A stretch of DNA of 64,000 bases from Amycolatopsis sp. QT-25 (GTDB lineage Bacteria; Actinomycetota; Actinomycetes; Mycobacteriales; Pseudonocardiaceae). The position numbers and the translations under genes are program-made. The stretch lies in assembly GCF_029369745.1 (NCBI RefSeq), contig NZ_CP120210.1, forward strand, positions 7,564,001 to 7,628,000. The letters are read 5' to 3'. The notes under the pieces are model-generated. The model ran no database searches. It saw only the letters and a program-made list of their open reading frames with translations, and had not been told where the DNA came from. Of this stretch, positions 1 to 64,000 are shown piece by piece (position 1 is the first letter of the stretch; each line of letters opens with the position of its first letter).

Positions 1-150
1 CGGAACGAGGGCGAGCACCACCACGCCGACGGCGACGACGAGCCAGACACCCGCGTACTTTTCCCGCAGTTTCCGCCGTCGCATCATCTCGAGGACGACG
101 AACAGCACGAGACAGGCGACGACGATGCTGAGAATGCGCCAGCCAGCCAT
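1..150 (-). CDS. DUF2304-type small membrane protein (3' end off window)
   Basis: The minus-strand frame starts at an ATG at 148-150 and runs off the left edge, giving 50 visible residues beginning MAGWRILSIV. It shows one hydrophobic segment (about residues 5-20), a basic linker (MMRRRKLREKY, about 22-32) and the start of a second hydrophobic segment. This is the N-terminal arrangement of DUF2304 proteins, which are commonly encoded next to dolichyl-phosphate-mannose-synthase-like GT2 enzymes, as here: the upstream gene ends 12 bp away. A role as membrane partner of that transferase is inference. Confidence 0.75.
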   Translation of the reverse strand, partial: MAGWRILSIVVACLVLFVVLEMMRRRKLREKYAGVWLVVAVGVVVLALVP

Positions 151-162
151 GATCAGCTCCTT

Positions 163-906
163 TTACGCCGAATCCGACGAGTCGACGGCGGGGCGGCGGC
201 GCACCAGCGCCAGCAGCAGGGCGAGTCCGGCGCGGCCGAGATAAACGGCCGACTTGACCGGCGAATGGCTCGGCGTTCCGGCCGCCCGTTCGCGCATGAT
301 CACCGGGATTTCCTTGATCTTCAGTTCGGCCCGGATCGCCATCACCAGCGATTCGACCGTGTCACCGAGGTATTCGGCCGGATAGTACCCCGCGAACAGT
401 TTGATCGCCTTCGGACCCATCGCCTTGAACCCGGAGGTCACGTCGGTGAGCTTGGTCTTCCCGAGCCGGGAGAAAACGATCGAGAGCGCGACCATCGCGT
501 ATTTCCGCGGGCCGCTCGCCTTGTACGAACCCTTGCCCGCGAACCGCGAGCCGATCGCGATGTCGGCGTCGTCGAGCGCGTCCAGCAGGGCGGCGACCTC
601 TTCGGGATCGTGCTGACCGTCCGCGTCCACCTGCACGACGACGTCGTAGCCGCGAGCGGCCGCGTACCGGAAACCGGTGCGCATCGCCCCGCCGACGCCG
701 AGGTTCACCGCCAGGCGGGCCACCTCCGCGCCCGCCGCACGGGCGAGCTTGGCCGTTTCGTCGGACGAGCCGTCGTCGACGACCAGCACGTCCATACCCG
801 GCAAGGACTGCTTGACCTGGGAAATGACCGCGGCGACACTGGCCTGCTCGTTCAACGCCGGCATCACGATGAGTACGCGGCGGGTGGTCACGGACGTACT
901 GGACAC
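163..906 (-). CDS. GT2 glycosyltransferase, polyprenyl-phosphate sugar synthase-like
   Basis: This 247-residue GT-A protein starts at GTG (904-906). VVDDGSSDET at about 42-51, the NLGVGG segment at 68-73 and DADGQHDP at 94-101 are the nucleotide-sugar and metal-binding signatures of the DPM1/DPMS-like GT2 family, which transfers a sugar from a nucleotide donor to polyprenyl phosphate at the cytoplasmic face of the membrane. There is no long C-terminal membrane domain, only a short hydrophobic stretch near residues 222-236, so membrane association may depend on the adjacent DUF2304 protein. It lies in a minus-strand run with a GT-C-like protein, a flippase and a second GT2. The sugar cannot be read from the sequence. 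Confidence 0.88.
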   Translation of the reverse strand: MSSTSVTTRRVLIVMPALNEQASVAAVISQVKQSLPGMDVLVVDDGSSDETAKLARAAGAEVARLAVNLGVGGAMRTGFRYAAARGYDVVVQVDADGQHDPEEVAALLDALDDADIAIGSRFAGKGSYKASGPRKYAMVALSIVFSRLGKTKLTDVTSGFKAMGPKAIKLFAGYYPAEYLGDTVESLVMAIRAELKIKEIPVIMRERAAGTPSHSPVKSAVYLGRAGLALLLALVRRRPAVDSSDSA

Positions 907-923
907 TGGATCACTCTATCTTC

Positions 924-2900
924 TTACTGGCCGTGAGCGGTGTCGGACCCGGCGGGTGCGCCGGCGGCGACCACACCTTGCTGACCTTCGATTTCGTAAA
1001 CCGACGCGTCGGGGTTCTGGAAGACGCGTTTGAAACCCGGTGTGATGTCGAGCCGCTGGAGGCCCACCGCGGACTGCGCGTTGACAGCCACCTTGCCCTT
1101 GCCGACGAGCACGTAGCGCACCTTGAGGTCGGTGAGCGCCTCGCGGACGCGCGGCTCGCGGTTGATGTCGTTCAGGAAGACGCTGAGCCAGCCCGCCTTC
1201 GTGGTGAACTCGGCGCCGTAGTTGGTCCACTCGACCGGCTGAACCCCCGAAAGGGCGTACATCCACACCGAGCCGTCGGCCCTGTCGTTCATCACGCGCT
1301 CGCCCGGCACGACGTGCTTGCCCAGCCAGGCGTAGGCCTCTTCCTCGCCCTTGCTGACCGAGGGACCTTCGCCGTAGTTCATCGCGAGCCGCGCGGAGTT
1401 TCGGCCGATGTAGCCGCCCCTGCTCAGCACCGTGACGACCAGGCCGACCACCAGTGCGCCCGCGATGGCCGCGGTGAACGGGTTCAGACCGGGTTTGCGC
1501 TCGCCGAGCTTCTCGGCGATCTTGCCCGACATGGTGTGCACGAACTCGCCGAACGCGACCGCGCCGGCCAGCGGCACGAGCGCGCCGATCCGCCAATGGT
1601 CGTTGTAGAACACGCCGGTCAGGGTGTGGATGAGCGGGGACTCCATCGAGATCGTCGCGGCGAACAAGCCGCCGAGTACGACGTACGCGCCGACCATCCA
1701 GAGCATCCGCCGGTGCTTGACCAGGAAGAACACGCCGATGATCGCCGGGATGCCGATCCACCACTGCGGGAACGAAGCCATCGGCGAGAACGTGATGGTC
1801 TGCCCGAACGCGCCGGACACACTGGTCTCCGACGCCCAGAACGCGCTCGTCACGCCGCCCGCGTTGTAGAGCGCGGGAAGAACTTGAGGCACGCCGAGCA
1901 CGACAGCCAGCCCGATCGTGGCCACCAGCGAAGTGGCGCTTCGGCGCCAGCTGATCTTCTCGAAGCGGAACAGCACCGCGAGCAGGATCAGCAGGAAGTA
2001 GACCATGATCACGAAGATCAGGCTGGTGTGCAGGCCGGCCAGCCCGGCGACACCGACGCCGATCGCGACCGGTCCGGCCACGCCGTTCGGCTTGAGCAGC
2101 AGGCGGGCGAGCGCGAGCATCGCGGGCACGAGCGCCACCCCGGCGACGTACGGCCACAGGGGGCCGCGCCACAGCGAGTCGTACGGGAACGCGGTGAACC
2201 AGGTGGACACGGCCGCGGCGGCGGCGGTCGCGAGGACCGGCATGCGCCAGGCGCGGCACATCGCCGCCACCCCGACCGGGACGGTCAGCACGACCGTGAG
2301 CGCCGCCAGGTTCAGCGTCGGCATCATCGTCAGGCCGCCCTTGCCGAAGATCAGGGCGAGCAGCGCGTGATAGGTGTCCGGGTAGAAGTAATCGTGCTGG
2401 TTCGGCAGGTTCGCGATGGTGCCGACGGTCGACGCGCGCGCGTCGCCGTGCTCGGCGATCCAGCGCACCAGGTTGCCGTGGAACGGGGCGTCCCAGCCCT
2501 GCTGGACGTTCTCCAGGCTGTGCGAACCACGCAGGAAGGTGACCAGGCCGACGCCGAGGCCGACCACGACACCGGCACCGATCAACAGGTGGTCACGCGG
2601 GCCGCGCTTCGTCTCGTCGTCGTCTTCGCCCTCGGCCCATTCAGGGTGCCGCTTCGCGGTGAAGCGGAGCACGAGGAACGAAAGACCGAAGCCCACGAGG
2701 GACAGCAACAGCACCCACATGCCGACGTTCGGCAGGGTCCAGCGGATGCCGAGGCGGCCGAGGATCGGGATGCCGATGGCGACGAGGCCGAATGTCAGCA
2801 GCGGGGCCGCGGCGGCGAGGGTCCAGCCGCGCAGCCTGATCGCGGCGCCGAAGACGAGCCCCGGCAGCCAGAACGCCAGCAAGACCAAAAGAACGTTCAT
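924..2900 (-). CDS. Large polytopic membrane protein, GT-C/DUF6541-like
   Basis: 658 residues with about a dozen hydrophobic segments, starting at ATG 2898-2900 with a membrane helix (LLVLLAFWLPGLVFG). After the first four helices comes an extracytoplasmic stretch with QGWDAPFHGNLVRWI and later HDYFYPDTYHALLAL; an acidic residue in the first large loop is typical of GT-C enzymes that use polyprenyl-linked sugars. The last 170 residues are mostly soluble. It resembles actinobacterial proteins I know as DUF6541. Seventeen bp separate it from the downstream GT2 that could make its lipid-linked donor. A GT-C function is inference from topology and context; an uncharacterised cell-wall membrane protein is the safe name. 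Confidence 0.75.
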   Translation of the reverse strand: MNVLLVLLAFWLPGLVFGAAIRLRGWTLAAAAPLLTFGLVAIGIPILGRLGIRWTLPNVGMWVLLLSLVGFGLSFLVLRFTAKRHPEWAEGEDDDETKRGPRDHLLIGAGVVVGLGVGLVTFLRGSHSLENVQQGWDAPFHGNLVRWIAEHGDARASTVGTIANLPNQHDYFYPDTYHALLALIFGKGGLTMMPTLNLAALTVVLTVPVGVAAMCRAWRMPVLATAAAAAVSTWFTAFPYDSLWRGPLWPYVAGVALVPAMLALARLLLKPNGVAGPVAIGVGVAGLAGLHTSLIFVIMVYFLLILLAVLFRFEKISWRRSATSLVATIGLAVVLGVPQVLPALYNAGGVTSAFWASETSVSGAFGQTITFSPMASFPQWWIGIPAIIGVFFLVKHRRMLWMVGAYVVLGGLFAATISMESPLIHTLTGVFYNDHWRIGALVPLAGAVAFGEFVHTMSGKIAEKLGERKPGLNPFTAAIAGALVVGLVVTVLSRGGYIGRNSARLAMNYGEGPSVSKGEEEAYAWLGKHVVPGERVMNDRADGSVWMYALSGVQPVEWTNYGAEFTTKAGWLSVFLNDINREPRVREALTDLKVRYVLVGKGKVAVNAQSAVGLQRLDITPGFKRVFQNPDASVYEIEGQQGVVAAGAPAGSDTAHGQ

Positions 2901-2973
2901 CGAATTCGCTGTCCAACCCTATTCGGCGTCAGGAACGCCACCGAAGTTCGCGGCGCGCGATGGCGCGGCCACA

Positions 2974-4272
2974 CTATCGAGACGCTTCGGAAGGCCGCTC
3001 GTTGCCCGTCCCGGGCGTGCCGCGGACCACGAACGCCATGACGACCAGCAGCCCGACGGTCGGGCCGGCGGCGAGGCCGACGACGGCGCGCACGACGGTG
3101 TCGCCCGGGAAGAACAGCAGGACCAGCACGGTCGCGGCGACGACCGCGGCCCACGTGATCAGCACCTTCGTGGCCTTGGCCTGCGCGACGAGGACGGCGG
3201 CGAGCAACTGCATCGCCGCCAGCAGCACCGAGGACCACACCAGCCCGGCCATCCACCAGGCCTCGGGGTCGTTCTTGGCGTCGTAGACCAGGCGCACCAC
3301 CCACGGGCCGATCAACCAGCCGATCAGCGCGCCGAGTGCCGCGAGCGCCAGCGCGCCCACCGAGCCGAGCGCGAGCAGCCTGCGCAGCCGGTGCTTGCCC
3401 TCGTCGGTGCTGGACAGGCGAACCACGGTCGGAACGGCGAGGGCCTGGACCGGCGCCATCAGCGTGAGCGGTGTCCTGGCCACGAACAGGGCGAGGAAGA
3501 GCACACCGAGCTCGTCCTTGTCGCCGCCGGGGGCGAGCAGGCTGACCAGCGCGGGATAGCCGGTGATGACGCTCGCGGTGAGCCCTGCGCCCGCGAGGAG
3601 CATCAGCATGTTCTTGACGATCGGCTTGGCGGGCACGTCGGCTTCGAGCTTGGGATCGACCAGCCGGGCGGCACCACGGGCGAAGAGCAGCCAGGCGAAC
3701 GAGCCGGTCGCGGCGGCGACGGCGAACCAGTACACCTGGGTGAGTCCGGCGACCACCAGCGCGGCGACCACGAGGATCCGCACGGCGGCCTCGACCAGGA
3801 TCAGCCACGAGTAGGACCGGACGTGGTCCTGGCCGATCAGCAGGCCGCGCGCGGCGAACTGGAAGGCGAACGAAAGCCCGCCCGCGAGCACGATCACGGC
3901 GAGCGCGAATTGGCCACCGTAGATTTTGTCGGTGATCGGCGGCAGCAGCGTGACCAGTCCGACGAGCACCACGGCGACCGCGCTGGTGGCGAACGCGAGC
4001 ACCGCCGGGCGACCGGCCTTGCGGCCGTCGAGCGCGGCGTGCGCGGACTGGCGCGAGATCTCCTGCTCCAGCGGGGACAGGGCGGCGCCCAGTCCCATCA
4101 ACATGCCCCAGAAGGAGAGCAGGACGGCGTTGTCGGCCTTCGACAGCGTCCGGCCCCAGACGACGGTGAGGAGGTAGCCGAGCGCGATCGCGATCAGCAG
4201 GTAGACGCCGATCCGCCCGGCGGATTTCCCGGTGTCCTTCGCCAGTTTCTCGCTGCTCACCGTGCTGTTCAT
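2974..4272 (-). CDS. Oligosaccharide flippase family (MATE/Wzx-like) membrane protein
   Basis: 432 residues with about 12-14 hydrophobic segments and few loops, starting at ATG 4270-4272. Length, even spacing of helices and the glycan-synthesis neighbours fit the MOP superfamily (Wzx/MurJ-like), which flips lipid-linked sugars across the cytoplasmic membrane. Its start overlaps the stop of the upstream GT2 by 4 bp (ATGA), so the two are probably translationally coupled. No substrate is evident. A multidrug MATE role is less likely given the context. Confidence 0.78.
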   Translation of the reverse strand: MNSTVSSEKLAKDTGKSAGRIGVYLLIAIALGYLLTVVWGRTLSKADNAVLLSFWGMLMGLGAALSPLEQEISRQSAHAALDGRKAGRPAVLAFATSAVAVVLVGLVTLLPPITDKIYGGQFALAVIVLAGGLSFAFQFAARGLLIGQDHVRSYSWLILVEAAVRILVVAALVVAGLTQVYWFAVAAATGSFAWLLFARGAARLVDPKLEADVPAKPIVKNMLMLLAGAGLTASVITGYPALVSLLAPGGDKDELGVLFLALFVARTPLTLMAPVQALAVPTVVRLSSTDEGKHRLRRLLALGSVGALALAALGALIGWLIGPWVVRLVYDAKNDPEAWWMAGLVWSSVLLAAMQLLAAVLVAQAKATKVLITWAAVVAATVLVLLFFPGDTVVRAVVGLAAGPTVGLLVVMAFVVRGTPGTGNERPSEASR

Positions 4273-5285
4273 CGCCGCAGCCGGGCCCGCAGCGCCATGA
4301 GGATGCCGCGGAGCGCTCCGGCGCCGAAGCCGGCGGCGAACACCGGGGTGAGCCGGGCGACCGCCTTGGCCTCGGCCTTGGTCGCGCCGAACTTCGTCAC
4401 CGCGAACCCGGCGGTCGTCGAACCCGCGGCGGCCAGCGCGACAGCGGTCTTCGGACGCTTCGCGGCGACGCCGAGCCCGAGTACTCCGACCGCCATGGCG
4501 GCGAACAGTCCGTTGCGCGCGGGACCGGGCGACGCGAGATACGAATCGACGAACGTGGTGCCGCGGAAATACGAGTGGCCGATGAACTTCTTGAACGAAT
4601 CCCGGCCGTGGTAGGTCGCGGAGAAGTCGGGCGCGAGGAAGATGCGGTGACGTTCGGCGATCCAGCGCAGAACACCCGTGTCGTCACTGGCGAAACGGAC
4701 GTCTTCGAAGAGCGACTCGAACGCGTTGGACGAATCCTCGAGAACGTCCTTCGGCGCGGAAAAGAATCCCGTGCCTTTAGGGAAGACGTCGAACTCTTCG
4801 ATACCGAAGGACATCAACCGCGGGTTCGCGCAATAACGGCGCCACGGGATCTTGACCAGCCCCGCCATGAATCCCGCGTACGGATTGTGTTCGGACGCGA
4901 CGTTGACGTGACCGTTCCACACCGTACGTTCGGGATGGTCCACGAGCTGGTCGCGGAGGAAGGTGAGCGAGCCGGAGTCCACGATCACGCGGCTGTCGAG
5001 CAGCAGGATCTGCCGCCCGGAGGCCTTCGCGATTCCCGCCCGCCGTGCCTCGAACCGGCCGCTGTTCGGCTGGGTGAGCACGGTGATGCCGTACAGTTCC
5101 CGCAGCTCCGCGAGCTTGTCGCCGGTGCCGTCGGTGCTGCCGTCGTCGACCACGACGACCTCGACCGGCCAGTTCGCCGCCTGTGCCGACGCGATCAGCG
5201 CACCCACACTGCGGTCGATCCAGTTCTGCTCGTTGTAGACCGGGATCACGACGGACAGGGCCGGGAGGAGCGAATTCGCACTCAC
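4269..5285 (-). CDS. GT2 family glycosyltransferase
   Basis: 338 residues from a GTG at 5283-5285. A longer frame opens upstream, but it would overlap the divergent epimerase gene and precedes the natural GT2 beginning (LSVVIPVYNEQ). The nucleotide-binding motif VVDDGSTDGT lies near residues 45-54; the expected DxD is replaced by a DSR at about 93-95, so metal binding may differ from classical GT2 enzymes. The C-terminal part has hydrophobic stretches suggesting membrane association. The 4-bp overlap with the flippase gene indicates coordinated production of an envelope glycan. Confidence 0.85.
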   Translation of the reverse strand: MSANSLLPALSVVIPVYNEQNWIDRSVGALIASAQAANWPVEVVVVDDGSTDGTGDKLAELRELYGITVLTQPNSGRFEARRAGIAKASGRQILLLDSRVIVDSGSLTFLRDQLVDHPERTVWNGHVNVASEHNPYAGFMAGLVKIPWRRYCANPRLMSFGIEEFDVFPKGTGFFSAPKDVLEDSSNAFESLFEDVRFASDDTGVLRWIAERHRIFLAPDFSATYHGRDSFKKFIGHSYFRGTTFVDSYLASPGPARNGLFAAMAVGVLGLGVAAKRPKTAVALAAAGSTTAGFAVTKFGATKAEAKAVARLTPVFAAGFGAGALRGILMALRARLRR

Positions 5286-5346
5286 CCCGGCGAGGCTACC
5301 TTGCGCGGCGCACCAGTATCCTTCGGGCACCGCAGACCCCGACAGA

Positions 5347-6459
5347 ATGGCTCTTCCGGTGATTTCCTTCATTCTCGGCACCACGGCGGAACTGATCAAA
5401 ATCGCGCCGGTCTACCACGGCATCCTCGAACGCGGGGTCCGGCCGAAGATCTGGTTCACCGCCCAGCACGTCGACGAGGTCTCGGACGTTCTCGCCGATC
5501 TGAACCTCCCCGAGCCCGACGTCTGGCTGGTGCCGAAGGAGAGGGCGCACAACCTGGAGTCGCCCGCGCAGGTGCCGGGCTGGGCCGCGCAGGTGCTGCG
5601 CACCGCGTGGAGCCGCCGCGCCGAACTGAAGGCCGCGCTGGTCGAGGACGGCCGTCCGCCGCTGGTGCTGGTGCACGGCGACACGTTCACCACGCCGTAC
5701 GGCTCGCTCATCGGGAAGCGGATCCTCAAGTCGCGGGTCGGGCACGTCGAGGCGGGCGCGCGATCGGGCAGCATCATGTCGCCGCTGCCGGAGGAGCTGA
5801 ACCGGAAGATCGCCGCGAAGATCGTCGACATGCACTTCGCGCCGAGCGCGCGTGAAGTGAACAACCTCCGCAACGCGCGCGGCGTCGTCGTCGACACCGA
5901 GGCGAACACCGCGATCGACGCGATGCGGATGGCCATCAACGGGCCGCTCGACGTCGAGGGCCTGCCGGAGAAGTTCGGCCTCGCCACCCTGCACCGCTTC
6001 GAACTGGTCTCGCGCGCGGAGAAGTACCGCGAGGCGCTGGAGATCCTGCGCGAGCAGAGCAAGCAGATGCCGATCCTCTACATGGCGGGCGCGCCCGAGC
6101 GCGAGAAGATCCGCTCGCTCGGCCTGGCGAACCTCTTCGACGAGAAGAACTTCATCATCCAGCCGAAGATGCGGTACCTGAAGTTCCTGCCGCTGGTCGC
6201 GCGCGCCGAATACGTCGTCACCGACTCGGGCGGCCTGTCGGCCGAGTGCTACTACCTCGGCCTGCCGTGCGCCGTGCACCGCGAGCGCACCGAGACGCCG
6301 CAGCACCTCGGCGAGACCGTCGTGCTGACCGAGATGCGCGGGGACAAGCTGCAGAACTTCCTCGACACCTACCAGAACCGCCGCGGTGAGTCCTGGGTCG
6401 ACAAGTTCCACCCGTCGGAGATCATCGTCGACACGCTGGCTCGCCTGGGCTACTGCTGA
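5347..6459 (+). CDS. UDP-N-acetylglucosamine 2-epimerase family protein
   Basis: 370 residues, the usual length for the non-hydrolysing WecB-type epimerases that interconvert UDP-GlcNAc and UDP-ManNAc. Visible family motifs are the N-terminal GTTAELIKIAP, HGDT followed by VGHVEAGARS in the middle, and the donor-binding segment TDSGGLSAECYYLGLP with ERTETPQ near residues 290-320. The family normally has TERPE there, so side-chain usage is slightly divergent. The gene is divergent from the glycan cluster, 61 bp away, and probably supplies a precursor for it. A UDP-sugar hydrolase or epimerase with another substrate is possible. Confidence 0.88.
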   Translation: MALPVISFILGTTAELIKIAPVYHGILERGVRPKIWFTAQHVDEVSDVLADLNLPEPDVWLVPKERAHNLESPAQVPGWAAQVLRTAWSRRAELKAALVEDGRPPLVLVHGDTFTTPYGSLIGKRILKSRVGHVEAGARSGSIMSPLPEELNRKIAAKIVDMHFAPSAREVNNLRNARGVVVDTEANTAIDAMRMAINGPLDVEGLPEKFGLATLHRFELVSRAEKYREALEILREQSKQMPILYMAGAPEREKIRSLGLANLFDEKNFIIQPKMRYLKFLPLVARAEYVVTDSGGLSAECYYLGLPCAVHRERTETPQHLGETVVLTEMRGDKLQNFLDTYQNRRGESWVDKFHPSEIIVDTLARLGYC

Positions 6460-6486
6460 GGCTTCGCGCGGCTTCACGGACTGACC

Positions 6487-6531
6487 TGAAAAGGTCGTTC
6501 AGGACAGGGAACGTCTTGAACGACCTTTTCA
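6487..6531. terminator. Hairpin downstream of the epimerase gene
   Basis: Two perfect 15-base arms (6487-6501 and 6517-6531) with a TGAAAAGGTCGTTCA left arm, plus 3-4 more weak pairs inside. It lies 27 bp after the epimerase stop. There is no poly-T tract, but the position and stability suggest a transcription terminator of the intrinsic, U-poor actinobacterial type. Confidence 0.6.
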
Positions 6532-6581
6532 TGACACCGGGGCGGTCTCTCGCACCTGATGCGCGTAAGGGCCCCTCCACG

Positions 6582-6636
6582 CGCTATGAAAGGTCCTTTA
6601 CTTGCGAATTTTGCAAGTAAAGGACCTTTCATAGCG
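6582..6636. terminator. Perfect 24-bp stem hairpin between convergent genes
   Basis: Arms 6582-6605 and 6613-6636 are exact reverse complements around a 7-base loop; the core reads GAAAGGTCCTTTAC. It sits between the plus-strand epimerase and the minus-strand recR and is symmetrical, so it could end transcripts from both sides. The arm resembles the hairpins at 34316, 23058 and 63753. Confidence 0.65.
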
Positions 6637-6697
6637 TTTCGTGGGCGGCTTCAGGGGCCGCAGGGGCTCCTCGCGGGTCCGTCAAGCGTGCGGGTAG

Positions 6698-7294
6698 CTA
6701 GAGCGCCCGCCTGCCCGAAAGCGCCCGGCCCAGCGTCAGCTCGTCCGCGAACTCCAGGTCACCGCCCATCGGCAGCCCCGACGCCAGCCGCGTCACGCTC
6801 AGGCCGGGGAAGTCGCGAAGCATCCGCACGAGGTACGTGGCGGTCGCCTCGCCTTCGGTGTTCGGGTCGGTCGCGATGATGATCTCGCTGATCTCCGCGC
6901 CGCCGATCCGCGCGAGCAGCTCACGCATGCGCAGTTGCTCCGGACCGATGCCGGACAACGGGTCCAGCGCGCCGCCGAGCACGTGGTAACGGCCCTTGAA
7001 CTCGCGCGTCCGTTCGACGGCGAGGACGTCCTTCGGCTCCTCGACCACGCAGATGACCGTGAGGTCGCGGCGGGTGTCGCGGCAGATCCGGCAGGTCTCC
7101 TGCTCCGAGACGTTGCCGCAGACCTCGCAGAACTGCACGCCTTCCTTGACCTTGCCGAGCACTTCCTGCAAGCGCGCGATATCCGCGGGATCGGCCGCCA
7201 GCAGGTGGAAGGCGATCCGCTGCGCGCTCTTGGGACCGACGCCGGGCAGCCGCCCGAGCTCGTCGATCAGATCCTGGACGACACCCTCGTACAA
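6698..7294 (-). CDS. recR: Recombination mediator protein RecR
   Basis: 198 residues, exactly the normal RecR length. The start is TTG at 7292-7294, giving [20 protein letters not shown], the canonical RecR N-terminus with its helix-hairpin-helix. The zinc finger (CEVC...CRIC) is at about 57-72, followed by a Toprim domain. RecR acts with RecF/RecO to load RecA on gapped DNA. It is separated by one base from the stop of ybaB, the classic ybaB-recR arrangement next to dnaX. Confidence 0.98.
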
Positions 7295-7295
7295 G

Positions 7296-7652
7296 CTAGC
7301 CGCCGAGCCCGGGGAAGCCGCCGAGGTCCGGCATCCCGCCGCCGAGGCCGCCGGCGAGCGGGCCGAGTTTCTGTTCGGTGAGCTTCTGCGCGTTGGCGGA
7401 GGCGTCCCGCACAGCCGCGACGACCAGGTCGGACAGGGTCTCGACGTCGTCGGGATCGACCACCTTGGGGTCGATGGCCAGCGCTTTGAGCTGGCTGTCG
7501 CCGGACACGGTCGCGGTGACCAGGCCGCCGCCGGAAGTGCCGGTCACCTCCGTGTTGGCCAGCTCTTCCTGGGCCTCGACCAGCTTCTGCTGCATCTGCT
7601 GGGCCTGCTGCATGATCTGCGACAGGTCGAAGCCGCCACCGGGTTGCACCAT
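7296..7652 (-). CDS. YbaB/EbfC family nucleoid-associated protein
   Basis: 118 residues from an ATG at 7650-7652 with a good ribosome-binding site (AGGAGAGG). The N-terminus is a helix rich in Gln ([19 protein letters not shown]), followed by the beta core with [20 protein letters not shown] typical of the YbaB/EbfC DNA-binding fold. The C-terminal tail is glycine-rich. YbaB proteins are small dimeric DNA binders encoded between dnaX and recR in many bacteria, consistent with this locus. Confidence 0.95.
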
Positions 7653-7720
7653 GATCCGATCGGTCCTCTCCTGGGATATCCCGTGCCGCCTCCCAGCCTA
7701 GCCGTCACCCGTGTGGCACC

Positions 7721-8584
7721 GTGGGCGCCGTGCGACGACGGATGGGCTTTGTGGTGGCGATCGGCTTGACGCTGTTCACGGCGTGCGGCGTGGAGACCCC
7801 CGCGTCGTCGCCGCCGAGTCCGCCCGCTCCGGGGACCACCACGGTCTTCACCACACTGCCGCAGCCGAGTTCCGCGTCGAGCACGCCGCCGTCGAGCGCG
7901 TCTCAGCCGCCTCCGAGCACACAGCGGCCGAAGACGGGCAAGGTCGTCGTGCTCGATCCCGGCCACAACGGCGGGAACGCCGGCGAGCCCGGGCAGATCG
8001 CCAAGCAGGTCCCGGCGGGGCGCGGCAAGACGAAACCGTGCAACACCACCGGAACCTCGACGAATTCCGGCTATCCCGAGCACGCGTTCACTTGGGACGT
8101 GTCGCAGCGGATCTCGCAGGCCTTGGCGGCCAAGGGAATCCGCGTCATCCTCACCCGGCAGAACGACACCGGCGTCGGGCCGTGCGTCAACGAACGCGCC
8201 GCGATCGGGAACGACGCCGAAGCGGACGCCGTCGTGTCGATCCACGCGGACGGCTCGAATTCCGCCGGAGCGCACGGCTTTCACATCGCCTATTCCGCCC
8301 CGCCCCTGAACGCTCAGCAGGGCGAGCCCTCGGTGAAACTCGCGACGGCGTTGCGGGACGGGATCCGCGCGGGCGGCTTCCCGACGTCGACGTACCTCGG
8401 TTCGAACGGGCTCGCCCCGCGTGCCGACCTCGGTGGTCTCAACCTTTCGACCCGCCCTGCCGCGCTCGTCGAATGCGGGAACATGCGCAACGCCGCCGAG
8501 GCGGCGGCGATGGCGAGCGAAGAAGGACGTCAGCAGTACGCCGCCGTCATCGCGAAGGCCATCGAGGACTACCTAGCGGGATGA
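7721..8584 (+). CDS. N-acetylmuramoyl-L-alanine amidase, lipoprotein
   Basis: Up to 287 residues; starts at GTG 7721, GTG 7730 or ATG 7742 are all possible and the last gives the cleanest signal. The N-terminus is a lipoprotein signal (lipobox LFTAC), then a Ser/Pro/Thr-rich linker to about residue 65. The catalytic Amidase_3 domain follows: VVLDPGHNGGN (Zn-binding His), the IHADGSN block with the second His, and the late VECGNMRN segment with the catalytic acid. It resembles the mycobacterial Rv3717-type enzyme. It cleaves the peptide stem from MurNAc in peptidoglycan outside the membrane. It is convergent with dnaX. Confidence 0.92.
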   Translation: MGAVRRRMGFVVAIGLTLFTACGVETPASSPPSPPAPGTTTVFTTLPQPSSASSTPPSSASQPPPSTQRPKTGKVVVLDPGHNGGNAGEPGQIAKQVPAGRGKTKPCNTTGTSTNSGYPEHAFTWDVSQRISQALAAKGIRVILTRQNDTGVGPCVNERAAIGNDAEADAVVSIHADGSNSAGAHGFHIAYSAPPLNAQQGEPSVKLATALRDGIRAGGFPTSTYLGSNGLAPRADLGGLNLSTRPAALVECGNMRNAAEAAAMASEEGRQQYAAVIAKAIEDYLAG

Positions 8585-8607
8585 GGACCGCCCGCGTTTC
8601 GTCCTCC

Positions 8608-8641
8608 GGATGCGGTCCTTGCGCGGGCAAAGACCGCATCC
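8608..8641. terminator. Hairpin between amidase and dnaX
   Basis: 13-base arms (8608-8620, 8629-8641) reading GGATGCGGTC... with one mismatch around an 8-base GC loop. It lies between the two convergent stops, so it is a probable bidirectional terminator. Confidence 0.6.
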
Positions 8642-8647
8642 AGGGGA

Positions 8648-10762
8648 CTACTTGCGTTCGTCGAGCGGGCGGGCGTTGAGGTGGTCGGCGAGCAGTTTCC
8701 GGGCGATCTCTTCCGGATCCTTCTCGGGCGGGAGCGGCGGAGGCGGCGGCGCGGGGCTCGCGTCCTCGTTGTAGAGGTCTTCGTCCTCTTCGGCCGGCTC
8801 GGGCGGGAGCGGGATGTCGGGCTCGGTGGTCGCCACCTTCGGCCGCTGGGGCTCCGGCTTCGGCGCGGGAGGCGCGGGAGGCGCCGGAGCAGCACCGGGG
8901 GCTTCGGCGGACCGGCGGGTGAAGGACCGCTCGGGCGCGGACGGCGGTGGCGCGGCCTTGGGCGCGGCGGCCTGCCGGGGCTGCGCGGCACCGTGGACGC
9001 ACCGGATCTGCCAGTCGCCGCCGAAGACCTCCTTGAACGCGGCCGCGATGCGCTCCGCGTGCTGCGGCTCGGAAAGCCTCAGCACCACCGGTTTGGTGTT
9101 GTGGGTGAGCGTGACGTCGGTGCCCTCGACACTCACCACGCTCGCCTGCGTGAGCATCGCCCCCGTGACGGTAGCGCCGGGGATCTGGCGGATCGCGGCG
9201 AGCACGTGCGGCCAGCGGGCGCGGATCCCGTCCGCGTCCGTCGCCCCACCCGGAGCCGCGGCGGGCTCCGGCGCGGCCGGAGGCGGGGTGGGTGCGGCCG
9301 GAGGCGGGGTGGGTGCGGCCGGACGTTGCGGAACGGGCCGTTCGGCGACCGGCTCAGGCCGCGCGACGGGCTGGGGAGCGGCTTGGGGAGCCGGTGCCGC
9401 CTGCGGGGGTGCGGCCTGCGGTGACGGCGCGGCGGCCTGTCGCGCGGGCGCGGCGGTCCGTTGCGACGGCCGTTGGAACTCGCGGACGGGCTCACCCGAA
9501 AAGGCGGCCGGGGCGGGCGCGGACTGCGCCACCGGGGCCGCCTGAACGGCTTGTGCGCCTTGCGCGGCCGGAGCCGGACCACCGGCGACGGGCGCCGGAG
9601 CCGAAGCGGCACGGCGCTCCAGTCGTTCCAGCCGGGCGAGCAACGCGTCGGTGCCCTCGGCGACCGAAGGCAGCAGCATCCGCGCCGTCAGCAGTTCCAG
9701 CACCAGCCGCGGCGAGGTCGCGCCCCGCATCTCCAAGAGTCCATTGTGGACGATGTCGGCGTAACGCGAGAGCGTGGCCGGCTCCAGTTTGCCCGCCTGC
9801 TCCTTCATCTTCTTGAGTTCGTCGTCCGGCGCGGCGACCAGCCCGCGCTCACCCGCGTCCGGCACCGAACGCAGCATCACCAGATCGCGCAGGCGGTCGA
9901 GCAGGTCGGTGGCGAACCGGCGCGGGTCGTGCCCGGCCTCGGCGAGGCTCTCGACGGTACCGAAGACGGCCGCCGCGTCGTCCGCGGCCAGCGCGTCGAC
10001 CATGCCGTCGATGAGCGCGACGTCGGTGACACCCAGCAGCGACACCGCGCGCGAGTAGTCGACGCCGTCCGGCCCGGCCCCCGCCAGCAACTGGTCCAGC
10101 ACGGATTGCGTGTCCCGCGCCGAACCCCCGCCCGCGCGGATGACCAGCGGATACACCGCGGGCTCGACCTTCGCGCCCTCGGCGGCGACGTTGCGTTCCA
10201 GCAGATCACGCATGGAGCTGGGCGGGATCAGCCGGAAGGGGTAGTGGTGCGTCCGCGACCGGATGGTGGGCAGCACCTTGTCCGGTTCGGTGGTCGCGAA
10301 GATGAAGATCAGGTGCTCCGGCGGCTCCTCCACGATCTTCAGCAGGGCGTTGAAGCCCTGCGTGGTGACCATGTGGGCCTCGTCGATGATGAAGACGCGG
10401 TAGCGCGAGTCCGCCGGGGCGTAGAAGGCCCTGTCCCGCAGCTCGCGGGCGTCGTCGACGCCACCGTGGCTGGCGGCGTCGAGTTCGGTGACGTCGACGC
10501 TGCCGGGACCTTCGGGCGCGAGGTTGCGGCACGAGTTGCACTCACCGCACGGATCCGGCGTCGGGCCCTTCGCGCAGTTCAGTGACCGCGCCATGATGCG
10601 GGCGCTCGACGTCTTGCCGCAGCCGCGCGGGCCGGAGAAGAGGTAGGCGTGGTTGATGCGCCCGGCGGCCAGCGCCGTACGCAGCGGATCGGTCACATGC
10701 TCCTGCCCGACGACCTCGGCGAAGGTAGCCGGACGGTACTTTCGGTACAGCGCTAATGCCAC
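8648..10762 (-). CDS. dnaX: DNA polymerase III subunit gamma/tau
   Basis: 704 residues from GTG 10760-10762, beginning with the family-typical ALYRKYRPATFAEVVGQEHV. Walker A GPRGCGKTSSA at 44-54, a four-Cys zinc module (LNCAKG...CGECNSC) just after it, Walker B VFIIDEAH near 119-126 and the SRC-like IRSRTHHYPF. From about 375 to 515 the protein is an Ala/Pro/Gln-rich linker, then a tau-type C-terminal domain and an acidic Pro-rich tail. It is the clamp-loader ATPase of the replisome. Only 82 bp separate it from the divergent methyltransferase gene. I see no obvious slippery stretch that would produce a separate gamma form. Confidence 0.97.
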   Translation of the reverse strand: MALALYRKYRPATFAEVVGQEHVTDPLRTALAAGRINHAYLFSGPRGCGKTSSARIMARSLNCAKGPTPDPCGECNSCRNLAPEGPGSVDVTELDAASHGGVDDARELRDRAFYAPADSRYRVFIIDEAHMVTTQGFNALLKIVEEPPEHLIFIFATTEPDKVLPTIRSRTHHYPFRLIPPSSMRDLLERNVAAEGAKVEPAVYPLVIRAGGGSARDTQSVLDQLLAGAGPDGVDYSRAVSLLGVTDVALIDGMVDALAADDAAAVFGTVESLAEAGHDPRRFATDLLDRLRDLVMLRSVPDAGERGLVAAPDDELKKMKEQAGKLEPATLSRYADIVHNGLLEMRGATSPRLVLELLTARMLLPSVAEGTDALLARLERLERRAASAPAPVAGGPAPAAQGAQAVQAAPVAQSAPAPAAFSGEPVREFQRPSQRTAAPARQAAAPSPQAAPPQAAPAPQAAPQPVARPEPVAERPVPQRPAAPTPPPAAPTPPPAAPEPAAAPGGATDADGIRARWPHVLAAIRQIPGATVTGAMLTQASVVSVEGTDVTLTHNTKPVVLRLSEPQHAERIAAAFKEVFGGDWQIRCVHGAAQPRQAAAPKAAPPPSAPERSFTRRSAEAPGAAPAPPAPPAPKPEPQRPKVATTEPDIPLPPEPAEEDEDLYNEDASPAPPPPPLPPEKDPEEIARKLLADHLNARPLDERK

Positions 10763-10844
10763 GCGTTGAATCTAACAGTGGCACGTAGCGTCTCCTTTGA
10801 GGGCGGCGGCGGGGGGCAGGGATGGATACCGGGAAGGTCCGACG

Positions 10845-11678
10845 GTGAGACCGGCACCGACCCCAGGCAAGTATCCGGTCCGCTTCGGCACGGCCGAGCT
10901 GCTCCGGGACGCCGACCGCCCGAACGCCTGGATGATCTCGGTGGACGGCGTCGCCCAGTCGCACGTCGACCTCGACGACCCCACGGATCTCGAGTTCGAC
11001 TACATCCGCCGTATCGCCGACGTCGTCGACTGCCTCGGCGACGGGCCGCTCGACGTGCTGCACGTCGGCGGGGCGGCCTGCACGCTCCCCCGCTACATCG
11101 CCGCGGCGCGGCCGCGCTCGCGGCAACTGGTCTTCGACGCCGACGGCGAGCTCGTCGCGCTCGTCCGCGAGCAGCTGGGCCTGAAGGGACTGAAGGTCCG
11201 TGTCGGCGACGGCCGCGAAGGCGTCTCCGGCAGGTACGACGCTTCGGCCGACCTGGTCATCGTGGACGCTTTCGAACGCGGAGTCCTGGCAGGCGGGCTC
11301 GCGACCGTCGAGTTCACGAACGAGGTCGCGCGCGTCCTCCGGCCGGCCGGAACCTACCTCGCCAACATCTCCGACGGCCCGAACCTGCCGTTCCTCCGCC
11401 GGTTCCTGGCGACACTGGCGACGTCGTTCCCGCACCTCGCGCTGCTCGCGGAACCGGGTGTCCTGCGGGGCCGCCGGTTCGGGAACATCGTGGTCGCCGC
11501 TTCCCGCGTCGAACTGCCGGTGACCGGGATGACCCGGCGGGCCGCGTCGTCCGCCTACCCGGCTCGCTGCGTCGCCGGCGAAGACCTCCGCGACCTGCGA
11601 GGCAAGGCGAAACCCGTCACCGACGCGGAAGCCCTGCCGTCACCGGTGCCGCCGAAAGACGTCTTCGGGATCTTCTGA
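10845..11678 (+). CDS. Spermidine synthase-like class I SAM-dependent methyltransferase fold protein
   Basis: 277 residues from GTG 10845, chosen because a GGGAAGG ribosome-binding site lies 8 bp upstream; the frame is open further 5' but without a signal. The Rossmann core shows LDVLHVGGAACTLPRYIAA, then LVFDADGELVALVREQLGL, then VRVGDGREG and DLVIVDAFER, the order of motifs I, II and the acceptor loop in spermidine-synthase/fused-MFS-type proteins. In actinobacteria such proteins are often not true polyamine synthases, so the substrate is unknown. It is divergent from dnaX. Confidence 0.8.
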   Translation: MRPAPTPGKYPVRFGTAELLRDADRPNAWMISVDGVAQSHVDLDDPTDLEFDYIRRIADVVDCLGDGPLDVLHVGGAACTLPRYIAAARPRSRQLVFDADGELVALVREQLGLKGLKVRVGDGREGVSGRYDASADLVIVDAFERGVLAGGLATVEFTNEVARVLRPAGTYLANISDGPNLPFLRRFLATLATSFPHLALLAEPGVLRGRRFGNIVVAASRVELPVTGMTRRAASSAYPARCVAGEDLRDLRGKAKPVTDAEALPSPVPPKDVFGIF

Positions 11679-11693
11679 CCCCGGAAATCGAAG

Positions 11694-11782
11694 GGGACCC
11701 CGCGCACCCGTCAGAGCTTGCTTATCCTTGCTGCCTTCCGGCCCTGGGGAGGTTCACAAGATGGACGCCGCGCGGGGTCCGG
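11694..11782 (-). ncRNA. ffs: Signal recognition particle RNA, small bacterial type (4.5S)
   Basis: Read on the minus strand, the segment folds as one long rod: the terminal GGACCCCGCGC arm near 11770-11780 pairs with 11695-11706. The apical part contains CCAGGGCCGGAAGGCAGC, which matches the conserved SRP domain with GGAA-type tetraloop and asymmetric loop that bind Ffh. About 89 nt, typical of the short bacterial SRP RNA. It sits just downstream of dnaX/methyltransferase, as in other actinomycetes. Exact ends are estimated from the pairing. Confidence 0.9.
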
Positions 11783-11829
11783 GGACCAGTGTAGTCACTC
11801 CCGTCCCGGCATGGGGGACAGTGGGGGGT

Positions 11830-12720
11830 ATGAACACTCCGACCTGGGAAGACGTCCTCAAGGCCGCCGAAGCCGTCCGCCCGTTCGTGCGACACACGCC
11901 GCTGCTGCGCGCCGAGGTCGACGGGCGGCCGCTGGTGCTCAAGCTGGAGCAGCTGCAGCGGAGCGGGTCGTTCAAACTGCGGGGCGCGGTGAACGCGCTG
12001 CTGAGCGGACCGGCGCCAGAGCGCGTGCTGACGGCGTCCGGCGGCAACCACGGGCTGGGCTTGGCGATGGCGGCTTCGCTGCTGAACCTGCCCGCGACGG
12101 TGTACGTGCCGGAGTCGGCTCCGCGGGCGAAGACGGCCCGGATCGAAGCGGCGGGTGCCAAGCTCATCCGCCACGGAGCGACGTACGCCGAGGCGGCCGC
12201 GAAGGCGCTCGAGGCCGCGTCTGAGCCGGGCACCCGGTACCTGCACGCCTACGACGACCCCATCGTCGTCGCCGGTCAGGGCACCGTGGCGGCCGAAGTG
12301 GTCCAGGACGCGCCGGACGTCGACGCGTTCTCGGTCGCGGTCGGCGGTGGCGGGCTCGCCGCGGGTACGTCGCTGGCCGGGTTGCCGACGTACGCCGTCG
12401 AGCCGGAGCGATGCCGCGCGCTCGACGCGGCGTTGGCGGCGGGCGAGCCGGTGGACGTGGAGATCGACTCGGTGGCGGCGTCGGCGCTGGGCGCGACCAG
12501 GATCGGGAGCGTCCCGTTCGCCGTGCTCCGGGATCGGGTGACGTCCGTGCTGGTCAGCGACGCGGAACTGCTCGCCGCGCGGGACCGGCTCTGGGAGGAG
12601 TTCCGCCTCGCCGTCGAACCGGCCGCGGCGGTCCCGTTCGCCGCGTGGCTGGCCGGGCGGACCGAGGGCGAGCTGCCCTGCGTCATCCTGTGCGGCGCTA
12701 ACAGTGACTGGACGCCCTGA
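11830..12720 (+). CDS. Threonine/serine dehydratase-like PLP enzyme
   Basis: 296 residues from ATG 11830 preceded by a G-rich ribosome-binding site. The PLP lysine is in GSFKLRGA (about residue 52), the Asn/Gly loop is ASGGNHGLG, and the phosphate-binding glycine loop is VGGGGLAAG, all in fold-type II order. It lacks the C-terminal ACT regulatory domain of biosynthetic IlvA, so it resembles the short catabolic L-threonine/L-serine dehydratases that give 2-oxobutyrate or pyruvate plus ammonia. Its 3' end overlaps the convergent histidine kinase gene by 23 bp. Confidence 0.9.
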   Translation: MNTPTWEDVLKAAEAVRPFVRHTPLLRAEVDGRPLVLKLEQLQRSGSFKLRGAVNALLSGPAPERVLTASGGNHGLGLAMAASLLNLPATVYVPESAPRAKTARIEAAGAKLIRHGATYAEAAAKALEAASEPGTRYLHAYDDPIVVAGQGTVAAEVVQDAPDVDAFSVAVGGGGLAAGTSLAGLPTYAVEPERCRALDAALAAGEPVDVEIDSVAASALGATRIGSVPFAVLRDRVTSVLVSDAELLAARDRLWEEFRLAVEPAAAVPFAAWLAGRTEGELPCVILCGANSDWTP

Positions 12721-14179
12721 GCACGACCCGGAACTCCGTCCGCCCCGGACGGCTGGCGACCCCGACCTGCCCGCCGTGCGCGGCGACGACGGCCGCGACG
12801 ATGGCCAGGCCGAGGCCGGTGCTGCCCGCCGCCCGCGACCGCGAGTCGTCGCCGCGGGCGAAGCGTTCGAAGACGTCAGGGAGGATCTTCGGCGAAATAC
12901 CCGGCCCACCATCGACGATGGACAGTGTCACCGTTGTGTCCACTATGGACAAGGAAGTGGCGACCTCGGTACCCGCCGGGGTGTGCGTGCGCGCGTTGCC
13001 CAGCAGGTTGATCACCACCTGGTGCAGCTGATCCGCGTCGCCGAGGACGGTGATCGGCTCCGGTGGCACCTCCAGCAGCCACTTGTGCGCCGGCCCGGCG
13101 ACGTGCGCGTCGGCGACGGCGTCCGCGACCAGCCGGGACAGATCGACCGGCCGGCGCACCACCGGACGGCCGGAGTCGAGCCGCGCGAGCAGCAGCAGAT
13201 CCTCGACCAGGCCGGTCATCCGCGTCGATTCCGACTCGACCCTGCTCATCGCGAACGCGATGTCCGGCGGTACCGCGGAGCCGGACCGCCGGGTGAGTTC
13301 GGCGTAACCGCGGATGGCCGCGAGCGGGGTCCGCAGTTCGTGGCTGGCGTCCGCGACGAACCGGCGCACCCGGCTCTCACTGGCCTGGCGGGCGGACAAC
13401 GCGCTCGCGATGTGGCCGAGCATGCGGTTGAGCGCGAAACCGACCTTGCCGACCTCGGTGCGCGGATCGGTGTCCACTTCGGACACCCGCTCGAACAGCG
13501 CGACCTCGCCGCGGTCCAACGGGAGTTCGGCGACCCTGGTCGCGGTGGCGGCCAGGCGGTCGAGGGGTTTCATGGTGCGCCGCACGGTCACCGCACCGAG
13601 CGCGCCCGCCAGCAGGATGCCGCCGGCGGCCACCCCGCCGAAGATGAAACCGAGGTTCCACAACGTGTCCGTGACGTCCTTCGTGGGCAGTCCGGTGATC
13701 GCGACGCTGCCGTTGGCCACCGGTTCGGCCACCACGCGGTACTCCCCGAGCGCCCCGAGGTCCACGTCGGCGGGCTTGTCGGTCGGCGCCGACCGCAGCA
13801 GGGCGGACAGCGGGGCCGGGCCGATCGGGTCGTGCGGGAACGGATCGGCGATCTTCGCGTCGTAGCTGGACCGCAGCACCGCCGCGATCACACTCCCGTC
13901 CGGGAGGATGGTCACGAACAGCGAACCGGTGCTCTGCCCGTACGCGCGCAGGCCCTCGGGGACCCGTTCCCCGCCGGGACGGCCCGGTGGCGGCGGACGG
14001 CCGGCGCGTTCACTCGTCTCGGCGAGCCGGGCGTCGAGCTGGTCGAACAGGAAATCACGCAACGCCAGTTCGGTCACCACGCCGACCGCCAGGCAGACCA
14101 GCGCCAGCAATCCCGCGACCTGCGCGATCAACCGCCGTCGCAGGGACCACGGCCGTCTACCCCGCCGGTTTGAGCACAT
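12698..14179 (-). CDS. Sensor histidine kinase (HAMP-HisKA-HATPase)
   Basis: 493 residues from ATG 14177-14179. An N-terminal membrane helix (about 15-38), an extracytoplasmic domain of about 130 residues with a Pro/Gly-rich start, a second helix (about 170-195), HAMP, then the H-box FVADASHELRTPLAAIRGYA, N-box INLLGNARTHTP, G1 DGGPGISP and G2 GSTGLGLAIV. It is a classical membrane-bound EnvZ-type kinase. The start overlaps the end of the upstream response-regulator gene by 23 bp, so the pair is co-translated. The signal sensed is unknown. Confidence 0.95.
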   Translation of the reverse strand: MCSNRRGRRPWSLRRRLIAQVAGLLALVCLAVGVVTELALRDFLFDQLDARLAETSERAGRPPPPGRPGGERVPEGLRAYGQSTGSLFVTILPDGSVIAAVLRSSYDAKIADPFPHDPIGPAPLSALLRSAPTDKPADVDLGALGEYRVVAEPVANGSVAITGLPTKDVTDTLWNLGFIFGGVAAGGILLAGALGAVTVRRTMKPLDRLAATATRVAELPLDRGEVALFERVSEVDTDPRTEVGKVGFALNRMLGHIASALSARQASESRVRRFVADASHELRTPLAAIRGYAELTRRSGSAVPPDIAFAMSRVESESTRMTGLVEDLLLLARLDSGRPVVRRPVDLSRLVADAVADAHVAGPAHKWLLEVPPEPITVLGDADQLHQVVINLLGNARTHTPAGTEVATSLSIVDTTVTLSIVDGGPGISPKILPDVFERFARGDDSRSRAAGSTGLGLAIVAAVVAAHGGQVGVASRPGRTEFRVVLRASSHC

Positions 14180-14906
14180 ACCCGGCGCCGCGCATCGTGT
14201 GGATCATCGGTTCCCGGTCGGCGTCGATCTTCTTGCGGAGGTAGGAGATGTACAGCTCGACGATGTTGGCCTGGCCACCGAAGTCGTAGCTCCACACCCG
14301 GTCGAGGATCTGCGTCTTCGACAACACCCGCTTGGGGTTTCGCATGAGGTAACGCAGCAGTTCGAACTCGGTCGCGGTCAACGGCACCAGATCGCCGCCG
14401 CGGCGCACTTCGCGGCTGTCCTCGTCCAGGGTCAGGTCTCCGACGACGAGCGTCGAACCGCTCGGCCCGGCCATCCCGCCCGCGCGCCGGAGCAGCGCGC
14501 GCAGCCGCAACGCGACCTCCTCCAGGCTGAACGGTTTGGTGACGTAGTCGTCGCCGCCCGCGGTGAGCCCGGCGATCCGGTCCTCCACCGCGTCCTTCGC
14601 GGTCAGGAACAGCACCGGCAGGTCCGGCACCTCGGAACGCAGGCGCCGCAACACGTCCAGGCCGCTCATATCCGGCAGCATGACGTCCAGCACCACCGCG
14701 TCCGGCCGGAACTCCCTGGCGACGCGGACCGCCTCGACGCCGTCGGCGGCGGTGCGCACGTCCCAGCCCTCCATGCGCAGCGCCATCGACACGAGCTCGG
14801 ACAGGGTCGCCTCGTCGTCCACGACCAGCACCCGCACGGGGCTGCCGTCGGCACGGCGCAGAGCGGCCTTGCCGGAGCCGGACGAAGGGACGTTCACACC
14901 GGTCAT
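14157..14906 (-). CDS. OmpR/PhoB-type response regulator
   Basis: 249 residues; the ATG at 14904-14906 is preferred because upstream extension codes for low-complexity sequence over the divergent promoter. The receiver domain has the acidic pair in VLVVDDEATLSEL, the phosphoacceptor Asp in VVLDVMLPDMSG, Thr in FLTAKD and Lys in VTKPF. The C-terminal winged helix contains PLTATEFELLRYLMRNPKRV and the recognition helix region ILDRVW. It is the partner of the kinase downstream and 57 bp divergent from a membrane-anchored DUF5666-like gene, which is a likely target. Confidence 0.95.
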   Translation of the reverse strand: MTGVNVPSSGSGKAALRRADGSPVRVLVVDDEATLSELVSMALRMEGWDVRTAADGVEAVRVAREFRPDAVVLDVMLPDMSGLDVLRRLRSEVPDLPVLFLTAKDAVEDRIAGLTAGGDDYVTKPFSLEEVALRLRALLRRAGGMAGPSGSTLVVGDLTLDEDSREVRRGGDLVPLTATEFELLRYLMRNPKRVLSKTQILDRVWSYDFGGQANIVELYISYLRKKIDADREPMIHTMRGAGYVLKPAG

Positions 14907-14963
14907 GCTGCCATCCTGGGCGGCCCCGATGAGGCTTCTCTGTGTCCCGCCTGTGTGTTTCCT

Positions 14964-15287
14964 GTGAACGATCACCCAGGGAGCGAACACAGCGCGGGCC
15001 CACCGACGGCACAGCTTCCGCACAGCGACGGCGCCGGCCGTGGCCGCGACCGACCACCCGGAGGCGACCGGACGACCGAACCGACCCACCCCGCCGGACT
15101 CCCGCGGCCGAGACCGCCACCTGGGGTGCGCCTGCCCCCGGCAGGTGAACCGAAGAAGACCTGGTCGGGCCGCGAGACCGCGATCGCGGCCGTGGTGGCG
15201 GCGGTGATCGCCGCCGGCGGCGGGGCCGCGGCCGGAACCGTCGCGAACGGCGCCGACCGGAGCGGGATGACGGGCGGCCCCGGGTGA
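14964..15287 (+). CDS. N-terminal part of split membrane-anchored DUF5666-like protein
   Basis: 107 residues from GTG 14964 to TGA 15285-15287. A Pro/Gly/Arg-rich cytoplasmic region of about 65 residues (no clear fold) is followed by a basic flank (KKTWSGRE) and one membrane helix (AIAAVVAAVIAAGGGAAAG). The stop overlaps the GTG of the next frame as GTGA. Actinobacterial homologues that I recall are single proteins with this N-terminus joined to the DUF5666-like domain encoded next, so this may be half of a frameshifted gene. It is divergent from the response regulator. Confidence 0.55.
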   Translation: MNDHPGSEHSAGPPTAQLPHSDGAGRGRDRPPGGDRTTEPTHPAGLPRPRPPPGVRLPPAGEPKKTWSGRETAIAAVVAAVIAAGGGAAAGTVANGADRSGMTGGPG

Positions 15288-15634
15288 TCGCCGGCCCTGG
15301 CGAGGGCATGCCCCGCGACACGCCGCACGGCGACTTCGTCGTCTCCGGCGGCAACGGCGGCTACCGCACCGAACGGACGCGGACCGGCGCGATCACCGCG
15401 ATCAGCGCGACGTCCGTCAGCCTGACCGGCAAGGACGGCTACAAGCAGGTTTACGCGATCGACGCGTCGACGAAGAAGACCGGTGATCCCCGGGCCGGCC
15501 AGACGGTGACGGTGAACGCCAAGGTCACCGGCGGCACCGCGACGGCGACGGTCATCGGCGAACCGGGGCGGAATCGGCGCGGCGGGCCACCCGGTCAGGG
15601 CCGACAGGGCCGGGGTGGCCCGCAGCGCTACTGA
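15284..15634 (+). CDS. DUF5666-like beta domain, second half of split gene
   Basis: 116 residues from GTG 15284, overlapping the previous stop by 4 bp. The core reads TGAITAISATSVSLTGKDGY and later GQTVTVNAKVTGGTATATVI, the repeating beta pattern of DUF5666 (an OB-like extracytoplasmic domain). It has no signal peptide or membrane helix of its own, so on its own it would stay in the cytoplasm; with the preceding helix it would face outside. The tail is Gly/Arg/Gln-rich. Either a -1 frameshift, a sequencing error or true coupling explains the layout. It overlaps the convergent kinase-like gene by 7 bp. Confidence 0.65.
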   Translation: MIAGPGEGMPRDTPHGDFVVSGGNGGYRTERTRTGAITAISATSVSLTGKDGYKQVYAIDASTKKTGDPRAGQTVTVNAKVTGGTATATVIGEPGRNRRGGPPGQGRQGRGGPQRY

Positions 15635-16701
15635 GCCATGACGGCGAGCAGCGCGGCGGCCGTCTCGGCGGGTTCCTGCCCGGAGGTGTCCAGGACGACG
15701 CGGCCGGTGCGGGCCTGCCGCATCCGGGCCGCCTCGGTGACCGCGCGGGCGGCCACCCGGTCCCGCACGGCGGGTGGCACGCCGCGTAGTTCGTCGCCCG
15801 CCAGCAGCGCGGATTCGCCTTCGGCGCGGCGCCCGACGCGTTCGGTGAGCGTCGGGGCGTCCGCGTCGAGGTGGACGACGGCGACCTCCTCGAAGACCCG
15901 CCGGTGCTCCGGGCGGAACTCCCTCGCGACGACGATCAGCCGTTTCGCTCCGGCTTCGCGGTAGCCGCGCCAGACGGCCGCGAGGTTCGCCGCCTCCAGC
16001 GCCGGATCCGGGCCGGGGTGCACGAACCCGAGTTGGGCGAGATCCACGTAGGCGACGGGCATCTCGCGCGCCCAGAGGGTGCGCAACGCGCTGAAGGCGG
16101 CTGTCGATTTGCCGACCGCCGTCGGTCCGGTCACCACGGTCACCGGACCGGGCAGCGGCTCGACGACACCCGGCGCCCGGACCGGTTCGTCACCCACGAC
16201 ACAACGCGGGAACAGCGCTTCCACGGTCTCCTCGTGCCGTTGCCCGGTCGTGTCCATCGCCTCGCCGAAACCGGTGCGGTCGTAGGCGTCCGCCACCGCG
16301 AAGAGGTCGGGCAGGGCCGCGGCGGGTGAACCCCGGCCGAGGAACCTGCTCCGGAGTTCGTCGCGATCGCACGTCAGCCGGATGAGCGTGAGGTCGAAGT
16401 CGCGGCCTTCGAACTGCCGCTCGACCCCGTTTTCGGGGTCCACCACGCCGGACACGACGAGCTGCCCGGCCCCCCGGGAACGCAGGATCTCCAGCACCCG
16501 CAGCAGATTGGCCGCCTTGATCGCGTGTGCGGCTTCGCCACCGCCCGGAGGCGGGCCGATCAGTCCGAGTTGGTCGATGTCGACGTATGCCACCTTGCCG
16601 CCCGTTTCCGCGATGCGCGTGTACAAACCCCAAGCGGTGGTGGATTTACCGGCTCCCGGTGCTCCGGTCGTCCAGAGCACGGGAGTCTTCGTGGTCCCCA
16701 T
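15628..16701 (-). CDS. Tandem P-loop kinase-like protein (two Walker A domains)
   Basis: 357 residues from ATG 16699-16701. It contains two related P-loop domains: GAPGAGKS at 13-20 and GPTAVGKS at 192-199. Each is followed by a similar block, AYVDIDQLGL with AANLLRV in the first and AYVDLAQLGF with AANLAAV in the second, so the protein arose by internal duplication. The lengths and lid-like Arg segments resemble small-molecule kinases (AAA_33/chloramphenicol phosphotransferase-like), but the substrate is not identifiable. It is 51 bp divergent from a NarL-type kinase gene. Confidence 0.7.
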   Translation of the reverse strand: MGTTKTPVLWTTGAPGAGKSTTAWGLYTRIAETGGKVAYVDIDQLGLIGPPPGGGEAAHAIKAANLLRVLEILRSRGAGQLVVSGVVDPENGVERQFEGRDFDLTLIRLTCDRDELRSRFLGRGSPAAALPDLFAVADAYDRTGFGEAMDTTGQRHEETVEALFPRCVVGDEPVRAPGVVEPLPGPVTVVTGPTAVGKSTAAFSALRTLWAREMPVAYVDLAQLGFVHPGPDPALEAANLAAVWRGYREAGAKRLIVVAREFRPEHRRVFEEVAVVHLDADAPTLTERVGRRAEGESALLAGDELRGVPPAVRDRVAARAVTEAARMRQARTGRVVLDTSGQEPAETAAALLAVMAQ

Positions 16702-16752
16702 GGCTTCCGAGCTTAAGAACTTTGTCGAGCGAAATAGGGCAGAGTTGAGCGT

Positions 16753-17922
16753 GTGCGGGACATCAGTGGTTCGCTGGCGAGACAGGCGTGCGCGGTCGCG
16801 GCCGTCTGCCTGGTCGCCGACGCGGGGCTGTACCTCATCGGCGGACCGCCGCTCTCGCTCGGCTGGCAGGCGTGGGTGGTGTTACTGGGCGGAATCCTCG
16901 CCAACGCCGCGCTCGCCGGGCCTTCGCGGTACTCCGGCTGGGTTTCCGCCGCACACGCCGTGCTGCTCACCGCCGCGCCGCTCCTGCTGTTCCCGTACGA
17001 CCACTACCTGCAGGCCACGAACGCGGGCGTGCTGATCGCGGGCTACCGAGCGGGCGCCTGGCTCGCGACGAAACCCGCGCTGGCCGCACTCGCCGCGATG
17101 CTCGCCGGTCTCGTCGCCTGCAACCTCATCCCGGTGGACCGGGGCGACCGGGACTGGCGGCTGCTGCTCATCGACGTCGGCGTGAGCGGGCTGCTGCCGT
17201 GGATGGTCGGCCGCTACACGACCGCGCGGCGCGCGTACATCGCCGATCTTCAGCGCGCGGAGGAACAACGGCGGCAGCACGAAGCCGAGGCCGTCCGCCG
17301 CGCCGTCGTCGAAGAACGCACGACGATCGCCCGTGACCTGCACGACGTGATCTCCCACCACGTCAGCGCGATCGGCGTGCACGCCGGGGCCGCACGACTC
17401 GGGCTCCCGAAGGGGGAACCCGCCGTGCGGCGTTCGCTCTCGGCCGTCGAATCGTCGAGCCGGGCCGCGATGGCCGATCTGCGGCGTCTGCTGGATCTCT
17501 TGCACGGCAAGGAGAACGGCGACGCGCAACGCCAGCCGGGGTTGGACAACCTCGACGAGCTGCTGGACAACCTCCGCACCGCCGGGCTGCCCGCGCGGCT
17601 GACCAGTCACGGCGGCCCGCGGGAACTGCCGGGCTCGGTGGACATCGCGTTGTACCGCATCGCGCAGGAGGCGCTGACGAACGCGTTGCGGCACGGTCGT
17701 GGCGGGATCGTCGAGATCGACCTCGCCTACCGGCAGACGGAGGTCGTCCTGGCGATCACGAACGAGGTGGGCCGCCCGAATCTGTCGGCCGAGTCGACGA
17801 AACGCGGCCTCGCCGGGATCAGGCAACGGGTCGCGTTGTTCGGCGGGCAGGCGGAATGCGGGCCGCTCGACGACGGGCGGCACTGGCGGGTTCGAGTCGG
17901 TTTTCCTTTGGAGGCACGGTGA
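16753..17922 (+). CDS. NarL-type sensor histidine kinase (HisKA_3)
   Basis: 389 residues from GTG 16753. The N-terminal half holds about five membrane helices without a large external domain, so it probably senses something within the membrane. A coiled coil (EEQRRQHEAEAVRRAVVEE) leads to the HisKA_3 box TTIARDLHDVISHHVSAIGV, with the phosphorylated His in DLHD, and a short HATPase (EALTNALRHG N-box; RGLAGIRQRV). The stop overlaps the regulator start as GTGA, so the two proteins are coupled. Confidence 0.94.
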   Translation: MRDISGSLARQACAVAAVCLVADAGLYLIGGPPLSLGWQAWVVLLGGILANAALAGPSRYSGWVSAAHAVLLTAAPLLLFPYDHYLQATNAGVLIAGYRAGAWLATKPALAALAAMLAGLVACNLIPVDRGDRDWRLLLIDVGVSGLLPWMVGRYTTARRAYIADLQRAEEQRRQHEAEAVRRAVVEERTTIARDLHDVISHHVSAIGVHAGAARLGLPKGEPAVRRSLSAVESSSRAAMADLRRLLDLLHGKENGDAQRQPGLDNLDELLDNLRTAGLPARLTSHGGPRELPGSVDIALYRIAQEALTNALRHGRGGIVEIDLAYRQTEVVLAITNEVGRPNLSAESTKRGLAGIRQRVALFGGQAECGPLDDGRHWRVRVGFPLEAR

Positions 17923-18575
17923 TCCGGGTTCTGCTGGCGGACGACCACGCGATGTTCCGGTCCGGCATGCGCGCGGTGCTGGACACCCAGGCGGATTTCG
18001 AATGCGTCGGCGAGGCGGCGGACGGACGCGAAGCCGTCACGCAGGCCGCCAAGCTGCGCCCGGACGTCGCCGTGCTCGACGTCCGGATGCCCAAATTGGA
18101 CGGCCTGGCCGCGACCGAGGCGATCATGTCCGCGCCGGGTAACGACACCCGTGTCCTCGTGCTGACGACGTACGACTCCGACGAGTACGTGTATCGCGCG
18201 CTGCACGCCGGCGCGAGCGGGTTCCTGTTGAAAAGTCTCGCACCCGAGGAACTCGTCTCGGCCATGCGCGTCGCCGCGCGCGGAGACGCGCTGATCGACC
18301 CGACGGTGACCCGGCGGCTCGTCTCGACCTTCGCCACCAGCATCGCCCCCGCGGCCGCCGAACCGGCGGAACTGGAACGGCTCACCTCACGCGAACGGGA
18401 AGTCCTCATGCTCGTCGCCGACGCCTCCAGCAACGCGGAAATCGCCGCGCATCTGCACGTGGGCGAAGAGACGGTGAAGACACACGTTTCCCGCATCCTC
18501 GCCAAACTCGGGTTGCGCGACCGGGTGCACGCCGTCGTCTACGCGTTCCGGAACGGTCTGGTCGGCAGACGGTGA
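17919..18575 (+). CDS. LuxR/NarL-type response regulator
   Basis: 218 residues from GTG 17919, with GGAGGC just upstream and a 4-bp overlap with the kinase. The receiver has ADDHAMFRSG at its start, phosphoacceptor Asp in VAVLDVRMPKLDG and Lys in GFLLKS; the output domain is a LuxR HTH with LTSREREVLMLVADASSNAE and VKTHVSRILAKLGLRDRV. It partners the upstream kinase. A small two-TM protein gene follows 67 bp later. Confidence 0.96.
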   Translation: MIRVLLADDHAMFRSGMRAVLDTQADFECVGEAADGREAVTQAAKLRPDVAVLDVRMPKLDGLAATEAIMSAPGNDTRVLVLTTYDSDEYVYRALHAGASGFLLKSLAPEELVSAMRVAARGDALIDPTVTRRLVSTFATSIAPAAAEPAELERLTSREREVLMLVADASSNAEIAAHLHVGEETVKTHVSRILAKLGLRDRVHAVVYAFRNGLVGRR

Positions 18576-18642
18576 TCGGTTCGCCCCAGGGGGCTCCCGG
18601 TGCCAGAATCTCGGCAAGGCATGTCGAGGCGGGGAGCGATGG

Positions 18643-18849
18643 ATGAAACGCTGGGTCACGCTCACGATCGGACTGGTCCTGCTGCTGGTCGGTGGCGTCT
18701 GGGTGCTCCAGGGCATCGGCGTGCTGACCGGCAGCTTCATGACCGGGCAGAAGCTGTGGTTCCTGATCGGGCTCGTCGCGTTCCTGATCGGGGTGGTGCT
18801 GGTGGCGGCCACCGTCCGCCGATCGCGTCGGGCCCCCGCTGAGGATTAG
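18643..18849 (+). CDS. Small two-TM membrane protein
   Basis: 68 residues: a helix at about 5-27 (TLTIGLVLLLVGGVWVLQGI), a short loop with a Gly/Ser/Met stretch, a second helix at about 38-60 and a basic C-terminal tail (RRSRRAPAED). It has a G-rich ribosome-binding site (GGGGAGCG). Proteins of this shape are common in actinobacteria without known function. It follows the two-component genes on the same strand and might belong to the same transcript, which is inference. Confidence 0.75.
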   Translation: MKRWVTLTIGLVLLLVGGVWVLQGIGVLTGSFMTGQKLWFLIGLVAFLIGVVLVAATVRRSRRAPAED

Positions 18850-18890
18850 ACCGCGCCTTTCGACCAGCGCTTTCGCCATCCGCTGTCCGA

Positions 18891-19032
18891 TGGACGACAC
18901 GCGTGCGGGGAGGGACGACAAGCGTGTCCAGACGGCCGACACGACCGTGAGATCCCGGCGGCACGCGTGTCGTCCATGCAGCCACGCGTGCCGTCCATGC
19001 AGTCACGCGCGTCGGCCATGCAGCCACGCGTG
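18891..19032. repeat. CACGCGTG repeats: inverted copy plus three 21-bp tandem units
   Basis: Units of 21 bp begin at 18962, 18983 and 19004, each CACGCG(T/C)G-YCG(T/G)CCATGCAG-(C/T), followed by a partial CACGCGTG at 19025-19032. A 15-base perfect inverted copy (TGGACGACACGCGTG) lies at 18891-18905. They fill the space between the two-TM protein gene and the convergent reductase gene. Function unknown; they resemble intergenic repeats rather than coding sequence. Confidence 0.75.
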
Positions 19033-19054
19033 AAGGGGGCCGGATCACGCGGCC

Positions 19055-19594
19055 TCAGGCGATCTTGAAGATCGGGTAGCCGGGCGCGATCTCCAACAGC
19101 TTTTCGTCGGAGGCCTTCGCGTCGACGCCGTCGAAGAACACACCGACCTCGAACTTCCAGCGCTTGAGGTACGCGCGCAGGATCTCCGGCTTCTCGTCGT
19201 CGGCGAGTTCGGTGCAAGTGAACGTCTCGGTCCGGCGCCCGACGCTGAGCTGTCCTTCGCCCGAGACGCGCAGGTTACGCACCCACTGCGTGACACCCCG
19301 AGGAGCGACCAGGTAACGCTCGCCGTCCAGCTTCAGCAGGTTGACCGGGACCGAGCGCGGTTCGCCGCTCTTCCGGCCGCGGACCGAGAGCACCTGGCTG
19401 CCCAGAACGGAGACGCCCAGCTTCGTCAGCTTGAGCACGAACTCGTTGAACGCGTTGGTCGCCTTGGCCGGCTTGACGTAGCGGGTGACCGCGGCACTGG
19501 TATTAGCGACAGCCTTGGTGTCGGGGACGGCAGAGGTGTCGTCGGTGGGGATCCCGACGGTAGGGATACCGGCGGGGGCGGAAGTGGCGGTCAT
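19055..19594 (-). CDS. Nitroreductase/deazaflavin-dependent oxidoreductase family protein (DUF385-like)
   Basis: 179 residues from ATG 19592-19594, selected because the longer frame runs over the operator sites. After a variable 35-residue N-terminus comes the split-barrel core: VLSVRGRKSGEPRSVPVNLL, YLVAPRG, WVRNLRVSGEGQLSVGRR. The RGRKSG-PRxVP pattern and the WVRNLR segment mark the Ddn-like F420-dependent family (TIGR00026). The gene is 117 bp divergent from a TetR regulator with four shared palindromic sites between them, so that regulator very likely controls it. The substrate (quinones, nitro compounds or lipids in relatives) is not known. Confidence 0.85.
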   Translation of the reverse strand: MTATSAPAGIPTVGIPTDDTSAVPDTKAVANTSAAVTRYVKPAKATNAFNEFVLKLTKLGVSVLGSQVLSVRGRKSGEPRSVPVNLLKLDGERYLVAPRGVTQWVRNLRVSGEGQLSVGRRTETFTCTELADDEKPEILRAYLKRWKFEVGVFFDGVDAKASDEKLLEIAPGYPIFKIA

Positions 19595-19614
19595 CTCGGC
19601 TCCTCGAAGTCTTC

Positions 19615-19700
19615 GAGAGCAGTGCTCTCCGTTAAGAGCAGTGAACACCAGAGCGCCGCGCCACGTCAAGAGCAGTGCTCTTGTTTAAGTGCAATGCTCT
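19615..19700. promoter_or_regulatory. Four TetR operator-like sites, consensus AGAGCA-N-TGCTCT
   Basis: The reductase/TetR intergenic region holds a perfect 15-bp palindrome GAGAGCAGTGCTCTC (19615-19629), a half-site AAGAGCAGTG (19634-19643), a perfect 17-bp palindrome CAAGAGCAGTGCTCTTG (19667-19683) and an imperfect copy AGTGCAATGCTCT (19688-19700). The last overlaps the place where the tetR ribosome-binding region begins; the first abuts the reductase start. This arrangement is expected for autoregulation and divergent control. Confidence 0.82.
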
Positions 19701-19711
19701 ACAGTGAGCGC

Positions 19712-20401
19712 ATGGCCGCCACCCAGACCGCGCGCGAACGTGCCCGAGCCGAGCTCACCCGCGAGATCAAGGACGAAGCCCGTCGCCAGCTCGCCGAAGT
19801 CGGCGCGCTCGGCCTCTCGCTTCGTGCGGTCGCGCGGGAGCTGGGCATGGTCTCGTCGGCGCTCTACCGGTACTTCCCCAGTCGGGAACAGCTGCTGACC
19901 GCGCTGATCGTCGACGCCTACAACGCCGTCGGCGAAGCCGCGGAGGCGGCCGACGACCCTGCAAAGTCCTCGCCGGCACGGTGGGAGTCGATCTGGCACG
20001 CGGTCCGCGCCTGGGCGAAGGCGCACCCGCACGAATACGCGCTGATCTACGGCTCGCCGATCCCCGGCTACCAGGCCCCGCAGGACACCGTCGCACCCGC
20101 GGGCCGGGTGGCGTTCGCACTGGTCGCGGTCCTGCGCGACGCGAACCTCCGGGTGGAAACCGAGGTCGGCGAGATGCCCGTCGAGCTACTGCGCCAGCTC
20201 GACGCCGTCACGGAAATCCTCAAGATCAACCTCGCGCCCGAGACGGCCTCCCGGCTGATCATGGCCTGGACCCAGCTGTTCGGGATGCTCAACTTCGAGC
20301 TGTTCGGCCAGTACGTCGGCTCCGTCGACCCGTCGGACGCCTTCTTCACGCACGGGGTCCGTCAGATGGCCGAGTTCACCGGGATCAAGATGACCGGCTG
20401 A
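19712..20401 (+). CDS. TetR family regulator controlling divergent reductase
   Basis: 229 residues from ATG 19712, just after the last operator-like site. The N-terminal HTH (IKDEARRQLAEVGALGLSLRAVARELGMVSSALYRYFPSREQLL spans about 18-60) is typical TetR; the ligand-binding half is of the WHG type with residues PHEYALIYG and a Trp-rich region. It probably represses itself and the deazaflavin-type reductase gene and releases DNA on binding a hydrophobic ligand. The stop overlaps the convergent second TetR gene by 17 bp. Confidence 0.92.
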   Translation: MAATQTARERARAELTREIKDEARRQLAEVGALGLSLRAVARELGMVSSALYRYFPSREQLLTALIVDAYNAVGEAAEAADDPAKSSPARWESIWHAVRAWAKAHPHEYALIYGSPIPGYQAPQDTVAPAGRVAFALVAVLRDANLRVETEVGEMPVELLRQLDAVTEILKINLAPETASRLIMAWTQLFGMLNFELFGQYVGSVDPSDAFFTHGVRQMAEFTGIKMTG

Positions 20402-21008
20402 GCGCGGTCCAAGACCGCATCAGCAGCTGGACGGCGTCCACCACGTCCTCGTCGCCGGTCCCCTCGGGGCTGAGGAAACGCTGCAGCAGGAGACCGTCCT
20501 CGAGCGCGTGCAGGATCAACGCGAGGAACGCCGGGTCCGCGGGCGGTTCCGCGCCCCGCGCGGCGAGTTCGGTGCGGATCGAGGTCTCCAGCAGTGCCCT
20601 TGTCGACTTCTCGCCTTCGCCGACGAGCGGGCGTGCCTCGGGATTCCGCAACGCGTAAAGGGCCAGCTCGGTGCGCAGGGTGAGCCAGCCGGCGAGGTGT
20701 TCGGCGCGTTCGACGTTCCACGCGCGCAGCCGGTCCATCAACTCCGCGAAGGAGCCGACGCCCTCGCGCAACGCGGAGACCTCTTCGGCCTCGCGTTGGG
20801 TCCGGCGGCGCAGCAGTTCGACGACCAGCTCGTGCTTGCCGTCGAAGTTGCCGTAGAAGGCCCCTCGGGTGAATCCGGCCCGTTCGGCGATCTGCTCGAC
20901 GGACGTGCCGTTGACCCCTCGTTCGGAGAACAGCTCGGCGGCCGCCGCGAGCAGGCGCTGCCTGGTCTGCTCGCGGCTTTCTTCCCGCGTCAAGCGTTTC
21001 GCCGTCAC
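20385..21008 (-). CDS. TetR family regulator
   Basis: 207 residues from GTG 21006-21008. HTH: QRLLAAAAELFSERGVNGTS, then EQIAERAGFTRGAFYGNFDGK, matching the AcrR/BetI-like branch with GxFYxxF. The C-terminal part is helical and hydrophobic. It overlaps the convergent TetR gene by 17 bp and is followed upstream by a small membrane protein gene on the same strand, 25 bp away. Targets cannot be assigned; I see no palindrome comparable to the AGAGCA sites near its start. Confidence 0.9.
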   Translation of the reverse strand: MTAKRLTREESREQTRQRLLAAAAELFSERGVNGTSVEQIAERAGFTRGAFYGNFDGKHELVVELLRRRTQREAEEVSALREGVGSFAELMDRLRAWNVERAEHLAGWLTLRTELALYALRNPEARPLVGEGEKSTRALLETSIRTELAARGAEPPADPAFLALILHALEDGLLLQRFLSPEGTGDEDVVDAVQLLMRSWTALSRSS

Positions 21009-21033
21009 ACGGCGATCTTAGAGCGGTGCCGAA

Positions 21034-21252
21034 TCAGCTCTCCGCGGGAAAACGCACTTCGAGCTCCCGGCTGTTCTTCCGGCCGGTCAGCCACACCCCG
21101 GCCGCGAGGACGGCGGCGGCGACCACGACGGCCACCGCGGTGAGCGGCCACCACGCCTGGCTCGCCAGGAGCGCGGCGACGGCGCCGAAGAGAACGGCGA
21201 CGAGGAGCAACGGCGTGGTCCGGACGACTGTGGCGGCGGGGATGGTGGTCAT
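21034..21252 (-). CDS. Small two-TM membrane protein
   Basis: 72 residues from ATG 21250-21252, with AGGGAAACCTCC-type ribosome-binding context upstream. Two hydrophobic segments (about 14-31 and 36-55), then a basic/acidic tail NSRELEVRFPAES. No family recognised. It lies directly upstream of a TetR gene on the same strand and could be in its transcript. Confidence 0.6.
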   Translation of the reverse strand: MTTIPAATVVRTTPLLLVAVLFGAVAALLASQAWWPLTAVAVVVAAAVLAAGVWLTGRKNSRELEVRFPAES

Positions 21253-21419
21253 GGGAGGTTTCCCTTCGGAGCGGGGCGCGGAACACTCGGTTTTCGCGGA
21301 GGAGACCGCGCCGGCTCGGTGGCCTTACGCCGAGCGGGGCACGGATCACCCTTCCGGGCGAGATACCGGCGTGGCGGCTAGCGTCACGCCGGAGACGACT
21401 CAAGGAAAGGCGGCTCGCG

Positions 21420-22943
21420 GTGGAGAAGTGGGCGGAGCAGGTCGGCAGGATCCGGGTCATCGGAACCGGGGTGATGGGCCGGGGCATCGTCCAGCTCGCC
21501 GTGACGGCGGGGCTCGAGGTCGAGCTCGCCGACGCCCGGCCCGACGCCGTCGGCGAAGCCGTCGACCACGTCGGCGCGATGCTCGGCAAGCTCGCCTCGA
21601 AGGGCAAGATCACCGAAGAAGCCGCCACGGCCGCGAGAGGCAGGCTGATCGCCGCCGAAGACCCGCTCGCCCCCGCCGACGGCGTCGACCTCGTCATCGA
21701 AGCGGTCCGCGAGGACTTGGAGAGCAAACGCGCGCTGTTCGCCGAACTGGAACGGGTCTGCGGCCCGGACACCGTGTTCGCCACCAACACCAGTTCGCTT
21801 TCGGTCACCGAGATCGGTGCCGCGCTGACCGAGCCGGGCCGCTTGCTCGGCCTGCACTTCTTCAATCCGGTCCCGCTGATGCGACTGGTCGAGGTCGTGC
21901 CCGGCGCGCGGACCGCCGCATGGCTGCCGCCCGCCGTGACCGAACTCGTCCGCGGCTGGGGGCACGAACCCGTCCTCGCCCGCGACGCACCGGGCTTCCT
22001 GGTCAACCACGCCGGCCGCGGGCTGGGCACCGAGGCGCTGCAGATCCTCGCCGAAGGGATCGCGACCCCGGCGGAGGTGGACCGCGTCGCGCGTGACGTG
22101 CTCGGTCTGAAACTCGGCCCGTTCGAACTGCTGGACCTCACCGGTCTCGACGTCTCGCACGCCGTGCTCGAAAGCATCTGGAGCGGCTTCCACGGTGAAC
22201 CGCGGTTGCGGCCGTCGTGGCTGACGCGTCCCCGCGTCGCCGCCGGGCTGTTCGGACGCAAGACCGGCGAGGGCTTCTACCGCCATGTCGACGGGCACCA
22301 GCAGGTCGAGCCGGAGGCGGCCGCACCGGAAGCCCCCACCACTCCGGTGTGGGTCGACGACGAACGGCTCGGCACACTGCTCTCGGCGGCGGGGATCCAG
22401 GTCGTGCACTCCGCCTACCCGGACACGGTCCTGATCGTCAGCCCGATCGGGGCGTCCACTGTAGACACGGCAGTGGCCGCGGGTCTCCCGGCGGAACGGG
22501 TCGTCGGCGTCGACCCCCTCGGCGGCTACGGGAAACGGCTGACGCTTTCGGTCCATCCCGCGCTCGATCCGGCCGCCGGCCGCACCGCCTGGGGCGCGCT
22601 CGCCGCGACCGGGCTGCCGGTGACCGTGGTCCGCGACGGCCCCGCGCCGATCGCGCAGCGGCTGCTGGCGTCGATCGTCAACACCGCCTGCTTCATCGCC
22701 GGACAGTGGCTCGCCACGCCGGAGGACATCGACACCGCCGTCCGGCTCGGCCTCGGCTACCCACGCGGCCCGCTGACCTGGGGTGACGAAGCGGGTGCGG
22801 ACCTCGTACTGCGGGTCCTGCGCGGCCTGGTCGCGAGCACCGGCGACCAGCGTTACCGGCCGAGCGCCTGGCTGACCGAACGGGTCGCGCTCGGCCTGCC
22901 GCTCACCTCGACGGGCACCGTCCCTGCCGACCTCCTGCGCTGA
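21420..22943 (+). CDS. 3-hydroxyacyl-CoA dehydrogenase
   Basis: 507 residues from GTG 21420 after AAGGAAAGG. The N-terminal NAD-binding fold has RIRVIGTGVMGRGIVQLAVTAG; then ATNTSSLSVTEI and LGLHFFNPVPLMRLVEVVPG with the catalytic His and the Asn of the dehydrogenase, followed by the RDAPGFLVNHAGRG helical segment. The C-terminal 200 residues repeat a second dehydrogenase C-domain (RLLASIVNTACFIAGQ and GLGYPRGPLTWGD), as in PaaH/FadB-like proteins with two C-domains. It oxidises 3-hydroxyacyl-CoA in fatty acid or phenylacetate degradation. It is followed by a 9-bp tandem repeat and a hairpin. Confidence 0.93.
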   Translation: MEKWAEQVGRIRVIGTGVMGRGIVQLAVTAGLEVELADARPDAVGEAVDHVGAMLGKLASKGKITEEAATAARGRLIAAEDPLAPADGVDLVIEAVREDLESKRALFAELERVCGPDTVFATNTSSLSVTEIGAALTEPGRLLGLHFFNPVPLMRLVEVVPGARTAAWLPPAVTELVRGWGHEPVLARDAPGFLVNHAGRGLGTEALQILAEGIATPAEVDRVARDVLGLKLGPFELLDLTGLDVSHAVLESIWSGFHGEPRLRPSWLTRPRVAAGLFGRKTGEGFYRHVDGHQQVEPEAAAPEAPTTPVWVDDERLGTLLSAAGIQVVHSAYPDTVLIVSPIGASTVDTAVAAGLPAERVVGVDPLGGYGKRLTLSVHPALDPAAGRTAWGALAATGLPVTVVRDGPAPIAQRLLASIVNTACFIAGQWLATPEDIDTAVRLGLGYPRGPLTWGDEAGADLVLRVLRGLVASTGDQRYRPSAWLTERVALGLPLTSTGTVPADLLR

Positions 22944-22968
22944 CCATCGATACCGGGCGCAGTCCTCG

Positions 22969-23034
22969 CTGAAGTCACTGAAACCCCTGAAGCCCCTGAA
23001 GCCCCTGAAGCCCCTGAAGCCCCTGAAACCACTG
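22969..23034. repeat. Seven-unit 9-bp tandem repeat (CTGAAGCCC)
   Basis: Perfect CTGAAGCCC units start at 22987, 22996, 23005 and 23014, flanked by variants CTGAAGTCA (22969), CTGAAACCC (22978) and CTGAAACCA (23023), then CTG. It sits 25 bp after the dehydrogenase stop in a noncoding gap. The number of units may vary between strains. Confidence 0.9.
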
Positions 23035-23057
23035 TGGGCGACCTGACCGGAAAGCCA

Positions 23058-23100
23058 GAAGGCCTCCTCCCCCCGGCTGAGCCGGGGGAAGGAGGCCTTC
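23058..23100. terminator. 20-bp stem hairpin between convergent genes
   Basis: Arms 23058-23077 and 23081-23100 (GAAGGCCTCC... and ...GGAGGCCTTC) pair with a single mismatch around a TGA loop. It is placed between the dehydrogenase and the minus-strand secreted protein and probably terminates both. Confidence 0.75.
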
Positions 23101-23115
23101 ACGCCTGACCGGTGC

Positions 23116-25938
23116 CTACCAGGGGCGGTCGGTCACCGCACCGTTGGAGGCGTTCCAGAACACGTAGCCGCCCTGGAAGTTGTTCTGCCTTCCGCCGGTG
23201 ACGACGATTTCGTCGGTGGTCGGGTAACGCAGGTAAGAACGTTCCCAGCCGAGCGCCGCCCAACGCTTGCGGATCTCGCCCCACACGCCGTGCGCGTCGG
23301 TCGCCATCGACCAGTAGATGGAACCGGCCTTGGTGAAGTGGGTGTACCGGCCGACACCGTCCGGGGTCGCCGCCTCGTCGGTGGCCGGGTAGCCCATGGG
23401 CCCGGCTTCCCAGCCGAGTGCCTCCCAGCGGACCCGGATCCGGCCGTGGATCGCCCTCGCGTCAGTCTGGGCGGTGTAGTAGATCGAAGCGGCCTTGCTG
23501 AAGTGGTTGTAGCGGCCGAGTCCGTCCGGAGTACCCGCCTCGTCGGTGCTCGGGTAACCCAGCGGTCCCCGCTCCCAGTCGAGCGACGCCCACTTCTGCC
23601 GGATCCTGCCGTAGATCGGGTGGGCTCCGGTGTTCACGGTGTAGTAGATCGACGCCTGCAGCACGCCCGGCCAGACCGGGAAGTGGTTGTACCGGGCGAC
23701 ACCGTCCGGAGTGGCCTGTTCGTCGGTGGCGGGCGGACCGAACTTCACGTGCCCACCGGCGGCGAGGTACTTCTTGAGGATCTCGCCTTCGATCTGCTTG
23801 ACGCCCGTCTCCTTCGACCAGTACAGCCGCCCGCGCTCGTAGGTGCGGAAGCGGACCGTGCCGTCGACGGCTTCGGGTGCGGTCGGCGCGCCGAGCCGCT
23901 GCGCCAGCGCGGGTTCGTCGCGGTAGCGCTTGTCGATCGGCGTGATGTAGTTCGCCGTGATCGTCTGGTCGGTGGTGCCCATGGTGATGTTCGTCAGCCG
24001 CCCGGTGGCCCCGTTCGACCAACCGGTGAAGGTCGACGAACCGTCGGAAGCGACCTCGGCCGCCTGGATCTCGACGGTCGCGCCTTCGACCACCATCGCC
24101 GAGATGGCCCCGCCCTCCGGCGTGATGCCGAGCGCCGCGGCGACGTTGCTGGTCAGGGTCAGCCGGTGCTCGCGCGGCTTCGCGACGTAGGTCTTCGAAA
24201 CCGTGACACCGGCGCTGTCGGTCGCCGTCGCGGTGAACTCCAGGTTGGAGTCCGTGTGGTCGGTGAACGGCATGGTGAACTCGGGGCCGGTGCCGCCGCG
24301 GTCCGGATGCGCGTGGCAGACCGCGTTCTCCGGGCAGTGCCGGACCAGCGTGGTCCAGGTGACCGGGAGGGCGCCGTCCTCGGTGTCGGTGATGGTCGCG
24401 CCGACCTTGACCTCCTCGCCGACCGCGAACAGGCGGTCACCGGGGTCGGTCATGAGCAGTTTCGGCGAGTGGTTTCCGGGCGCCACGGCGATGTCCGTGC
24501 TCCCGGACGCCCGCAGGCCGTCCTTCACCGTCAGTTTCGCGGTGAACTTCTCGGTCCCGGCCGCGTAGGTGTGGCTGACCTTCGCACCGGTGCCGGTGGT
24601 GCCGTCACCGAAGTCCCACTCGTAGGTCAGCGGGTCGTTGTCGAAGTCGTAGGAACCGCTGCCGTCGAAGGAGACCGTGCGGGTTTCGGGGTTCGTCTCC
24701 GAAGTGGCCACCGCGACGGGCGCCTTGTTCCCCGTGGTGTAGCTGAGCCGTCGCAGCAGACCGGTGTAGATGTCGGCGTAGACGATGTCGCCGTTGGCCG
24801 CGGCCAGGAACTTGACCGGACCGCCGATACCGGTGAACTTCGGCGGCGTCTCCTGCGGCCGGACGACCCGGCCCTGCGTGTCGTACTTGGCCGTCCACAG
24901 CTTCTGAGTGGCGTAGTCGCCGAAGAAGTACGCGCCCCGGTATTCCTCCGGGTACGACTCTCCATTGTAGACAATGCCGGCGGTGATGCTGTTGCCGTTG
25001 TCGATGCCCTGCCCGTGGCGGACCGCCAGCATCGGCGGGGTGTTCACGGCCGAAGCGCACTGCGGCATCGCGGAGAAACCGTCGGCGGGCTGGTTGCCCT
25101 CGAAGCACGGCCAGCCGTGGTTCGCGCCCTTCTGGACGAAATTGATCTCTTCCCAGGTGCCCCAGCCGACGTCGCCGACCACCGGGAGGCCGGTGCTGGC
25201 GTCGAGGCTGAACCGGAACGGGCTGCGGAAGCCGCTCGCGAACACCTTGGAACGCAGCGAGTTCGGGTTCGCCGCGGTGTAGTACGGGTTGTCCGGCACG
25301 CCGGCGCCGTCCGCGGTGAGGTGGAAGATCTTGCCGAAGATCTTGTCGAGGTCGTACACGTTGAGCGCGAACGGGTCGGCCGCGCCCTGGAAACGGGAGC
25401 TGTCGCCGGTCGAGACCCACACCGTGCCGTCGGGGGCGGCCACGACACCGGTGATGCCGTGGATGTCGGTGTTGGCGGCGCCCTCGATGAGCACCTTCTC
25501 CCCGGTCAGCCCGGTCGGCCGGTCGGTGCCGGAGACAGTCCAGCGCGAGGCGCGCAGGGCGATCCCGCCGCCGGCGACGTCGATCGCGCGGGCCGTGTAG
25601 ATCGCGCGGGAGGTGGCGTAGTCGGGTGCGATCGCGATGCCGACCAGCCCGAGGTCGCCGGTGCTGCGAACGGGCAGGGTGGCGATGCTCTGCGCCTGCC
25701 CGGTGGCGGACACCCAGGCGACGTTGCCCTGCTTGCCGGTGGTCAGCATGGAGCCGTCGGGCAGGTACGCGAAGTCGGTCAGATCGTATGGAGCCTGCCC
25801 GCTCTGCTGGTCACGCAGGACGAAGCCGGGCGGCAGAACGGGTGCGGCGGACGCGGAAGTCGACGTCAGCGGTACCAGCAAGGTCACTATCAGCAACGTC
25901 ACGACGGCGTGACACAGCACACGGAATTTCGAAGGCAT
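23116..25938 (-). CDS. Secreted PQQ-type sugar dehydrogenase with PKD domain and LGFP repeats
   Basis: 940 residues with a Sec signal (hydrophobic 11-27, cleavage near ASA-AP at about 32). Residues 35-400 form the glucose/sorbosone-dehydrogenase beta-propeller: LGLVGIAIAPDY, DIHGITGVVAAPDGTVWV, FASGFRSPFRFSLDASTG and EEINFVQKGANHGWPCFEGN. A PKD domain follows (about 410-490: VSFDGSGSYDFDNDPLTYEW), then a second Ig-like region and a 230-residue tail with at least four LGFP-type modules (LGYPSTDEAGTPDGLGRYNH, MGYPATDEAATPDGVGRYTH). LGFP repeats in corynebacterial proteins tie to the cell wall. A cell-surface sugar oxidoreductase is inferred; the sugar is unknown. Confidence 0.92.
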   Translation of the reverse strand: MPSKFRVLCHAVVTLLIVTLLVPLTSTSASAAPVLPPGFVLRDQQSGQAPYDLTDFAYLPDGSMLTTGKQGNVAWVSATGQAQSIATLPVRSTGDLGLVGIAIAPDYATSRAIYTARAIDVAGGGIALRASRWTVSGTDRPTGLTGEKVLIEGAANTDIHGITGVVAAPDGTVWVSTGDSSRFQGAADPFALNVYDLDKIFGKIFHLTADGAGVPDNPYYTAANPNSLRSKVFASGFRSPFRFSLDASTGLPVVGDVGWGTWEEINFVQKGANHGWPCFEGNQPADGFSAMPQCASAVNTPPMLAVRHGQGIDNGNSITAGIVYNGESYPEEYRGAYFFGDYATQKLWTAKYDTQGRVVRPQETPPKFTGIGGPVKFLAAANGDIVYADIYTGLLRRLSYTTGNKAPVAVATSETNPETRTVSFDGSGSYDFDNDPLTYEWDFGDGTTGTGAKVSHTYAAGTEKFTAKLTVKDGLRASGSTDIAVAPGNHSPKLLMTDPGDRLFAVGEEVKVGATITDTEDGALPVTWTTLVRHCPENAVCHAHPDRGGTGPEFTMPFTDHTDSNLEFTATATDSAGVTVSKTYVAKPREHRLTLTSNVAAALGITPEGGAISAMVVEGATVEIQAAEVASDGSSTFTGWSNGATGRLTNITMGTTDQTITANYITPIDKRYRDEPALAQRLGAPTAPEAVDGTVRFRTYERGRLYWSKETGVKQIEGEILKKYLAAGGHVKFGPPATDEQATPDGVARYNHFPVWPGVLQASIYYTVNTGAHPIYGRIRQKWASLDWERGPLGYPSTDEAGTPDGLGRYNHFSKAASIYYTAQTDARAIHGRIRVRWEALGWEAGPMGYPATDEAATPDGVGRYTHFTKAGSIYWSMATDAHGVWGEIRKRWAALGWERSYLRYPTTDEIVVTGGRQNNFQGGYVFWNASNGAVTDRPW

Positions 25939-26067
25939 GCAAGGGCCCCTTCCCCAGTCGAACGTCTCATCGACGGGACCTAGGTGGGTATTTCACACTT
26001 TCGAGTGCCTTTATCGAATTGTGATCACCACCGGCGGTCGCCGTGGAGCGACGTCTTCTGGAGACGG

Positions 26068-26724
26068 TCAGGCCACGACCTGCACCACGTCGCCGCTCTG
26101 CAGAGTCGTGAAGTACTTCTGCGAAGCCGCCGCGGCCAGGTGGATGCAGCCGTGCGAGTACACCGAGAGGCTGCCGGTGTGGAACGCGATGCCCGGCAGG
26201 AAGAACACCGAGTTCGGCATCGGCGCGTCGAACTCCTTCGAATGGTAGTTCTTGACCTTGGCCGAAACGTGGAAGACACCGGTCGGCGTGGCGTGCCCCT
26301 TCTTGCCGGGCAGCTGCTTGACCGGGCCATAGACGACCTTGCCGTCCTGCAGCAGCCAGGTCTTCAACGCGGAGAGGTCCACGCAGGCGCTCACGCCCGG
26401 TGAGGCCAGGGCGGCCTTGCAGGGGACGTCGGCGGCGTTCGCGGCGGGCTTGGCCGCCGGTTTCGGCGTGGGTTTCGGCGTCGGCTTGGCCTTCGAAGAC
26501 GTCGGCTTCGGCTTGGAACTGGAGCTGCTCGGCGTCGGCGACGGCGTCGTCGATGAGGACGTGGCGGGGGCCGAAGACGGTGCCGACGTGGTCGTGGTCC
26601 CGCCCGCCGGGTCGCCCTGCGCGACGGCGCCGCCGGCGGGCGCGCTGCCGCCGGCGTTGCCGGAACACGCGGTCAGCACCAGCGCCGTGGCCAATGCGCC
26701 CACCCCCACCAGGAACTTCTTCAC
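26068..26724 (-). CDS. L,D-transpeptidase-type (YkuD) lipoprotein
   Basis: 218 residues from GTG 26722-26724; the longer upstream reading has no signal. Lipoprotein signal VKKFLVGVGALATALVLTAC, then a 90-residue Ser/Thr/Pro/Lys linker (KPKPTSSKAKPTPKPTPKP) that can span the wall. The C-terminal YkuD domain has TPTGVFHVSAK, the conserved His in IAFHTG and the catalytic SHGCIHL. It probably forms 3-3 cross-links in peptidoglycan or attaches proteins to it. Single copy in the window; convergent neighbours absent, all minus strand. Confidence 0.92.
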   Translation of the reverse strand: MKKFLVGVGALATALVLTACSGNAGGSAPAGGAVAQGDPAGGTTTTSAPSSAPATSSSTTPSPTPSSSSSKPKPTSSKAKPTPKPTPKPAAKPAANAADVPCKAALASPGVSACVDLSALKTWLLQDGKVVYGPVKQLPGKKGHATPTGVFHVSAKVKNYHSKEFDAPMPNSVFFLPGIAFHTGSLSVYSHGCIHLAAAASQKYFTTLQSGDVVQVVA

Positions 26725-26817
26725 GACCGGTACCCCCGTTGCCCGTATTCCTGCTGACATGGATAAAGACGGCGGTCCCCCGTCCCGGGTTGTTGATCGA
26801 AAGGTCACGATCGCGTC

Positions 26818-27723
26818 TCAGGGCACGCGGCCCACGACCCGCGCGTACATCCGGCCCGGATTGGCGCCTTCGTCGAGATAGCCGGGCAGCGGCGGCAGGT
26901 CGCGCGCGAACACGGCCAGCCGCCCGAACAGCTCGTCCGCGTCGGGCGGACGCCGTTCCGGGTCCTTCTCCAGGAGATCCGCGAGCAGCACCTTGAGTCC
27001 AACGGGGATGCCGTCCACTTCGGCGGGGCTCTCCTTGACCTGCTTCTCGAAGACCGCGTACGCCGTCGGGCCGGTGAAGAGCTGCCTGCCGGTCAGCATC
27101 TCGTGCAGGACGCAGCCCAGCGCGTACAGATCGCTGCGCGGACCGGCGATCCCGCGCTGGATCTGCTCGGGCGCCATGTACGCGGGAGTGCCCAGGATCT
27201 GCCCGGCGCGGGTGAACTGGGCGACGTCGGTCTCGCGCAGCATCGCGAGCCCGAAGTCGAGCACCTTCACGCTGCCGTCGGGGCACAACATCAGGTTGGT
27301 GGGCTTGAGATCGCGATGGCAGATGGACAACGCGTGCGCGGCGGACAGCACGGCGCACGCCTGCGCCGCGATCGCGGCCGCCCACGGCACCGGCAGCGGC
27401 CCGTGTTCGGCGGCGAGATCGGCGACGGTCACCCCCTCGATGAACTGCATGACCTGGTACAGCCGCTCGTCGTAGGTGCCGAAGTCGTAGAGCGTCGGCG
27501 CGCCCGCGTGTTCCAGGGTCGCGAGGATCCGCGCCTCGCGGATGAACCGCTGCTCGAGTTCGGCGTCCGGACCGCCGGGAAGCCCGAGGAACTTCACCGC
27601 CACGCGGCGGCCGAGATGCCGGTCGTGGCCCGCGTAGACCGCGCCCATCCCACCCCGGCCGAGCGGCAGCTCGTCGAGTTCGTAGCGATCGGCGATCAGC
27701 AACCTCGTCCCCTCCACCACCAC
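26818..27723 (-). CDS. Cytosolic serine/threonine protein kinase
   Basis: 301 residues from a run of GTG codons at 27718-27723. Hanks-type kinase: glycine loop LGRGGMGAVYAG, VAVKFL lysine, catalytic HRDLKPTNLML, DFGLAML and the APE-like AYMAPEQI, then subdomain XI-like SAEVDGIP region. It ends soon after the kinase lobe and lacks a membrane helix or PASTA repeats, unlike PknB. It lies 29 bp downstream of a DNA-methyltransferase-like gene on the same strand; a PP2C phosphatase is divergent 77 bp beyond that gene, so kinase and phosphatase may act on the same target. Confidence 0.93.
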   Translation of the reverse strand: MVVEGTRLLIADRYELDELPLGRGGMGAVYAGHDRHLGRRVAVKFLGLPGGPDAELEQRFIREARILATLEHAGAPTLYDFGTYDERLYQVMQFIEGVTVADLAAEHGPLPVPWAAAIAAQACAVLSAAHALSICHRDLKPTNLMLCPDGSVKVLDFGLAMLRETDVAQFTRAGQILGTPAYMAPEQIQRGIAGPRSDLYALGCVLHEMLTGRQLFTGPTAYAVFEKQVKESPAEVDGIPVGLKVLLADLLEKDPERRPPDADELFGRLAVFARDLPPLPGYLDEGANPGRMYARVVGRVP

Positions 27724-27752
27724 CCTCGACGGAGAAGCTTCGCTTCCGGCAA

Positions 27753-29408
27753 CTATCCGTTCCCCGGCCTCAGTTGCCCTTCCGTCAGCCCGGCCAAGCC
27801 TAGCCGCACCAGCTCCAGGCCCGATTCCGCCGCCTCACGCAGGGCGGCCTCGAAGGCGGCGAGCCGGGTGAACGCCGCCCCGTAGGCCCGCTGTGTCTCG
27901 ATGGGCAGGCGCGGGATCCGGGTGCGCCTGAGGTCGATCCTCGTCGACGACGTCGGCGCGACCTGCCCGGCCGCGCGCAGGCAACCGGCGAGGAACGCGG
28001 CGTCCAGCCGTTCGGGATCGGTGCGGTACCTCGACATCGTCGGCTCGACCACTACCGTCTCTCCATTGTGGACATATGCGGGCGCGGCGGGCGACGCGAC
28101 GACATCCCCCTCCTCCACCGATTCCGGCACGGTGAGCACCCCGGACTTCAGCAGCTCGCCGATCGTGGTGAACGTCGGCTTCTCGTCGGAAATCCTCAGC
28201 GACGGCGGTTCCGGCCGGATCCCGTCGAACTGCCTTCGGGCTTCCAGGAATGCCTCGCCCACGTGTTCGTCCCGCGCCTGATGCCGCCCCGGGGAAAGGT
28301 CGATCTCCTCGTCGAGCAGGTCGATGATCCGGACCGCCCCCGGCACCTCGGCGCCGCGCAGATGCGCCCACCACTGTTCCTCCACGGTGGACGGATCGGC
28401 CAGCAGGAGCAGCCGGGACGGCGGCCGCTCGCCCGGTTCCGGGCGCCGCAACAGCCAGAGATCCGCTCCGCCGACGGTCACCACCGCGCACAAAGCCCCG
28501 GCCCGCAGCAGGTTCCCGCGGATCCGCCGACCGGTGCGGCGTCCGGCGGCGGCGGGCGGCATGCGGATCACGACCAGCCCGCCGGGCTTCACATGCGCGA
28601 GACAGTGCTGCACCCACGCCAGTTCCGGTTCGCCGCGCGGCGGCTGGCCGTACTCCCAGCGCGGGTCGCCGACGAGGTCGTCGTAGCCCCATTCGCGTTC
28701 GTTGAACGGCGGATCGCAGACGACGGCGTCCGCGAGAACCCCTTCGTAGGAGTCCATCGACAGCGCGTCGGCGCCGTACATCTCCATGTCGGCCCCCGCG
28801 AGCAGCAGCCGGTGCGCGGCGATGCACGAGGTCGCCGGATCGTCGACCTGCCCGAGCAGCCGGGTCCCGCCGGAGGCGAGCAGCAGCGTCCCGAGTCCGC
28901 ACGCGGGGTCGAGCACGACGCCGGGTTCGGGACCGATGAGGCGGGCCATCAGCGTGGCCACCGGTTCCGGGGTGACGGACAACTGCCGCGAGTGCGCCTC
29001 GACGTAGCGCTCACACAGGAACTCGTAGGCCTCGCGCACGCCTCGCTCGTCGGCGAAGCGGTCCAGCAGGCCAAGCAGTTCGGCGTCGTCGTAACGGGCC
29101 GAAAAGGTCCACTCGCCTCGCCGGGTCAGGTACGACCCCACCCGGCCGACCCGCAGGCCCAGTGACAGGTCGTCCCCGAGGTTGCGCAGCCGCTGCCAGA
29201 CCCGGTCGCCCAGCGAGATCTCGACGGGTTTGCCGCGCTCACGCAGCCAGTGTTCGACGTGGACCAGCGAAAAGAGGGGGCTCGACGCCGTCCCGCCGAC
29301 GGGCGGCGGAAAATCGCCGTAACGTCGACGCCAGTTGCTCACCGCGGCGCGGCCGACGCCGGCGATCCGCGCGATGTCCGCCGCATTGACGGTGGCTTGC
29401 TCCTCCAT
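27753..29408 (-). CDS. Solitary N6-adenine DNA methyltransferase-like protein with N-terminal HTH
   Basis: 551 residues from ATG 29406-29408. Residues 6-60 form an HTH (VNAADIARIAGVGRAAVSNWRRRYGDFP) with a wing, as in orphan type I HsdM-like proteins of actinobacteria. A class-I SAM fold follows: VVLDPACGLGTLLLASGG and the target-binding motif IV as DPPFNERE (DPPF in place of NPPF), with a helical C-terminal part. There is no specificity subunit or nuclease gene nearby, so it is either an orphan methylase or a DNA-binding regulator. It is flanked by a kinase and a divergent PP2C phosphatase. Confidence 0.85.
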   Translation of the reverse strand: MEEQATVNAADIARIAGVGRAAVSNWRRRYGDFPPPVGGTASSPLFSLVHVEHWLRERGKPVEISLGDRVWQRLRNLGDDLSLGLRVGRVGSYLTRRGEWTFSARYDDAELLGLLDRFADERGVREAYEFLCERYVEAHSRQLSVTPEPVATLMARLIGPEPGVVLDPACGLGTLLLASGGTRLLGQVDDPATSCIAAHRLLLAGADMEMYGADALSMDSYEGVLADAVVCDPPFNEREWGYDDLVGDPRWEYGQPPRGEPELAWVQHCLAHVKPGGLVVIRMPPAAAGRRTGRRIRGNLLRAGALCAVVTVGGADLWLLRRPEPGERPPSRLLLLADPSTVEEQWWAHLRGAEVPGAVRIIDLLDEEIDLSPGRHQARDEHVGEAFLEARRQFDGIRPEPPSLRISDEKPTFTTIGELLKSGVLTVPESVEEGDVVASPAAPAYVHNGETVVVEPTMSRYRTDPERLDAAFLAGCLRAAGQVAPTSSTRIDLRRTRIPRLPIETQRAYGAAFTRLAAFEAALREAAESGLELVRLGLAGLTEGQLRPGNG

Positions 29409-29449
29409 CGACGTATCGTAACCGACAGGTGAGCATTCCAACCCCTCGT

Positions 29450-29468
29450 TTGTGAACTCAGTACACAA
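29450..29468. promoter_or_regulatory. 19-bp near-perfect palindrome in methylase/PP2C promoter region
   Basis: TTGTGAACTCAGTACACAA is symmetrical except at its central base and one symmetric pair (TTGTG-N-ACT-N-AGT-N-CACAA). It lies centrally in the 77-bp divergent gap, 42 bp from the methylase start and 17 bp from the phosphatase start, so it is well placed to be an operator for both. Confidence 0.6.
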
Positions 29469-29485
29469 GTGCTTTACTGGGGTCC

Positions 29486-30241
29486 ATGAGGTACACCCTT
29501 CGGTACGCCGCCGGTTCGGACGTCGGACGGCGCCGCCAGGTCAACCAGGATTCGGTCCACGCCAGCGCCAGGATGCTGGCCGTCGCCGACGGCATCGGCG
29601 GCCAGCCCCACGGCGAGGTGGCCAGCGCCGAGGCGATCGGTGTCCTGTCCCGGCTCGACGCGGACCTCCGCGGTTTCGACCTCGCGGAAGTCGATCTGGC
29701 CGAGGTGCTTTCCGGCGGCCTGCGCACCATCGACGAACGGCTCGCCGCGACGGCCGAGCAGGAGCCGGAGACGCGGGGCATGGGCACCACCTTGACGGCG
29801 TTGCTGTTCGACGGCCGGCACTTCACGGCCGCCCACATCGGCGATTCCAAGGGATACCTCCTCCGCGGAGGAGTCCTGCAGCGCTTCACCCGCGACCACA
29901 CCCTCGCGCAAGCCCTCGCGGACGACGGCCGAATCGACCCGTCGGAGGTCGAGGGACACCCTCGCGGCTCGCTCCTGATGAAGGCACTCCTGAGCACCGG
30001 GAGCGGCGAAGCGGACATCTGGGCCTTCGACGCCGCCCCCGGAGACCGACTTCTCCTGTGCTCCGACGGATTGACGGCAACGGTTGTCGAAACCGTTATC
30101 AAGGACGTCCTGGGCGCCTTCCGAGCCCCCGCCGAGACCGTCCCGAAGCTGATCGACCTGGCCAACGAAGGCGGCGGTCCGGACAACATCACCTGCGTCG
30201 TCGCCGACGTCGTCGACGCCACCGCACCCGCGCCCGCCTGA
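29486..30241 (+). CDS. PP2C family protein phosphatase
   Basis: 251 residues from ATG 29486. All PP2C motifs are present in order: GRRRQVNQDSVH, LAVADGIGGQPHGEVAS, MGTTLTALLF, AHIGDSKGYLLR, LLCSDGLT and GGGPDNITCVV, giving the Asp residues of the dinuclear Mn/Mg centre. No membrane segment is seen. It probably opposes the Ser/Thr kinase encoded 1.8 kb away on the other strand. It ends in an Ala/Pro tail, 72 bp before the tRNA gene. Confidence 0.95.
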   Translation: MRYTLRYAAGSDVGRRRQVNQDSVHASARMLAVADGIGGQPHGEVASAEAIGVLSRLDADLRGFDLAEVDLAEVLSGGLRTIDERLAATAEQEPETRGMGTTLTALLFDGRHFTAAHIGDSKGYLLRGGVLQRFTRDHTLAQALADDGRIDPSEVEGHPRGSLLMKALLSTGSGEADIWAFDAAPGDRLLLCSDGLTATVVETVIKDVLGAFRAPAETVPKLIDLANEGGGPDNITCVVADVVDATAPAPA

Positions 30242-30313
30242 GCCCCCGAAACCGCGAACGCAGGTCAGACCCGCCTTCGCGGGGCCGAAAGGGCATCCGG
30301 TAATGTTCTCCAC

Positions 30314-30398
30314 GGAGGATTGGCCGAGCGGCCTAAGGCGCACGCTTGGAAAGCGTGTTGGGTTCACGCCCTCGCAGGTTCGAATCCTGTATCCTCCG
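30314..30398 (+). tRNA. tRNA-Ser (anticodon GGA)
   Basis: Acceptor arms GGAGGAT (30314-30320) and ATCCTCC (30391-30397) pair perfectly; the D-arm contains GCCGAGCGGCCTAAGGC, the anticodon loop is TTGGAAA (anticodon GGA, reads UCC/UCU), a long variable arm is present as expected for Ser, and the T-loop is TTCGAAT. Discriminator G; CCA is not encoded. Confidence 0.97.
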
Positions 30399-30405
30399 CC
30401 GTCAG

Positions 30406-30439
30406 CAAGGCCCCGGACGTTCCGACGTCCGGGGCCTTG
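30406..30439 (+). terminator. Intrinsic-type terminator after tRNA-Ser(GGA)
   Basis: Perfect 15-bp stem (CAAGGCCCCGGACGT, 30406-30420, with 30425-30439) and a TCCG tetraloop, followed by a T-rich stretch TTGATTAG. It starts 7 bp after the tRNA. Confidence 0.85.
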
Positions 30440-30538
30440 TTGATTAGTTAGCGATACCTTCACTTAACAGAGTCAGTTGATCACGCTAAGTTTAACCGTG
30501 GTCGTTCCAGCCCCCGACGTCCCAAGGAGTCCGCCAAA

Positions 30539-30799
30539 ATGGCCGGAGTCGAAGAGATCCGCGCTGGTATCGCGCTCGCGAACGAGAAGGCATCCGCGAG
30601 CATCGCCGCACTTCAGCAGGCCGCGCAGTCTCTCGAAGAAGCACAGCTTTCGCTTTCCCAGGCCACCCAGGGCAGCACCCAGCACGAGGTGAGCCAGGCG
30701 CACGGGCTTCTCGCCGAGGCCCTGCAGGGCATCACCGGTATGCAGAGCACCATCCAGGCGGGCATCTCGTCGGCCGAGTCCTACTCGACCCGCCTCTAG
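30539..30799 (+). CDS. Small helical protein A of FtsK-like cassette
   Basis: 86 residues from ATG 30539, with AAGGAG 5 bp or more upstream. Predicted almost wholly alpha-helical and charged, with an Ala/Gln/Glu heptad-like pattern (IAALQQAAQSLEEAQLSLSQ). It lacks WxG, cysteines, signal or membrane segments. It ends with SYSTRL, the same pattern as the end of the next protein (GYQSRL). Length and helicity recall ESX/WXG100 partners, but no homology is claimed. Only 3 bp separate it from the next gene. Function unknown. Confidence 0.85.
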   Translation: MAGVEEIRAGIALANEKASASIAALQQAAQSLEEAQLSLSQATQGSTQHEVSQAHGLLAEALQGITGMQSTIQAGISSAESYSTRL

Positions 30800-30802
30800 C
30801 GC

Positions 30803-31048
30803 ATGCACCTCGAGGAACTGCATCAGCTGCTGACGGCCGTCCGATCCGGCCTCGTCGACGGACGTGCCCATGCCGAGCGGGCCAGGAGCCTGCTCGAGGA
30901 ATCCCGGCGCGCCCTGGTGGAACCACAGGCCCAAGCCGTTCCTTGGGTGCCGTCGCAGCTGGCGCAGGCCGACGAGGGGATCGAAAACCTCCTGACGCGC
31001 CTTTCCGCCGCTGACGACCTGGTCAGCGGTTACCAATCACGCCTCTGA
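30803..31048 (+). CDS. Small helical protein B of FtsK-like cassette
   Basis: 81 residues from ATG 30803, 3 bp after protein A, all-helical with a Pro break in the middle (WVPSQ). Its first half is Leu/Arg/Glu-rich (LLTAVRSGLVDGRAHAERAR), and the end is LVSGYQSRL, closely matching the SYSTRL end of protein A. It is 15 bp upstream of the FtsK-like gene. Possibly forms a heterodimer with A; this is inference. Confidence 0.83.
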   Translation: MHLEELHQLLTAVRSGLVDGRAHAERARSLLEESRRALVEPQAQAVPWVPSQLAQADEGIENLLTRLSAADDLVSGYQSRL

Positions 31049-31063
31049 GATCGGCGAGCCGGT

Positions 31064-33805
31064 ATGGGCAGCAAAGCGAGTGAACAGCGCAATCGTGTCG
31101 TTACGGCGCTGGAGCGGGTCCGGCACCAGATCGGGCTCGTCCTCGGCGCCGCCGCCGGCGCCCGCCAGTCCGCCGAGGCGGAACTGGCCAAACTGCAACT
31201 GGAACAGCACATAGTCCGGGTGGGGATGAACAACTCCACCTCGGAGCAGTACGCCGAATGGTCGCGGCACCCCGCCGCGAAGGAGGTGTTCGGCCTGCTC
31301 GGCAATGTGCGTGGCCAGTTCTACGCGGATTGGGAAGCGGGCCCGAACGAGTTGCGCGAACTCGTCGCGCACAACGCGCCGGGTCCCGCGAGCCAGCCGC
31401 CGGGCAACTGGCTCGGCCGCGTCGGCGGGAATCCCGGCATCACCACGCCGGGTCTGTGGCGGGTCGGCTCGGCGACCGTGCCGGGCAGGGACGTCCCCCG
31501 CACCTTCGACGTCGCGGTGCCCCTGCTCGACGAGTCGCATCTGTCCATCACCTCGGCGCCGAAGACCCGGGCCGCGGTGGACGGCATCGTGCAGAACCTG
31601 CTGATGCGCATCCTGAGCACGTTCGAACCCGGCGCCGTGCGCGTCCATCTGTGGGACGTCGGGCAGCTGACCGCGATCCTGCCCGACCTGTACCCGCTGA
31701 GCCGCACGAGCGCGCTCACCCTGTACGACCCCGGACGGCTCGAAGACCTCCTCGACGAGCTGGCCGGGCACATCCGTCGCATCCACGCGACCGGGATGCA
31801 GGCGGGGCACACGTCGCTGCGGGAGATCCGGCGGGCGAGCGGGCAGCGCGTCGAGCCCTTCCGCGTCGCGGTGCTCTACGGCAACGGCGAAACCCTCGAG
31901 CCGGAGCGCGCCCGCGAGCTGAAACGAGTCGCCACCGGGGCACTCGCGGCCGGGATCTGCCTGATTTTGATCGACGTGCCGACCATGCTGTCGACGTCGG
32001 TCGAATCGCTGAGCCTGCACGACGACCGGCACGCGATGAGCAGCATGACCGGCCGCGACCTGATCGTCGACCTCGACCCGCCGATGCCGTCCGGGCAGGT
32101 CATCCGCGCCGCCGGGCGGATCGCCGAGGCGCTCATCGCCAAACAGGGCGGGCCCCGCGCGTTCGCCGATCTGCTGCCCACCGAACTGGGCAAGGAGAGT
32201 TCGGCACGGGAACTGCGGGCGCCGGTCGGGTTCTTCGAGGGCGAACCGGTGGAGGTCGTCATCGGCGACGCCAGCCCGCACGTCCTCATCGGCGGGCCGA
32301 GCGGTTCGGGGAAGACGAACTTCCTGTACTCGCTGCTCGGCAGTCTCGCGGCACGGTACTCGCCGGACGAACTGGCGCTGTACCTGCTGGACTTCAAGGA
32401 AGGCGTGTCGTTCGCCGGGCTCGCGCCGGGGCGGCGGGACGCCAGCTGGCTGCCGCACGCCAAACTCATCGGGGTCAACGTCAACACCGACCGCGAGTTC
32501 GGCCTGGCGCTGCTGCGGTTCCTCGCCGACGAGCTGCGGCGCCGGTCCGCCGCGGCGAAACTGCACGAAGTCACCAACCTCGCGGACCTGCGCGAACAGG
32601 ACCCCGGCGGGCATTGGCCGCGGATCGTCGCGGTGATCGACGAATTCCAGTACCTTTTCGCCGGCCGCGACGGCGTGACGGCGACCGCGACCCAGCTGCT
32701 GGAGGACATCGCGCGGCGAGGCCGGTCGCAGGGAATCCACCTGGTGCTGGCGAGTCAGGACGTCGCCGGGATCGAGGCTTTCTGGGGCAAACCGGCGGTG
32801 TTCGAGCAGTGCACGCTGCGGATCGCGATGCCGAAGGCGCGGCGCGTGCTGTCCGAGACCAACAACGCGGCGGTCTCGGCGCCGAAGTGGCACGCGGTGA
32901 TCAACCACGATTCCGGTGTGGCGCACGGGAACCAGCTCGCCCACGTACCGGACGCGAGCAGCAAGGACGTCTTCAACGAACTGCAGCACCGGCTTTGGGA
33001 ACGGTACGCGGAGTCGTTCAAGCGGCCCCGGCTGTTCGACGGCGCGCATTCCCCGGTGCTGGAACAGTTCCCGGCGTTCAGCGAGCTGAAGCCGACGGAC
33101 AAGCCGCGCGCCCTGCTCGGCCAGTCGATCGACGTCGACGAGGCCCCCTGCGGGGTCGACCTGCCGAAAGCGCCGGGCCGGAACGTCGCCGTCCTGGGCG
33201 CGGCCACGGCGGAGGCACTGTCCATCATGGACTCCGCCGCTCGTTCGCTGGCTCGCCAGTATGACGGCGAGTCGGTGGAGTTCGTGCTCTCGTGCCCCAT
33301 CGAAGCCTCTGTCCCCGCGGTGAACGAACTGGCCGGGCGGTTGCGAGCGGAGGGACACAAGGCAACCCTGGTGGACGATTTGCCCGCCCGGGTAATCGAT
33401 ATCGCGGAGAATCTGTCCTCTTTGGACAAAGCGCACGTACTGTTGCTGTACGGCGTCGACGCCTCGATCCCCGCGCTGGAGGCGAAGGCGCCCGGACAGC
33501 TCAAGAGCGGTCTGGATCAGCTGCGGGTGCTGCTGAAGCAGGGCCCGACGCACGGCGTCCACACCATCGGCTGGTGGCGCAGCATCGCCCGGTTGAAGGA
33601 CACCCTCGGTTTCGCGGGCACCGACGACATCGGCACCTGGGCGGCGCTGGACGTCCAGGGCAACGAACTGTCACCGTTCGCCGCGGGACAGGTCGTGCAC
33701 TGGTCGCCGCGACCGGGCCGGGCGCTGTTCTTCGACCGCACCACCCATGGCGCGCCTGAGGTGATCATCCCGTTCCAGCGTCCGGAAGGGCTTCTCGATG
33801 GATGA
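31064..33805 (+). CDS. Soluble FtsK/EccC-like ATPase, three domains, one active
   Basis: 913 residues from ATG 31064, no membrane helices. Residues 1-50 form a coiled coil. The middle domain (about 390-600) is active: Walker A GGPSGSGKT 410-418, Walker B IVAVIDEFQYLF 521-532, and the FtsK block ARRGRSQGIHLVLASQ 550-565. A first domain (about 140-345) repeats the fold without Walker residues (ITSAPKTRAAVDG in place of the P-loop; GALAAGICLILID as the late block). A third (about 690-905) has VAVLGAATAEAL and LKQGPTHGVHTIGWW. This degenerate-active-degenerate layout resembles EccC of type VII secretion; no EccB/D/E genes are here. Role unknown. Confidence 0.9.
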   Translation: MGSKASEQRNRVVTALERVRHQIGLVLGAAAGARQSAEAELAKLQLEQHIVRVGMNNSTSEQYAEWSRHPAAKEVFGLLGNVRGQFYADWEAGPNELRELVAHNAPGPASQPPGNWLGRVGGNPGITTPGLWRVGSATVPGRDVPRTFDVAVPLLDESHLSITSAPKTRAAVDGIVQNLLMRILSTFEPGAVRVHLWDVGQLTAILPDLYPLSRTSALTLYDPGRLEDLLDELAGHIRRIHATGMQAGHTSLREIRRASGQRVEPFRVAVLYGNGETLEPERARELKRVATGALAAGICLILIDVPTMLSTSVESLSLHDDRHAMSSMTGRDLIVDLDPPMPSGQVIRAAGRIAEALIAKQGGPRAFADLLPTELGKESSARELRAPVGFFEGEPVEVVIGDASPHVLIGGPSGSGKTNFLYSLLGSLAARYSPDELALYLLDFKEGVSFAGLAPGRRDASWLPHAKLIGVNVNTDREFGLALLRFLADELRRRSAAAKLHEVTNLADLREQDPGGHWPRIVAVIDEFQYLFAGRDGVTATATQLLEDIARRGRSQGIHLVLASQDVAGIEAFWGKPAVFEQCTLRIAMPKARRVLSETNNAAVSAPKWHAVINHDSGVAHGNQLAHVPDASSKDVFNELQHRLWERYAESFKRPRLFDGAHSPVLEQFPAFSELKPTDKPRALLGQSIDVDEAPCGVDLPKAPGRNVAVLGAATAEALSIMDSAARSLARQYDGESVEFVLSCPIEASVPAVNELAGRLRAEGHKATLVDDLPARVIDIAENLSSLDKAHVLLLYGVDASIPALEAKAPGQLKSGLDQLRVLLKQGPTHGVHTIGWWRSIARLKDTLGFAGTDDIGTWAALDVQGNELSPFAAGQVVHWSPRPGRALFFDRTTHGAPEVIIPFQRPEGLLDG

Positions 33806-34169
33806 CGGCATCACCGCGGCCATGCGGTACAAGGAGATCGTCGGCCGCGCGCGCACTTCGGCGGAGAACCTGCGCAACTGGGAGATCGGCCGCGCGGACG
33901 AACTGGAGGCCCGGCTCGCCGAGGCGCACCAGACCGTCGCGGACGCCGCCGAACGCGAGCAGCGCGCCGTCGACCGGTGCACCCGCTGGTGGAAGATGGC
34001 GCAGCACAACGTCGAAGGGCTTTCGTGGCTGCCCGACGACGAGGACCCGAGGCCGGTGCCGACCGCGCGGCCCGGCTACCTGGAGAAGTACCTGGAAGAG
34101 GTCAAACCGAGCTACCAGGAACTCGTGCAGGCCGTGCTTTCGCTGGGCTGGCGCGCCAAGCGCTCCTGA
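33798..34169 (+). CDS. Helical protein C of FtsK-like cassette
   Basis: 123 residues from ATG 33798, overlapping the ATPase stop by 8 bp, so it is translationally coupled. An N-terminal helix is followed by a long coiled coil (ELEARLAEAHQTVADAAERE), a Trp pair (TRWWKMAQHNV), a Pro/Asp-rich linker and a C-terminal helix (ELVQAVLSLGWRAKRS). No recognised domain. Its stop codon lies within the first copy of a 22-bp direct repeat. Confidence 0.85.
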   Translation: MDDGITAAMRYKEIVGRARTSAENLRNWEIGRADELEARLAEAHQTVADAAEREQRAVDRCTRWWKMAQHNVEGLSWLPDDEDPRPVPTARPGYLEKYLEEVKPSYQELVQAVLSLGWRAKRS

Positions 34170-34228
34170 TCACGCGAGTCACACCCCCAAACACGCGAGT
34201 GCGCCCCCTGATCACGCGAGTCACACCC
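34165..34228. repeat. 22-bp direct repeat with CACGCGAG core
   Basis: CCTGATCACGCGAGTCACAC-CC occurs at 34165-34186 and 34207-34228 identically, with a diverged unit (ACACGCGAGTGCGCCCC) at 34191-34207 between. The first copy covers the stop codon of the upstream gene. The CACGCG core is shared with the 21-bp repeats at 18962-19032. Confidence 0.8.
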
Positions 34229-34315
34229 GGGGCACGGACGGCACAGCGGCTTTCGCGACAGCCGCGCCCCACTCACGACTACCACGCCCCGCCGCGTAGT
34301 CGCGGTGCCCGACAC

Positions 34316-34370
34316 GTACATGAAGGCCCCCTTCCTGTACCTAGGCGCAAGGAAGGGGGCCTTCATGTAC
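34316..34370. terminator. Perfect 20-bp stem hairpin between convergent genes
   Basis: GTACATGAAGGCCCCCTTCC (34316-34335) and its exact reverse complement (34351-34370) around a 15-base loop. It lies between the FtsK-like cassette and the convergent nuclease gene. Bidirectional terminator, inferred. Confidence 0.78.
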
Positions 34371-34382
34371 CTCGGCGGGAAG

Positions 34383-36860
34383 TTACGGCTTCGGCAGGTA
34401 AGGGCCGAGGACGCGCTCCAGGTAGTCCGCCAGGTCGTGGAACGCGTCCAGGACCGGGTTGCCGGTGCTCGGCCGGAACCGCAGCACCTGCGGATCGTGG
34501 TCGCTCGCCTGCTCAGCGAACTCCGCGTTCAGGTGGACGACGTCGTAGTCGAGCCCGCGCGGGGCCTTCGACGCCAGGATGTGGTCCAGTACCTGCGACT
34601 GCCCCTCGAAGACGTAGCTGTACCGCTCGTTCTCGGGCAGCGAAGCGATGACGTCCTTCAGCGCGCCGCCGGCGGTCAGCGTCTGCACCGCGGGCGAGAA
34701 CGGGTAGTCGTTGATGTCACCGGCGACCACGATGTTCGCGTTCTTGTCCGACGCGAGCAGCTTGTCGACGAAACCGCGGAGCACGGTCGCCTGCTTGACG
34801 CGCTGCACCTCGGAACTGCGGACCGGCGGCTGGTTGCGGCCGTGCGTCGGCTGGTCGCCGCCCTTGGAGTTGAAGTGGTTCGCGATGACGAACACGGTGC
34901 GGCCCTGGAAGACGAACTCACCGGCGAGGGGCTTGCGGCTGGCCTCCCACGCTTCGTTGGCCGGGTCGACGCGGCCGGGTGAGACGGTCAGGTGAGTCTT
35001 GCCGCGTTCCTTGACCACGTCGACCGGGGTGGTCGCGTCGCCACCCTTACGGTCCACGAAGGACACACGAGCCGGGTTGAACAGGAAACCGACGCGGATG
35101 TTGCCGCCCGGCTGGCCGCCGTCCTTGCCGTTCACCGGGTCGATCTGGCGCCAGTCGTAACGCGGTCCACCGGCGGCGACGATCGCGTCGACGAACTTCT
35201 GCAACGTCTGGCCGGCGGCGACGGTGCCGTCGTTGGCAGGCCCGTTGTTGTCCTGGATCTCTTCCAGGTTCAGGATGTCCGGCTTCGCCAGGTTGGTGGC
35301 GATCGCCTTGGCCAGCTCGCCGAACTTTTCCGCACCGTCCAAAGCGGACAGGTTCTCGACGTTGTAGGTGGCCACCGAGAGTTCACCACCGCGCTGCGCG
35401 CGGGTGCTCTCGCGCCGCAACCCGTTGTCCTTGGCGGCGCCCAGTTTCGTCGCGAACAGCGTGTAGCCGCCGAAGTTGCTGTACTCGACCGGGCCGGAGG
35501 TCTCACCGGTGAGCACGTCGCCGGTGTTGACCTTCGGGAACGGCTGTTCGGCGAACGGGATGAGCGACGCGACCTTGAGCACGCCGGTGTTGAGCCGGTC
35601 GTAGGCCAGGTACACCGCGCCACCGCGGACGCTCGGGTTCTGCTTCGGTTTGGTGGTCACGTAAAGCTCGTTGAACGACGACGTCGGGCCGACGACGCGA
35701 GCGTCGGAGACGCTGACGATCTCGCTCTCGTGCGTCTCCCAGAAGTCCAGCGAATACTTCGCCGGCTCCAGCGGCAACGGCTCGATGTTGCCGCCCGGTG
35801 CGGGGGCGACGGTGTCCGGGACCGTGTCCGGCGTGACGACGGTCGCGGCGGGCAGGGGGTTCCCGCTCGAAGCGACCGTCCACTGTGCACTCGTCAGCTC
35901 GGTGAGCGACTGGTACGGCGAGGTCGCGGGCGCGTCCGGGTAGAACTCGCGAACGGTGCCGGTGGCGGTCACCGCGTCACCGACGGCCACCGCGGGGGTG
36001 GTCGAGCCGGTGAAGACGAACAGGCCCTCGCTGGTGCGCGGGTCGGCGTCGGGAGCGGTGTCGGTGAGCCAGAACCCGCGGGCCGAACCGAAGCCCCGGA
36101 TCGCGGTGACCACACCGGTGACCCCGGCGACCTTGCGGTCCTTGAACGGCGACATCCGGGTGGTGCCCTGGATCTCGTGGATCTTGGCGGGCACCGGCGG
36201 CGGGCCGGTCTCACCCGGCGTCTCACCCTTGCCATTGGCCGGGGTGGGCGCCCCGGAGGTGAAGTCCGCGGCGTTGTCGTCGGTGTCCGCGAGCGTCGTC
36301 CCCCTGGCGACGGACGTGGTGTTGGACGGCGCGGGCGCCGCGCCACCTTCGCGAATGGTGGCTGTCGAGCCGAAGCCGACGAGGTCCTTGATCCGGGTGT
36401 CGGCCGCGCAATCGGCGGCCGTCTTGCAGGTCAGCGCCGCGGTGCCCTGGACGAGCGCGATGGTGCCGGCGGTCGCGGACAGGGCCAGCGACCCGGTGGC
36501 GTCCGGCGTCGGCAACGCGACGGTGCCACCCGCGCCCTTCGCCTGCGCCACGAGGTACCGCGCCCCCGGCGCGACACCGCCGGTCAACGGCGTGACCTGC
36601 CAGCTGTTCCCCGACGCGGGCGCGTACTGGACGCTGAAGCCGTCGAGGCTCACGGCCGCGGCGCCGCGGTTGGCGAGTTCGACGAAGTCGTTGGTCAGCG
36701 TGGCGCCCGAGTTGCCGCCACCGCCGTAGACCTCGGCGATCACGGCGTCGGCACTGGGCGCGGCGAGCGCCGCCGGAGCGGTGACACCGCTCACGACGAG
36801 CCCGGAGGCGACTGCCACGGTCAGGGCTCTGCTCCGGGCGGCACGTCGGGATATGGTCAC
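34383..36860 (-). CDS. Secreted ExeM/NucH-type endonuclease
   Basis: 825 residues from GTG 36858-36860, chosen over longer frames because GGGGA lies 6 bp upstream and a signal peptide follows (RRAARSRALTVAVASGL, cleavage near ALAAP). A lamin-tail-like domain comes first (IAEVYGGGGNSGATLTNDFV), then an OB-like region (about 230-470) and an endonuclease/exonuclease/phosphatase fold: VATYNVENLSAL, ILNLEEIQDNNG, VVAGDINDYPFSP and the final ASDHDPQVLR. It is probably exported DNA-degrading enzyme for nutrient recovery or biofilm. The last residues are a Leu/Pro tail. Confidence 0.92.
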   Translation of the reverse strand: MTISRRAARSRALTVAVASGLVVSGVTAPAALAAPSADAVIAEVYGGGGNSGATLTNDFVELANRGAAAVSLDGFSVQYAPASGNSWQVTPLTGGVAPGARYLVAQAKGAGGTVALPTPDATGSLALSATAGTIALVQGTAALTCKTAADCAADTRIKDLVGFGSTATIREGGAAPAPSNTTSVARGTTLADTDDNAADFTSGAPTPANGKGETPGETGPPPVPAKIHEIQGTTRMSPFKDRKVAGVTGVVTAIRGFGSARGFWLTDTAPDADPRTSEGLFVFTGSTTPAVAVGDAVTATGTVREFYPDAPATSPYQSLTELTSAQWTVASSGNPLPAATVVTPDTVPDTVAPAPGGNIEPLPLEPAKYSLDFWETHESEIVSVSDARVVGPTSSFNELYVTTKPKQNPSVRGGAVYLAYDRLNTGVLKVASLIPFAEQPFPKVNTGDVLTGETSGPVEYSNFGGYTLFATKLGAAKDNGLRRESTRAQRGGELSVATYNVENLSALDGAEKFGELAKAIATNLAKPDILNLEEIQDNNGPANDGTVAAGQTLQKFVDAIVAAGGPRYDWRQIDPVNGKDGGQPGGNIRVGFLFNPARVSFVDRKGGDATTPVDVVKERGKTHLTVSPGRVDPANEAWEASRKPLAGEFVFQGRTVFVIANHFNSKGGDQPTHGRNQPPVRSSEVQRVKQATVLRGFVDKLLASDKNANIVVAGDINDYPFSPAVQTLTAGGALKDVIASLPENERYSYVFEGQSQVLDHILASKAPRGLDYDVVHLNAEFAEQASDHDPQVLRFRPSTGNPVLDAFHDLADYLERVLGPYLPKP

Positions 36861-37225
36861 GCTGAGTCCCCTTTTCGCAAGATCGGTCGAGGAATACTCC
36901 CCCGGACAAGTGAAATGAGGAAGACGACCAGACAACGATTCGTGACAGCCAGCCGTTCGGCCCCTGATTTTGCCGTCTTCTCACGTGGGAAGACCGACTC
37001 GCCGCCTGTCACACCGCAGAAGGCGTCCTCATGGGCAGAGGCGCGTGACGTCTTCGTGGCCGACGGTGACATTCAGGTCGCGGGAGCCCGGTACAAATAG
37101 CCCATTGGGGTTCCCCTGCCTTAAATGAACCTCAAGTTCGGGTACACCCGGCCATTTCCGGCGTTACCTTGGATCCCGTGAGCGAGGACACATTCTCCCG
37201 CTCAGGGGAGTCGAGGGGGTGTCGG
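36861..37225. other. 365-bp gap upstream of the nuclease gene
   Basis: Contains the nuclease promoter region and an interrupted palindrome GTCTTCTCACGTGGGAAGAC (36975-36994) with a CACGTG centre and one G-T pair. Short frames across it lack consistent composition. No RNA gene seen. Confidence 0.45.
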
Positions 37226-37351
37226 ATGGGAGTGCTCATCGCAGGCATGGTCGTCGGAACGCTGCCGGCCGTCGCCCTGACCGTCGATCTTCACGACCTG
37301 AAGCGCGTCGGCTCGCGGGAAATTCGCCGGAACGCTCACCGGGGAGGGTGA
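37226..37351 (+). CDS. Possible 41-residue membrane microprotein
   Basis: ATG 37226 is preceded by a G-rich site (GAGGGGG, 8 bp upstream). The product starts MGVLIAGMVVGTLPAVALTV, a single hydrophobic segment, followed by a basic tail (DLHDLKRVGSREIRRNAHRG). No homologue recognised and it could be noise in high-GC sequence. Confidence 0.35.
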   Translation: MGVLIAGMVVGTLPAVALTVDLHDLKRVGSREIRRNAHRGG

Positions 37352-37652
37352 GCAGGGGGAACTGGGGGCGCACCGCCGGTGCACGGGACCCGTCGGGGGA
37401 GGACGGAGCCCGTACACCGGCGGTGTGTCATTTCAGCCGTCCTTGCCACTCGCGAGTTCCTGCCGGTCCTTGTACTTCCCGATGTGCGACTTCGCTCCGG
37501 CGAGATCGGGTCGTCGGCGGCGATGTGGTGGTGCGCGCCTTCCTGACAGACCATGTCGAGCTTTTCGCGGGCCTGAAGGATTTGAACCACCGGAGGGTCA
37601 CAGCCGTATCACAGGACGGGAGGGCCGATTTCCCCTGACCAAGGAGGTATCG
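37352..37652. other. 301-bp gap before the DUF305 gene
   Basis: Holds an 11-bp inverted repeat (CACCGCCGGTG at 37371-37381 and its complement at 37415-37425). A minus-strand frame near 37430-37590 has protein-like stretches (EKLDMVCQEGAHHHIAAD) but shifts frame, so at best it is a remnant. The strong AAGGAGGT at 37641-37648 belongs to the next gene. Confidence 0.4.
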
Positions 37653-38198
37653 ATGCGACGGCGACTGCCGATGGCACTGTTCGGGCTGGTCGTGTGGGTG
37701 CTCGCGGGCTGCTCGGCGGCCACGGGCGGCGCACCCTCGACGCCGGGCGCCAACCAGGCCGACATCACCTTCTCCCAGCAGATGGTCCCGCATCACCAGC
37801 AGTCGATCCAGGTCGGCAACCTCGCCGCGGAACGGTCCGCTTCCGAGTACGTGAAGGCCACCGCGGCCAAGATCGTCAAGGCCGAGTCGGCCGAGGTCCA
37901 GACGATGATCGGCTGGCTGCGATCGTGGGACGCGGCCGTGCTGCCCGCGGCGGGCCACGCCGGGCACGCGATGCCGGGGATGATCACCGCCGGGCAGGTC
38001 GCCTCGCTGCAGAACCTGACCGGCGCCGGGTTCGACGAGACCTGGCTCCCGCTGATGGCCGAGCACCTGCGCAACGGCGTCGAGATGGCGAAAACCGTGC
38101 TGTCGTCGGGACAACACGCCGAGACCAAGGCACTCGCACAGGAGATCGTCGAAAACCAGACGGCGGCGATCGCCGAGATCACCGCACAGCTTTCTTGA
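37653..38198 (+). CDS. DUF305 family lipoprotein
   Basis: 181 residues from ATG 37653, with an ideal AAGGAGGT ribosome-binding site. Lipobox VLAGC at about 19-23, then a ferritin-like helical domain with the DUF305 signature FSQQMVPHHQQSIQVGNLA and, later, MAEHLRNGVEMAKTVLSSGQ. The His and Met residues (PHH, HAGHAMPGMI) could bind copper or other metals, as suggested for this family. Function is not established. It precedes tRNA-Ser(CGA) by 42 bp on the same strand. Confidence 0.9.
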   Translation: MRRRLPMALFGLVVWVLAGCSAATGGAPSTPGANQADITFSQQMVPHHQQSIQVGNLAAERSASEYVKATAAKIVKAESAEVQTMIGWLRSWDAAVLPAAGHAGHAMPGMITAGQVASLQNLTGAGFDETWLPLMAEHLRNGVEMAKTVLSSGQHAETKALAQEIVENQTAAIAEITAQLS

Positions 38199-38240
38199 CC
38201 CCCTGAAGACCCCGGAAGGCCCTCCGGTATTGTTCTCGGC

Positions 38241-38328
38241 GGTGGCGTGTCCGAGCGGCCGAAGGAGCACGACTCGAAATCGTGTGACGGCTGATAACCG
38301 TCCGTGGGTTCAAATCCCACCGCCACCG
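38241..38328 (+). tRNA. tRNA-Ser (anticodon CGA)
   Basis: Acceptor GGTGGCG (38241-38247) pairs with CGCCACC (38321-38327). The D-arm is typical of Ser, the anticodon loop is CTCGAAA (anticodon CGA, reads UCG), a long variable arm (GACGGCTGATAACCGTC) and the T-loop TTCAAAT are present. Discriminator G, no CCA encoded. Confidence 0.97.
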
Positions 38329-38332
38329 CAGC

Positions 38333-38364
38333 GAAGAGCCGGTCTCCACGGAGACCGGCTCTTC
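38333..38364 (+). terminator. Terminator after tRNA-Ser(CGA)
   Basis: A 14-bp perfect stem (GAAGAGCCGGTCTC, 38333-38346, with 38351-38364) and CACG loop, 5 bp after the tRNA, followed by TGCGTGTG without a strong T-run. Confidence 0.8.
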
Positions 38365-38376
38365 TGCGTGTGCGGA

Positions 38377-38583
38377 CTACTTGTTGAACTTGTCCTTGAG
38401 GTCCTGCACGCCACCCTCGGCGCGGTCGCGCAGGTCGTGCCCGGTCTCCTTGACCTGACCTTCGGTCTGGTCGGCCCGGCCCGAGTTCGCGACGTCCTGG
38501 TTGCCCGTCTTCTCGCCGAGCTTCTCCTTGGCGGCGCCGATGGCCTGCTCGGCCTTGTCCTTCGCCTTGTCGAAAACGCTCAT
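38377..38583 (-). CDS. CsbD family stress-response protein
   Basis: 68 residues from ATG 38581-38583. The sequence MSVFDKAKDKAEQAIGAAKE with GEKTGNQDVANSGRADQTEG matches CsbD, a small hydrophilic stress protein (sigma-B regulated in Bacillus); here the second half (KETGHDLRDRAEGGVQDLKD) is a longer amphipathic helix. It lies between tRNA-Ser and tadA. Role in osmotic or desiccation stress is inferred from the family. Confidence 0.9.
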   Translation of the reverse strand: MSVFDKAKDKAEQAIGAAKEKLGEKTGNQDVANSGRADQTEGQVKETGHDLRDRAEGGVQDLKDKFNK

Positions 38584-38667
38584 GGCGGACGTTCCTCCTT
38601 CGACTGCGGTCGCCGTTTGCGGCCGCCTGCTTGAGGGATACCCAGGACGCGGGATCCGACACATCCG

Positions 38668-39189
38668 TCACCCGGTGCGGTTACCCCGTTGCCCGTGGAA
38701 GAAGTCTTCGAGCAGGGCCGCGCATTCGATCTCCAGGACGCCGCCGACGACTTCGGCGCGGTGGCTGAGCCGCCGGTCGCGGACGACGTCCCACAGCGAC
38801 CCCACGGCCCCGGTCTTGGGCTCCCAGGCACCGAAGACGACCTTCGCGACCCGGGCCATCACGAGGGCGCCGGCGCACATCGTGCACGGCTCCAGTGTCA
38901 CGGCGAGCGTGCAGCCTTCGAGCCGCCAGCCGTCGCCGTAGCGCTTGGACGCGGCCCGCAGCGCGAGGATCTCCGCGTGCGCAGTGGGGTCGCCGAGTTC
39001 TTCGCGGGCGTTGCGCGCCGAGGCGAGCGGGGTTCCGTCCGGGGAGAGGACGACGGCCCCGATCGGCACGTCGTCGCCCGCACCTCGCGCCGCGCCGATC
39101 GCCGCCCGGACGGCGGCGATGTCGGCGGCGGAGGCGGCGGGGCTCAGATCTCGTCCAGGATCTTGGTGAACTCGGCGGCGAATCCGCAC
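38668..39189 (-). CDS. tadA: tRNA-specific adenosine deaminase TadA
   Basis: Up to 173 residues from GTG 39187-39189; the first part overlaps the upstream gene by 46 bp, so a later start (CTG, about residue 16) is possible. The zinc site is clear: PTAHAEILALRAA with catalytic Glu, and TLEPCTMCAGALVMARV. The C-terminus is typical of TadA, which converts A34 to I34 in tRNA-Arg(ACG). Its position beside tRNA-Ser and its partner gene is conserved in actinobacteria. Confidence 0.93.
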   Translation of the reverse strand: MRIRRRVHQDPGRDLSPAASAADIAAVRAAIGAARGAGDDVPIGAVVLSPDGTPLASARNAREELGDPTAHAEILALRAASKRYGDGWRLEGCTLAVTLEPCTMCAGALVMARVAKVVFGAWEPKTGAVGSLWDVVRDRRLSHRAEVVGGVLEIECAALLEDFFHGQRGNRTG

Positions 39190-39626
39190 CGCTGCGCGAC
39201 CATCTGGAGTTGTTCGTCCGGATAGAGGTCGACCTCGCCGACGATCACCTGGAGTTCGGCCCCCGGCAGTCCGAGATCGGACAGGATCTCCAGATCGCCT
39301 TCCGGCCAGACCGCGTCGTCGTCCTCGTCCGGCGGGTCGACTCTCAGCACGTCGAGGACGTCGGCGGCGATGTCGTAGTCGAGCGCCGCGGCGGCGTCGG
39401 ACAGCAGCAGCGACGGCCCTCTCGGACTCGGCCGGACGATCACGAAGAACTCGTCGTCGACCGCGAGCAGCCCGAAGGCGGCCCCGGTCGAACGCAGTTT
39501 TCCGAGCTCGGTGATCGCAGCGTCGAGTTCGGCGAGCGCCCCGGGATCAAGGGAGCTGCACCGCCATCGACCGTCCTCCCGCACCACGGCCACCGCGAAC
39601 CCCGTGATCGGCTCTTGCACCGCCAT
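39144..39626 (-). CDS. tRNA adenosine deaminase-associated protein
   Basis: 160 residues from ATG 39624-39626. The N-terminus (VQEPITGFAVAVVREDGRWR), VDDEFFVIVRPSPRGPSLLLSD and the acidic DPPDEDDDAVWPEGDLEIL region match the actinobacterial family always encoded upstream of tadA. Its 3' end overlaps tadA by up to 46 bp. Function is unknown; partnership with TadA is inferred from the conserved neighbourhood. Confidence 0.88.
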   Translation of the reverse strand: MAVQEPITGFAVAVVREDGRWRCSSLDPGALAELDAAITELGKLRSTGAAFGLLAVDDEFFVIVRPSPRGPSLLLSDAAAALDYDIAADVLDVLRVDPPDEDDDAVWPEGDLEILSDLGLPGAELQVIVGEVDLYPDEQLQMVAQRCGFAAEFTKILDEI

Positions 39627-39702
39627 GCGCACACCGTATTCCGCCCGCTTTCGGAACGCACGCACGGTGCGCCCGAAGCGCCGCATGCGCCACTATCGAG
39701 AC

Positions 39703-40932
39703 ATGACCGGACCCACCGACCTGCCCACCCTCCCCGATGCGCGCTTCGCCGGATTGCTGGAGGAAGCCCGCGCGCTCCAGACGAAAACCGTAGAGCTCCG
39801 CCGGGAGATCCACCGGAATCCGGAGCTCGGTCTCCACTTGCCGAAAACCCAGGCCTCGATCAAGGCCGCCCTCGAAGGCCTGCCGCTGGAGATCACCGAG
39901 GGCAGATCGACCACCTCGCTGACCGCCGTCCTCCGCGGCGGGAAGCCCGGTCCGGCGATCCTGCTCCGCGGTGACATGGACGCGTTGCCGCTGCAGGAGG
40001 ACACCGGCGTCGACTTCACCTCCGACGAAGACGGCGTGATGCACGCGTGCGGGCACGACACCCATGTCGCGATGCTGGCGTCGGCCGCGCGGCTGCTCAG
40101 CGAGCACGTCGACGAGCTGGCCGGCTCGGTGGTGTTCATGTTCCAGCCCGGCGAGGAAGGCGAGCACGGCGCCCGCCACATGATCCACGAGGGCGTGCTC
40201 GACGCCGCGGGCGAGCGCGTCGAAAAGGCGTTCGGCCTCCACATCTTCACCTCGGCCGCGTCCGGTGTCGTGCAGACGCGGCCCGGCCCGATCATGGCGT
40301 CGGCGAACAGCTTCCACGTGAAGGTCACCGGCAGGGGCGGGCACGGCTCGGCACCGCATCAGGCGATCGACCCGGTGCCCGCGGCGGCCGCGATGGTGAG
40401 CGCGCTGCAGACGATGGTGACCCGCAAGGTGAGCGTGTTCGACCCGGCGGTGGTCTCGGTCACCCGCATCGAGGCCGGGACGACGACGAACATCATCCCG
40501 GAGACGGCGTTCCTGGAGGGCACGATCCGCACGCTGTCCGACCGGACGCAAGCGTACGTGCGCGAGGAACTGCCGAAGGTCTGTGAAGCGGTCGGAGCCG
40601 CGCACGGCGTGCGGGTGAGCGCCGAAGTCGTCGCCGGCTACCCGGTCACGGTGAACGATCCACTGGTCGCGGCGCGCGTGCTGGAGCTGGCGGCCGAGGT
40701 GCTCGGCGCCCGCAACGCCGAGGCCATGGAGAACCCGGTGATGGGTGCGGAGGACTTCTCCTACGTCCTGCAGCGAGTTCCGGGCGCGTTCGCGTTCCTC
40801 GGCGCCCGCCCGGCCGGTGTCGAGGAGGACAAGGCGGAGGCGAACCACTCGAACCGCGTGATCTTCGACGAGGACGCGATGGCCAGCGGCGTCGCGATGT
40901 ACGCCGCCTTCGCCTTGGACGCGCTGCGATAG
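39703..40932 (+). CDS. M20 family amidohydrolase/peptidase
   Basis: 409 residues from ATG 39703. Metal site: HACGHDTHVAML with Asp following, then FQPGEEGEHGARHMI with catalytic Glu, and HIFTSAA. The dimerisation domain contains GRGGHGSAPHQAIDPVPAAA. Most similar in style to hippurate hydrolase, N-acyl-amino acid amidohydrolase and IAA-amino-acid hydrolase; substrate undefined. A heme-degrading-domain gene follows 33 bp downstream. Confidence 0.93.
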   Translation: MTGPTDLPTLPDARFAGLLEEARALQTKTVELRREIHRNPELGLHLPKTQASIKAALEGLPLEITEGRSTTSLTAVLRGGKPGPAILLRGDMDALPLQEDTGVDFTSDEDGVMHACGHDTHVAMLASAARLLSEHVDELAGSVVFMFQPGEEGEHGARHMIHEGVLDAAGERVEKAFGLHIFTSAASGVVQTRPGPIMASANSFHVKVTGRGGHGSAPHQAIDPVPAAAAMVSALQTMVTRKVSVFDPAVVSVTRIEAGTTTNIIPETAFLEGTIRTLSDRTQAYVREELPKVCEAVGAAHGVRVSAEVVAGYPVTVNDPLVAARVLELAAEVLGARNAEAMENPVMGAEDFSYVLQRVPGAFAFLGARPAGVEEDKAEANHSNRVIFDEDAMASGVAMYAAFALDALR

Positions 40933-40965
40933 CCTTTATACAACAGTGTTGATTTAATAGGTGCC

Positions 40966-41436
40966 ATGAGCGATGACATCCTGGCCGTGCTGGCCGCGCA
41001 GGAGGAGCGCCTGGTCTTCCGCCGGTTCGACAACGAGACCGCGCTGGAGCTGGGCGCCCACCTGCTCGCGGCGGCACGGGACCGTGCCCTCCCGGTGACG
41101 ATCTCCGTGCGCCGCGGTGGGCAGCGGCTGTTCCACGCGGCCCTGCCGGGGACCTCGGCCGACAACGACGCGTGGATCGACCGCAAGAGCCGCGTCGTCG
41201 ACCGGTACGGGCACAGCTCGTTCCTCGTCGGCGAACGATTCCGCGCGAAGGGCACGACGTTCGAGGCCGGCTCCCGGCTGGACCCGGATCGGTACGCCGC
41301 ACACGGCGGCGTGTTCCCGGTGCTCGTCGAGGGCGTGGGCCAGGTCGGCACCGTCGGCGTCTCGGGGCTGCCCCAAGCCGACGATCACTCGTTCGTCGTC
41401 GAGCAGCTGGAAGCCTTCCTCGCCACACTGTCCTAA
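40966..41436 (+). CDS. UPF0303/HbpS-like heme-degrading domain protein
   Basis: 156 residues from ATG 40966. Sequence around ELGAHLLAAARDRALPVTIS, DRYGHSSFLVGER and AHGGVFPVLVEGVGQVGTVG is the conserved core of the GlcG/HbpS-like fold, annotated as heme-degrading or UPF0303. Relatives bind heme, but activity is not shown by the sequence alone. It is 33 bp after the M20 hydrolase and probably co-transcribed. Confidence 0.85.
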   Translation: MSDDILAVLAAQEERLVFRRFDNETALELGAHLLAAARDRALPVTISVRRGGQRLFHAALPGTSADNDAWIDRKSRVVDRYGHSSFLVGERFRAKGTTFEAGSRLDPDRYAAHGGVFPVLVEGVGQVGTVGVSGLPQADDHSFVVEQLEAFLATLS

Positions 41437-42038
41437 GTAGACCGTCCACGGGTTGTTCACGGGTGGACGACTCCGCGCGCGCCCGTCGTGAAGGAAACGT
41501 TGGCACAGCGGGGTTTGCCTGCCCGCTGTCCGCCCGCTGACGCACGGCGAAAGCGGTAAAGGCGCCGGGCTGCTCAAAGTGGGCCAACGCCAACGGTTTT
41601 CGAACCGTGTCCACGCCCGCCGAGGGTGGGCGTGGACACGGTGACAGGTCAGAGGTCTGGCCATCGACGATCGCGGCGTGGCCCTGATGGGCGCCTCGGG
41701 GCGCGCTGACGCGCGGCGGGCGGCTGCTCACCGGACGAAGCCGGCGGGACCATGAGCGCGAAAAACGATGTCTGGCCGGTGCTCCTGTCTCCGATCGAAA
41801 GCTCTCGACCGGATGGAACCGGGGGAAATTTCCCTCGATGTCTCCGACTGTACGCCAGATCATGCTGCTTCGGTGAATTGCTTCCGCTCCGCCGCCGTGG
41901 GACGCTGGGGGAAGACCACGGATCGACCGTGGCGTGTTGTGGTACCAGTGCCCTTTCTCGGCCTAACCAGACCCCTCCGGTTTTCTGAGCCCGTTGCTGG
42001 ATCGCCCACTTTCACGAGACCAGAACGGTGTGATTCCC
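41437..42038. other. 602-bp gap between HbpS-like and desaturase genes
   Basis: A perfect 15-bp hairpin ACCGTGTCCACGCCC (41604-41618) with 41628-41642 and a 9-base loop is the clearest structure and may terminate the upstream unit. No open frame in either direction has convincing protein character. The desaturase promoter should lie in the last 150 bp, which are relatively AT-richer. Confidence 0.5.
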
Positions 42039-43064
42039 ATGACCTCCACACAGACGAGGCAGGGCAGCGACTTCGCTGACCTGTCCGCCCTCGTCAAGGA
42101 CGTCGGTCTCCTCGACCGGCGGCACAAGTACTACGCGATGAAGATCGCCTTGAACCTGCTCGCTTTCGCGGGCGGCTGGGTCGCCTTCGCGCATCTCGGC
42201 GACTCCTGGTGGCAACTGTTCCTCGCCGCGTTCTTCGCGATGATGTTCACGCAGCTGTCCTTCATCGGCCACGACGCGGGACACAAGCAGATCTTCCGCG
42301 GCCGCAAGGCGAACGACATCACCGGTTTCGTCCACGGTGGACTGACCGGGCTCAGCTACGGCTGGTGGATCGGCACGCACACCCGTCACCACGCCAATCC
42401 CAACCACGAGGACGAGGATCCGGACGTCAACCTCGCCGCGCTGATCTTCACCAAGGCCCAAGGCACCGAACGGCGTGGTTTCCTGCGCTGGATGGCGAAA
42501 TACCAGGCGTTCCTGTTCTTCCCGCTGCTGTTGCTGGAAGGCCTGAACCTGCACGTCTCGAGCGTGACGGCGATCTTCCAGCGCGGCTTCAAGCGGCGGA
42601 AGCTCGAAGCCGCGCTGATGCTGGCCCACGTCGCCGCCTACCTGACAGCCGTGTTCGTGGTCCTCTCGCCCGGTGTCGGCTTCGCTTTCATCGCCGTGCA
42701 CCAGTGCCTTTGGGGCGTGTACATGGGCTGCTCGTTCGCCCCGAACCACAAGGGCATGCCGACGCTGTCGGCCGGGCACAAGCTCGACTTCCTGCGCAAA
42801 CAGGTGCTCACCTCGCGCAACGTACGCGGTGGCCCGGTCGTGGACTTCGCGCTCGGCGGGCTCAACTACCAGATCGAGCACCACCTCTTCCCGAGCATGG
42901 CGCGGCCGAACCTCAAGCACGCGCAGGTGATCGTGCGGGAGTTCTGCGCGAAGCACGGCATCGACTACGCGCAGTGTGGCTGGGCGGCGTCCTACGGGTA
43001 CGTCCTCCGGCATCTGCACGAGGTAGGGGCGCCGTTGCGCGGTCACCCGGTGGCGGCACGATGA
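42039..43064 (+). CDS. Membrane fatty acid desaturase
   Basis: 341 residues from ATG 42039. The three His boxes are present: HDAGH, HTRHHANPNHEDEDPD and QIEHHLFPSM, ligating a di-iron centre. About four hydrophobic segments. Such acyl-lipid/acyl-CoA desaturases introduce a double bond in membrane fatty acids using oxygen and an electron donor. Its stop overlaps the start of a 59-residue Cys-rich protein (ATGA). No ferredoxin or reductase gene is adjacent. Confidence 0.95.
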   Translation: MTSTQTRQGSDFADLSALVKDVGLLDRRHKYYAMKIALNLLAFAGGWVAFAHLGDSWWQLFLAAFFAMMFTQLSFIGHDAGHKQIFRGRKANDITGFVHGGLTGLSYGWWIGTHTRHHANPNHEDEDPDVNLAALIFTKAQGTERRGFLRWMAKYQAFLFFPLLLLEGLNLHVSSVTAIFQRGFKRRKLEAALMLAHVAAYLTAVFVVLSPGVGFAFIAVHQCLWGVYMGCSFAPNHKGMPTLSAGHKLDFLRKQVLTSRNVRGGPVVDFALGGLNYQIEHHLFPSMARPNLKHAQVIVREFCAKHGIDYAQCGWAASYGYVLRHLHEVGAPLRGHPVAAR

Positions 43065-43240
43065 CCTCCGTCCGCTCCCTCGGCGACGTGGCCGAGCCCG
43101 CCGCCGACGACCGGTGCCCGAACTGCCCGCATCCGCTGTCCGCCCACGACGCGATCGCCCGCCGCTTCTGCACCGCGACCGCGGCCGGCGGATTCAGCCG
43201 CGGCTGCACCTGTGCCACGAAACCCGAAACAACCGAATAG
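43061..43240 (+). CDS. Cys-rich zinc-ribbon-like microprotein coupled to desaturase
   Basis: 59 residues, ATG 43061 overlapping the desaturase stop by 4 bp. Cys pairs CPNCPHP and GCTC, with another Cys in RRFCTATAAGG and a His, could form a zinc site. No known family; the coupling suggests it works with or regulates the desaturase, for example as electron or metal partner. This is inference. Confidence 0.7.
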   Translation: MTSVRSLGDVAEPAADDRCPNCPHPLSAHDAIARRFCTATAAGGFSRGCTCATKPETTE

Positions 43241-43249
43241 AGGATCACC

Positions 43250-43408
43250 ATGAACGCCGACACCACCCCCGTTTCCCGGTACGAGATCCGGGTCGACACC
43301 GTGAAGAAGATCGTGAACGAACACACCGACCTCGACAACGAGGCCGCGTTCGCCCTGGCCGTGCACATGGTGCGGGCGCTCGACACCGTTCCGGAGCCCG
43401 TCCGCTAG
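43250..43408 (+). CDS. 52-residue microprotein of desaturase operon
   Basis: ATG 43250 to TAG 43406-43408, with AGAGGA upstream. The sequence begins MNADTTPVSRYEIRVDTVKK and contains a long helix (NEAAFALAVHMVRALDTV). Shorter than typical ORF cut-offs. It is 9 bp after the Cys-rich protein, so the three genes form an operon. No family recognised. Confidence 0.65.
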   Translation: MNADTTPVSRYEIRVDTVKKIVNEHTDLDNEAAFALAVHMVRALDTVPEPVR

Positions 43409-43549
43409 CGGTGTGGCGCCGGTTACCCGCGCGTTAACAAGGCGTCAGCGAGCCCCCGGAACGCGTCAGGGACACGTTGGCGGCGCGGCCGGGCCGGGTC
43501 GATCGGAGTTGTGCTGATGAGGCACTGACCGATCGACGCGGAGGTAACC

Positions 43550-44893
43550 GTGACGCTCAGCGAGCTCCTGCCCAGCCTCGGCTGCGAGGCCGCCGACCAT
43601 CTCGAACCCGGGGTCTGGCCACGGAGCACCCGGCTCGGGGACGGCGGGGAACTGCTGTTCGCCGGCGCGCCGGTGTCCCACCTCGCCGCGAGGTTCGGGA
43701 CACCGGCGTACCTGCTCGACGAGGACGAAGTCCGCCAGAACGCCCGCGCGTACCGCCGGGCGCTGCCCGACGCCGAAGTGGCGTACGCGAGCAAGGCGCT
43801 GTGCACCCGCGCCGTGCTGCGCTGGATCGCCGAAGAAGGACTCTCCCTCGACACCTGCTCGGCGGGCGAGATCGCGGTGGCTCGGTCGGTCGGCTTCCCC
43901 GCCGAGCGGATCCTGCTGCACGGCAACGCGAAGACCCCCGAAGACCTCAAGGCGGCGCTGTCCTACGGCGTCCGCCGCATCGTGGTGGACTCGCTCGACG
44001 AGATCGAGCAGCTCGGCGCGCTGACCACCGGCGCGCAGCAGGTGCTGATCCGTGTGACCCCCGACGTCGCGGCGGGGACGCACGCGGCGATCACCACCGG
44101 CACCGAAGGCCAGAAGTTCGGCTTCTCGCTGCGAGAGGAGGTCCGCGACAATCTGGGCCGGGCCGTCTCCGCGGTGCTCGCGCAACCAGGGCTCCGCCTG
44201 GCCGGTCTGCACTGCCACCTCGGTTCGCAGGTGTCACGGGTCGATTTCTACGAACTGGCCGCCCGCAAAATGATCGGGGTGCTGGCCGCGCTCCGCGAAA
44301 CCCACGGCGTCACTCTGCGGGAACTGGATCTCGGCGGCGGGCACGCCGTGCGTTATCTGCCCGGCGACACGGGTTTCGACATCGACGGATATGTGCGCCG
44401 TCTGCGTGTCGCGCTCGCTTACGAATGCTCTTCGCACGCTTTCCCGTCGCCGAAACTGACGATCGAGCCGGGCCGCGCGATCGTCGGCCCGGCGGGGATC
44501 ACCGTGTACCGGGTTTGCGCGGTGAAACGCGGTTCGCGCACCTTCGTCGCCGTCGACGGCGGGATGAGCGACAACGCGCGGCCCGCGCTCTACGGGGCGG
44601 CGTACACCGCGCGCCTGATCGGCAGGCGCAGCCGGGCGGCACGGCGGCCGATGACGGTGGTCGGACGGCACTGCGAATCGGGCGACGTCCTCGCCGACGG
44701 GCTCTCGCTCCCCGACGACGTCCACCCCGGCGATCTGCTCGCCGTTCCGTGCACCGGGGCCTATCACCACTCGCTCGCGTCGAATTACAACCTCGTCGGC
44801 AGGCCGCCGGTCGTCGGCGTCTCCCGCGGTACCGCGACCCTGCTCGTCCGCCGGGAAACCGAGGAAGACCTGCTGAAACGCGACCTCGGCTGA
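43550..44893 (+). CDS. Diaminopimelate decarboxylase-like PLP enzyme
   Basis: 447 residues from GTG 43550 with GGAGGTAA upstream. The PLP lysine (K82 in VAYASKALCT), HCHLGSQVS, ELDLGGGHA, IEPGRAIVG and late CESGDVL Cys/Glu are all in LysA order. It has an unusual 40-residue N-terminus. There is no lysine-pathway gene nearby, and the next gene is an Lrp regulator, so it could be a LysA paralogue used for amino-acid catabolism or a natural product. Substrate needs testing. Confidence 0.85.
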   Translation: MTLSELLPSLGCEAADHLEPGVWPRSTRLGDGGELLFAGAPVSHLAARFGTPAYLLDEDEVRQNARAYRRALPDAEVAYASKALCTRAVLRWIAEEGLSLDTCSAGEIAVARSVGFPAERILLHGNAKTPEDLKAALSYGVRRIVVDSLDEIEQLGALTTGAQQVLIRVTPDVAAGTHAAITTGTEGQKFGFSLREEVRDNLGRAVSAVLAQPGLRLAGLHCHLGSQVSRVDFYELAARKMIGVLAALRETHGVTLRELDLGGGHAVRYLPGDTGFDIDGYVRRLRVALAYECSSHAFPSPKLTIEPGRAIVGPAGITVYRVCAVKRGSRTFVAVDGGMSDNARPALYGAAYTARLIGRRSRAARRPMTVVGRHCESGDVLADGLSLPDDVHPGDLLAVPCTGAYHHSLASNYNLVGRPPVVGVSRGTATLLVRRETEEDLLKRDLG

Positions 44894-45061
44894 AGTGCCG
44901 TCCGAAAACCTCGGCACTTGGCCGGTCGTGCGACAGAATCCTCGGCTCGAAGGCATCGGAAAAGAGAATCGCGACAAACAACTTAACGGCGGTAGCATTC
45001 TGGACATTGATCGATACGCTGCGCGACAAGAATCACATGCCGAAACAAAGGGAGGGACGGC

Positions 45062-45556
45062 ATGGGTGACGAACCACGCGCGCAGATGGAGCAGCGCACA
45101 CCTAGAGGTTTGGACAATACCGATCGGACGTTGATCGCTTTACTGCAAGTCGACGGGCGGGCCTCGTTCACGGCCTTGGCCAAGGCCGTCGGACTGTCGG
45201 AGGGCGCCGTGCGGCAGCGGGTCCAGCGGCTGCTGCGGGACGAGACGATGCAGATCGTCGCGGTCACGGATCCGGCGAACGTCGGGCTCGGCCGTCAGGC
45301 GATGGTCGGGATCAGGGTCCACGGCGATCCACGAGCGGTCTCCGACCAGCTCTCCGGATTGCCGGACGTCCATTACGTCGTGCTGACCGCGGGAGGCTAC
45401 GACCTGCTCGCCGAGGTCGCCTGCCGGGACGACGAACACCTCTTGAGTGTGCTGAACGACGACATCCGGCCCATCCCGGGTGTCGTCAGCACCGAAACCT
45501 TGGTCTACCTGAAACTGGCAAAACAGACATATGCCTGGGGCAACCTGACCCGATGA
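45062..45556 (+). CDS. Lrp/AsnC family transcriptional regulator
   Basis: 164 residues from ATG 45062 (AGGGAGG upstream). HTH: LDNTDRTLIALLQVDGRASF, then ALAKAVGLSEGAVRQRVQRL; the RAM/ligand domain runs from about 70 (IVAVTDPANVGLGRQAMVGI) to the end. It probably senses an amino acid and controls the adjacent decarboxylase 168 bp upstream, which is inference from position. Confidence 0.92.
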   Translation: MGDEPRAQMEQRTPRGLDNTDRTLIALLQVDGRASFTALAKAVGLSEGAVRQRVQRLLRDETMQIVAVTDPANVGLGRQAMVGIRVHGDPRAVSDQLSGLPDVHYVVLTAGGYDLLAEVACRDDEHLLSVLNDDIRPIPGVVSTETLVYLKLAKQTYAWGNLTR

Positions 45557-45570
45557 ACGCGCCAACCGCG

Positions 45571-45620
45571 CCATGAGCGGTCCGTTCCCCGCGAATTTCG
45601 CGAGAACGGACCGGTCATGG
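45571..45620. terminator. Hairpin between Lrp and HelD genes
   Basis: 16-bp arms CCATGAGCGGTCCGTT (45571-45586) and 45605-45620 pair with one mismatch, and the 18-base interior contains CGCGAATTTCGCG, a further stem. Convergent terminator. Confidence 0.7.
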
Positions 45621-45634
45621 CACGCGGGTGGGAG

Positions 45635-47848
45635 TCAGACACAGCGCAGGTACGCGTCCGGGGTCCGCCGCCGGGTGTCGAGCCCGCGCAGCACGGCGGG
45701 CAGCGTCCCGCTGTACAAGACCCCGAGCCGCTGCGTCGCCCGTGTCAGCGCGACGTACAGTTCCGCCTCACCGCTCGGACCGTCCGCGAGGATCCGCTCC
45801 GGCTCCACCACCAGGACCGCGTCGTATTCCAGCCCCTTGGTGGCGGACGCCGGCACCGTGCCCGGCACGCCCGGCGGCCCGATCACGACCGAAGTCCCTT
45901 CACGCGCCGATTCCTCGCGGATGAACTCGGTGACGGCCGCTTCCCTGTCCCCAGTGTCCACTCCGGACAGTCGACGGGCCCACGGCCGCACTCCGCTCGA
46001 CCGCACCGAGTCCGGCGGAACGGCACCGGGCGCGAAACTCGCCAGCAGCGAGGCCGCCACCGCCATGATCTCCGACGGCGTCCGGTAGTTGACGGTCAGT
46101 TTCCGGTGGACCCACCGGTCGGCGACGTACCGGGAGAGCATCGCGTCCCACGACCGCGCGCCGGACGGCGACCGCCGCTGCGCGAGATCCCCGACGACGG
46201 TGAACGACCGGCTGGGACAACGCCGCATCAGCACCCGCCAGTCCATTTCGGACAGTTCCTGTGCTTCGTCGACCACGACGTGGCCATAGGTCCATTCCCG
46301 GTCGGCGGCGGCGCGTTCGGCCAGCTCCCGGTCGTCGCGTTCGGCGAACCGGTCCGCCAGCTCCTCCGCCATCAGCAAGTCCGTCGGCCGGAGCGCGAAT
46401 TCGTAATCGTCGTGGTCGTCCTCGACCTCGACGATTTCCAGCACCCGCTCGGCGTATTCCTTCCGTGCCAGCCGCTCCCGTTCCGCCGCCCGGCGTTCGG
46501 CGGTGCGGTCCCGGCCGAGCAGTTCGACGGCCTCGTCCAGCAACGGCACGTCGGACACCGTCCACGCGTCGGCGTCCTCGCGGAACAGCGCCGGATCGGC
46601 CCCCGCCGCCCGCAATCGCTCCGGCGAGGCGTAGAGGTCGGCGAGCAGCCGCTGCGGCGTCAGCACCGGCCAGAGGCGGTCGAGTACCGTGCGGAGCTTC
46701 CCGCTGGCTTCCAAGTCGCGCCGCGCGTTCTTCACCATCTCCGGGCGCGTGTGCTCGTCGTCGCGCGGCAGCCAGCCCGCGCCGAGCCGATCGACCGCGC
46801 GCTTGGCGAGCGCGGCGATCACCTCCCGCTCGAAGACGGGCCGCGCCTCGTTGTGCAGCAGGCCGCTCTCCCTTGCCACCGCCCGCGCGGCGGCCACGAT
46901 CTCGGCGTCCAGCGGCACGGTGACGTCGTCGAGTTCGATCGGCTCGGCCTCGGCCGGTAGTTCCTGCCGGTCCGCCACCGCCGCCGAAAGCACGTCCAGG
47001 ATCGCCAACGAGCCCTTGAGCCGCTGGACCGGTGGCGGGTCCTCGCGTTCGGTGCGCAGCCCGGCGACGAGGTCACCGGTCGTCGCGAAGACGACGCTGG
47101 TCTCACCGAGCGACGGCAGGACCCGGCCGATGTGGTCGAGGAAGCCGCTGCTGGGCCCGACCACGAGCACGCCGCGGCGTTCCATGCGCTCCCGTTTCGT
47201 GTACAGCAGGTACGCCACCCGGTGCAGCGCCACCGCCGTCTTCCCGGTGCCGGGGCCGCCCTCCACGACCACGACGCCCGCGTGGGCCAGCCGGATGATC
47301 TCGTCCTGCTCGGCCTGGATCGTCGCGACGATGTCCCGCATCCCCTCGCCACGTGGCGCGTTGACCGCGGCCAGCAGCGCGACGTCACCCCGTTCCCCCG
47401 TCGATTCCGGACGGCCGAAGACCTCGTCGGTGAAGTCGAGCACGTCACGCCCGAGGGTGCGGAATTGGCGGCGCCGGGACATTCCTTCCGGGGACGCGCC
47501 CGTCGCGCAGTAGAACGCGCGCGACGCCGGCGCCCGCCAGTCCAGCACCAACGGTTCGTAGTCGTTCTCCTCGTCGAAAAGGCCGATCCGGCCGACATAC
47601 CTCCGCTCTCCCGAAAGGGCGTCCAACCGGCCGAAACAAAGGCCCTCGTCGGCGATCTTCAGCCTGGCCATCTCATGCGCCTTGGCGCCGACCGAGACCT
47701 CACGGTCGGAAAGCGCGAGGCCTTCTCCCCGCAGCGCACCGGCATACGCCTCCTTCACCCGCGCGCGTTCGGCGTCCAGCCGCCCGTAGAGCGACGCGAC
47801 ATACTGCCGTTCGGACCGCAATTCCTCGTCGTACTGCTGGTTTGACAA
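45635..47848 (-). CDS. HelD-type UvrD-like helicase (RNA polymerase recycling factor family)
   Basis: 737 residues from TTG 47846-47848, preferred because GAGGGGAA lies just upstream; a longer ATG start would begin MCCQSNRCEGN without a site. N-terminal coiled coil (QYDEELRSERQYVASLYGRL) is typical of the HelD clamp arm that enters the RNA polymerase channel. Walker A GGPGTGKTAVALHRVAYLL, Walker B VVVDEAQELSEMDWRVL and QxGD-type VVGDLAQ show an SF1 NTPase. HelD removes stalled RNA polymerase and can confer rifamycin tolerance in relatives. Convergent with Lrp. Confidence 0.88.
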   Translation of the reverse strand: MSNQQYDEELRSERQYVASLYGRLDAERARVKEAYAGALRGEGLALSDREVSVGAKAHEMARLKIADEGLCFGRLDALSGERRYVGRIGLFDEENDYEPLVLDWRAPASRAFYCATGASPEGMSRRRQFRTLGRDVLDFTDEVFGRPESTGERGDVALLAAVNAPRGEGMRDIVATIQAEQDEIIRLAHAGVVVVEGGPGTGKTAVALHRVAYLLYTKRERMERRGVLVVGPSSGFLDHIGRVLPSLGETSVVFATTGDLVAGLRTEREDPPPVQRLKGSLAILDVLSAAVADRQELPAEAEPIELDDVTVPLDAEIVAAARAVARESGLLHNEARPVFEREVIAALAKRAVDRLGAGWLPRDDEHTRPEMVKNARRDLEASGKLRTVLDRLWPVLTPQRLLADLYASPERLRAAGADPALFREDADAWTVSDVPLLDEAVELLGRDRTAERRAAERERLARKEYAERVLEIVEVEDDHDDYEFALRPTDLLMAEELADRFAERDDRELAERAAADREWTYGHVVVDEAQELSEMDWRVLMRRCPSRSFTVVGDLAQRRSPSGARSWDAMLSRYVADRWVHRKLTVNYRTPSEIMAVAASLLASFAPGAVPPDSVRSSGVRPWARRLSGVDTGDREAAVTEFIREESAREGTSVVIGPPGVPGTVPASATKGLEYDAVLVVEPERILADGPSGEAELYVALTRATQRLGVLYSGTLPAVLRGLDTRRRTPDAYLRCV

Positions 47849-48034
47849 GTTCCCCTCACAGCGGTTAGACTGACAACACATTCGGCGTACTGATCAGTGA
47901 TTCTGGTTCAGGCGCCGATTTTCCATTGTCCACCACTTGTCAAGAGGGGCCGGTATTCCGCCGGAAACGGCGGTGCGCGACAATGGTGACAATGGTGACG
48001 AGGATCCACCATTACCGCGCACCGTCCGGAGCAT

Positions 48035-49858
48035 TCAGCCGAGCATGAACTCGCGCGGGTCCAGCGCCCTTCCCACCACCCGGACGTCACCGAGCCAGCC
48101 GTGGAACGCCTGCTCGACGATCGAGTCGTAGGCGTAGGCGCCGATCAGCCAAGAGCCGCCGGGGTTCGCGATGCCGGTGGCGGGCGTCTTCGGATTTCGC
48201 AGCACCGGGCAGCCGTCGACGTAGAGCGTCGTCCGCCTGCCGTCGTTGACGGCCGCGACGTGGATCCACTCCTGCAACGCCAGTTCGTGCCCCCAGCAGG
48301 TGGAGATCCCGTTCTGGTTCACCGGGAACACCGCCCATTGGACCGCGGCACCGTCCGAAAAGGACAGTGTGGCCGACGGTTCTCCCGGGTCGTCACCGGT
48401 TTTGCCCGCCTTGCCGCCGTCACCCTGCCTGCCGAAGATCGCGGCCCAGGAATGCTTGCCGTCCTTGAAATCCGCGGGCAGTTTCACGAACGCCTCGACG
48501 GTGTAACCGCGGGCGAAGGTCTCCGCGTTCATCGGCGCGGAGTCCACCGTCCGCAGATAGCCACCGCGAGCCGGTTTCTTGCCGCCGTCGAACCGGAGGC
48601 TCGACCTCGACGGCTGCCGCCGGGAGAACTCACCGGAGAACCGCAGCGTCTCGGGCGCGCTGCCGGGCAGGGTCACCCGGACCAGGTCGTTGCCCCGGCC
48701 CGAAAGGTCGCGGACACCGCCTACAGCGCTGACAGGCGCGCCGTCTCGGCCTTCGAACCGCCAGTAGGCCACGGTCCCGCGGATCAGCTGCCGTTCGGCA
48801 GGCCGCGCGGGCGGGATCGGGACCGGCGCGAAAGCGGCGAACCTCGACTCGAAGTCGATCTCCAGGCTGAAGTAGTCCGCCGGGCCGGTGCGTTCGATCT
48901 CCCGCCGTTGCAGCTCGTTCAGCCGCGGCGCCTGGTCCGCCAGCCACGGCGAGAACGTGCGGACGTCGATCACGTTCCGCGCCAGGTCGAACCGGTAGAG
49001 CCGGATCATCGCGCTGCCACCGTAGTAGCGGTCCTGGTAGTTGGTGATGTGCAGGTGGACGTCGTTGCCCGCGTTGTTCCGCTTCACCGCGCGGCCCGGC
49101 GGCCAGAAGTGCCCGTTGAGGGTCAGGAAGATCTGGTCGTTCCCGGTGATCAGTTCGTCCCACACCTTCTGCCCGAACTCCGAGAACCGAGCCTGTCCGG
49201 CCTCGTCGGCCCATACCAATTCATGGATGGTCAGGATGGCCGGAAGCCGCGGATTCCGCGCGAGCACCGACCGTGCCCACTCCAGCCCGCGCGCCGACGG
49301 CCGCCAGTCGAGCGCGAGCAGCAGCCACTCACGCCCGCCCGCACGGAAGACGTGCTGACTGTGGTAGCCGTCGGGGCTGGCACCGCGGAAGGTCCGCGAT
49401 CCCCGTTGCCGCTGCGGTCCGAACGCGTCCAGATACGGTGTGCGGCCGCGCTGGTCGTCGGTCGAGGAGTTGACGTCGTGGTTGCCGGCCAGCGTGCTGT
49501 ATGGGAACCGGCGCCGGTCCAGGTGCTGGAACGACCGGCTGATCTGGTCGAACTCGCCAGGCTGCCCGTTTTCGGTGAGGTCGCCGAGATGCGCCAGGAA
49601 GACGATGTTCTCGTCGCCACCGGTGACGTACCGCAGGGTGGCGTCCAACGGCGCGGGGTCACCGCGGTCGGCGTCGAAGAGATACTGGGTGTCGGGCAGG
49701 ACCGCGAGGGTGAAGCGGCCGTCTTCGGCGTCCGGGCCGTGGTGGCCGAAGGTCGCCGAAGCCGCGGGGGCATCGAGTGCCGGCAACGCGGACACCGCCG
49801 CACCCGCGCCGAGCAGGCCCGCACCGCGCAGGAAGGTCCGTCTGGAGGAATCGTTCAC
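48035..49858 (-). CDS. Tat-exported metallophosphoesterase with LamG-like domain
   Basis: 607 residues from GTG 49856-49858. The N-terminus has the Tat motif SRRTFLRGAG, hydrophobic region, then a calcineurin-like phosphoesterase: LAVLPDTQYL, AHLGDLTENG, TLAGNHDVN, and later NGHFWPPGR. Residues about 370-600 are a LamG/concanavalin-like domain (FARGYTVEAFVKLPADFK, AAVNDGRRTTLYVDGCPV). It is probably a secreted phosphoesterase binding surfaces or glycans. Substrate unknown. Confidence 0.9.
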   Translation of the reverse strand: MNDSSRRTFLRGAGLLGAGAAVSALPALDAPAASATFGHHGPDAEDGRFTLAVLPDTQYLFDADRGDPAPLDATLRYVTGGDENIVFLAHLGDLTENGQPGEFDQISRSFQHLDRRRFPYSTLAGNHDVNSSTDDQRGRTPYLDAFGPQRQRGSRTFRGASPDGYHSQHVFRAGGREWLLLALDWRPSARGLEWARSVLARNPRLPAILTIHELVWADEAGQARFSEFGQKVWDELITGNDQIFLTLNGHFWPPGRAVKRNNAGNDVHLHITNYQDRYYGGSAMIRLYRFDLARNVIDVRTFSPWLADQAPRLNELQRREIERTGPADYFSLEIDFESRFAAFAPVPIPPARPAERQLIRGTVAYWRFEGRDGAPVSAVGGVRDLSGRGNDLVRVTLPGSAPETLRFSGEFSRRQPSRSSLRFDGGKKPARGGYLRTVDSAPMNAETFARGYTVEAFVKLPADFKDGKHSWAAIFGRQGDGGKAGKTGDDPGEPSATLSFSDGAAVQWAVFPVNQNGISTCWGHELALQEWIHVAAVNDGRRTTLYVDGCPVLRNPKTPATGIANPGGSWLIGAYAYDSIVEQAFHGWLGDVRVVGRALDPREFMLG

Positions 49859-49926
49859 GGCCGCAACCTACGGTCGGGGAGGCAACGCGTCCCGAACCGC
49901 GGATGAACACTCGCCCCGCTCGGTGC

Positions 49927-50391
49927 TCAGTCGCCGTTGCGATCGATCTTCTTCGGTACCACGAACCACATGGCGAAGAAGAGCACCGCCGACACCGCGC
50001 CGAGAATCGTCATCGAAATCGGGCCGTAGACGACCTTGGCGATGAGCGCGACCGTGGTGACGATGGCGGCCGCGAGGAAGCCGAGCCCGGCCAGGACGGA
50101 ACGGTTGCCCACGGTGAGGATCCGCTCACGGTTGCCGGTACGGAAAAGCAGCCGGTGCCACGCGGCGGGCGCCGTCAGCAGCACCGTCGAACACACCGTG
50201 AGCAGGACCGCGGTGAGATGGATGGCTTTCTCGAACCCGCTCGCCTCGTGGAACTCGTCGGTGAACACCACCGTGAGCAGGAAACCGAAGAGGATCTGGA
50301 CGCCCGCCTGCGCGACTCGCAGCTCCTGCAGGAGCTCACTGACGTTGCGGGTCAGGCGTTCGTTCTTCGTCTCGCCGGTGTGCTCGACCAT
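49927..50391 (-). CDS. DUF6328-like four-TM membrane protein
   Basis: 154 residues from ATG 50389-50391. A short hydrophilic start (ETKNERLTRNVSELLQELRV) followed by four hydrophobic segments (QAGVQILFGFLLTVVF; HLTAVLLTVCSTVLL; VLAGLGFLAAAIVTTVALI; MTILGAVSAVLFFAMWFV) fits proteins I recall as DUF6328. Function unknown. Its start overlaps the end of the EamA transporter gene by 56 bp. Confidence 0.78.
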   Translation of the reverse strand: MVEHTGETKNERLTRNVSELLQELRVAQAGVQILFGFLLTVVFTDEFHEASGFEKAIHLTAVLLTVCSTVLLTAPAAWHRLLFRTGNRERILTVGNRSVLAGLGFLAAAIVTTVALIAKVVYGPISMTILGAVSAVLFFAMWFVVPKKIDRNGD

Positions 50392-51298
50392 TCAGCGGCT
50401 CCAAGACCATCGGTTGACGCCTGACCTTTTCGTGCCAGCCGAGCGACGTCACTGACGCGACCACCACGGCAAGGCCCAGCCACTGGGTACCCGACAAATC
50501 GGCGTTCAAGCACAATACGCCGATAACGGCGGCCGTGACGGGGAACGCCAGCTCGGCCAACGTCGCCCTGGCGGCGGGTGTCGACCGCAGGCCGACGTAG
50601 TACAGGCTCAGCGCCAGCAGACCGGGGACCAGCGCGAGCAGGGCGAGGCCGAGCGCGTTGTCCCAGCCGACCGCGAACTCGCCGCCCTGATAGGCCACGA
50701 TCCCGGCCGCCACCGGGAGGCCGACGGTGAACCGCAAGGTGGTCACCTCCTTCGGCGCCAGCTCGGTGGACAGCAGCCGTCCGAGCACCGTTCCCGCCGC
50801 CCACAACGCGGCCGCGCCGATCGCCAGCAGTGCCGCCTTCGCCGCGGCGAGCTGGATGTTCAGCGGATCCTTGAACGCCAGCAGCCAAGCACCCAGCAGT
50901 GCCGGGATCGCGAAGAAGGCGTATCCCGGGCGGACCCGCTCACGGAGTACGAAATACGCCGCCAGAACGGCGAAGACCGGCTGGAGCTTCTGCAGTACCA
51001 ACGGCGTCACCGGGTCGCCCAGTTTGAAGGCCGCGGTGAACATCGCCGTCGCCAGCGCGGAAGAGCCGCCGCCGATGGCGAGCACGGCCAGCCATTCGCG
51101 CGGACCGCAGCGGCGCAACGCCCGGAAGGCGCCGGGGATGAACGGGCTCAACACGAGCACCACGAGCAGGTGCTCCCAGAAGACGACCGTGGCCGCCGGG
51201 AGCGCCTCGGCCAGCGGAAGCCGCAGAAGCCCGTCGGTACCCCAAAGAGCGGCGGCGACCGCGACCAGCCAAGTGCGATCCGGAGGATTGGTACTCAC
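50336..51298 (-). CDS. EamA family transporter (DMT)
   Basis: 320 residues from GTG 51296-51298; GGAAGG lies 4 bp upstream, whereas the ATG at 51308-51310 overlaps that site and is less likely (324 residues). Ten hydrophobic segments in two five-helix repeats (AALWGTDGLLRLPLAEALPA; LAELAFPVTAAVIGVLCLNA) mark the EamA/RhaT family of small-molecule exporters, commonly amino acids or metabolites. The C-terminal tail is basic and hydrophilic. Confidence 0.9.
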   Translation of the reverse strand: MSTNPPDRTWLVAVAAALWGTDGLLRLPLAEALPAATVVFWEHLLVVLVLSPFIPGAFRALRRCGPREWLAVLAIGGGSSALATAMFTAAFKLGDPVTPLVLQKLQPVFAVLAAYFVLRERVRPGYAFFAIPALLGAWLLAFKDPLNIQLAAAKAALLAIGAAALWAAGTVLGRLLSTELAPKEVTTLRFTVGLPVAAGIVAYQGGEFAVGWDNALGLALLALVPGLLALSLYYVGLRSTPAARATLAELAFPVTAAVIGVLCLNADLSGTQWLGLAVVVASVTSLGWHEKVRRQPMVLEPLNGRAHRRDEERTPDPQRQ

Positions 51299-51428
51299 AT
51301 TGCCTTCCATCCCTGCCCGCGCGGCGAAGCGCGGTGTCTACGCGCGCACTCTGCTCATAGTTTGAAAATGATCGCCCAACGGGGTGACCGCTCTGGCGTG
51401 TCCGATTCGTGCGGACTAGGCAGGGGGC

Positions 51429-51980
51429 ATGCGCCCCATCCCCACCCTCGCCCTCGTCCTGTCCTCGGCCGCACTGGCCCTGACCGCCGGCGCCGGCCCG
51501 GCCACCGCCGTCCCCGGCTCCCGCGTCCACGTGATCACCGCCAAGAGCGGCCTCACGAGCTACAAACCGGAACTGGTGCCGCCCGGTGCCCGCGCGCACG
51601 TCTTCGGGCTGACCTCCAAGGCACACGGCACCTCGACCGCGGTCCTGGTGACCGGGCTGCTCCCCAACCGCGAATACGGCGCCCACGCGCACACGAAGCC
51701 GTGCGGTGCCACCGGGGACCTCGCCGGACCGCACTACCAGAACGTCGAAGACCCGGTGAAGCCGTCGGTGGACCCGGCCTACGCCAACCCCCGCAACGAG
51801 ATCTGGCTCGACCTCACCACCGACGCCACCGGTCGCGGCGCCGCCGTGTCCAAAGTGGACTGGACATTCACCGACCGGCGCGCGAACTCCATCGTGATCC
51901 ACGAAACGCATACGCACACCCACCCCGGTCACGCCGGCACCGCGGGCGCGCGGCTGGCCTGTGTGACCGTCGGTTTCTAG
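51429..51980 (+). CDS. Secreted Cu-only superoxide dismutase-like protein
   Basis: 183 residues with a Sec signal (about 1-27). The copper ligands of CuZn-SOD are present: HAH in YGAHAHTKPCG, the His in GPHYQN and the His in SIVIHE, with the disulfide Cys residues (KPCG and LACVTV) and the late Arg. The zinc loop residues are missing, as in mycobacterial SodC and other Cu-only SODs. The tail is His-rich (HTHTHPGHAG). Dismutase activity outside the cell is inferred. Confidence 0.83.
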   Translation: MRPIPTLALVLSSAALALTAGAGPATAVPGSRVHVITAKSGLTSYKPELVPPGARAHVFGLTSKAHGTSTAVLVTGLLPNREYGAHAHTKPCGATGDLAGPHYQNVEDPVKPSVDPAYANPRNEIWLDLTTDATGRGAAVSKVDWTFTDRRANSIVIHETHTHTHPGHAGTAGARLACVTVGF

Positions 51981-52378
51981 AAGCCCCAAACGCGCTCGGG
52001 CCGGATCCTGATCCGGACGTGGTACTCCCGATCGAATTTCGGGACGTCGTAGTCGATGGCGGGGTAGTGCTTCTCGTACTTGTCGAGGAAACCCGGCTGC
52101 TCCGACGCGAGACCGTCCGGCAGGATTTCGGCCTTGCCGCCGATCACCAGGATCGAGCCGCCGTGCTCGTCGCTGTTGAAGTGGAGGCTGACCTCGGGAT
52201 TGGCCTCGATGTGCCGGGTCTTCGCCGTGTCCGGCCTGCTGAAGACGATGACGTCGTCACCGTCGAGGACGAACCACACCGGACGGGGCGAAGGGCGTCC
52301 CTTCGGGCTGATCGTGGTCAGCCAGGCGACGTTCTCCTTCGCCCGCTCGGCGAGCCGCGGGTCGGGTCGGTAGCTCAT
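51977..52378 (-). CDS. PPOX class pyridoxamine 5'-phosphate oxidase-like (F420/FMN) protein
   Basis: 133 residues from ATG 52376-52378. The split barrel shows NVAWLTTISPKGRPSPRPVW, FVLDGDDVIVFSRPDTAKTR and HFNSDEHGGSILVIGGKAEI, typical of the TIGR036xx F420-dependent or FMN-binding reductases. It overlaps the SOD-like gene by 4 bp, tail to tail. Physiological substrate not known. Confidence 0.85.
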   Translation of the reverse strand: MSYRPDPRLAERAKENVAWLTTISPKGRPSPRPVWFVLDGDDVIVFSRPDTAKTRHIEANPEVSLHFNSDEHGGSILVIGGKAEILPDGLASEQPGFLDKYEKHYPAIDYDVPKFDREYHVRIRIRPERVWGF

Positions 52379-52421
52379 GCACCGACCAACCACGACCCGG
52401 CGGCATTTCTTCCTCGTCCGC

Positions 52422-54428
52422 TCAGCGGGACGCGACGAGTTTCGCGTAGCGCGTCCCGGCACCGAGCAACACCAGCCCGGCGAGCAGGAACGCGGCGACC
52501 CTGGCGAGACCGTCGAGCGCGGAGAGGTCGAACAGCACCAGCTTCAGCACCGCCGCCCCGACCAGTACGAACCCGATCACCCGCAGGCTGACCGCGGAGA
52601 TGCCGCGGATGAGCAGCACCAGCGCGGCGACCGTCCAGGACACCGTGATCACGACGTGGCCCACCAGGAAACCCGGGCGGCCGGGAACGGCCAGCAACGC
52701 GCCGCACAGCACCAGCGCGCCCGCCCCGTAGAGCCCGCAGACCCCGGCGAAGAGCCACGGCACCACGTTCTCCGACGCGGCTTTGAACAGCCCGAGCCGG
52801 TGCGCGACCCACGGAAGCGTGATCGAGACGGCCAAAATCGCGGCGGCCACGAGCAAAGCGGCGGCGAGGTCGGCGTCCGAACGGTTCCGGATCAGGAAGA
52901 AGAGCGTCGGCGGGACGTCGAAGGCCAGCGCGATCATGCCACCGATGACGGTGAAACCCAGCCCGCCGAAGAACGCCACGTGTTTCTTCGTCCACAACGC
53001 GACCAGAGCAAGCAGAACGCCTTCGCCGATGAGGAGCGCCGACCGGGCACTGCCGTCGAACAGCGTCATCGTCGTCTGCAGGGCCGCGAGGAGCCCGGCG
53101 GCACCCGCGAGGTCACCTGTCCAGCCGTCGAGCCATTGCCCGGCCGCCCACACCGCGAGCAGCACCAGCGCCACCGACGCGGTGACGAGCACGGCCGGGG
53201 TTTTCGGCAGGAACAACGCGGCGAGCAACGACGGCGCCGGCGCGACGGCCAGCAGGGCGAGCGCGGCGGCGTCCCCCGACCGCTTGGCCGTGACGATCAG
53301 GGCCAGCGCGAGCCCGACGCCGCCCGCGGCCAGCGCGGCGGCGCTGTTGGCCGTGCTGCCACCGAAACCGGTGAACGCCGTGCTGAAGACCGACGCGACC
53401 AGCGGCGGGATGCCGGCCGTGACCGCGACCGACGGCCACGACTGACGCAGCTGCACCGGCGTGGAAGCGACCTGGACCACCACCAGGAACGCGACCAGTT
53501 GCGGGGTGAAACCCTGCGTGATGATCGGCGCGCAGACCACACAGCCGAGCACGACGGCCGTCGCGAGCAGCGAAGACTTCCACCGCACGGCCAGCAGCAA
53601 CCCGCCGACCGCGATCAGGAGCCCGATCGCGAGACCGGCGTAGGCCGGGAGGTACTCGTACATCGTCGTCGCGGCGATGGCGTCGAGGTACAACGCCCCG
53701 ATCCCGGTCGCGGCGAGCGCGAACGCACCCGTGCGGCCCGCCGGCGTGCGGTGCAGGCGCAGCCCGATCCCGACCAGCGCCGCGCCGAGCACGGCACCGC
53801 CGAGCACCCGAGGCAACGGGCCGAACCAGCCACGCTGGATCGCGAGTACGAGGAACAGCACGACCCCGAGCAGCGTGACCGCGCCACCGATCCAGGCCAG
53901 CAGCCTGCTGCCGGCGCCTTCCTTGCTCAGCTTCTCGCCGAGCGTGACCTTCGGTACCGGCTGATACGGGCGGTAGGGCTGCTGCGGCGGGTGCGGCTGC
54001 CGGTACTGCTGCTGCCACTGCGCGTACTGGGCCTGCTGGTAGTGCTGCTGGTAGTGGGCGTGCTGCTGATACTGGGGGTGGGGGTACGGCTGCTGCGGCA
54101 CCTGCGGCTGCGGCGCCTGCTGGGGCTGCGGCGGTACATGGGGTACGGAGTGCTCGGCCTGTGGCTGCTGGACCTGGGGCGGCGTCTGTCGCGCGGACTG
54201 CTCGGTTTGCGGCTGCTGGGCCTGGGTTGACGCCTGTTGCGCGGACTGCCCGGTTTGCGGTTCCTGCTGCTCGGCCTGCTCTCGGGACCCCTGCTCGGGC
54301 GTCTCTTCGGCCTTCGGCTCCACTTCGGACCGGACGGTCCGCAGCTCCGTACCGACCCGCGCGAGGCGGGCCCCAAGGTCGTCGATCTCCCCGGCGAGCC
54401 TGAGGAGCACATCCCCATCGGTGGTCAT
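52422..54428 (-). CDS. DUF2339 multi-TM membrane protein with Gln-rich N-terminus
   Basis: 668 residues from ATG 54426-54428. An N-terminal coiled coil (LAGEIDDLGARLARVGTELR) is followed by a region of about 120 residues rich in Gln/Pro/His/Tyr (QQHAHYQQHYQQAQYAQWQQ). From about 165 to the end there are roughly 20 hydrophobic segments, the first being SRLLAWIGGAVTLLGVVLFL. This is DUF2339, present in many bacteria without a defined role. It lies at the edge of a decayed accessory patch. Confidence 0.85.
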   Translation of the reverse strand: MTTDGDVLLRLAGEIDDLGARLARVGTELRTVRSEVEPKAEETPEQGSREQAEQQEPQTGQSAQQASTQAQQPQTEQSARQTPPQVQQPQAEHSVPHVPPQPQQAPQPQVPQQPYPHPQYQQHAHYQQHYQQAQYAQWQQQYRQPHPPQQPYRPYQPVPKVTLGEKLSKEGAGSRLLAWIGGAVTLLGVVLFLVLAIQRGWFGPLPRVLGGAVLGAALVGIGLRLHRTPAGRTGAFALAATGIGALYLDAIAATTMYEYLPAYAGLAIGLLIAVGGLLLAVRWKSSLLATAVVLGCVVCAPIITQGFTPQLVAFLVVVQVASTPVQLRQSWPSVAVTAGIPPLVASVFSTAFTGFGGSTANSAAALAAGGVGLALALIVTAKRSGDAAALALLAVAPAPSLLAALFLPKTPAVLVTASVALVLLAVWAAGQWLDGWTGDLAGAAGLLAALQTTMTLFDGSARSALLIGEGVLLALVALWTKKHVAFFGGLGFTVIGGMIALAFDVPPTLFFLIRNRSDADLAAALLVAAAILAVSITLPWVAHRLGLFKAASENVVPWLFAGVCGLYGAGALVLCGALLAVPGRPGFLVGHVVITVSWTVAALVLLIRGISAVSLRVIGFVLVGAAVLKLVLFDLSALDGLARVAAFLLAGLVLLGAGTRYAKLVASR

Positions 54429-54512
54429 GGCGATCAGCATGCGGCCTGAGCCCCGCAGACGGATCCGTAGCACTACTCAATCGTGATGACGATGTGGTCG
54501 CGACCTGCAAGA

Positions 54513-55085
54513 TCATCGCGATCGAGCCCACCTCCGGAGCGCTCGCAGAAGGTCGATGTACCGGGAGCCCGGCCAGTCGGCATGTAGAAGTACAGCTGGA
54601 AATCCCCCGCCTGCCAAAGCAGGAATCCGGACAGCCGAACCTGGCCGCTGGTCTGGATGATCAGGTCCGGATCAGGACTGCCGACCGTGTACAGACGCGC
54701 GGAAGGGCGTTCACGGAAACGGATTCCGCCACCTTCACAAGGGACTTGCCGTCCGCGGCCTGTTCGGCCTGCTCCAACACGTCGGCCGTGGACGACGGCA
54801 GCACGTCGAGACGCGTCACAGGCGCCACGCGCCAGTTCGCGCCGGGCGCGGTGAGCCGCTCACGGACGACGTCCTCGATCACCTGCATCACGAGGGCCAT
54901 CTCCGACAACGCGCGCTTCCTCAGGTTGTCGACCGAGGCGGATACACCGTCACGTGCCCGATGTCATGCCTTCGCACCACGTCGTCAACCGGGCGAGGTG
55001 CCGGGCGCCGCGCGATGGCCCCTCGCGGACGTCCTCGAACCCCATCTGGCGAGCGCAACGGTGGTTGCCTCAGGGAATCGAAGCC
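54513..55085 (-). pseudogene. Frameshifted cis-prenyltransferase (undecaprenyl diphosphate synthase family) remnant
   Basis: Reading the minus strand in different frames gives consecutive UppS-like pieces: ARQMGFEDVREG, then [56 protein letters not shown] with RLSGFLLWQ, and the C-terminal [20 protein letters not shown] before TGA at 54513-54515. Each is in a frame shifted from the previous one at least three times and the active-site Arg-Thr-Ser-Gly has become QTSG. It is therefore broken; the 5' end is approximate. The enzyme would make polyprenyl diphosphates. Confidence 0.8.
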
Positions 55086-55121
55086 ACCGTGGTCGGGTGC
55101 CTCGCAGTGACCAAGTGTTGG

Positions 55122-56369
55122 TCACTGCGGATGAGTAGTCCACAGCGCGCTGATCGGCAGGCACGCGAGGTTCTCTCCGAACGGAAGCTGTTGGTCGCCA
55201 CAGTAGAGAACGAAACCGGCACAAAAGCGGTCGCCCAGGCGTCGTTGCAGGACCCGGATCGAGCGAAAGTCATCGGTCCGGACGGTTTCAGCGGCCTTCA
55301 CCTCGATAGCGACCACACGGCCGGCGTTGTCCTCCAAGATGGCGTCGACCTCGTAGCCGTCGCGATCCCGATAGTGGTGCAGACGAGGCATCGTCTGACC
55401 CCACGTGATCTGGCGCGCGAGTTCGCCGATGACGAACGTCTCCATGAGTCCGCCTGTCGTGGCGTCGTTGGTGACACCGGCGACCAGGTGCCCGGCCAGA
55501 CCCACGTCGTTGAACACCAGCTTCGGTGTGGCCACCGCCCGCGTCGTCGCGTTCGCCGACCACCCCGGGATGAGCCGGATCAGGTAGACCAGTTCGAGAA
55601 GTCCGATGTAATCGCGCACAGTCGACGCGGGGAGAGCCAGATCCGAGGAGAGCCGACTGTAGTTGAGCAAGCCACCGGACTGTGCCGCGAGTGTCCCGAT
55701 AAGACGCCGCATATCGGAGATGCGTTGGATATCCGCGACTTGATGCACATCCCGGCTCATGATGTCGTCGAGGTAGGACCTGAAGAACTGAGCACGTCGC
55801 CGTGGAGTTCCGCGACGAACGGCTTCCGGATATCCACCGCGCGCGGCGAGAGCCAGGTAGTCACGACGACGCAATGTCGAAGCTGCTGCTCGCAATCGGC
55901 TGCCGTGCACGAATGCGGCATCGACGAAACCGTCAGGATCGCCAGTGATTTCCCCTTGCGACAAGGGAAACAGCTCGATCGTCTCCGATCGCCCTGGCAG
56001 GGAATCGGGCAGCTGACTCAATCCGAGAAGCCGGGCTGAGCCGGTCAGCAGAAATCGCCCCGGACGAGGATCCCGGTCCACTGTGTGTTTGATGGTCAGC
56101 CAAAGGTCCGGGACCCGCTGAACCTCATCGATGAGCATGATTCCGGGCGCGTCCAGGAATGCCACCGGATCCGCGGCGGCAGAAGCCCTGGTCCGCGGAT
56201 CGTCGAGATAGCGCCGCACACTGTCCGGGTGATCGCGCAAACACAGCTCGGCGAGCGTGCTCTTACCGGTTTGCCGGGCACCGTTGAGGATGACGACACG
56301 CGTGTCATCGAGAGCCTCCGCAACCATGACAGCGGCCCTGCGCGGAAGATAGTCATCAGCTCTGTGCAC
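55122..56369 (-). CDS. AAA/DUF4143 family ATPase (COG1373-like)
   Basis: 415 residues from GTG 56367-56369. AAA_14 domain: VVILNGARQTGKSTLAELCL (Walker A), IMLIDEVQRVPDLW (Walker B) and RFLLTGSARLL (sensor). The C-terminal DUF4143 part has VYLIRLIPGW, FNDVGLAGHL and a PD-(D/E)XK-like nuclease pattern, YEVDAILEDNAG with VVAIEVKA. Such proteins are often mobile-cassette or toxin-related, function unknown. It is flanked by pseudogenes and has a phased repeat array upstream. Confidence 0.88.
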   Translation of the reverse strand: MHRADDYLPRRAAVMVAEALDDTRVVILNGARQTGKSTLAELCLRDHPDSVRRYLDDPRTRASAAADPVAFLDAPGIMLIDEVQRVPDLWLTIKHTVDRDPRPGRFLLTGSARLLGLSQLPDSLPGRSETIELFPLSQGEITGDPDGFVDAAFVHGSRLRAAASTLRRRDYLALAARGGYPEAVRRGTPRRRAQFFRSYLDDIMSRDVHQVADIQRISDMRRLIGTLAAQSGGLLNYSRLSSDLALPASTVRDYIGLLELVYLIRLIPGWSANATTRAVATPKLVFNDVGLAGHLVAGVTNDATTGGLMETFVIGELARQITWGQTMPRLHHYRDRDGYEVDAILEDNAGRVVAIEVKAAETVRTDDFRSIRVLQRRLGDRFCAGFVLYCGDQQLPFGENLACLPISALWTTHPQ

Positions 56370-56391
56370 GCCCCCACGGTAGCAGCCTCCG

Positions 56392-56496
56392 TGGATCTGC
56401 CGACGTTGCAGCCGCTGATTTGCCGACGCTTACTCCGCTGATCTGCCGAAACCGGCCCCGCTCTTCTGCCGATCACCCGCCCGTGGATCCGCCGAC
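56392..56496. repeat. Five direct repeats, about 23-bp period, upstream of AAA/DUF4143 gene
   Basis: Copies of TG-(G)-ATCTGCCGAC begin at about 56392, 56416, 56439, 56461 (as TTCTGCCGATC) and 56484 (TGGATCCGCCGAC). Spacing is 22-24 bp, about two helical turns, and the array begins 23 bp before the ATPase start. Consistent with an iteron- or operator-like site; no palindrome is present. Confidence 0.7.
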
Positions 56497-56620
56497 CTCA
56501 AAGGTGCACAGCGGCAATAAGTGAGCCGTCTTCATCCATCTCGGTAGGGGACCGCTGTCGCCGCCGCACGGCAACGCCCGGCGTGGATCCTGGATCGCGA
56601 AGGCGTCCTCGGAAAGGACG

Positions 56621-56857
56621 GTGGAGGAGGTGAAGACCTACCACGCCGAAGTCACTCGCGTTGGAAGGTTCTGGCTGGTCCGGCAGCCGTGGGATCGACC
56701 GCTCGACCCGGCTTTGCCCAGCAAGCAGACCGCAACCGCCGCCGAACACTGTGCGACGGTTCAGGAAACTGATCACACTCGGTGTTTCACAACGCGAAGC
56801 GGGCGAAGTGCTAGGCATGTCTTCCAGCGAGTCAGCCAATTGGCGAAGTCGTCCTGA
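56621..56857 (+). pseudogene. Degenerate HicB-like antitoxin gene
   Basis: GTG at 56621 (or 56630, after GGAGG) opens MEEVKTYHAEVTRVGRFWLV, the start of the HicB-like/DUF1902-style antitoxins that normally continue to an HTH. The middle is garbled, and the expected HTH appears as LGVSQREAGEVLG in the +1 frame and then QRVSQLAKS back in the first frame, so at least two frameshifts are present. No toxin gene is beside it. Probably a broken toxin-antitoxin remnant. Confidence 0.6.
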
Positions 56858-56895
56858 CGATCCGAACGGCCATCAAACTTCTGCATACTGGCCGG

Positions 56896-57288
56896 ATGAA
56901 CCCCGGTGAAACGCTGCTCAGCACGTCCCGCACCTTCCGGTTGTGGCGATACGGCGCCGGACACTCGCAGTTGATCCTCCGGTCCGGGTTCAGGCCGGAA
57001 ACCGGCCCTGTCGAACTTCTCTTCGAAGGTGTCCGATCAGTGCGCTTCGACCACCTTCACTTTCCCGAGCTGACCGTGTGGAGAGACGAAGACGAAGTCA
57101 TCGAAAACGAGAAGTACCGCATGTACGACCTGCGGATCGAGCTGAGGTCCCCGAAGCACACGGGCGTGATCACCGCCGGTCGCTTGAGCTACATCGACGG
57201 GACCTACTCCGACGGCACGATCGAATGGTGCGTGACGGCCCCTCGCGGCGAAGCGATCGGCGCCGGAGACCGGCCCACCTGCGAGTGA
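56896..57288 (+). CDS. Hypothetical beta-rich protein
   Basis: 130 residues from ATG 56896. Alternating beta pattern (FRLWRYGAGHSQLILRSG; VELLFEGVRSVRFDHLHFPE; GVITAGRLSYIDGTYSDGTI) with an acidic linker. It has no signal or membrane segment. It resembles immunity-like or DUF small proteins in composition, but I do not recognise the family. It is 18 bp before dusB on the same strand. Confidence 0.7.
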   Translation: MNPGETLLSTSRTFRLWRYGAGHSQLILRSGFRPETGPVELLFEGVRSVRFDHLHFPELTVWRDEDEVIENEKYRMYDLRIELRSPKHTGVITAGRLSYIDGTYSDGTIEWCVTAPRGEAIGAGDRPTCE

Positions 57289-57306
57289 CAGACACCACAG
57301 GCGACA

Positions 57307-58452
57307 ATGGAGGACGTGACAGCCACCCTGAGCAAGCCCAGCCTGAAGATCGGCCCCTACGAGGTCGATCCGCCGGTCGTGCTCGCTCCCATGGCGGGCA
57401 TCACCAATGTCGCGTTCCGGCAGCTGTGCCAGGAGTACGGCGCGGGCATCTACGTCTGCGAGATGATCACCGCCCGCGCGGTGGTCGAACGCCACCCCGG
57501 CACCATGCACATGATGACCTTCGGCGAGCACGAAAAGCCCAGGTCCATGCAGCTGTACGGGGTCGACCCCAAGACCATGGCCGAGGCCGTCCGCATCATC
57601 ACCGGGGAGGGGCTCGCCGACCACATCGACAGCAACTTCGGCTGCCCGGTGGCGAAGGTGACGCGCAAGGGCGGCGGCGCGGCGTTGCCGTTCAAGCGCA
57701 AGCTGTTCGCCGACATCGTGCGGGAGTCGGCGAAGGCGGCGGCCGAGGCGGGAGTGCCGTTCACGGTCAAGTTCCGGGTGGGCATCGACGACGACCACCT
57801 CACGTACCTCGACGCCGGGCGGATCGCCGAGGCGGAGGGCGCGGCGGCGGTCAGCCTGCACGCGCGCACCGCCGCGCAGCGCTACTCCGGCCAGGCCGAC
57901 TGGACGAAGATCGCGGCGCTCAAGGAAGCCGTCACCACTGTCCCGGTGCTCGGCAACGGCGACATCTTCTCCGCCGAGGACGCGCTGCGCATGGTCGACG
58001 AGACCGGCTGCGACGGTGTCGTGGTCGGACGCGGCTGCCTGGGCAGGCCGTGGTTGTTCGGCGAACTGGAAGCCGCCTTCGCCGGGCGTCCGCAGCCGAC
58101 GCCGCCGAATCTCGGCGGGGTGGCGAAGGTGCTGCGCCGCCACACGGAACTGCTCGTCGAACACGACGGCCACGACAAGGCGATGCGTGACATCCGGAAG
58201 CACATGGCTTGGTACTTCATGGGTTTTCCGGTCGGCTCCGAACTTCGCCGCGGCTTCGCCATGCTGTCCAGCATGGACGAACTCGACGATCTCATCGCCA
58301 AGCTCGACCACGACGCCCCGTTCCCCAGCGCCGCCACCGGGCCGCGCGGGCGGCAGGGTTCGCCGGGCAAGGTCACGCTGCCGCACGGCTGGCTCGACGA
58401 TCCGGACGACGACTGCGTCCCCGAAGCCGAGGACATGCACTCGGGCGGCTGA
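57307..58452 (+). CDS. dusB: tRNA dihydrouridine synthase (DusB)
   Basis: 381 residues from ATG 57307. TIM barrel with LAPMAGITNVAFRQLCQEYG, MQLYGVDPKTM, the catalytic Cys in NFGCPVAKVTRKGGGAAL, VKFRVGIDD, SLHARTAAQRYSG and GNGDIFS, VGRGCLGRPW flavin-binding loop. Reduces uridines in tRNA using FMN and NADPH. C-terminal tail is Pro/Gly-rich. A hydrolase gene follows by 22 bp. Confidence 0.96.
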   Translation: MEDVTATLSKPSLKIGPYEVDPPVVLAPMAGITNVAFRQLCQEYGAGIYVCEMITARAVVERHPGTMHMMTFGEHEKPRSMQLYGVDPKTMAEAVRIITGEGLADHIDSNFGCPVAKVTRKGGGAALPFKRKLFADIVRESAKAAAEAGVPFTVKFRVGIDDDHLTYLDAGRIAEAEGAAAVSLHARTAAQRYSGQADWTKIAALKEAVTTVPVLGNGDIFSAEDALRMVDETGCDGVVVGRGCLGRPWLFGELEAAFAGRPQPTPPNLGGVAKVLRRHTELLVEHDGHDKAMRDIRKHMAWYFMGFPVGSELRRGFAMLSSMDELDDLIAKLDHDAPFPSAATGPRGRQGSPGKVTLPHGWLDDPDDDCVPEAEDMHSGG

Positions 58453-58474
58453 CCGTCCCCGTAAAGTCGGCGTC

Positions 58475-59308
58475 GTGATCGAGCAGCTGACCATTCCCAC
58501 CGACGCCGGTTCCTTCGACGCCATCGCGGCGGGCCCCGAAGACGGTCGCCCCGTCCTGTTGCTGCACGGGTTCCCCGAGGCCGCGGTGGAATGGGAGCAC
58601 CAGGTCGCGACGCTCGGTGTGCTCGGCTATCGCGCGGTGGCACCGGATCAGCGCGGTTACTCACCGGGCGTCCGGCCGGAACAGGCGTCCGAGTACACCA
58701 TCGACTGCCTCGTCGGTGACGTCATCGCGATCGCGGATCGCTTGGGGTGGAACGAATTCGATCTCGTCGGGCACGATTGGGGCGGCGCTGTCGCGTGGTG
58801 GACGGCCGACGCGCATCCCGGCAGGCTCCGCAGTCTCGCCGTGCTTTCGACACCGCATCCGGCGGCGCTGGCGGAGGCCATGAAGACCGACGAGGACCAG
58901 CACCTCCGCTCGGGGTACATGACCGAATGGCGGCAGACCCGCGTCACCGAACGACGGATGCTCGAGAACGACGCCGACGCGCTGCGCCGCATGTTCGACT
59001 GGAAGGTGCCGCCGAGCAAGGTCGACGAGTACGTCCGGCGACTGTCCGAACCGGGCGCGCTGACCGCCGCGCTCAATTGGTACCGCGCCGGCCGTCCCGG
59101 CGGGAAGATCGGGCCGATCGAGGTTCCGACGCTCTACCTCTGGAGCACCGAGGACGCCGCCTTCGGGTCGACGGCCGCGCTCGACACCGCGAACCGCGTC
59201 ACCGGCCCGTATCGCTTCGAGATGATCGAGGACGTCTCCCACTGGGTGGTGGAAGAGGCACCCGAGGCCGTCACTTCTTTGCTCGTGGAGCACCTCTCGT
59301 CCCACTAA
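58475..59308 (+). CDS. Alpha/beta hydrolase (epoxide hydrolase/haloalkane dehalogenase-like)
   Basis: 277 residues from GTG 58475. HGFPEAAVEWEHQVATLG oxyanion region, nucleophile elbow GHDWGGAVAWW (Asp nucleophile), cap domain, and late acid/His VSHWVVEE. The HGFPE and GHDWGG motifs place it with epoxide hydrolases. It is 22 bp after dusB and may share its transcript. Substrate unknown. Confidence 0.88.
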   Translation: MIEQLTIPTDAGSFDAIAAGPEDGRPVLLLHGFPEAAVEWEHQVATLGVLGYRAVAPDQRGYSPGVRPEQASEYTIDCLVGDVIAIADRLGWNEFDLVGHDWGGAVAWWTADAHPGRLRSLAVLSTPHPAALAEAMKTDEDQHLRSGYMTEWRQTRVTERRMLENDADALRRMFDWKVPPSKVDEYVRRLSEPGALTAALNWYRAGRPGGKIGPIEVPTLYLWSTEDAAFGSTAALDTANRVTGPYRFEMIEDVSHWVVEEAPEAVTSLLVEHLSSH

Positions 59309-59375
59309 CAGGGGTAACTCTGGTCGCGGTACCGGTTACAGCGAGCCTGCTGGTTCAGTGGGTCCGGTGAACCGA

Positions 59376-59978
59376 ATGACCGAAGTGGACACCGAACGCA
59401 TCGTCTACGTCACCGAGGACGGCGAACCGACCGGCGAGACCGCGCCCAAACTGGCCGCACACCACGAGCACACCCGGCTGCACCTGGCGTTCTCCTGTTA
59501 TCTGTTGCGCAGCGGCGACCAGGCCCTGCTGATCACCAGCCGCGCCGCCACCAAGAAGGTGTGGCCCCGGGTCTGGACCAACAGTGTCTGCGGGCATCCC
59601 GCACCGGGTGAGCCGATCGAGGAGGCCGTCCGGCGCCGTGCCGCCTTCGAGCTCGGCTTGCCCCGACTGAAGGGGCTTCGCTGCGTCCTGCCCGCATACC
59701 GCTACTCGACGCCACCATTCGAAGGAGTGGTCGAGAACGAGTTCTGCCCGGTCTTCGTCGCCTGGGTCGACGACGATCCGGAACCGCATCCGGACGAGGT
59801 CGGCGACTGGCGCTGGGTGAGCTGGAATGACTACGCACTGTTGCTGAATGACGATGTGGCTGACGTGAGTTACTGGGCGAAAGATCAGTTCACGCAGCTC
59901 AAGGACGCCGAGCCGTTTTCGGCCTTACAAAACGGCACTTCGGTGCGTGACAATGGTGCGCGACCGTCGTCCTCTTGA
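59376..59978 (+). CDS. idi: Isopentenyl-diphosphate delta-isomerase, type 1
   Basis: 200 residues from ATG 59376 (GTG 59358 or 59367 are alternatives). Nudix-fold with catalytic Cys in TNSVCGHPAPGE and catalytic Glu in VENEFCPVFVAW; RRRAAFELGL is the degraded Nudix box. It interconverts IPP and DMAPP for isoprenoid synthesis. The TGA overlaps the first codon of a possible downstream frame by TTGA, but the GGDEF start lies further on. Confidence 0.93.
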   Translation: MTEVDTERIVYVTEDGEPTGETAPKLAAHHEHTRLHLAFSCYLLRSGDQALLITSRAATKKVWPRVWTNSVCGHPAPGEPIEEAVRRRAAFELGLPRLKGLRCVLPAYRYSTPPFEGVVENEFCPVFVAWVDDDPEPHPDEVGDWRWVSWNDYALLLNDDVADVSYWAKDQFTQLKDAEPFSALQNGTSVRDNGARPSSS

Positions 59979-60052
59979 GCGATATTCGCTTTGCACCGTA
60001 CTCACACCTCAAGAGATCCCTCCTATACGACGAAAACCAATTCGTGGCGGAG

Positions 60053-60772
60053 GTGAGCGTGGCAGCCGACGACGAGGCCGCGTTCCCATCGGGCGCGCCG
60101 ACCACCGATCTGCTCAGCATCCACGAGTCGATCGCCGGGGTGCTCGCCACCCAGGGCGACTGGCGCCGTGCCTACCATCACCTCAAATCCGCCTTCGACC
60201 TCGCCCGGGCCGGCAGCCTGCGGGACACGCTGACGTCCAGTTACAACCGCCGCTACCTCGACCAGTGGCTGCACGGCCCGGCGGCCGACCATCGCGGACC
60301 GCCCGGCATCGCGATCGCGCTGGTCGACCTCGACCTGTTCAAGGGCGTCAACGACACTTTCGGGCATCTGGTCGGTGACCGGGTGCTGCGCGAAGTGGCC
60401 GACCTGCTGCAGCAGGGGTTGCCGCCCGAGGCGTTCTGCGCCCGCTACGGCGGCGAGGAGTTCGCGCTCGTCATCCCGGACGTCGACGCCGCTCGCGCCG
60501 TACGCATCGCGGACACCGCCCGGATCCGGGTCGCCCGCCATCCCTGGCGCCGGATCCGGCCCGGTCTGTCGGTGACGATCAGCGTGGGACTCTCGCACGA
60601 GAGCCGGGCGGAACCGAATCTCGCGGTGGAACCGGAACGACAGTTGCGCAGTGCCGACGCTTTGTTGTATACGGCGAAACGGGCAGGACGGAACAAAGTC
60701 GCCTATCACGACGAGGAATCTTCGCGGACGATTCCGCATCCGATCAACGCCGCGGACTCGGCCGGTGGCTAG
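60053..60772 (+). CDS. GGDEF domain protein (diguanylate cyclase-like)
   Basis: 239 residues from GTG 60053 with GCGGAG upstream; frames from TTG 59975 would add 26 residues. After a helical region the cyclase domain has TSSYNRRYLDQWL, ALVDLDLFKGVNDTFGH, the active-site ARYGGEEFALVIP (GGEEF) and ADALLYTAKRAGRN. No PAS or membrane part. The inhibitory RxxD five residues upstream of GGEEF is absent. Probably makes c-di-GMP; catalytic residues are present. Confidence 0.92.
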   Translation: MSVAADDEAAFPSGAPTTDLLSIHESIAGVLATQGDWRRAYHHLKSAFDLARAGSLRDTLTSSYNRRYLDQWLHGPAADHRGPPGIAIALVDLDLFKGVNDTFGHLVGDRVLREVADLLQQGLPPEAFCARYGGEEFALVIPDVDAARAVRIADTARIRVARHPWRRIRPGLSVTISVGLSHESRAEPNLAVEPERQLRSADALLYTAKRAGRNKVAYHDEESSRTIPHPINAADSAGG

Positions 60773-60980
60773 GCCACTCACTCGGCCAACCCTCGCACTC
60801 TGCGTAGCGGTTTCGTCCCTTTTGACGCGGCTTTGACCGCGACCGCTCACCCGATGGCATGGACCGTTCGGCGCTTCTCGGTACCTTGGGTGAAGAAAAT
60901 TCCGGGATGGTTGTCGTCACGAACCCGAGGTGTCCGTACGATAACGAAAGAGCTTCACCCGATTCGTGAAAGGAGACCGA

Positions 60981-62990
60981 GTGCCCGACGAGCACCACAA
61001 CCCGGGGACCGGTCGCCACAGCCAAACGGAAGAAAGTGCCGGCGAGCGCGGTCGCAGGGCTCGACGCCGCTCGATGGACACCCACGGCGGGATCAGCGTC
61101 TCCGACGTCGTCGCACGTCACACCGGTGAGCGCCCCATCTTCGACCCCGCCGCCGAGGCGCCCGCTCCGCGTCGTCTCCGGCAGAGCGAGCCGCCTTCCG
61201 AGCCGCCGAGACCCGGTGCGCGTGCCGCCGGGGTGGAGCCGCCCGCGCCGCGTCGGCCTCGTCCGGCCGCTCCCGCCGAAAGCCCGGCGCCCGCACCTCG
61301 CGCGGCCACTCCCGCCGTGCCGCCGACACCGACACCGCCGCCCGCCGAGAACCCGCGCCCGCCGCGCGCACGCCAGCCGCGCCGCACCTCACAGGCCGCG
61401 CCCAGCCCCGAAGCGCCGACGCAGCGCCGTCCGCCGGTGGTGAACCCGGGCGCGCAGCAGCAGCCCGCGGTCCCGGCACCCCCGCGCCGTCCCCGTCGCC
61501 CGCCGCAGCGGCCGGTGCAGCGGCCCCCGGTCGCCCCGGTCCCGCAGCCGCCGTCCCTGTCGCCCGGCGTCCCGCCGCGGTCCGAGATGGACCGGCTCAC
61601 GATGACCGACGAGCTCGAAGCGATCGACGACGCGACGATCACCAAGCGCAAGATCGACCATACGCTCGCCCGGTTCTCCGCCGCGCACGACGAACTCGAG
61701 GCCGAAGAAGCCAAGAAGCGCGAGCGCCGCGAGCGGCTCGCCTCCCGTCCCGCCGCGCTGCTGGAGCAGACCCGCACGGCACTGCAGCGCGTGGTCACCA
61801 CCACGGATTCCGAGCCTGCCGAGGCCGCCGGGGAGTCGTCGCCGCAGACCCGGCTGCAGGAGAAGAAGGAACGCAAGACCCAGCAGACGGCCAAGGCGGG
61901 ACGGATCACGGCCGCCGTCGCCGCCGCGCTCGTGTTCCTCTCCATCGGTTCGGCTTGGGGTGCCCAGACCTGGTTCGACGCGAAGTTCAACAACGTCGCC
62001 TCGCTCGACGAAGACTCGGCCGACATCCAGGACGCCGCCGGCCAGACCGGTGACGAGAACTTCCTGATGGTCGGCTCCGACACCCGTGACGGCGCGGCCG
62101 CCGAAGACGGGGTCGGCGACGCGGACGGCACCCCGGGCGCCCGTTCGGACACGGTGATGATCGCGCACGTCCCCGCCGACCGGCAGCGCGTCGTCATGGT
62201 CTCGTTCCCGCGCGACCTCGAAATCAACCGCCCCGAATGCAAGCGCTGGGACCCGGCGACGTCGTCGTACAAGGACGAGACCTCGCCGGCGCAGAAGATC
62301 GCGAAGCTGAACACGGCCTACGCGGTCGGCGGCCCGCAGTGCGTCACGAAGGTCATCCAGCAGATCACCGGCATGAAGATCAACCACTTCGTCGGGATCG
62401 ACTTCAACGGCTTCAAATCCATGGTCGACGCCGTGCAGGGCGTCACCGTGTACAACGACAAGCCGATCGACGACACCACGCTCGGCATGATCATTCCGCA
62501 GGCCGGCGAGGTCCGGATCTCCGGCGACCAGGCGCTCAACTACGTCCGGGCACGGCACGTCAAGGGCGACCGGACCTCGGACTACGGCCGGATCAAACGC
62601 CAGCAGGCCTTCCTCGGCGCGCTGCTGAAGACCGTGATGTCGAAGGACGTCATCCTGGACACCGGCAAGCTCAGCGGCTTCATCGACGCGTTCGCCAAAG
62701 CCACCTTCGGCGAGAACCTCGGCATCAAGCAGATGATGACGCTGGCGAAGTCGATGCGCGGCATGGGCTCGGACAAGGTCAAGTTCCTCACCGTGCCCAC
62801 CACCGAAGAAGCGAACAAACGCGGCAACGAGGTGTTGGTGCAGAGCAGGGCGAAGGCCGTCTTCGACGCGCTGATCAACAACACCCCGCTGGAAGAGAAG
62901 GCGCCGACGCCTCCCGCGAGCGACACGGCGGCCCCTCCGACCAGCTCCGCCAAGTCCGGCGGCGCCAAGAAGAGCACCAGCTCGGGTTGA
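60981..62990 (+). CDS. LytR-CpsA-Psr (LCP) family membrane protein
   Basis: 669 residues from GTG 60981 with AAAGGAG upstream. A long Pro/Arg-rich cytoplasmic region (1-240), coiled coil (about 255-285), then a membrane helix (AGRITAAVAAALVFLSIGSA) and the external LCP domain: FLMVGSDTRDG, ARSDTVMIAHVPADRQRVVM, SFPRDLEINRPEC, and DQALNYVRARHVKGDRTSDY. LCP enzymes attach polymers such as arabinogalactan or teichoic acids to peptidoglycan. The tail is Ser/Lys/Pro-rich. Confidence 0.92.
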   Translation: MPDEHHNPGTGRHSQTEESAGERGRRARRRSMDTHGGISVSDVVARHTGERPIFDPAAEAPAPRRLRQSEPPSEPPRPGARAAGVEPPAPRRPRPAAPAESPAPAPRAATPAVPPTPTPPPAENPRPPRARQPRRTSQAAPSPEAPTQRRPPVVNPGAQQQPAVPAPPRRPRRPPQRPVQRPPVAPVPQPPSLSPGVPPRSEMDRLTMTDELEAIDDATITKRKIDHTLARFSAAHDELEAEEAKKRERRERLASRPAALLEQTRTALQRVVTTTDSEPAEAAGESSPQTRLQEKKERKTQQTAKAGRITAAVAAALVFLSIGSAWGAQTWFDAKFNNVASLDEDSADIQDAAGQTGDENFLMVGSDTRDGAAAEDGVGDADGTPGARSDTVMIAHVPADRQRVVMVSFPRDLEINRPECKRWDPATSSYKDETSPAQKIAKLNTAYAVGGPQCVTKVIQQITGMKINHFVGIDFNGFKSMVDAVQGVTVYNDKPIDDTTLGMIIPQAGEVRISGDQALNYVRARHVKGDRTSDYGRIKRQQAFLGALLKTVMSKDVILDTGKLSGFIDAFAKATFGENLGIKQMMTLAKSMRGMGSDKVKFLTVPTTEEANKRGNEVLVQSRAKAVFDALINNTPLEEKAPTPPASDTAAPPTSSAKSGGAKKSTSSG

Positions 62991-63070
62991 GGATCATTCG
63001 TTAGTCCGGGTTCACGCCGGGTTCACTCTGGGATGCGGCTTTTGCTGCCTGTTCCCCGTAGGGTTGGGCC

Positions 63071-63733
63071 ATGCGTGAGGCTTACCATGTCGAACTCGAA
63101 CAGCTCGCCGAGAACCTAGCGAGCATGTCCCTCCAGGTCGCCGACGCGATGGAGCGGGCGACCCGGGCGTTGCTCGAGGTCGATCTCGGACTCGCCGAGC
63201 AGGTGATCAGCGACGACGCGAAGGTCGACGACGCGCGCGCCGAATGCGAGGAGCAGGCGTACGCGCTGCTGGCGCTGCAGGCACCCGTCGCGACCGACCT
63301 GCGGACCGTCCTCGCCGCGATCCACGCGGCGGAGAGCCTGGAACGAATGGGCGATCTGGCGCTGCACGTGGCCAAGGCCGCGCGCCGCCGTCACCCGGAC
63401 CCGGTCCTGCCCGAAGAGGTGAAGGCCGACTTCGCCAAGATGGGCGAGGTCGGGGTGAGCCTGGCCCGCCAGGTCGAGCAGGTCATCAAGTCCAAGGACG
63501 TCGAGGCCGCCCGCACGATCGAGTCGGACGACGACGAGGTCGACGAGATCCACAAGCACCTGTTCACCGTCATCATGGACCGGAACTGGGACCACGGCGT
63601 CGCCGCGGCCGTGGACGTCACCCTGCTGGGCCGCTTCTACGAGCGCTTCGCCGACCACGCCGTCTCGGTGGCGCGCCGGATGATCTTCGTGGTGACCGGC
63701 AAGATGCCCGGGTACGGACCGGACGAGCTGTAG
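63071..63733 (+). CDS. phoU: Phosphate transport regulator PhoU
   Basis: 220 residues from ATG 63071, two three-helix bundles. PhoU metal-binding repeats are visible: DDAKVDDARAECEEQAYALL with HAAESLERMGDLALHVAKAA, and SDDDEVDEIHKHLFTVIMDR with YERFADHAVSVARRM. PhoU links the Pst phosphate transporter to the PhoR kinase. It is followed by a strong symmetrical hairpin. Confidence 0.96.
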   Translation: MREAYHVELEQLAENLASMSLQVADAMERATRALLEVDLGLAEQVISDDAKVDDARAECEEQAYALLALQAPVATDLRTVLAAIHAAESLERMGDLALHVAKAARRRHPDPVLPEEVKADFAKMGEVGVSLARQVEQVIKSKDVEAARTIESDDDEVDEIHKHLFTVIMDRNWDHGVAAAVDVTLLGRFYERFADHAVSVARRMIFVVTGKMPGYGPDEL

Positions 63734-63752
63734 GGACTACCCATAGAGGACG

Positions 63753-63803
63753 TGAGGAAGGGGCCCTTCACCGCATGTGGCGCGGTGAAGGGCCCCTTCC
63801 TCA
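63753..63803. terminator. Perfect 22-bp stem hairpin after phoU
   Basis: Arms 63753-63774 and 63782-63803 are exact reverse complements (core GGAAGGGGCCCTTCACC) with a 7-base loop. 19 bp after the phoU stop. Strong terminator-like structure of the same type as at 34316. Confidence 0.8.
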
Positions 63804-64000
63804 TGTCAGCTCCCCCCTGCTCACGACCGCCCTGCGCGCATGTTGCCTCGGAAGCACGGGCCGACCTCGCGTGGGTCGTGAGTGGCAAAGAGGGTTGTTG
63901 AGAAGCAAGTCGAACCTGTCGTGTCGCGGGCTTGTGGTCGCTCTGTGCAGGCGGTTCGCGGGTCGCGAAGGCCTCCTTGCCACTCTCAAGGTAGGGAAGG

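Follow-up and report, generated by a model that had tools for sequence, protein, structure and literature searches.

Type VII secretion (T7SS) is usually studied as a membrane machine. ATPases of the same general type that lack transmembrane (TM) helices have been reported in CoCoNuT defense operons, which encode an EssC-like protein of three domains with the central one alone active (Bell et al. 2024, PMC11090510). A coiled coil forms the N terminus of this ATPase, which is accompanied by two WXG100-like proteins, one of them without a WxG motif; the CoCoNuT form was inferred to act in secretion (Bell et al. 2024, PMC11090510). Stand-alone copies of the EssC-like ATPase are credited to Anantharaman 2012 in a passage of the same paper (PMC11090510).

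We analyzed a cassette of four adjacent genes in Amycolatopsis sp. QT-25, in the order A, B, ATPase and C on the plus strand (30539–34169 of the window, the 64,000-nucleotide stretch of DNA under study). It resembles the CoCoNuT set in its EssC-type ATPase, which lacks TM helices and has N-terminal helices and three ATPase-like domains with an active center, and in its small hairpin partners and adjacent coiled-coil protein; the ATPases are co-linear. It differs in having no VWA, CARF, McrBC or nuclease partner, in hairpin proteins that both lack WxG and show no WXG100 homology above reversed controls, and in being a chromosomal core feature, universal in the sampled genus. The architecture has precedent, and the original prediction of an undescribed complex goes too far on this point, as Bell et al. 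2024 (PMC11090510) reported the same ATPase architecture in CoCoNuT operons. What is new is the core-genome actinobacterial form with conserved tails on A and B, together with TM helices in the positional counterpart of C elsewhere that are absent in Pseudonocardiaceae (0/73).

Gene order and the EccC-like ATPase

Recomputed positions matched the predicted coordinates, lengths, gaps and overlap. Gene A (30539–30799, +) encodes a two-helix hairpin protein of 86 aa, gene B (30803–31048, +) a helical paralogue of A of 81 aa, the ATPase gene (31064–33805, +) a 913-aa EccC-like protein with three FtsK-like domains, and gene C (33798–34169, +) a probable coiled-coil protein of 123 aa. Gaps of 3 bp (A/B) and 15 bp (B/ATPase) are followed by an 8-bp overlap of the ATPase gene with C. 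We conclude that the cassette is not a chance arrangement because the operon recurs across Pseudonocardiaceae and none of the four genes exceeded a dN/dS of 0.21 in any of six comparisons among close Amycolatopsis genomes; dN for gene A was 0 in five of the six.

The sole P-loop of the ATPase is the Walker A motif GGPSGSGKT (residues 410–418; 32291–32317, +), with Walker B at residues 524–528 and RRGRSQGIHLVLASQ at residues 551–565, each present as the original prediction quoted it. Across 51 ATPase family sequences, the P-loop pattern is central in 49 and occurs nowhere else in the alignment. An AlphaFold model (pLDDT 89) places N-terminal helices at residues 3–104, a degenerate DUF-like domain at ~131–337, an active FtsK/EccC domain at ~383–600 and a degenerate domain-3-like domain at ~682–903. 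Foldseek gave EccC (4nh0) as the best match to this model. Structure comparison aligned the N-terminal domain (model residues 99–360) with the EccC5 DUF domain (8rin; Z 15.4, 223 aligned), residues 361–908 with EccC/EssC ATPases 2–3 (4n1a, an EccC structure with a signal peptide, and 4lya; Z 25), and the C-terminal domain (658–907) with EccC/EssC domain 3 (6j17, 6jd5, 6tv1; Z 17.5–20.4). As modeled, the protein has three FtsK-like domains with catalytic motifs kept in the middle one only, and the degenerate folds predicted for both flanks find their counterparts in the EccC DUF domain and EccC/EssC domain 3. The predicted fold fails to tell polypeptide from DNA translocation.

The ATPase shares with EccC/EssC (4nh0, 4n1a, 8rin) the order of a DUF-like domain, an active ATPase and a degenerate domain-3-like domain, but it lacks TM helices and has a single active site where those proteins have several; relative to EccC it has one ATPase-like domain fewer. 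The earlier claim of EccC likeness without EccB, EccD or EccE stands, as none of the three is encoded in the cassette. We saw no TM helix in the ATPase, in which the hydropathy peak of 1.88 overlaps a predicted beta-strand (all 51 family ATPases score at or below 1.97, and a control EccC 2.14), and no TM segment in the other window cassette proteins.

The ATPase could instead pump DNA in the handling of chromosomes or plasmids, with the hairpins and coiled coil as regulators, and the highest Z-scores of the central domain (29) were to FtsK motor domains. However, the degenerate flanks resemble EccC/EssC rather than FtsK: the N-terminal TM region of the FtsK DNA translocase is absent, the C-terminal domain is domain 3-like, and in the model we saw no counterpart of the DNA-reading gamma domain. 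The central sequence is closest to EccC domain 1, which scores favored in 14/14 EccC proteins, and in a tree with long branches it falls outside the EccC D1+D2 group. We regard a DNA pump as improbable.

Partner proteins A, B and C

The protein encoded by gene A has helices at residues 2–42 and 49–85 joined by the turn ATQGST, and its turn glycine G45 is invariant across 29 aligned relatives. A ends in YSTRL and B in YQSRL, and a (Y/F)xxxL ending is usual in both: among aligned relatives, position −5 is Y or F in 28/29 A and 20/22 B proteins, and L stands at position −1 in 27/29 A and 21/22 B proteins. Hairpin partners ending in a conserved C-terminal tail are a further likeness to EccC/EssC systems. 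Profile alignment of A against B with hhalign gave 94%, compared with 0.2–0.3% for reversed controls, which identifies the two as paralogues at the sequence level.

Like WXG100/ESAT-6 proteins, A and B are helical hairpins of ~85–100 aa with a turn glycine, encoded beside an EccC-type ATPase; they differ in that neither carries WXG and neither window protein matched the WXG100 Pfam family (PF06013). Weak PF06013 matches occurred in 3 of the 29 A relatives (best E 0.011). Sequence comparison did not support an assignment of A and B to WXG100, with hhalign of A against WXG100 giving 5% and reversed controls 26–28%. The A profile matched ESAT-6 structures at E 0.002, and the reversed profile also matched WXG100 chains, at E 0.011; because reversed controls scored as well, we do not claim homology. 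Searched by structure, A matched generic hairpins of no clear family, with one EsxGH chain among many. A and B are small and helical, as proposed, but as secreted substrates they are putative, and their WXG100 homology does not exceed controls.

The start of C lies inside the ATPase stop region, with an overlap of 4 or 8 bp in 81/94 loci, and C had no nuclease match. TM segments were called in 0/73 C proteins of the window lineage, Pseudonocardiaceae, and in 19/22 C-position proteins of other lineages (1–4 segments each), against a background of 24/108 neighboring genes of similar size. Profile comparison of the window C family with the other lineage groups gave 0.2–16%, so shared homology is undemonstrated. 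The complex was predicted to be soluble, which agrees with the window proteins but not with the C-position gene of other lineages; solubility may be peculiar to Pseudonocardiaceae.

The TM-bearing C-position proteins favor an alternative in which the cassette is a minimal, membrane-linked, type VII-like secretion system whose ATPase exports A and B or clients, with C in most lineages, or another protein in Pseudonocardiaceae, as the membrane part. The secretory role inferred for the CoCoNuT form (Bell et al., PMC11090510) points the same way, as does a Rhodococcus plasmid relative in which A lies beside a putative protein of two parts, the C-terminal one toxin-like. Set against this are the TM-less C of the window lineage, in whose cassette neighborhoods we saw no conserved membrane gene, the lack of a demonstrated secretion signal on A or B and the undemonstrated homology of C across lineages, and we consider secretion possible though unlikely.

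Distribution and genomic neighbors

We detected the ATPase in 36/36 sampled Amycolatopsis genomes. All 33 A-bearing genomes also have it, and A occurs in none of 251 ATPase-negative genomes (Fisher p 1.4e-33, with species non-independent); together with the overlap of C, this confirms the predicted co-occurrence of partners and ATPase. In one branch of family f34, the ATPase is present and A was undetected. EccB is missing from 20/35 ATPase-positive genomes; EccD was sought in 17 of the 20 and is likewise missing from each, among them three single-contig genomes (G156, G188 and G145) with an A-type cassette. As A is restricted to ATPase genomes, the ATPase is genus-wide and 20/35 genomes lack EccB, we read the cassette, with a probability of about 0.5, as coding for an EccC-like motor complex that belongs to the core genome and does not depend on T7SS. 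Two EccB/EccD loci lie elsewhere in the window's own genome, as would suit a cassette that assists the resident T7SS in trans, together with EccB/D/E, but the 17 ATPase-positive genomes without EccB and EccD make that role very improbable.

A further alternative is an anti-phage or stress-response module, kin to CoCoNuT/TerY-P-associated ATPase cassettes. The window ATPase is co-linear with, and homologous to, that of a Caballeronia plasmid operon (27% over residues 365–895, 147 bits) that also holds WXG100, VWA, CARF, PP2C and kinase genes, and PP2C, kinase and N6-methylase genes lie directly upstream of the cassette in part of Amycolatopsis. However, every sampled genome of the genus has the ATPase, and its locus is syntenic among the close relatives examined, whereas defense islands are patchy. 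The kinase-methylase-PP2C module is lost in other genera that retain the cassette, and was rejected as part of the system. Our searches found no close phage or plasmid relatives; matches to phage records were limited to the central FtsK region of the ATPase, and its PADLOC matches were to single-domain FtsK only. No McrB/McrC (CnuB/CnuC), VWA, CARF or nuclease gene was found beside the cassette by Pfam search or recognized by eye in gene calls of the window and its relatives. A defense role is accordingly quite unlikely in our judgment.

MADS (mad8, mad6, mad2) offers a partial likeness, in that the mad8 model matches the FtsK domain and kinase and HTH-methylase genes lie nearby in Amycolatopsis, but the match is confined to one ATPase domain, there is no full mad set and the nearby genes fall outside the conserved cassette. 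A tRNA-Ser(GGA) gene (30314–30400) adjoins the cassette, as originally noted; this adjacency is syntenic in only part of Pseudonocardiaceae, and a link with the cassette was rejected on that ground.

A proposed mechanism

By analogy with type VII systems, the motor complex could work as a hairpin-gated, EccC-like polypeptide motor independent of T7SS, a mechanism that as a whole we hold at roughly even odds. The ATPase, as a TM-less EccC relative, would form a hexameric ring by family precedent, drawing its power from the central domain, the only active one. Its N-terminal degenerate domain corresponds to the EccC DUF domain and its C-terminal one to EccC/EssC domain 3. A and B would pair as hairpins in the manner of EsxA/EsxB, and their (Y/F)-x-x-x-L tails may dock on the degenerate C-terminal domain, comparable to the EsxB tail peptide on EccC. 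Once docked, A and B would load, assemble or activate (gate) the ring, which would then thread or remodel its substrate, presumably a polypeptide. C would be a translationally coupled coiled-coil adaptor whose counterpart in other lineages may anchor the complex in the membrane; in Pseudonocardiaceae, where this anchor is missing, the machine would be cytosolic.

More tentatively, and with considerable doubt, the cassette could derive from an ancestral translocase of type VII-like kind, a "split EccC" independent of EccB/D/E, with an Esx-like pair and with motor (ATPase) and membrane stalk or pore (C) as separate coupled genes. Loss of the membrane part in Pseudonocardiaceae would have left a cytosolic polypeptide-remodeling ring fixed in the core genome.

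If the proposed motor is correct, the motor-hairpin step could be studied in solution, without EccB/D/E or membrane helices, and it would become clear how modules were put together into the T7SS motor, or how the motor came apart into them. It also bears on the cargo of EssC-like ATPases without TM helices, for which secretion of defense factors has so far been inferred. In some relatives, Hsp70, DnaJ-TPR and GrpE genes adjoin the cassette, consistent with protein handling.

Distribution and core-genome setting of the cassette

We found the four genes exactly at their predicted positions, A at 30539-30799, B at 30803-31048, the ATPase at 31064-33805 and C at 33798-34169, with tRNA-Ser(GGA) 138 bp upstream. 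The chromosome is Amycolatopsis-type, and its closest named relatives are Amycolatopsis (96-97% ATPase identity). The start of C lies within the stop region of the ATPase gene, and an overlap of 4 or 8 bp is seen in 81 of 94 loci. All four genes are under purifying selection (dN/dS <=0.21 against six relatives), and A is unchanged in five of the six despite synonymous divergence up to 0.26.

Across Pseudonocardiaceae, the ATPase is accompanied by A and C, and by B where recognisable, but not consistently by the kinase, methylase and PP2C genes upstream or the nuclease gene downstream. Among 297 Actinomycetia genomes, A was detected in 33, every one ATPase-positive, and in 0 of 251 ATPase-negative genomes (Fisher p 1.4e-33, with species not independent). 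Thirteen ATPase-positive genomes lacked A, including those of an f34 branch, which has other helical partners; in A-less, ATPase-positive G106 a neighbouring gene product resembles a WXG100 protein. The ATPase is present in all 36 sampled genomes of the genus and therefore behaves as a core gene rather than a patchy island.

The cassette is not by necessity an accessory of type VII secretion. The host genome carries two EccB/EccD loci away from it, EccB is absent from 20 of 35 ATPase-positive genomes, and EccD is also absent from all 17 EccB-less ATPase-positive genomes tested. Three single-contig genomes (G156, G188 and G145) carry an A-type cassette with neither gene.

Next to the cassette, a divergent module at 26818-30241 encodes a Ser/Thr kinase, an HTH plus N6-methylase protein that partially matches mad1/mad2 and type I M subunits, and a PP2C phosphatase. 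The module stays intact in many Amycolatopsis, was not detected beside the cassette in the other genera that were searched, and may be a separate defence module.

An EccC-like ATPase with one active domain

The sole Pfam match was to the central FtsK_SpoIIIE domain (385-567, E 1.8e-21), and the top NCBIfam matches were partial hits to EccC/EssC far under their cut-offs. The best PDB sequence match was 4nh0, EccC of Thermomonospora curvata, whose cytoplasmic domain was also the first Foldseek match (E 7e-35) of an AlphaFold model built from 51 family sequences (pLDDT 89.2). In the model, three alpha/beta domains follow a set of N-terminal helices (3-104). Structural alignment with VIA-align matched residues 99-360 to the EccC5 DUF domain 8rin (Z 15.4, 4.2 A, 223 aligned), 361-908 to EccC/EssC ATPases 2-3 (Z 25) and 658-907 to EccC/EssC domain 3 (Z 17.5-20.4). 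The sole P-loop is central, found there in 49 of 51 relatives and outside the central domain in none. These fold comparisons and the single P-loop bear out the original prediction of three FtsK-like domains with one active. No clear TM-like hydropathy peak was seen among the 51 ATPases, and the window protein's maximum (289-307) overlaps a predicted strand.

Bell et al. 2024 (PMC11090510) describe a TM-less EssC-like ATPase in CoCoNuT operons and, citing Anantharaman 2012, note that operons of this kind also occur stand-alone. A Caballeronia plasmid ATPase, with VWA, WXG100, CARF, PP2C and kinase genes beside it, aligns to the window ATPase across 365-895 (27%, 147 bits), whereas the host's own EccC aligns by single ATPase domains only. 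Set against this precedent, the Caballeronia alignment and Garrett et al.'s survey of T7SS types, the cassette belongs to an ATPase family that is known but uncharacterised, and its core-genome setting is new. In a central-domain tree, EccC domains 1 and 2 cluster together and the cassette ATPases stand apart, on long branches that make exact placement unsafe.

Small helical partners

The predicted structure of A (pLDDT 92) is a clean hairpin of two helices. G45 is invariant across 29 relatives, and the tail reads (Y/F)-x-x-x-L (Y/F in 28/29, L in 27/29). B has the same tail (Y/F in 20/22, L in 21/22), and hhalign scored the pair at 94%, compared to 0.2-0.3% for reversed controls; judged by sequence, A and B are paralogues. 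Tested by profile comparison, structure-sequence search and Pfam, neither could be shown to be homologous to WXG100 proteins, and reversed controls, where run, scored about equal, so the likeness is one of shape and genomic setting.

Partners vary among relatives. In the A-less f34 branch (loci L158-L161 and L150, beside trxA), 201-aa and ~130-aa helical proteins replace A and B; f34 is likely Streptomycetaceae, and family f32 likely Micromonosporaceae. WXG100-like proteins with FQGS or SSQW turns take the place of A and B beside separate-branch ATPase relatives (L156 8191-8454, L157 4381-4647). In f15, a C-terminal extension lengthens the product of the B-position gene to 292-359 aa (L134 5470-6345, without a Pfam match, and L137 8922-9998).

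In other lineages, 19 of 22 called C-position genes encode 1-4 C-terminal TM segments, compared to 24 of 108 similarly sized genes in the neighbourhood. Of the three that do not, one is a miscall at a split ATPase and the other two come from WXG100-linked relatives. No TM segment was found in 73 Pseudonocardiaceae C proteins. Because sequence homology of C between lineages was not demonstrated, we treat these genes as counterparts by position. On the simplest interpretation, C tethers the motor to the membrane in most lineages, and in Pseudonocardiaceae the motor is untethered.

A putative polypeptide-remodelling motor

Anatomy, folds, paralogy and distribution are computed here; oligomeric state, docking and substrate we infer. 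Most likely, six ATPases would form an EccC-like ring that uses its single active domain to thread or remodel polypeptides, and the tails of the A/B pair would dock on the degenerate domain at the ATPase C-terminus. Such docking would resemble the way EccC binds the EsxB tail peptide in structure 4n1a; in that work, the tail reportedly binds EccC domain 3 and drives assembly. Hsp70, DnaJ-TPR and GrpE genes adjoin some distant relatives, which hints that the clients are proteins. The motor may alternatively serve secretion or, with decreasing likelihood, defence or DNA pumping.

Within the chaperone-linked branch, Hsp70 and DnaJ/TPR-type genes lie at L223 3235-6441, L152 9930-12903 and L149 9655-12425, with GrpE at L223. 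At L223, a Rhodococcus pseudokoreensis plasmid, a 272-aa protein without a Pfam match (10181-10999) adjoins an A homologue; its N-terminus is helical and its C-terminal part is a candidate polymorphic-toxin or autoprotease domain.
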